A stretch of 24,710 nt of DNA from Chromera velia (Eukaryota > Sar > Chromeraceae): contig JAHBMJ010001957.1 in NCBI GenBank assembly GCA_018398765.1, positions 1-24,710 on the forward strand, written 5' to 3'. Shown piece after piece: positions 1-24,710 of this stretch. The position numbers were made by a program, and so were the translations under genes. How positions within the stretch are numbered: the first letter of the stretch is position 1; each line of letters opens with the position of its first letter. The notes below the pieces were generated by a model. That model searched no databases and was not told the DNA's origin. It worked only from the letters and a program-made list of their open reading frames with translations.

Positions 1-139
1 GGGGGGAGGGAAAGGAATGCATCCTTTTCATCTTTTCCCTCATCTGAAGCAATGTGCACAGGCACTCTACACAGACAGAGGAATGCACCCTTTTGCAAGA
101 GAAAGACTAAAAGGAAGCGTAGGGCAGAGAGGAACATAG

Positions 140-925
140 GTAGTCAACGAGAGGGTGGACGGGATAGAGAGATGGCTGCTGAAGAGAACAAAAAATGAGC
201 TAGACGAGAAGAAGAGAGAGGTGTTTGCACATAGAATAGAAAGAAACATAAGAGAGAAGAGCAGTCAGGAGAAGGCAGAACTGACACTGTCAGGAGTGAT
301 GATGGCTGACGTGCATAGAAAGGTCTTAAATGGAAACTGTCTCCACCTTTCTTTGTTTGAAGACAGAGCAGGTAGAAAGGTTAGCTCGACAATCAAAATA
401 GACAGAGAGAGAATAGGGAGAGCCCCTTTTTGCTATACGAGAGTGGCGCTGCGATTAGAAAACAGGAGGAGAGCAGCATGCAGGGTAGGAGACAGGGCTG
501 TGGCTGCGACTCAGGGAAAAATTCTGGTAAGGGGGGGAGAGAAGGTGCCGTTACAGAAAAGGATGTGCCAGTTCTGTCGAGGGTGGTTGGGAATCGAGGT
601 GGTGGAAGATGAAATGCATCTGGTGACAGAATGTCCTGTTTTTAACAGAGACAGAGCAGAGATGTTCAGAAAGATAGAAGAGAAATGGGACAGCAAGATG
701 GAAGAAAGAGCCAGAAAGGCAGCCACAGAAAGAGAAGGGCTCAACAGAGAAGAGGGAAAAAGGGACAACTCGACGCTTTTCTGTTTTCTGATGAATAAAT
801 GTCATGCCGGAGTGGATGAGTTTTTGGGATGGGCGTCATTCAGACGAAGGGTGTTTGAGGAGTGTCCAGGACGGTACGGACACATGCAGGAATCACCGGA
901 AGGCAGCGGGCGATCGAGAGACTAA
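140..925 (+). pseudogene. 3' end of a non-LTR retrotransposon ORF (reverse-transcriptase protein C-terminus), 5'-truncated
   Basis: An open frame of about 260 codons with no ATG at its start and an in-frame stop just upstream (about 137), so it is a fragment. Near residue 136 it has a zinc-knuckle-like motif, C-x2-C followed by H-x4-C (MCQFC ... HLVTECP). This motif is typical of the region after the reverse transcriptase domain in non-LTR retrotransposons, where it helps bind template RNA. The preceding basic stretch (NRRRAACRVG, then LVRGGEKVPLQKR) also fits. The catalytic RT domain is absent, so this copy cannot move by itself. A second frame (about 895-1212) stays open past the stop, which suggests a frameshift. 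The family assignment rests on the motif and on the repetitive tail downstream; the clade cannot be named. Confidence 0.65.
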
Positions 926-1384
926 CAAAAGAATATGAGGAGACAATTGATAACTTAGAGATGACTGAAGGAGCATTAGGGTGGGGAAGGAGGGAGCCGC
1001 AGAAGAAGATTGATAAAGCAAACAAAAAGAGCGAGGAAGCCCAAATTATATGCCGTTTCAGATCAATTTTCAGGCCGGAAAGCCAACGCGGATCCAGAGC
1101 CGTGGCTCGAATAACGAACAATCATGCAGCAGCGGCCAGGGCAACAGACTCTGGCGGGCCTCGGTGGGGTCTGATACCTCAGCTTAGGCTCGGGAACGCC
1201 CCGCCCTGCTAGCTCTGGTGACAGATAGACATAGCGGGAAGGCCCTAGGGCGGAACATATCAATCAATCAATCAATCAATCAAATTAGGCTGGGGAACGC
1301 CCTGCCCTGCTAGTTCTGGCGACAGATAGACATAGCGAGAAGGCCCTAGGGCGGAACATATTAATCAATCAATCAATCAATCAT
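926..1384 (+). mobile_element. 3' untranslated region and duplicated tail of the non-LTR element
   Basis: After the degenerate ORF the sequence becomes a GC-rich non-coding stretch ending in a run of (ATCA)n at about 1260-1283. A short simple-repeat tail instead of poly(A) is known for several non-LTR clades. The last ~100 nt (from TTAGGCT at 1184) recurs from TTAGGCT at 1285 with a handful of substitutions, ending in its own (ATCA)n tail at about 1362-1384. Beyond that the DNA turns abruptly AT-rich, which marks the element boundary. Confidence 0.6.
1184..1384 (+). repeat. Tandem pair of the element's 3' terminus, period 101 bp
   Basis: Copy 1 covers 1184-1283 and copy 2 covers 1285-1384. 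Both share the core GACAGATAGACATAGCG and the end AAGGCCCTAGGGCGGAACAT before the ATCA tail. They differ at several positions, so this is a real biological duplication and not an assembly echo. Confidence 0.75.
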
Positions 1385-1790
1385 ACTATAAAAGTTTCTC
1401 TTGTGTCTTGACCTAGATTTTGACTGATCCTGAATGGTCAAACTATAATAAACTACAAGAGAGTTAATATCCAAAAAAGTTTTCACGTCTAAAAAAAATT
1501 TAAAACAAAAATGTATGGAGTTAAAACCTGCGGCATGTTATAGAAAAGTAATGGTCAAATTAAATTTCTCTGAGTTTGAGTCGTTTGGTTGATTTAAAAC
1601 CTAATTGAAAGGTACCGAGATTCTTAGTTTTTTTTTGTCATTTCACAATTGTCCTTACTAAGGCTTATTTACCCTTACTTATAGCCAACACAGTTACGTG
1701 GAATTATAAACTATGATCGATCAACCAATAAGAAAAAAAAAAAAAACAATCAAAGGAAATCGAAAGAAAACACCAGACACTTGCAGAAGC
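1385..1790. other. AT-rich non-coding stretch
   Basis: AT-rich with T and A runs (A run at about 1733-1746). I see no open frame, repeat family or RNA structure that I can support. Confidence 0.5.
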
Positions 1791-2254
1791 GGTGAGACTA
1801 AAGAAAGTCTAAAGAAAGCGCACGAAACCATAAGCCAATCCGCCAAGCGTACCTAGGTCTCCACTGCCTTGAACTGTAACAACACCCTCCGCTGCTACTG
1901 CCGGCTGCTGCTCTGGGGGGGATTTCTTTTTCGTTTTTAACAGGCTGTTCAGAGCCTGTTCGATGCCGCGCTGGGGAGTCTCGGGGAGTCTTTGGCTCCC
2001 CGACTCGCCCCCCTCCCTCCACGTCTCTCTCCCCACCCCCCTCAGCCACACTATCGGGCTCCTGCCAGTGGTCTAGAGTGAGCAGGAACGTATGTCGAGC
2101 TCGGGAATGAACAAGGCGGATGGCTCTGGACTCCAATCCCCCAATCACCTTTCCCGAGCTGTCGATCTCTGCAAGAGATCTGATCCCTCCTGCAGCAGTG
2201 CCTCCTCACCCTTTCTGTCGTAGGGCAGCTCTAGCTTGCGCGCGTTCCTGCACG

Positions 2255-2653
2255 TCAGGGCTGTCGACACTGATTGGCACGGAACTCCACGTCACGCCTG
2301 CTCCTACGATCTCTTGTTTGAACATGAGAAAAAAGCTGCATGACGTCTTGGAGGGCTTCCTCGAGAATAGTCGCTGCCAGCTTGTTCGTGACCAGCTGCG
2401 CAACAATCTTCCGAAGTGCCCTCCCCCCTCCGACGTGCTGGCGCACCGTTGCGTGAGGAGGACCAGCGCACGGTGATCTGCCTCCACACTGCATGTGACC
2501 CTTCTTCAGCAGGACGGAGGCTATTGACCTGCAATTCCTTGGAGGTACCTCCGGTGTTCTCTTCTTCTTTCGTGATCTGCGAAGCATTGCTGCACACGGG
2601 AGGAGACGAAGAGGTATGCCGTCTCGAGGAGAGACAGGCATCGGGGGAGGCAC
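2255..2653 (-). CDS. Possible exon of an unrecognised minus-strand gene
   Basis: The minus strand stays open for about 130 codons. The part at about 2440-2310 has the look of real protein: ALRKIVAQLVTNKLAATI then LEEALQDVMQLFSHV, an amphipathic helical stretch. A plausible acceptor (cctcccgtgtgcag) lies near 2590 on the minus strand. It is downstream of the longer open segment at 3023-3727 on the same strand and may be a later exon of that gene. No domain is recognised. Overlapping frames on both strands are also open, so coding status is unproven. Confidence 0.3.
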   Translation of the reverse strand: MPPPMPVSPRDGIPLRLLPCAAMLRRSRKKKRTPEVPPRNCRSIASVLLKKGHMQCGGRSPCAGPPHATVRQHVGGGRALRKIVAQLVTNKLAATILEEALQDVMQLFSHVQTRDRRSRRDVEFRANQCRQP

Positions 2654-3022
2654 TGTGGCGCAGGGAGGGGGGGCGAAACCACTGTTTGCGCGGGAGGTGA
2701 AGGAGGGACGAAGCGAGAGGCAACCGTTAGAGCTCCACTCTCAGACGGAATGGCGGAAGAGGGGACAGCGGTGAGCCGGTGAGGGTGGTCGAAGTGGTAG
2801 TTGGGGATGACTGGAGCTGCATGCCGTGTCGTTGTCCATAGGAACAAGAGGAGGGTCTGCAGGCTGAGGGCAGCCTCTCTCTCCGCGATACGACCGACTC
2901 CGTCGAGGTTCCAGAGGGGTTGGTGGAGAAGTAGGACGTAATGGGGCGAAAAAAGGATTCGAGGAACGAAAAGAGCGGATTGAGTTGTGTGTCGTTGAGG
3001 GGGGTGGTTGCGAGGGAGCGTC

Positions 3023-3727
3023 CTACCAGAAGATAGAATTCAGGGGGTCACTTCTGATGCAGGAGGGGTCTAGTTCTCTTGCCCACCTAGAGAGGAGATC
3101 GTAGCAATCCTGTGCCACAGCCCTGTGCATCATGCGGAGGTCACAAAGTTTTCGAATCTCCGTGCCTCTGAAGACGCGGCAGTCAGCGACTTTCGCAAGA
3201 TCAGGAAGCAGGTTTTTCATACCCCTCGCTCTGTCTATCAATGCTGATGCGAACTCTTCTGCATCGTTGCTGGACAGAAAGAACGACAACTCGCAGACGA
3301 TGAACTTGAACGCCCCCCCCCCCCGGGAACCCAACTCCCCTTGTCCTCTGTGCTGAAAGGCTGGGTTCGAAACACACGGAGAGTCTGCAGCGAACATGGA
3401 GGATATGGAATGACCAACTGCCTTCACAGACGCGAGACAAAATCGGTCTGTAGACCCTTGATGGGCCCCGACAAAGGCATTCAAGCTGCTGTCTGCTCCA
3501 TGATCATAGCTTCCCTCCCCCTTCTCGATCTTAAAGAATGCAAGGGATGGGGGTGACGAGAAGGTCCACGGGGTCATACTGTCAGATGTCGTCTCCTTTC
3601 TCCCGCCTTCGGACTCCGATTCGTTTCCTTTCACATGGGGCTTCTTTCTCATCAAATCAGAAATGGGAAGAAACAGCGGAGCGCCTTCCTTCGGGACAAC
3701 TCTGATCTCCATAGGCAGGATCGACAC
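3023..3727 (-). CDS. Unrecognised minus-strand coding segment
   Basis: A 234-codon open stretch ending in TAG at 3023. The first ATG is at about 3712 (MEIRVVPKEGAPLF). It contains a Ser/Glu-rich part, then SSPPSLAFFKIEKGEG, and a more globular C-terminal half (AEEFASALIDRARGMKNLL; HRAVAQDCYDLLSRWAREL). AG|GTGGGC within LLSRW could be a splice donor, so the stop may not be the true end. The N-terminal third has a diverged copy about 2 kb away (5393-5793). I recognise no domain. The same frame continues upstream through one in-frame TGA at 3767-3769 into the segment at 3767-4003. Confidence 0.4.
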   Translation of the reverse strand: MSILPMEIRVVPKEGAPLFLPISDLMRKKPHVKGNESESEGGRKETTSDSMTPWTFSSPPSLAFFKIEKGEGSYDHGADSSLNAFVGAHQGSTDRFCLASVKAVGHSISSMFAADSPCVSNPAFQHRGQGELGSRGGGAFKFIVCELSFFLSSNDAEEFASALIDRARGMKNLLPDLAKVADCRVFRGTEIRKLCDLRMMHRAVAQDCYDLLSRWARELDPSCIRSDPLNSIFW

Positions 3728-3766
3728 ACTCCCTTGAAAACACTCGATCGTTTTTCTTTTGTCCCC

Positions 3767-4003
3767 TCAGTTTGTTCCATAGAAGGCGTCCCATGGGTCT
3801 TCAGGACGTGCCACTTGCAATTCCGTTCCCTTGACTGCCTTGCAAGACTCTTTCGCGAGGCAGGGCAAAAAGAGAGTTACTTCATCTGAGCCTGCAAAGG
3901 GGAGTTCCAACAAAGTGAAAAGTGAATGCAAACACTGAATAGAGGCAGGATGCAAAAATAGGTTCGGATCAGTGGCCCACGCATGCAGGGCCATGCACAC
4001 CAA
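3767..4003 (-). CDS. Possible exon upstream of the 3023-3727 segment, ends in an in-frame TGA
   Basis: The minus strand encodes a segment ending ELQVARPEDPWDAFYGTN followed by TGA. Two acceptor-like sites lie inside: gcctctattcag, and a stronger ctcccctttgcag just before GSDEVTLFLP. The frame is the same as that of the 3023-3727 segment, with only the single TGA between them. It could be a terminal exon of an upstream gene, or one gene broken by a nonsense mutation. No domain is recognised. Confidence 0.3.
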   Translation of the reverse strand: MVCMALHAWATDPNLFLHPASIQCLHSLFTLLELPFAGSDEVTLFLPCLAKESCKAVKGTELQVARPEDPWDAFYGTN

Positions 4004-4500
4004 AAATTTACTCAGACGTGCACGGGAGGAGTCAGAAGTAGATAGGGAGACCTGCCGGAAAATCAGAGTCCGAATGAGGCCAGGAAGAGAAAATTAACGC
4101 ACACCCGGTAGGGAGACTCATACTAAAAAGAACCATGCAGAGACAAAAATGGCATTCAATTTGTTTTCTGCCCTGATGTTCAGGTGAGAAGCAGAAGGAA
4201 ACTTACAGTGGAGAAGAGGCAGAGACCAACGTTCAAAAGCAAAGTGGCGGGAAAAGAGCGAGTACTCTAGGCGAAAACTACATACTTCACGCAGACAGAT
4301 GTCATCAGAATTCGAGACGGCCAGGCAAACGAAGACAGAAGAAAAGACAGACCAAGAGATTGGCAGAGAGATGCACGTGCAAAGGGGGAAGGGGCAAAGA
4401 AACTCGCACTGACCGCAACTCTCTTCAAAAGAGACACAGAATCACCTCGAGGACCCTGCTTCGCATGCTGGAGGGATTTCTGCACAACCAAGGTCCGTCT

Positions 4501-4512
4501 CGACAGACAGAC

Positions 4513-4577
<65 letters not shown>

Positions 4578-4599
4578 GGCAGACAAACAGACAGACGCA
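4501..4599. repeat. (CAGA)n microsatellite
   Basis: About 24 imperfect tetranucleotide units. It produces meaningless Thr/Asp/Arg/Gln and Val/Cys/Leu/Ser frames that are not genes. Confidence 0.9.
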
Positions 4600-4710
4600 C
4601 GAACAGTTTTCCCCTCTGTTTTCTCTTCACGTACGCGAAACACAGAGAGACACAGTTCGATTGTTCATTCTTTCTGTTTAAAACAATATTCCTTTCGTAT
4701 TTTCGCACGC

Positions 4711-4729
4711 GCGCACACACACACACACA
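4711..4729. repeat. Short (CA)n repeat
   Basis: A dinucleotide run preceded by CGCGCG, followed by a G-run and purine-rich GAGA sequence up to about 4850. The wider stretch 4003-5390 shows only simple-sequence DNA and no gene I can support. Confidence 0.8.
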
Positions 4730-5392
4730 GGGGGGGAGGGGGACAGAGAGAGGGAGAAGCGACAGAACAGCCAGAAAAAGAGAAAGGGAGAGTCAACGGG
4801 GGAGAGTAGAAAGAGACAGAGAGACCGAGGCAGAGAAAGAAGAGGGACATGCACAAATCTCGTTCAACAAAACAAAGAGAATGAAGCAGATATCATAGGT
4901 TAACGCGATTTCATTTTGGAAGGAGTAGGGAACAGACGAACCGTGGCAAACACTCAGTCTGGAAAAACGACCGCGTTGGCGATAAGGACCTCCCCGACGA
5001 TCTCTCCCTTGATCCCTTTCACGGTTCCTGCAGAAGTCGTTGTGTGAATTATCCGAATGCTCTGACCCAAACCACTGGATATCAAACAACTCAAGCATGC
5101 AGGCAGGGCAACCGTTCCCCAGATCTGTTCAACAAATGTCCTGCACAGTGTCCCTCTTCAATCCCACACAAGAAACCTCCGTACCACTTTTTTGATGGAC
5201 CGATCTCCCTTCTTCTCTCTCTCTCATACACAGAGACAGGCACTCACACAGACACATCTAGAGAGAAAGAGAGAAAGTGAAGGATGGATTAGGCAACAAA
5301 AAAGAGACAGCCACACATCAAAAGCAGAGGAAGGAGACAAAAGGAACCAACCATAACTCAAAGATCCCTCAGCTCGACTCACACCAAGAACC

Positions 5393-5793
5393 CTATTGCC
5401 TCTTCACCCCTCCTCCAAGGTTTTCCCCGGCGACGTCCTCACTGCGGTCTTCTCCGTATCTTTCTGCGAACCCTTCCTGCGTCTCGATTTTAAATGTGGC
5501 GAGGGACGGAGGAGATGACAACGTCGACAAGGCGACAGACTTCGACTCCTCTCCCCCGCCTTCGGTGCTCCCCTCCTTCTCACAGGGCCTTTTCCGCATG
5601 GAGTGAGAGACAGAGGGAGAGTCTTCGGCACGACTTTGATCTCCTCTCCCAACATCGGGAGATCCGGATGCGAGGTGATGACTTCGGAGGTGTGTTTGTG
5701 GCGCAGGTTCGAGGAAAGGGGGACAAGATGGAGGCTGATGTTCATTGGCACGGGGGGGTCTTCTGGATGACGATGCGGCCGTGAGTTGCCCAC
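5393..5793 (-). pseudogene. Diverged, frameshifted copy of part of the 3023-3727 segment
   Basis: On the minus strand, EEIKVVPK in one frame and SSPPSLATFKIETQEG in another match EIRVVPKEG and SSPPSLAFFKIEKGEG of the segment at 3720-3510, in the same order. The DNA also aligns over the shared CCCGCCTTCGG block. Joining the two halves needs a frame change and a gap of about 15-20 nt, so this copy looks broken, unless an unseen intron restores the frame. The shared C-terminal half of the first segment is not found here. Confidence 0.45.
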
Positions 5794-5799
5794 ACGCTA

Positions 5800-6880
5800 G
5801 CCCCCACGTCGTGTAATTCAGGTGGGGAATGACCTATGATCGATGTTTGTCTTTCGCAGATCAGGATGACTGCTGTTGGGGCAGTGGAAGGAAGTGAAGG
5901 TGGAGAGCGGAGGCTCACGCACGACGCAGAAACCCTCCAGATAATCGAAGAGCTTGCAAGGCATGGAGGTCCTGGCGTCTCTTGACGGCTGAGGGGTGTG
6001 AACTCGAGACGACCCCGTCAAAGCATGTCAGAGCGCCTCCTCAAGCTGCCGGAGACGGTGCCTCTGTGCCGAGGCAGTGAAGGGGAAGGAGTTCCCGGAG
6101 GCAGGACCCCAAGACCCCTGCATGCATGAAACGGACCTCCATGGGAGCAGAAAAGAGGACATGCCTTTCTGGCACGGCGTCTCCTCGATCCCTCATCATC
6201 CTTTTCGTTGAGTGAACAATGTCTTCTTCTTTTCGATCATTCGCACTGCCGGTAGGACGCTCTTCGAGCCCCTTGCGCAATCTCGCCCATATGGTATAAT
6301 CTAATGATGTGAACGATGGTGGAATGTCTCAAAACCACCCGGTGGAACGGATGTTTACAATAAACATCGCACACTATTGTTTTTTTTTTTGGAGCTGCAC
6401 AACGTTGCGCATGCATGCAACACATCGCAACATGCAACATGCAGACGCGTTGCGCGCAACATAGATACACCCCGAGGGAAGCGCGGGAATTATACGGACT
6501 CATTGCAGCTTTTCCATTGATAACTCGGAGCGCGTATGCATGGCAGCCCGTCTACATGTGCGGATACTTGCATGCCAGGTTGAAACTGGAAGGCGTCCGG
6601 CTTTGTGGTGCAACCTGCGGTGCCAACAACGGAATCAGCTGTTGGTCACTGCACTCATGTAACGGGCGGCCCAACAGCGGCATCTGAAAGTGGATCGATG
6701 TGAAGAGACCGTGAAAGAGAGCGCGAGAAAGACAAATATATCTGTGTGCGCCGCGGGGTGCTCATATAAATGGCTTGTTTTTTCTGGTTGTTCTGTTGAA
6801 ATTGTGGAATCTCGGAAAGAGTTGAAGCGAACAAAACGCTCACCTGCAAAACTCAAGCAGCGACCTCTAATTTAAAGTAC
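5800..6880. other. No gene supported
   Basis: Only short overlapping open frames are present. A palindrome-rich patch (repeats of GCAACATG and ACGCGTTGCGCGCAAC) lies at 6395-6465. The run of T at 6380-6391 is the only other simple sequence. Exons of flanking genes cannot be excluded. Confidence 0.3.
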
Positions 6881-6888
6881 TTCAAGAA

Positions 6889-7275
6889 ATGGATGTCCCG
6901 CAAGAAGCTTGGAGGCAGATCCCTTCTGTGGGGTGTCATCGGAGACAGCACCACAAACTGTCACAGGATGCTGCAACGCGGTCGCAGCGGGCCGCCAGAG
7001 GGATGGATCGAGAAAACAGAACAGAGCCCCCTTTCTCTACAGTGATCAGATTGAGGGAAGAAAGGGCTGGTCTCCTGAATGGGCCCTTCATGAGAAGGCT
7101 GAGGGCTCTGAAGTTCATGTACCAGCTGCAGCTCCTGTCTCCTCAATCCACAACGACAATTGGTCTGTCTGGCAAAAAACACAGAATAGACACAAGCATC
7201 TGTTGCAGTGCTTGCCCTGTTTGCGTGAATTCGAGGTCTGAATATGTCCTTCCTTTGTTTTCTTTCTCTCTGTAA
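6889..7275 (+). CDS. Possible first exon of an unrecognised plus-strand gene
   Basis: An ATG at 6889 opens a frame of 128 codons (MDVPQEAWRQIP ... FSTVIRLREERAGLLNGPF). A GTAAGC donor-like site lies at the stop (about 7273), so the stop may be intronic. A second plus frame, 6909-7241, is also open and equally plausible (PFCGVSSETAPQ ... CLREFE followed by GTCTGA). I could not join either to the 7449-8467 segment in a way that decides between them, and recognise no domain. Confidence 0.25.
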   Translation: MDVPQEAWRQIPSVGCHRRQHHKLSQDAATRSQRAARGMDRENRTEPPFSTVIRLREERAGLLNGPFMRRLRALKFMYQLQLLSPQSTTTIGLSGKKHRIDTSICCSACPVCVNSRSEYVLPLFSFSL

Positions 7276-7448
7276 GCACGTGACACTGGGCCTGTCTCAC
7301 GAAAGCCTTCTATTTTTCTTTTCTGAACACCCATATTGATACGTCTCTATTCTCGACAAGTTCATAAATGCATTCCTTTTTGAATAGAATCGCCCGGCAT
7401 CTGCCTCACTCAATCTGACTGCATGTGTGTCTGTATGCCTCAATTCAG

Positions 7449-8467
7449 GACACGTGGAGTACCGCATTGGAGGCAATGTGCGGGAGGTCCAGCGATTCGT
7501 GCGGAGACTGAAAGCCGCGGGGTTTCTTCCCCAAGCCCAGCCTGGCAGAGGACCGCACCCACTCACAGGCATGAGAGCGCCCACAGCTCCTGGTGTGGTC
7601 GCAGGGCGCCAAGCATTGCCAAGTGTGGCTGCAATTCCGGTGTCTCTGATCTTTCCCGGATGTTCTGTACGAAAGACCCTCCTTGTCACTCCGGACAGGG
7701 GGGGGCGTCTCGACGCAGTAGCCCTGACACAGGCAGCTCAGAACAAGGTGAGAGGATGCAAGAAGGGGGCAGAATTGTTCGTCAGCCGTGCTGTGGCGAT
7801 TGCTGCAGGTTTTGTTTTTGAGTCCGATTGCCAACCGGTGACTCAGAGCAGTCCTGAGAACCGCCGCAGACATCCAACCAGAGCTGCAGCCGCTCTGACC
7901 GTCCCGCAGCAGCAGCAGATTCAGGGCCGGGTTGGAGGTACAGTCAGAGGGGCTCAGGTTTGTAGTGCGGGTTCGAATTGGGTTCGCCTGAAGGAGGTGG
8001 AATGGAAGGAAGATGAGGGAGATGAAGGGGAGGGGAGAAGGGATGTCGACAGTGAAAGTCAGCCTCAGGCTGGGGGGACTGAGGGGGATCCATTCTGGAC
8101 CATCCTGAAGGAGCTTCTCTCCGCTAGCAGCAACAAAACTCTACAAATGGTTCTGACCACCCAATCCTTCATGGAAACACACCCCATCACGGCACTCCCG
8201 GGGCCCTCCCCTCCCTGTCAGGCTCTGACTAGGGCCCCGACGCAGACAGGGGGAGCGGAAGAGAGAGACACAAAGACCCCCTGTCTCTCAGACCTCCAAC
8301 TGCCGCGCCGCCCCCGCAACTCCAACCGGAAGCGGGCTAGAAGAGGCCGAAGAATGACGACTGCTCGCAGAAACCGCAAATCTGCCTGTCGGGCCCGTTG
8401 GTTTTCAACAGGTGGAAACACCTGCCTTCCCAGAGGCGAAACGTCTCCGCCTGGGTTGGAGGGATGA
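7449..8467 (+). CDS. Probable exon of an unrecognised plus-strand gene
   Basis: A long open frame (about 340 codons, stop TGA at 8465-8467) that begins just after a good acceptor (tgcctcaattcag at 7448). A frame this long is unlikely by chance. It starts HVEYRIGGNVREVQRFVRRL, which looks like a folded basic segment. A Gln run and acidic region follow (PQQQQIQG; WKEDEGDEGEGRR), then WTILKELLSASSNKTLQM, and the end is Arg/Ser-rich and low in complexity (NRKRARRGRRMTTARRN). Internal acceptor-like sites (for example gattgctgcag near 7808) mean the true exon could be shorter. No domain is recognised. Confidence 0.4.
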
Positions 8468-8857
8468 GAGCCTCGATCTATCGGCAGAGCCGTCCACCAC
8501 TCACAGAGACACGTCTGACAAGTGAGAGGGTCCAGCCTCCGACTTCAATGGGATCGCAAGCAGGAGTCAGGGGTGCTGGTTCAGGGGCGACTTCGGGTGC
8601 GAGAAGTGGAAGAGCGGCTTCAAGAGCCGGTGCTCTTCGGCCAACGTCCCTTCGGGAATGGCCTGTCCTCAGCCGACAATGAGCAGACAATTCAGCTTTG
8701 CTATAGTCTGCGCTGCGTCTAGCATGAATGTGCGTTGAATGAATGCGTTTTCCTTTGCTGGATGTTGCATCAGACTCTCACAGCTTTCAAGTTGGATCGG
8801 TCTTCTACTTTGATTCAGGAGGCAGACCGTCGCAGTGACAATTCAGCCTGAGTCTGC

Positions 8858-8894
8858 TTTCTTCTTCTTCTTCTTCTTCTTCTTCTTCTTCTTT
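8858..8894. repeat. (CTT)n microsatellite
   Basis: A clean trinucleotide run of about 12 units at the left edge of the AT-rich island. Confidence 0.9.
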
Positions 8895-10130
8895 TCACAA
8901 TCTTGAACGTCTAATGTGTGTTCAACTGTGTTGATGTTTTGATTCGTTACAACAGAATAAAACCTAGAATAAGACACCACAAAGCTTTTCAAATACATGA
9001 GACTTACGGTACGTGTGCTGCCATTGCAGCTTGGCGCTGCCAATATATAGTGCAAACTATATAACTAGCTATATAATCATATGAGTAACTTCAACCTGTG
9101 TTAATCAGAATCTTAATCTTTTATCATTGTACAAAAAATTTTGTTGCTTAGTCTTTTATAGTTTTAAGAATCATTGCTACGTCTATTCTTGGTTATATTA
9201 CTAGAATCTAAGTCATACGTTCGGTAATTCAAAAAGATTATATTTGATGATCGCATACGATCCTTAACATAATTATAGTAGCAAACCAATATTTGGTAGT
9301 GGACTGCTGGGACTCCCTACTAGTCCTTAGGGACTCTCAGAACATGAAATCCTATATCGTATCCTATATTCTATCCTGGCAGTTTGATTAATTTCTAAAT
9401 CAATTTAAAGATAATTTGAATAAAAAAGTTAGGCCATATACCAAACCTTTAATACTAGCTTTAATACTTATATTGTAGAAAAAGAATTTGATTTAAATAT
9501 AAAGGGGGAATGCATTTTGAGATCTGTTCCTAGCACGTTCACCTTATTTTGGTGCTTCCATTCCTCTATATAACACTGTAACACATCTGGCTACATTATA
9601 ACATTCTAGGTTCTACTCGATCAGTCTTTTACGGTTCAGTCGTATTTCAGTCGTCCATGAGAATGAGTATACTGCTGATCGAATCCCCCCATCTCTCCCC
9701 CTTCATCGAAGTGGCCTCGCATCATTGAGTTGCATGCCCTTGATGCTACTAGCCCTGATGCACGCACTTGCTGCTAGACTTGCTGCTTATAGGTGGGCAA
9801 CTTATGATTTAAATATAATGAACTTCATTTAGAAATTAAAATTAAAATATATATAGTGAACAATTTTAGTTATAATTAACTTACACTGCCAGTGATGTAC
9901 AAGGTTTTTGTTTGAAATGACTTTCTTTACACAATTTAGTCAGACAAATGAGTGATTGAAATCACAGACAATTTTTTTTACTAGTAATAGTAATTTTAAG
10001 ATAAATGTTTTTAAATCTTTCTAACGTGGCAGGCCGCAGCATGCCCGGTACGAATCTAGGTACGAATAAACATTTGTTTCAGACTTTCAGTACTTTGTTT
10101 TATGTATAGTCACATATTGTTGAAGATTTT
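8895..10130. other. AT-rich, gene-free, CTAG-rich island
   Basis: About 1.2 kb of strongly AT-rich DNA with frequent stops in all frames. By eye I count about ten CTAG tetranucleotides, roughly three times what the base composition predicts. Short local echoes occur (TCCTATATCGTATCCTATAT at 9350; GGGACTC repeated near 9310-9340). No terminal inverted repeats or coding frame could be recognised. It resembles the island at 21780-22640 in composition and CTAG density. Confidence 0.55.
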
Positions 10131-10391
10131 GTGTAAAGATGGGCAAATTACAGGGCAATAAGAAACGGTCAACAAACCAGGCGAGCTCACACTTTGCCTC
10201 ATGGACCGCGCGACACGCGTAATAATTGGCAGCGCAGCTGAAAATTCACGTTTGAACCATCGATTTAAAATGAATTCGCCCGCGCGCACTCCAACAATCT
10301 GCACAGTGCACGCTTGAAGCCAAAGCAGTACTGCTTGGACGAGCTGCAATACCGGTGTTGCACGTCGAGAAGAAGGAACCAAAAGCGTCAT

Positions 10392-10658
10392 TCATCTGCA
10401 CGCCGTCCCCCCGCCGGCGGTCCCCCCTGCTCCCGAGGTCTGTGCAGGCTCGCTGGACAGGGGGGAGTAGATGAACACCTGTCTGCCTATGCCCATGGGA
10501 CCCCTGCCCGGTGGGGGCATGATGGCTGCAGCAGCTGCGGCTGCGGAGAGTCCGCAGACGTGCTCGTTCAGTCGTCTATTGTGCGCCTGTCTACAAGCGT
10601 CAAGGCAGAGGATGCAGACGAAGGAGAGGAGGAAGAACGCGCCCCCGCAGAGCAGATA
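10392..10658 (-). CDS. GH35-like gene exon 13: transmembrane helix and cytoplasmic tail
   Basis: After acceptor cttcattttcttgcag it encodes YLLCGGAFFLLSFVCILCL followed by basic DACRQAHNRRL. This is a classic stop-transfer helix with a positively charged inner flank. A tail of about 60 residues follows (a run of Ala, then PPPGRGPMGIGRQVFIYS), ending in TGA at 10392. Caution: the plus strand here is also open and rich in Glu/Asp codons, whose complements code for Leu, Phe and Val, so the hydrophobicity could be a shadow. Confidence 0.45.
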   Translation of the reverse strand, partial: YLLCGGAFFLLSFVCILCLDACRQAHNRRLNEHVCGLSAAAAAAAIMPPPGRGPMGIGRQVFIYSPLSSEPAQTSGAGGTAGGGTACR

Positions 10659-13600
10659 CTGCAAGAAAATGAAGAAAACGCAGGATGCCGTGCTTCATTT
10701 CAGATGTTCTCTGTTCGTGGGGGAAAGCAAGAATGCAAAGCAGAAATAGAGGCAGGCATGCGGGCACTGAATGCAAACACGGGGGCCCTCTCTTCCTCCC
10801 TCCCTCGCCCTGTCGCTTCCTTCCTCACAAAAGGAACCGGCTGGACACGCCTATGATCGATTGCCTCTGTCCCCTCCCTTTCTAAAAGAAAAGGACGCCA
10901 ACAAAACGCAAAGCTCTGGAAAGAAATTAAGGAAAAATGGACTCCACACGCCCTTACTGACTATGAGGACGGTTTCGCTCTCGTGTTTCGAGGAGCGTCT
11001 CTGTCCCATTTCCTTCAACAGCCCGTCCAGTCTCTGTCTCTGGAGTTTGTGTTTCTGCCTCAGGTCTTCCTTTTGATCCTCTTGGGGTTCTTTTTGTTCC
11101 CCAAAACCCCAGTGGCGGTCTGCAAGCGACACACACAGTGCACAGAGACAGACAGACGCATGCATGCATGCATGCATCCATCCATCCATCGTCACTCGGA
11201 CATACACGTGGGAGTGATAGGACATGAACGAAGACATGTGAAGAACGGTGTTGGAAAAACAAAGCTGGCGGAAAAGGAAAAGAAAAATCTGGCTCTCTCT
11301 GCTCATTCCTTCGTGCACTTGAGAGCAGCCCTCTTCCCTCCTGACCCCTACCCACCCCTCCCCAACACCCTCCTCCCTTCGAACATCCCCCCCCCCTTCA
11401 CTGACACTGAGGGTATTTCTTCTTGTGGGGGTTCAGCACATCCAACTTGAAGAAGTCCATCCCGAGGGGTCTAAGCGGCTCCTCATCTGAACGCGTTCAC
11501 AAACAAGACAGGAGGGCATGCACAAAGACAGGAGACAGTCGAGGAGGACGGAAAAAGGAAATCCAACTTCTGTACGGCTGCACAGACCTCAAAGAACCGG
11601 AAGGCAATTCGCTGAAGGACTCAGCCAAACAAAACCGACGGACGCTCCTCCCCCCCCCCCCCCNCCCAAAACCCCAGTGGCGGTCTGCAAGCGACACACA
11701 CAGTGCACAGAGACAGACAGACGCATGCATGCATGCATGCATCCATCCATCCATCGTCACTCGGACATACACGTGGGAGTGATAGGACATGAACGAAGAC
11801 ATGTGAAGAACGGTGTTGGAAAAACAAAGCTGGCGGAAAAGGAAAAGAAAAATCTGGCTCTCTCTGCTCATTCCTTCGTGCACTTGAGAGCAGCCCTCTT
11901 CCCTCCTGACCCCTACCCACCCCTCCCCAACACCCTCCTCCCTTCGAACATCCCCCCCCCCTTCACTGACACTGAGGGTATTTCTTCTTGTGGGGGTTCA
12001 GCACATCCAACTTGAAGAAGTCCATCCCGAGGGGTCTAAGCGGCTCCTCATCTGAACGCGTTCACAAACAAGACAGGAGGGCATGCACAAAGACAGGAGA
12101 CAGTCGAGGAGGACGGAAAAAGGAAATCCAACTTCTGTACGGCTGCACAGACCTCAAAGAACCGGAAGGCAATTCGCTGAAGGACTCAGCCAAACAAAAC
12201 CGACGGACGCTCCTCCCCCCCCCCCCCCNCCCCCTGACGGACCCCGTCTCTTCATCGCGACGACCTTCAGACCCCTCAGAGGAGATCCCACCAGGTCCAG
12301 CACGACAAGGAAATTCGGTTCACCGCACTCACGCAACCTGAAACAAAGTGAATTGGATGATAAAGAAAAGAAAAAAAGAAGCTTGTAGATCCGAGCCTCA
12401 GTCTCGTGAGTCAGGTCACAGGAGCAGAAGCAATGAACCAACGAAACCGGAAACGCCCCTAAAGGGTACGACCCCTGAAGAAGGACTTCGTCACATTGTG
12501 CCAACACCTCTTTCTTCTGTTCGCTCAGTCGCTTCTGAAAAAGCATATCAGTAGACGCTAACAGAAGTCCACCCTATTCCTGCACAGTGTATCTTCCGAG
12601 TAGGCCAACGCGTTCGGACAGCTGCAGTACAAAATCAGAAGATCTCTTCGCGAAGGAAAACACCTTAGCGTCAAGCATGGCGCATTTCAAGCCTGCACGA
12701 GAAAGCCCCTCGTGTTGCAGACAAAATTCACGACGCAAAGTCCTCAAAGAAGAGTGCAAATCAAAACAGAAGAACTAATGCCCGACTAACCATTGAGAAG
12801 GAATTCTCAAACGCGGCTGAGCAAGTTCCCCCATACCCTCCCTGCAAGAAGAACAGCACATACGAATCTTGCCGAGGAAGAAACAGAGAGCGAGACCGAC
12901 CCTGCCACAACAGAAGACTTTTGTCAACGCACTCAGCAGAAATTCCATCATCTATCTGTCCTGTTCCCTGCTTCCCTACCTGCACACAGACGGATCCCAC
13001 TCCCAGAACGCGCAGTTCTCCACAGCACTCAGCGTCTCACCGTCCGCCCCGACCACCCGATCCGAAGCCGTCGCATTCCACACGCGCCCTGCAGTCAAAT
13101 CATAACACACGGAAAAGACCGGTCAACCAGACGCACATGGGTCCATCAAAGCACAGAGGGAGCTCGAAAAGCACTTCCTCCCGATCGGGAACGGGTTCTG
13201 CAATTCAACTGTCGCTCCGAATTAAATCATTGGCAAAATCAGGCTAGGATCTGAAAGAGAGCAAGAAAGAGAGGTACACGGACATCCAAACAAATTACCC
13301 AAGAGAAGAAGAAACAACACAGAAGATACGGAATCGCGAGACGACCTCACGGCTCTTCTTGGCAAACGAAATGCCGATACTCCTCCATCAACTCTGATGC
13401 TACCGAAGCATTGCGCTCTCTTCCTCTCTGATGTACAGACAGACCAAGACAGAAAGAACACGAGAATTCCGAAGACTCCCAAAACAGAAACTCCGAAAAC
13501 AAAGAAAAGAAATGCAGAGAGAGCGGACTCACCCAAGGATCGCCCGTTCAAGATCACCTCCCCCACAGTCAGAACTCCCGCGTCTCCTGTAGCCACACGC

Positions 13601-14537
13601 ACAGCGCAATACAGAAGAGAATGTGGCAAGAAGTGCAGAAGGAATCGAAGCACAAGAAAGAGAACCGAAGGAAAACCACGAAGGAAACAAATGCTGCTTG
13701 AGATTCTGGAGCCGGCAGAACAAGCTCCTTTCCTCTTCTCTGACCAAGGGACACATTTCCTGTTTTTGCCGATTCTCTCCCTTTCCTTTGTCGCCACATT
13801 TCTGCTTCCTTGCTTCCCTCCTTGCCTTGTGTCTTCCCCCTTTTCTCCTTTCATTCCTCTCTTTGAAGCTGGACCAATAGTACAAAACCCACCGTCCGAC
13901 GGCAGAAAGTCTTCAGGGAACAACTGCAAGAAGAAGGCAGCTTCTCGCCTCCACGCTTCTCCAGTCACTAACTCCTTCCGACCTCTGCGTAGATCTCCCC
14001 TCCCTTCTCCCTCCCCCCCCGCAAAGCAAGTGTCAAATTCCAACCCCCACCAAGTTGGTCCCCCCCTCTCATGGAAACTCCTCTCGATCACGCTTCCGTC
14101 CTCTTCCTCCCTCTCATCGTCCAGAGCCCTCTTCGAAATCCCCTGATCGACCGTCTCCTCCTCTTTCTCTTTGCCCCCCTTCATCATCCACTCCATGTTC
14201 TCTGGAGACTCCGGTAACTGTAACCGCTCTCCTGAAGGAACACAGATGCAGAGAGATAGATAGAGAGAAATGATGAAGGGAAAAGGAGCCATGCAGAAAC
14301 AGACAGAAAAAAGGATTACCAGACGCAGACTCGGTTGATTACTTTCATTCCCACTGTTTCATTATCAGCACACAGAGACAAACACACATTTCCACACAGG
14401 AGTCACCGGACAGAGGCACAGACAGGGACACGAGAAAAGATCAACGAGGAGAAAAGCAACGTAAGAGCATGCGTGTCGTTTGTGCACGGTCCCCTTCTCC
14501 AAATTAACTCTCTTGCAGTCCAGCCCGCCGGTAAACG

Positions 14538-14576
<39 letters not shown>

Positions 14577-14597
14577 AAAAGAAAGAAAGAAAAAGAA

Positions 14598-14631
<34 letters not shown>

Positions 14632-14668
14632 AAGAAAGAAAGCGAGAGAGAGAGAGAGAGAGAGAGAG

Positions 14669-14709
<41 letters not shown>

Positions 14710-17457
14710 GAAGGAAGGAAGGAAGGAAGGAAGGAAGGAAAGAAGGAAGGAAGGAAGGAAGGAAGGAAGGCCCCCGACCCTCACCTTGTAATCGAATTTT
14801 GTGAATCCAGCCGATCATCCATAGCCTCTCCTGAGAGACGACCACCGAAGATGGATCAGCAGAGACCGGAGACGGCCCCCCTCCTCCCGTCTTCTTCCCC
14901 ACACCCCTTCCCCTGTTTCCCTGCTCCCTCTTTTGTTTCTGCCTCGTCTGCTTGCCTTCTGCTGTCGGCGGTCCCCCCTCTCTGATCTCTCTTTCCCTCT
15001 CTTTCCTCAGTTCTCGGCTGGACAGCCCAAGAGACGGGTATATGTACCCTCGGAGTTTCTCTGCGGTCAATCGCTGAGAGGTTTTGACTGTGGGTGAGTC
15101 GGATCCCATCCGAACCGACAGAATAGAGACAAAAGAGGCGCAAGAAGACACTGACAAGACGGGCAAACCACCGTTCCAATTGTTTGCATCACCACCCCTC
15201 TCCACATGCGCCCCACCCGCCGTTGTCCTTTCAGTCCCTGGCCGTCTCCACGAGGACACGAATTCGCCATCTGCAAAAAGAAGCAGAAGGTCAAACTCAG
15301 TCGCAGCCTCGGGAGGAAACCGGATGTCCAGCTCCCTCTGCCCCTCTCGCCACCTCGCAAGGTATTTCGACGAGGGCGCATAGGACGACAGAGAGGGGAA
15401 TCTCGCAAATCCACTCACAAGACCGTCCAGGTCGAATTCGTACCATACATACTCAGGCACTTGGCCGAAAGCAGAGAAGGTTTTGGAGAGGCTGGACGGT
15501 CTACGAATTCCAGGAAAGAGAACGCTACCCCCGGCGTCCAAACAATCACGTGCGATGTTGTCGATCTCAGCTGAGCGGTTGGCTGCCTTCGATCGCCGGG
15601 GTAGGGGCTCTTCAGCTGGAGGGGGGTCTGGTATGACGCTCTGTGAGATTGCCGTCGATCCCGGAGGACCTTCTGATGATGGGGCAGACTGAACAGGCAT
15701 CACAAAAATCTTGTTGCGGAGGAATGCGGCAGTGATAGCTTTTCGGTTATAGACAGCAAAATTTCGAACGGGCTCCTGTTGTGTGTCCCTGATACCCCCA
15801 ACGAGCTCCTGAAGAAATTGAACTTTTGTTTCGCTTTCGGGGTCCAAAGAAAGGCCTCTGTAATCAACGCCGTAGTATTCTTCCAAGTCCCTCAACTGCT
15901 GCTGATGTCTCATCGATTCCCCCTCTCCCCCGTCGCTCTCCGGGGTCGGAGACATCGAGATGGGCTCCGTCCCTTTCCGTGCGAGTGCCCTCCTTTCGTC
16001 ATCGAACTTCAACACCGAGTCCTGAACGTCAAAGAAAAGCCTGGAGCTGTTGAATTGGGGTTCTCCTGGTTTCTCAACGTCGTCCAGAAGAACCAGGGCA
16101 CTCCTGGGAAGGACAAGTCCTTTGTCCTTTGCCTGGACGGGCACGGCTGCAGGGGGAGAAGGGGAGAGGGGGGAAGAAGGAGAGAGACAGGATCAGAACA
16201 AAACACCACAAAGTTCCACAAGAGAGCAAAGCAGTAGACACAGGCAATCAGCCGTGTGAACCAGGCGTTCTGTGTCTCTCTTTCCCTTACCGTCATTTCC
16301 ATCTCTCCACATGTATGTGCGTTGCTATCGATCCAAACATTTTGCTTGACTACTTGGAATGAGAAAATGAGGGAGCTTTACACTGCACCTTTGTGGCCAG
16401 TGGCATCACATGAGCGGCTGAGTATGATTCCATTACCACTTTCAAATCTCCTGCTGTATTCCTCTATGTCCATTTCACAGCCACAACCCCTCATTTTTTT
16501 TCTCTTCTACTTCTGACTGAATTCTTCCTCAGAACAGACAGAAAGCTGACCTCCGTTGTTGATCACAAACAAGACGGTGCCCCACTTGACCTCCAAGACC
16601 TGGTCATCGAGGGCGACGGAGGCAGACACTAGGCCAGGAACCGGAAGGCTCCACACAGCCGCCCCTCCTCCTGCGGTCCTTGCCCCAGTGTGCGCATACG
16701 AAGGCTTTCGTTCTGCCACAACTGGTGTGCGTGGGGGTAGAGTGGAGCCAAAAGGACGAATGAGGACCCTGGTGACTCTGTTCACGAAGGCGTTGAGCTC
16801 GGCCAGATGCTGCGAGAGGAGAAGGGGGGCACGCAAGCGGAGGCACAGAGGAAAGAGAAAGCTTTGTCGAAATTGAAGCCACTGAAGAGACAGTCTCCTG
16901 CAAGAGCACGCAGCCAGGCAGCTTCCAAGGGACGGCGTTTGATTGAAGGAAGCAATCAATGGACCATTCTTGGGGGGGGAGAGAGCACGCGAAGATCCAA
17001 TGGGAAGGGACACGAAGCAGGTAGACAGAAAGACAGACAGACAGACAGACAGTCAGACAGGAGCTCTAGAGAGACTCACAAAGGTGGGTGAGGAGACGAG
17101 TTGAGCGCTTTGAACACCAACCCCCCCCCCTACATTTGTGCCTGCCACCCACCCACCAACCCACCCACCCAATAATATCTCCAGTTGGGCATTCCGTTAT
17201 CCTCCAGAGGGCCGTCATATTGAGAGGACGGGGGGAAGTTGCGGGCTTCCCCTGTGCCCGGCAGGTCCCCGTGAGACCCCCCAAAGAACCCGTGGAAGGA
17301 AATGAAAGACCCTCCATGTGCCAAAAAGTCAACAACAGACCTGAACACAAACATACAGCAGTCAAGCACAGACACACACACACACACACACACACACACC
17401 ACACATACACACACGTACGGCACGCACGCACTCACGCACACTTGCGCACAGACACAC

Positions 17458-17534
<77 letters not shown>

Positions 17535-20310
17535 TACATACATGCATACAACTCGATCATGCAGGACCAAGCTCTCTTGCCCCATCAGCACGCCGGAAGC
17601 AAGTGCATCGTTCCTGCCGCCTCTGTTCACCAGCGGACTTGATCACTCTCTGTTGACTGTGAGGAGGCTTCCTTCTTTGACTGACCAGGCAACGTGCTCA
17701 GGGGGTCTCTGGGCTTTTGGAGAGTCCCACTCTGTCTCCATTGCTGCACTCACTCACTCAGCATCCATCCATCCATCAGTCCACGGAGGGAGTGGAGTGT
17801 GTGAAAGCGAAGAATTACAATCGCAGAGAAGCAGAGAACATCAAAGTGGCCTTGTTTCTTTTCCGCTTCCATTGAAGCTTCCATTCCTCATGTCCTTCCT
17901 TCTCTGTTAGTGAGAAAAGATCAGATTGAGCAATGAGGAAGAAAATCAAATTCGCTCTCTCTCTGTTTGTTCTACCCTCCCCTCGCCTGCCTCCCAGGCA
18001 ACAATTCAGGAAAGGCTCCCATGCATTCTTCTTTCCCGGTGCCCTCAGAGGGCAGGCCAACCACAAATCTCTATCGTTTATTTTCATACAGAATTCTTTT
18101 TCGTACAGAAAATGAACGCATGCCCCATTCTTCTTTCCCGGTGTCCTCAGAGGGCATGCCAACCACAAATGTCTATCGTTTATTTTCAGACAGAATTCTT
18201 TTTAGTACAGAAAATGAACGCATGCCCCATTCTTCTTTCCCGGTGTCCTCAGAGGGCAGGCCAACCACAAATGTCTCTCTCTCGCTCCCCGATTCCCCAA
18301 CACACAAACACGTGCGTGCACAAAGGCAACAACCTCAACTCACTCAGCCAGTTTGAAGCCCACACACAAGGAGTGATTCCATCTGCACGGAGAAGGGGGG
18401 GGGTTCAAGTAAAGGGTCACACCTGAGAAGGACTTACACACCCCTTTCCAACCACACCCACTCACTATCCCGCCATACGACACAACTCCAAACCTCACTT
18501 CAGATTTGGATTCTCTCACTCATAGAACAAGGCCGCCAAGGCAGACCCACACAGCTGCCAGGTTTTCACGGACATCGCCTAGGAGCAAAAGGAGGAAAAG
18601 CAGCAGAGCAGCGCGTGAACTGAAAAGAAAAAGATCCAACAGAAAACCCCATCAGTCCGCCAAAAGTCTCTCTTCCGACCTGAGCAATACTTCTCGGTCC
18701 ACACGCTGCAATGGAATCCCTGGCAGCCAGCGACGACCGAGGAGGAGACCTCCAGATCTGTTGGGCTGTCGTGTGACTCCGACGCCTCTGCACCCCCTCC
18801 CCCACCCTCTGGATTCACAGGAGGCTCCAGAGACCCCCCCCCTGTCGACTGAGGACCTTGTTGGTCTTGCTGCTTCTTGGACTGGTGCCGAGTGGGGGTA
18901 TTTGGGCCTCGTGGACTGTTGCGAAGGTAGAGCTCGTACAGTCTGTTGAGGGCAACAAGCAGTCGCCAGAGTTCGATGAGGGAAGGACGCACACAGGAAA
19001 TGACAGGAATGGGAGTCTGACTGTTCGTGAGATGTCGCTCGACAGTGTCAATCATCCAAAGGGAATGAGCAATCAACACAGCACCCCTCCTTCTTGCTTC
19101 TAGATCTTTCAGCAACCTAGAGGCGTCAGCGTTGGGCTTTCCCTTCTTTTGTCTCCTCGGGTTGGATTCGTCTGCCTTCTTCTCGACAGCTGCTCTCTCA
19201 AGTGCTGTGATTTTCCCTTCCTCTTCATTAAACCCCTCCCATAACATTTTAAACGCAAAACTCCACTCATTCTTTTTCTTACTGTGAGTGAACACAGAAG
19301 GGAACACAGACGAACGCTCCAACCCGAGGACAGCATCATCATCAGAAGCAAGACCAAGTCTTTTCCTCAACCCGTCCACGTTCTCCTGCACGTGTGGAAG
19401 GAGCTCAACGTCCCACTCACTCAAACTCATCTCTCTATGCCACTGGAGAGCCGACACTGCACACCCGCAGGGCTCCATTGTGACAGCAATCACAGGCCCG
19501 CCTCTTGGGGCCATGCGTTTATAGAGGACGTCAGTGAGGAGAAAGTCAAGAAAGTCATTCAAAGGGCCCCCCCAAAAGTCATTGAAGGGGTTCCGTATGG
19601 CGACTCCACGTCTCTCCAACCAAGGAGGGAGGCCCCCCGCCACGCTGTCTGCACAGGAGCCTGGACCAACGTGAACGACGGCGAAGAGGTCGTGTGCTGC
19701 TGCTCTTTCAAGGAATGCGGAGATGTTCTTGGACCCTGCAGTCTCGAACGTCACCTGTTTCTCGTTCATTTCGGGTTCGTGTTCCCCCCACGGAATCGGG
19801 ATCTGCACAGCGTTGAATGCCGCCCTCTTGGTGTGGAAGAGAATGCGCTCCCATTCGTCTGGAGCTGCAGGGCATAGATCACCAGGGGGGAGACAGGTGA
19901 AAGAGAACGAGACAGGAGAGCCAAGCCACGAGAGGAGAGAGGGAGAACTACTGAAAAGCGAGAGGAGAGACGGAGGCGAGAGAAAGACATCACGACGGGA
20001 GACCCAACACGGGCGAGGGAGACACAAAAGCGACGGTGCCGTGAACAGAGCACCTTGAGGAGGAATCGAAGGGTGGAGCGGGACACTGCTGCAGGCTCGA
20101 CTTACTTGCACGAGTATAGTGTACCCCTGCTGCAAGGACGATCGTGTGCTCTGAGTTGATGCTGATGGACCTGTTTCTGAAGTCTACCTTGATGGGCACG
20201 CCCTCGGGAGTGTCGAAGAGACGGGCCATTCGATTCCGACCTGACACTTGAGGGAGACGAAGTGCAAGGGCGAGCACAAGCACCGCCAACAGCCTCCCTG
20301 CCACCCACAT
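10392..20310 (-). CDS. Membrane-anchored GH35 beta-galactosidase-like protein, probable pseudoenzyme (13-exon model)
   Basis: The model has 13 exons on the minus strand with matching phases: 20310-20106, 19864-18806 (or 19864-19283), 17743-17647, 17340-17169, 16809-16551, 16146-15217, 14231-13893, 13586-13533, 13088-12988, 12901-12864, 12337-12243, 11119-10962, 10658-10392. It sums to 1257 residues, or 1098 with the short exon 2. Order: signal peptide, GH35 barrel, beta-sandwich region, basic segment, membrane helix, short tail. GH35 enzymes release terminal beta-galactose by a two-glutamate retaining mechanism. GGPVIAVTMEPCGC replaces the usual GGPIIAVQxENEYG, so the acid/base Glu is Cys. 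The other barrel landmarks are recognisable (AGVHYTRA, AFNAVQIPIPW, METEW, FHGFFGG). Exons 1, 3-5 and 8-11 are well supported by family match and phase; exons 12-13 and the ends of 2 and 6 are inferred. Confidence 0.7.
10962..11119 (-). CDS. GH35-like gene exon 12: basic, probably helical juxtamembrane segment
   Basis: After acceptor tgtgtgtcgcttgcag it encodes RHWGFGEQKEPQEDQKEDL and then KHKLQRQRLDGLLKEMGQRR, charged and helix-favouring. Two overlapping donors exist: GTCAGT at 10961, which leads in frame into the hydrophobic exon, and the stronger GTAAGG at 10957, which does not. The acceptor and first codons are repeated in the duplicated 565-bp unit near 11684, probably artefactually. This exon has no family match and is linked by phase only. 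Confidence 0.45.
11099..12228. repeat. Exact 565-bp tandem duplication bounded by single N bases in C runs
   Basis: Copy 1 (11099-11663) and copy 2 (11664-12228) appear identical on reading, even across microsatellites, and each is joined through a C run with one N (11664 and 12229). Read as one copy, the minus-strand exon 11 to exon 12 intron is simply shorter. The best explanation is overlapping contig ends that were not merged. Confidence 0.85.
11157..11190. repeat. (GCAT)n/(CATC)n compound microsatellite
   Basis: Four GCAT units run into CATC units. The same sequence recurs at 11722-11755 within the duplicated unit. Confidence 0.85.
12243..12337 (-). CDS. GH35-like gene exon 11: last strand of the beta-sandwich
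   Basis: The acceptor cactttgtttcag leads into LRECGEPNFLVVLDLVGS, matching the end motif LRPGENxLVVLDELGG of GH35 proteins. With exon 10 it reads LPRQDSLRECGEPNFLVVLD. The donor is inferred (CGGG|GTCCGT at 12242) and lies only 13 nt from an assembly N in a C run, so the right edge may be wrong. Confidence 0.6.
12864..12901 (-). CDS. GH35-like gene exon 10: 38-nt micro-exon
   Basis: Between acceptor cttctgttgtggcag and donor GTATGT it encodes GRSRSLFLPRQD. This matches the family strand GPQxTLYVPRSWL. It ends with two nucleotides of a Ser codon that the next exon completes. Confidence 0.65.
12988..13088 (-). CDS. GH35-like gene exon 9
   Basis: The acceptor tatgatttgactgcag continues the split Gly codon as GRVWNATASDRVVGADG, then VENCAFWEWDPS. 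This completes the NGRSLGRVW signature. The donor used is TCT|GTGTGC at 12987, because its phase matches the next exon. A better-looking donor, GCAG|GTAGGG at 12979, has the wrong phase for it. Confidence 0.65.
13533..13586 (-). CDS. GH35-like gene exon 8: 54-nt micro-exon with NG-x-x-LG motif
   Basis: The acceptor gtgtggctacag and donor TTGG|GTGAGT enclose DAGVLTVGEVILNGRSL. With the next exon it reads ILNGRSLGRVW, matching the conserved GH35 C-terminal signature VWVNGRNLGRYW. Phase fits on both sides. Confidence 0.75.
13893..14231 (-). CDS. GH35-like gene exon 7: C-terminal beta-sandwich
   Basis: The acceptor ctgtgttccttcag and the donor GACG|GTGGGT fit the neighbouring phases. After an acidic stretch it encodes RGGPTWWGLEFDTCF and AAFFLQLFPEDFLPSDG, which fit the family pattern GPxFYRxxF ... 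DTFLDL. A second acceptor just before LFPEDF (ttcttcttgcag) would allow a 31-nt exon instead, so the left boundary is uncertain. Confidence 0.55.
14537..14770. repeat. 234-nt purine-only tract (GAAA, GA and GGAA repeats)
   Basis: Blocks of GAAA, then GA, then GAAA, GA and finally GGAA units, interrupted by a single C at about 14642. It lies in the exon 6-7 intron of the GH35-like gene, on the pyrimidine side of the transcript. The Lys/Glu- or Leu/Ser/Phe-rich frames through it are spurious. Confidence 0.9.
15217..16146 (-). CDS. GH35-like gene exon 6: middle domains
   Basis: The acceptor ttctccccctgcag joins in phase to exon 5, giving NNGAVPVQAKDKGLVLPRSA, the expected strand after the barrel where GH35 proteins read as x-x-LPxxS. 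About 300 residues follow, including LEEYYGVDYRGLSLDPESE and PEYVWYEFDLDGLVSGFARF. The family match weakens after residue 40 of the exon. Several phase-1 donors lie between 15217 and 15180; the first, GTGGGG at 15216, is used here. The frame remains open into the purine repeat further downstream, but that part is not coding. Confidence 0.65.
16551..16809 (-). CDS. GH35-like gene exon 5: linker and first post-barrel sheet
   Basis: The acceptor ccttctcctctcgcag is strong. The exon starts HLAELNAFVNRVTRVLI, equivalent to the helix LRxLxAFLNRxxPAL that closes the barrel in GH35 proteins. It ends KWGTVLFVINNG, equivalent to GFLFVxNY. The donor is GGAG|GTCAGC at 16550, leaving one nucleotide. Confidence 0.75.
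17028..17059. repeat. (GACA)n microsatellite
   Basis: About seven tetranucleotide units in the exon 4-5 intron of the GH35-like gene, the same motif as the array at 4501-4599. Confidence 0.85.
17169..17340 (-). CDS. GH35-like gene exon 4: end of the barrel
   Basis: The acceptor is tgtttgtgttcag and the donor TGG|GTGGGT. It encodes SVVDFLAHGGSFISFHGFFG, matching the GH35 block that usually reads LAxGASxNFYMFHGGTNFG, then QYDGPLEDNGMPNWRYYW, matching YDYDAPLDEAGxxTPKY. Asn and Phe of the GGTNFG signature are replaced (GGSHG). Confidence 0.75.
17371..17550. repeat. (CA)n/(TG)n tracts with TACA interruptions
   Basis: Two long alternating purine-pyrimidine tracts (about 17371-17400 and 17451-17550) separated by ~50 nt, within the 306-nt exon 3-4 intron of the GH35-like gene. 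They start about 30 nt upstream of the exon 4 acceptor. Confidence 0.9.
17647..17743 (-). CDS. GH35-like gene exon 3: nucleophile region
   Basis: A 97-nt exon after gagtgagtgcag. It encodes METEWDSPKAQRPPEHVAW and ends at donor AGA|GTGATC. The glutamate before Trp falls where GH35 enzymes have the nucleophile (M-x-T-E-[FWY]-W), and the distance to the FHGG motif in exon 4 is about 46 residues, as in human GLB1. The normally following G-W-F-D-x-W-G is not conserved. Phases fit on both sides. The acceptor lacks a good pyrimidine tract, so the left edge is less certain. Confidence 0.6.
18025..18276. repeat. Minisatellite, 102-bp unit, about 2.5 copies
   Basis: Units begin at 18025 (partly), 18127 and 18229 with ATTCTTCTTTCCCGGTG and are about 95% alike. 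It lies in the exon 2-3 intron of the GH35-like gene. Because 102 is a multiple of three, the plus strand stays open through all copies, but no start or splice context makes it a gene. Confidence 0.9.
18806..19864 (-). CDS. GH35-like gene exon 2: core of the barrel with the altered acid/base site
   Basis: The acceptor ctatgccctgcag at 19865 restores the codon split in exon 1, giving TRATPDEWERI. The family pattern continues: AFNAVQIPIPWGEHEP, HVGPGSCADSVAGGLPPWL (usually RIGPYICAEWxxGGLPAWL) and GGPVIAVTMEPCGC (usually GGPIIAVQxENEYG). A strong internal donor, GTAAGA at 19282, would end the exon at 19283 in the right phase, with near-canonical spacing to the nucleophile exon. Yet the frame stays open another ~700 nt, with protein-like sequence (AVLIAHSLWMIDTVERHL), to a phase-compatible GTGGGG donor at 18805. 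Both ends are possible, perhaps alternatively spliced. Confidence 0.7.
20106..20310 (-). CDS. GH35-like gene exon 1: signal peptide and barrel start
   Basis: The ATG at 20310 gives a textbook signal peptide, MWVAGRLLAVLVLALALRLP, with likely cleavage after QVSG. A TTG 11 codons upstream keeps the frame open but is not a credible start. The first family block ends in LAAGVHYTRA, matching the strand-1 motif of GH35 barrels. The donor is GTAAGT at 20105, leaving one nucleotide of a split codon. Confidence 0.8.
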
Positions 20311-20922
20311 GATCAATCTGCGTTTCACACTTCGCTTTTCCAAAGGTGGATTCCGCAGGAGGCGAATTGAACTGCCGGCAGTCTACTCCGAGAGACGGTC
20401 CCGTCTCCAAGCTACACGTGCACGCACACCCGACATGCACTTGACGCAGGGCAACATTCCAGTAGAGAAAGGCAGTGTAGCGCTTCAATCATGCAGAGAA
20501 GTTTGCAGGCAGCTAAATCCATTGCAGAACATGGACCAAGAAGAAAGCTTCCCTGTCGCTCAAAGAGGAGTCGATCAGGCCAGCGGCAACTGCGATGATG
20601 GCGACGCCCTTTGTCGCGGGCGCCGCCGCTGCGCAGCTATATGGCCCGGGGGCGCCACGTACGGGGCGCCGCCGTCTCGCAAACAGAAATTAAATTTGGC
20701 GTCCACTCTGAAAAAGAACCGTAGCAAGTGCAGTTGGGTCACCCTCGTAGTTTGGCGTAGTTTAAACATTTAGTGCGCAAACTCAGACCTCTGTGGCATT
20801 TGTATTCCTACAGGCTTCTGCTGTCTGTCCGTTGCTGAGTGTGAAGAATTACCTGAGTTCATTAAGTGAGAGACGCCGCCCGGAGACGCCTGCAACTTGA
20901 TTTAGACGAACGTATCTGTCTG
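20311..20922. promoter_or_regulatory. Divergent intergenic region between GH35-like and FKBP genes
   Basis: The start codons of two oppositely transcribed genes lie 612 bp apart, so this interval must hold both promoters. It contains a very GC-rich patch at 20617-20675 with three GGCGCC palindromes, two of them as GGCGCCGCC (20619 and 20665), and CCCGGGGGCGCC between them. TTTGGCG occurs at about 20694 and 20751, resembling the E2F core motif. No TATA box is evident. Binding by any factor is inference. Confidence 0.45.
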
Positions 20923-21360
20923 ATGTCCCTCTGCCCTGCGTCCCTTCTGTTTCTTCTTCTGTCGCTCAGCCTTCTGACCATGTCGTCTGGTCTTGCCCTG
21001 CCAGGTTACAAAACCACTTACGAGGTTTTGAAAGCTGGAGAGGGTTCTGCCACCGTTCTGAAGGGGTCGACTGTGACCGTCCACGCGACAGGAAACGTGG
21101 AAGACCCCCCAAAGAAATTTTGGTCCACAAAGGACCCGGGCCAGAAGCCGTTCACGTACAGTGCAGGTGTCGGGGGTGTCATCACGGGGTGGGACCAGGG
21201 CTGCCTTGGCATGAAGGTCGGGGAGGTCCGCAAACTGCGCATACCCCACGACGAGGGCTACGGTTCCCGGGGTTTTCCTGCCTGGGGAATTCCCCCCATG
21301 GCAACCCTTCTCTTTGAAATTGAGGTGTTGAAGATCGCTGCAGGAAGAGAAGAGATGTAA
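20923..21360 (+). CDS. Secreted or ER-lumenal FKBP-type peptidyl-prolyl cis-trans isomerase
   Basis: A single-exon gene of 145 residues; an in-frame GTG 19 codons upstream is not a credible start. The ATG at 20923 opens a signal peptide, SLCPASLLFLLLSLSLLTMS, with cleavage likely around Ala25. Residues 48-138 form one FKBP domain: TVHATG, KKFWSTKD, KPFTYSAGVGGVITGWDQGC, GMKVGEVRKLRIP, GYGSRGF, IPPMATLLFEIEVLKI. FKBPs speed proline isomerisation during folding; with a signal peptide and no KDEL-like end, this one probably acts in the ER or secretory route. Pocket residues equivalent to FKBP12 Phe36, Phe46, Val55, Ile56, Trp59, Tyr82 and Phe99 are kept, but Tyr26 is Ala and Asp37 is Trp. It is divergent to the GH35-like gene. 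Confidence 0.93.
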   Translation: MSLCPASLLFLLLSLSLLTMSSGLALPGYKTTYEVLKAGEGSATVLKGSTVTVHATGNVEDPPKKFWSTKDPGQKPFTYSAGVGGVITGWDQGCLGMKVGEVRKLRIPHDEGYGSRGFPAWGIPPMATLLFEIEVLKIAAGREEM

Positions 21361-21780
21361 GTGTCGGAATGCATCAGCAGGAGCTGGTGTGTTCGTACTC
21401 GGATTATCCAAGAAGGGAAAGAGCGGGGGGACTCACAGGAGATGGGGAGACGACGGGGAGTGGCCGAGCAGAGAGCCTTACACAGTTGCTCAGTCTGTCC
21501 TGAACTTAGCCCTTCTTCCTCTTCTGCATTCATTTGTTATTTCACGCCCGTTGGACCGAAAGCATTGAGTCGAAATGCCAAAGAAGAGAACGTTGCGGAA
21601 AGTTAACAACAAGATACAACAAGACTAGCAACAAGACGACGGGGAACTCCAAGCCGAAGTTCAACGCAAGGAGTTACTGGACTCCGTTCATTCCAAATGC
21701 ACGAAGAACGCTTCAGCCGACAGAGAGAGGTACCGCAGGGCTTAAAAAGCATCATTCAACAGACACAGTGATTCAAAGGC
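21361..21780. other. FKBP gene 3' flank, no gene seen
   Basis: Probable 3' UTR and spacer. Short open frames here have no recognisable content. Confidence 0.4.
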
Positions 21781-22163
21781 GGTTGCTAGGGCGGTTACCT
21801 AGGTGGTTACCGTATATCTAGCCGTATATCATGATGCATTAGTATGCATTAATTTATTTAAACTTTAAACTTAAAATACCATGAAAGCAATTATGAAAGA
21901 TCGAATTATTAATTGTCGTGTTGAACGCAAAACTTGCCAGAGCATATTAGAGTGATAATGCTTCTATCTAGGCTTCCATGCACTCCAAAGATTCGCAAAG
22001 AAGTCTAGAAAGAAGAAATTAATTTAACATTTTAATGTACATTAGTACTAGCTTCTAGTGAGAGAGTGATATGGTAGGTTAGTAAAAGTACTAGACAGCT
22101 TTTACATAAATCCTTGCCTATAAAAAATGTAGTGCTTCCAACTTGTTAGCTAACTTAATCATC

Positions 22164-22202
<39 letters not shown>

Positions 22203-22640
22203 TCCGAGTCTAGTTCTAAGTGCAAGACTACAAATTTCACTAAAAATGTCACTGAAATATATTGTGAAATGAATCAATGACAGCTAGTTGAATGAGCTAG
22301 TAAATGAGTCAACTGTATAACAACTAAAAAGTTTAGAATTAACGGCAATAAAAACTAAATTCACTTGTAAGATTTAGTCTGTCACTAAGTCTAATCCACT
22401 AAACAATCTAGTACAAGATTTAAGATTTGAAGTTTTAAACTTTAAAACGCTCGATCTAGTGTAAATACTTAATAATTAGATTGAGAATAATTGGGAAAAA
22501 GTATAACACGAGTAGATACACGAGTGTATTTTCATATTTTCAAGTTAAAAGTTAAAACTCTAATTAGGTTTCACAATCTTTTGTGGGAGATCCATCCGTT
22601 CTGCATGCACGTAGGCTGGCGTAGCTAGATGAAAGCTTGC
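21780..22640. other. AT-rich, gene-free, CTAG-rich island
   Basis: Begins sharply after GGTTGCTAGGGCGGTTACC. Strongly AT-rich with stops in all frames. By eye I count about fifteen CTAG tetranucleotides in 860 bp, about five times expectation for the composition. It contains a (TA)n run at 22165-22200. No coding frame or clear terminal repeats. Confidence 0.55.
22165..22200. repeat. (TA)n microsatellite
   Basis: About 18 TA units inside the AT-rich island. Confidence 0.9.
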
Positions 22641-23540
22641 TCAGCTTGGTATGCCTGATTCAGTACAAAAGTACTTTCGACTCCCGAGATCAAAACAACC
22701 AATTAAGGCAGACGACGAGAAAAAGGCGCATTGGCGGCAAAAACTCAAATGACGAACGGGCCGATACCTAGGCCAATACGCACTTCGTTCAGATCCCAAG
22801 GACAAAAAGACGGAAAGACGGGCATGAAAACGAGGCGTGGACGCGCGCGCGTGCGCACACACACACACACACAGAGGTGCGGACAGAGAGACGGACGGTC
22901 CCTGACATAGTGCCATGGTAGAAGAGTCACGAACGCGCGGCGCACGTGTTGAAAGAAGACACTTGAGCTCAATCACCAGCTTGGAAGAGCACATGCAAGC
23001 ATCTAGGCAAGCATACCAAGTCGTTACTGTTCACCTTTCTTCCTTGCAGGTCGTTTTTTCCTTACTTTCTGTGACAGTCGTTCACCCCCTCCTTCCCTGT
23101 TTGCTGGTTTCCCTTTCTCTTTCGTTCCTCCCTTCCCCTCTCCCTTTTCTTTTTTTTTCAAGTCTTGCTTAGACGCAGTTGTTCCCTTTTTGGGACTTTC
23201 GTCTGTCGACTCGTGAGCCTGTTTGTTCTTTTTCTGTTCGTTCTTTCCTTCAGCAAAACAACACGAACAGGTCTCTGAGTAACTGTTCAGAATCACGCAA
23301 TTTCTTGACGGTGCTCCTCTCCTCTCTTTATTGAAACAATGAAGATTGCACGACCATCCTTTCAAGCTCCGCAGTCGTATCTCATTCATCTTGAAGTGAA
23401 ACAGCATCGGGTCACAAGGAACAGCTCGGACTTGTTTTCAGGGCTTCGATCTTCTTGGCCAAATTTCACTCTCAGCCTGTCTGTACGACACAGTCTCTGC
23501 TGTCTGCCAGGAAAGGGGGGGGCACCTCTGCAAACGACCG
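22641..23540. other. No gene supported
   Basis: Contains CGCGCGCG and (CA)n at about 22842-22873 and long pyrimidine-rich stretches at 23060-23165. The minus strand of the latter gives a Lys/Glu-rich open frame (23024-23407), which is a compositional effect unless transcript data show otherwise. Confidence 0.35.
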
Positions 23541-23542
23541 GA

Positions 23543-24019
23543 CTAGCGACCGATCGGTGACTCACGGAGCAATCCCAAGACAGCCCCATATGCCTGCCTT
23601 CCGCGATTATAGATCTGATTTGACCTGTTCTGAAGATTTGCCGCACCACCTTGAATATTTCCCAGGTGGGCACCGGCCAGGGGACGTCTAGACGCAAATC
23701 GAGAAGGACCCCTGCCCTGACGAAACCGAAACCGTGCAAGACGACGCCCTCTCGCAGTTTTACTCTTTGTCTGAGCGATTTCTTGCAGCATCTGACCCCC
23801 TAGGGTGACCACGTTCTGCTGAATCTGGTTGGCTCTGGCCCGTGCATTTGGCACGCTGCTTGGAAAATTTGCAAAACGGGTGCCTGTGGGCCTTCCGGTG
23901 AATGCAAAGCGAGAAGAAGGTCGGGAACCTGCGAAAGTTGGCCCAAATCGGCGAAACGGAAAGCTCAAAACGGTAGAGACCGTCAAAAGGATCACAAGGA
24001 AGGGAAGGAAGCACTTCAT
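23543..24019 (-). CDS. Small secreted arginine-rich basic protein, unknown function
   Basis: A 158-residue, single-exon ORF. The ATG at 24019 is preceded by AAGCCACCATC, a good eukaryotic start context, and opens a clear signal peptide, MKCFLPFLVILLTVSTVLS. The mature part (about 139 residues) has by count 23 Arg, 2 Lys, two Glu, no Asp and no Cys, so it is strongly cationic. The first third has spaced Phe/Arg/Gly/Ser-Pro motifs (FPFRRFGPTFAG, SSRFAFTGRPTGTRFANF), a middle Gln/Asn-rich helix (RANQIQQNVVTLGG), then RRLARFRFRQGRG and a C-terminal NQIYNRGRQAYGAVLGLL. I recognise no family. It could bind polyanions or be antimicrobial or matrix-related; this is inference. The frame is open upstream to about 24208, but without a better start. 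Confidence 0.7.
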   Translation of the reverse strand: MKCFLPFLVILLTVSTVLSFPFRRFGPTFAGSRPSSRFAFTGRPTGTRFANFPSSVPNARARANQIQQNVVTLGGQMLQEIAQTKSKTARGRRLARFRFRQGRGPSRFASRRPLAGAHLGNIQGGAANLQNRSNQIYNRGRQAYGAVLGLLRESPIGR

Positions 24020-24710
24020 GATGGTGGCTTGGATCAGAAGAGAGACACTAGAGAGTCGCAGTCGGAGTCGCTGCTGCAGAGAGGGGTCAGAGTGCTTAAG
24101 TCGACTCTGGCGCAAAACACTTTGAGGACTTCCCAGCAGGTGCTTTGAATGTACGAGTGAGTCAACAGTCCATCGATCTGCAATAGTAGTTTTTCTCAGG
24201 GTACGCACGCACCAAAGCCATCAACGAACTGGGCAGGTTATAGGCTTCATTTGATGAAGTCTTTTGGATGTGCTAATCAATTCGGATGAAGGAATGGGAG
24301 TTCACGCGGAGCCAGACCAAACCAGACAACGGAGCGGGAACGCAGGTTCAGTTGGAACGAACTGCACGTGCGCACGTGCGCAGGCCGGGGTCGGGCCCTG
24401 AGGCGTGAGCGCGACTGAACGCCGATTGCGTCACGCAGAGAATCGTCGCGGACGGAGAATCGGCAAGAGCCGAATAATGATAAAAAGGAGACGGGAATAG
24501 CAAGGAGAGACAGCAAAGAAATAGACTAACAAGAAGAGAGCAAGCTGTAAAAGCGAGAGACGGCAAGCGAGACGGCCTAAAAGAGTGTTGAAAAGTGAAT
24601 CGGTGCATGTTTTTTTTTTACCTACGAAAAACCGGAATTGGTGGAGGGGTAAAAATGAAAGAACGACCGAGGATTTCGCGTTTGAGGGACCGAACTGACG
24701 GAAGTTGCGG
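24020..24710. other. Upstream flank of the basic secreted-protein gene
   Basis: It would hold that gene's promoter. A palindromic CACGTGCGCACGTGCG patch lies at 24364-24380, with overlapping CACGTG-type E-boxes. No other gene is supported. Confidence 0.35.

Follow-up and report, generated by a model that had tools for sequence, protein, structure and literature searches.

A strongly diverged alveolate GH35 paralog with an altered acid/base motif, probably a glycosidase pseudoenzyme

The window, that is the whole stretch of 24,710 nucleotides analysed here, carries on its minus strand an intact, strongly diverged alveolate GH35 paralog that we read, with a probability of roughly 0.6, as a glycosidase pseudoenzyme: its predicted protein combines a plant-like layout, a hydrophobic leader and retained fold residues with the loss of the acid/base Glu and of the three further sugar-contact residues testable in the early barrel. 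Judged from its residues, the protein is most likely inactive as a beta-galactosidase, and this name, assigned through the family match, is probably wrong for the gene.

The minus-strand codons 19502-19461 read GGPVIAVTMEPCGC, which lies within an open frame running from 20183 to 18579 and stands in place of the GH35 acid/base motif GGPxxxxQxENEYG, with which it aligns. The first-pass annotation had pointed to this altered motif, and our comparison confirms it. Both the Asn and the Glu of the motif are present in 43/43 bacterial GH35 domains, a biased reference set, since 19 of the 80 loci picked up with patterns including CAEW and QxENEY lie in the 19 genomes from which it was drawn. These domains were taken from 51 PF01301 matches, of which eight scoring at most 41.9 bits were dropped; one reference, L168, was read beyond its match, where it contains two stops. 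In the ungapped alignment the Asn-Glu pair becomes Pro-Cys, as proposed at first pass, and the acid/base column is occupied by the Cys codon 19469-19467. A MAFFT alignment that includes 19 further rows instead introduces a one-residue deletion, so that Asn-Glu becomes gap-Pro and the next Gly is again in register. Under both alignments the acid/base column is devoid of Glu. A catalytically competent GH35 enzyme requires the acid/base Glu of the NE pair after beta-4, where the unspliced reading offers Cys (or Pro). The acid/base mutant E176Q of a GH35 glucosyltransferase is reported to have less than 0.4% of activity left (PMC8861115).

The loss of residues in the diverged gene extends beyond the acid/base Glu noted earlier. 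In human beta-galactosidase, Tyr83, Glu129 and Asn187 form hydrogen bonds to galactose (PMC6566704). The equivalents here are Pro, Asp and Pro, leaving the gene without these −1 subsite residues of a competent GH35 enzyme: IPIPWGEHEP (19802-19773, minus) replaces TYVFWNxHEP, with Pro at the Tyr83 position, and CADSVAGG (19655-19632, minus) replaces CAEWxxGG, with Asp at the Glu129 position. Among the 37 columns that are at least 85% identical in the 43 references over the region up to the acid/base motif, the diverged gene keeps 17, including structural W, P, G, H and R, whereas the galactose-contact columns that can be tested in this part of the barrel, equivalent to human Tyr83, Glu129, Asn187 and Glu188, are changed in all four cases. 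A canonical paralog in the same genome, in contrast, retains 31/37 columns and all four contact residues; this sister gene, which differs from the diverged one in keeping VENEW, CAEW, TYVFWNFHEP and AWTENEQWFG, provides a built-in control.

Membership of the GH35 family is supported by the profile search proposed at first pass, where a GH35 barrel had been recognised. Against a curated cut-off of 27 bits, Pfam PF01301 (Glyco_hydro_35) scores 69.2 bits with the open frame (E 6e-19, profile positions 22-147) and 96.7 bits with the spliced model (positions 2-147), both matches being confined to the first half of the profile. The best solved relatives are GH35 beta-galactosidases. For the second half of the barrel, the PDB yields just two matches at E 10 or better, both tomato GH35 sequences (beta-galactosidase 4; E 0.00095-0.00096), which identifies this half as GH35; our own bacterial GH35 profile gives only 3.7-5.6 bits there. 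PF21467 (BetaGal_gal-bd) stays below its cut-off of 27.3, with 14.2 bits over exons 7-9 of the full model and 19.8 bits in a piece in which part of exon 7 was omitted and the last exon added; the canonical paralog itself reaches just 24.1 bits. The PF01301 search of the genome found two places, the second being this canonical paralog (G000:C2122, L011, 6472-2363, minus), whose 840-residue model scores 229 bits over positions 1-317 and shares 26% identity over 127 aa with the diverged gene. Four further protein matches were weak (E 0.027-0.235), and when contigs were first scanned with the paralog exon, none of 36 stretches proved to be a relative. When plasmids were searched by tblastn with the exon from the window, 0/47 records covered 80% of the query; among the ten matches listed, nine were named beta-galactosidase or GH35 and one was unannotated.

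The gene was traced through ten exons over 8 kb (20310-12242, minus), up to an assembly gap (N at 12229), and the spliced model comprises 1,399 codons without stop or frameshift. Exon 1 (20310-20106, donor GTAAGT) encodes a hydrophobic N-terminus, signal-peptide-like by eye, and beta-1 (HYTR); with it the PF01301 match begins at profile position 2 rather than 22. Exon 2 (19864-18641) holds the early barrel, the altered motif, a long insertion and CQGFHC. Its 3′ end may lie at 18641, at 18680 or at an earlier donor, ACA/GTAAGA at 19282, which is good by eye. Exon 3 (18578-18551, 28 nt) was placed by frame and resemblance judged by eye only. The end of the barrel, with FHGFFGG and SSQYDGP, lies in exon 4 (17340-17169), which gives the tomato beta-galactosidase 4 match at E 0.00096; the start of exon 5 (16809-16551) extends this match and the remainder follows the barrel. 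Exon 6 (16146-14785), a middle region with no Pfam match, resembles plant GH35 by eye. Exon 7 (14231-13533), which possibly contains a further intron, exon 8 (13088-12980) and exon 9 (12841-12787) give the PF21467 score, and the last exon seen (12327-12242) follows a poor acceptor ending GTGAG and does not reach the stop codon. For exons 3 and 6-10 the placement depends, in part or entirely, on similarity judged by eye, and two donors in the model are poor (GTTGGA or GTCGGA; GTCAGC).

Codon usage supports coding across the altered motif. Over 19562-19413 the in-frame codon score is 0.133, a value attained by only 2/526 overlapping intron windows; the two remaining sense frames give −0.109 and −0.084. 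We therefore reject a sequencing frameshift at the motif as unlikely, in agreement with the earlier view of an intact frame altered by substitution. That view had confined the feature to 19283-19864; the donor at 19282 makes such an end plausible, but the coding signal of exon 2 continues to about 19113 and the model to 12242. The signal is uneven: among the sense frames, the modelled one has the highest score in only 6/8 blocks of exon 2, which is intron-like at 19112-18879 and 18761-18681, and exons 5, 8 and 9 score near or below zero.

Such patchiness, together with the lost catalytic residues, would fit a recent pseudogene that is open by chance. This is unlikely, given the absence of any stop or frameshift from the ten-exon model and the retention of many fold residues despite deep divergence from the paralog. 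Slightly less likely still is a splice that joins 19484, 19464 or 19457 to 19281, 19277 or 19271 in the mRNA, which would place Asn-Glu-Trp near the strand and bring the protein closer to an ordinary enzyme. An acceptor-like tract precedes 19281 (pyrimidine 0.80), the canonical paralog, which has ENEW, carries an intron exactly at LLQ/VENEW, and 16 of 846 enumerated splices that retain GGPV bring Asn-Glu within 30 residues. One of these, GGPVIAKKNEW (19484 to 19277), has Asn-Glu at 8 residues as against 10 in the consensus, and such splices reach 81.1 bits, compared with 78.2 for the read-through. This gain is unspecific, however, because 585/938 splices outscore the read-through. The donors (GTCACA, GTGTGC and GTGTCG) are poor, the acceptor of GGPVIAKKNEW ends in AAG, the skipped stretch (19463-19284) has a coding-like codon use attained by 1/484 intron windows, and the equivalents of Tyr83 and Glu129 are lost regardless. 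An alternative exon supplying the motif, which the first-pass annotation had named as fatal to its claim, was looked for by this enumeration: none of the 846 splices puts Glu, Asp or Gln before Asn-Glu within 30 residues of GGPV, and when all three frames of the minus strand are read over 19520-17200, KKNEW at 19271 is the sole instance of Asn-Glu-aromatic or of Asn between Glu/Asp/Gln and Glu/Gln/Asp.

Alternatively, the protein might be an active glycosidase or transglycosidase that dispenses with the usual acid/base, for instance by acting on activated glycosides, as does plant myrosinase. A Glu nucleophile may remain at WTEKY (18701-18687), and the Glu two residues upstream of the lost acid/base Glu is retained. 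We nevertheless regard this as improbable: the three galactose-contact residues are gone too, and the place of the nucleophile, in a competent GH35 enzyme a Glu after beta-7, is ambiguous, the Asp of RDFW (18671-18660, minus) being a second candidate. A profile alignment of this region (43 bacterial domains and the paralog) scored too low for placement, and for the other acid/base suggested at first pass we could place no candidate residue. A functional retaining enzyme of GH35 fold, with Cys or no enzymic acid as acid/base and a −1 subsite rebuilt for a non-galactose or activated substrate, appears highly improbable. An AlphaFold2 model of exon 2, built on an alignment that includes 45 bacterial rows, has a mean pLDDT of 57, with 61-96 in the blocks as far as residue 130 and mostly lower values beyond; it displays the strand V124-M129 but not the site geometry. 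Its input alignment was not used for the motif because MAFFT set the NE columns elsewhere there. Fold searches returned GH35 on top, as expected from a GH35 input alignment, followed by GH5 and beta-amylase rows.

On the pseudoenzyme reading, the diverged paralog would not hydrolyse beta-galactosides and might instead have a binding or scaffolding role, either secreted or within the endomembrane system. Its long insertion and C-terminal part may mediate such a role, and the canonical paralog may be its partner. The first-pass annotation had likewise predicted a pseudoenzyme, possibly galactoside-binding. The absence of the acid/base Glu favours the former; galactoside binding at the old site is unsupported, because the sugar-contacting residues there have themselves been replaced, by Pro, Asp and Pro.

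Motif-less GH35 genes are already known from plants, and the alveolate gene is a further case, joining paralogs in which the fold is kept and the motif lost. The flax study lists LuBGAL26, 35, 43 and others, AtBGAL18 and OsBGAL16 as GH35 proteins with non-consensus active sites; two of the 43 flax genes lack GGP..Q.ENE[FY] and nine more deviate (PMC3673811). These cases resemble the diverged gene in lacking the motif or its glutamates alongside canonical paralogs, but they come from plants and some are short, LuBGAL43 having 107 aa and AtBGAL18 and OsBGAL16 fewer than 500 (PMC3673811). Tomato beta-galactosidase 4 (PDB 3w5f), also GH35, differs from the diverged gene in two ways: where the two align, it has the Tyr and the Glu that contact the sugar, and it lacks the long insertion. 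Klotho and the chitinase-like proteins, which belong to other families, resemble the diverged gene in having a glycosidase fold that has lost its catalytic acid, and for them binding roles have been shown experimentally.

The second exon (18641-19864) of the minus-strand GH35 gene in the window encodes GGPVIAVTMEPCGC at 19502-19461, where the family consensus reads GGPxxxxQxENEYG. The open frame carrying this motif matches PF01301 (Glyco_hydro_35) with 69.2 bits and finds GH35 enzymes as its top matches in a phmmer search of PDB sequences, in agreement with the family membership proposed in the first-pass annotation. The replacement of the acid/base pair Asn–Glu by Pro–Cys, also proposed there, is recovered in an alignment with 43 bacterial domains, whereas MAFFT with 19 other rows gives gap–Pro; among the phmmer alignments listed, those reaching the motif end at the Glu preceding the changed pair, or one residue later.

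The frame itself appears intact at the motif, as had been claimed. Codon frequencies were trained on 6,252 codons from 27 kinase-domain segments of this genome (three of 30 fetched loci were dropped for stops), with overlapping windows from the introns of the gene model itself as null. All eight 50-codon blocks of exon 2 have a positive in-frame score, which in six of them is the highest of the three sense frames. Over the motif the score is 0.133, as compared with -0.109 and -0.084 in the other frames, a value reached by 2/526 intron windows. The segment 19463-19284 scores 0.130 (reached by 1/484) and 19280-19113 scores 0.214 (0/503), while 19112-18879 and 18761-18681 score 0.007 (164/408) and -0.026 (329/635), and the coding status of these last two segments is taken from homology or the open frame only.

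Alternatively, another splice might supply an ENEYG-type motif. Combining 25 donors with 72 acceptors yielded 938 products with a readable frame, of which 585 scored above the read-through (78.2 bits; best splice, 81.4 bits), so that the scores do not discriminate. An Asn–Glu pair does occur within 30 residues in 16 of the 846 splices retaining GGPV, but none of these 16 has Glu, Asp or Gln ahead of the Asn. In spacing, GGPVIAKKNEW comes closest among them (79.4 bits, from donor GTCACA and an acceptor that ends in AAG); other splices give VTMEPCGCANEW (81.1 bits) and VTMEPCGKKKNEW (80.4 bits). In the canonical paralog found elsewhere in the same 177.8 Mb assembly (L011, 6472-2363, minus strand; 4040 contigs, the window being C1952), the acid/base motif is divided as LLQ/VENEW by an intron (in the stretch 5869-5564, minus), so that the motif loss may plausibly have arisen from an earlier alteration of a splice junction. 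By eye, the next intron of the paralog contains repeats of exon-end sequence. In this assembly the alveolin (IMCp) profile gives 11 matches, each above the cut-off, which points to a likely alveolate, although one of 14 control genomes, a Caulobacter, is also hit by this profile.

The control set consisted of 51 PF01301 matches in 19 bacterial genomes, of which the 43 with at least 135 bits were aligned and eight weak ones left out. Since these genomes were picked by patterns including CAEW and QxENEY, the column counts (Asn 43/43, Glu 43/43, Glu of CAE 43/43, Tyr of TYV 42/43) do not represent an unbiased base rate. At the same columns Pro, Cys, Asp and Pro stand in the window gene, against Asn, Glu, Glu and Tyr in the paralog. 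In human beta-galactosidase, galactose is reported to be contacted by Tyr83, Glu129, Glu188 and Glu268, with Asn187 contacting the 2-OH (PMC6566704); all four galactose-contact residues testable in the first barrel half are changed in the window gene. Fold residues are retained, among them H16, R19, W25, W46, H49, P96, G105, G106, P108 and W110 (numbered by alignment column). Of the 37 conserved columns overall, the window gene retains 17 and the paralog 31. As to the nucleophile, HMMER aligns the Asp of RDFW to the nucleophile Glu of the tomato enzyme, WTEKY fits MWTEVW as well by eye, and the bacterial GH35 profile gives no placement.

Having lost the acid/base residue together with those sugar contacts that were tested, the product would be unlikely to hydrolyse beta-galactosides or to bind galactose in the old site, and the earlier suggestion of a galactoside-binding protein acting through that site is thus not favoured. 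An E176Q mutant of a GH35 glucosyltransferase is reported to keep less than 0.4% of its activity (PMC8861115). We infer that a binding or scaffold role would be the most probable remaining use.

Extended on the basis of splice signals, reading frame and similarity to GH35 proteins of plants, the gene model comprises ten exons (20310-12242; 1,399 codons, no stops). Direct support comes from the Pfam match for exons 1 and 2 and from a match to tomato beta-galactosidase 4 that covers exon 4 and the beginning of exon 5; exons 5, 8 and 9 have codon scores of -0.003, -0.004 and -0.044. The sole support for the C-terminal part is a sub-threshold PF21467 (BetaGal_gal-bd) match, 14.2 bits in the model and 19.8 bits in a trimmed piece, which found no match among PDB sequences. 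At the 3′ end, where the final acceptor is poor, the model runs into an assembly gap. This end is concealed by a 568-base tandem repeat at 11100-12232 (copies 11100-11667 and 11665-12232, 100% identity, each with a single N near its end, at 11664 and 12229), probably an assembly artefact. A 102-base tandem repeat (18024-18279, about 2.5 copies, 94-96%) lies within an intron. Elsewhere in the window, an FKBP-type peptidyl-prolyl isomerase frame (20866-21360, plus strand; PF00254, 83.6 bits) diverges from the GH35 gene near its start, a small Arg/Phe/Pro-rich frame (23543-24220, minus strand) has a leader-like stretch by eye and a sub-threshold Antimicrobial10 match (17.8 bits; cut-off 25), and G+C drops to 0.336 at 9001-10000 from 0.537 and 0.524 in the adjoining kilobases.

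Among the papers listed by literature searches on GH35 pseudoenzymes and on Chromera with glycoside hydrolase or beta-galactosidase, none was recognised as dealing with the window gene. In flax, two of 43 GH35 genes are reported to lack the motif and nine more to deviate from it (PMC3673811). Motif-less GH35 genes are therefore already known, and the Chromera gene is a further case of this type.
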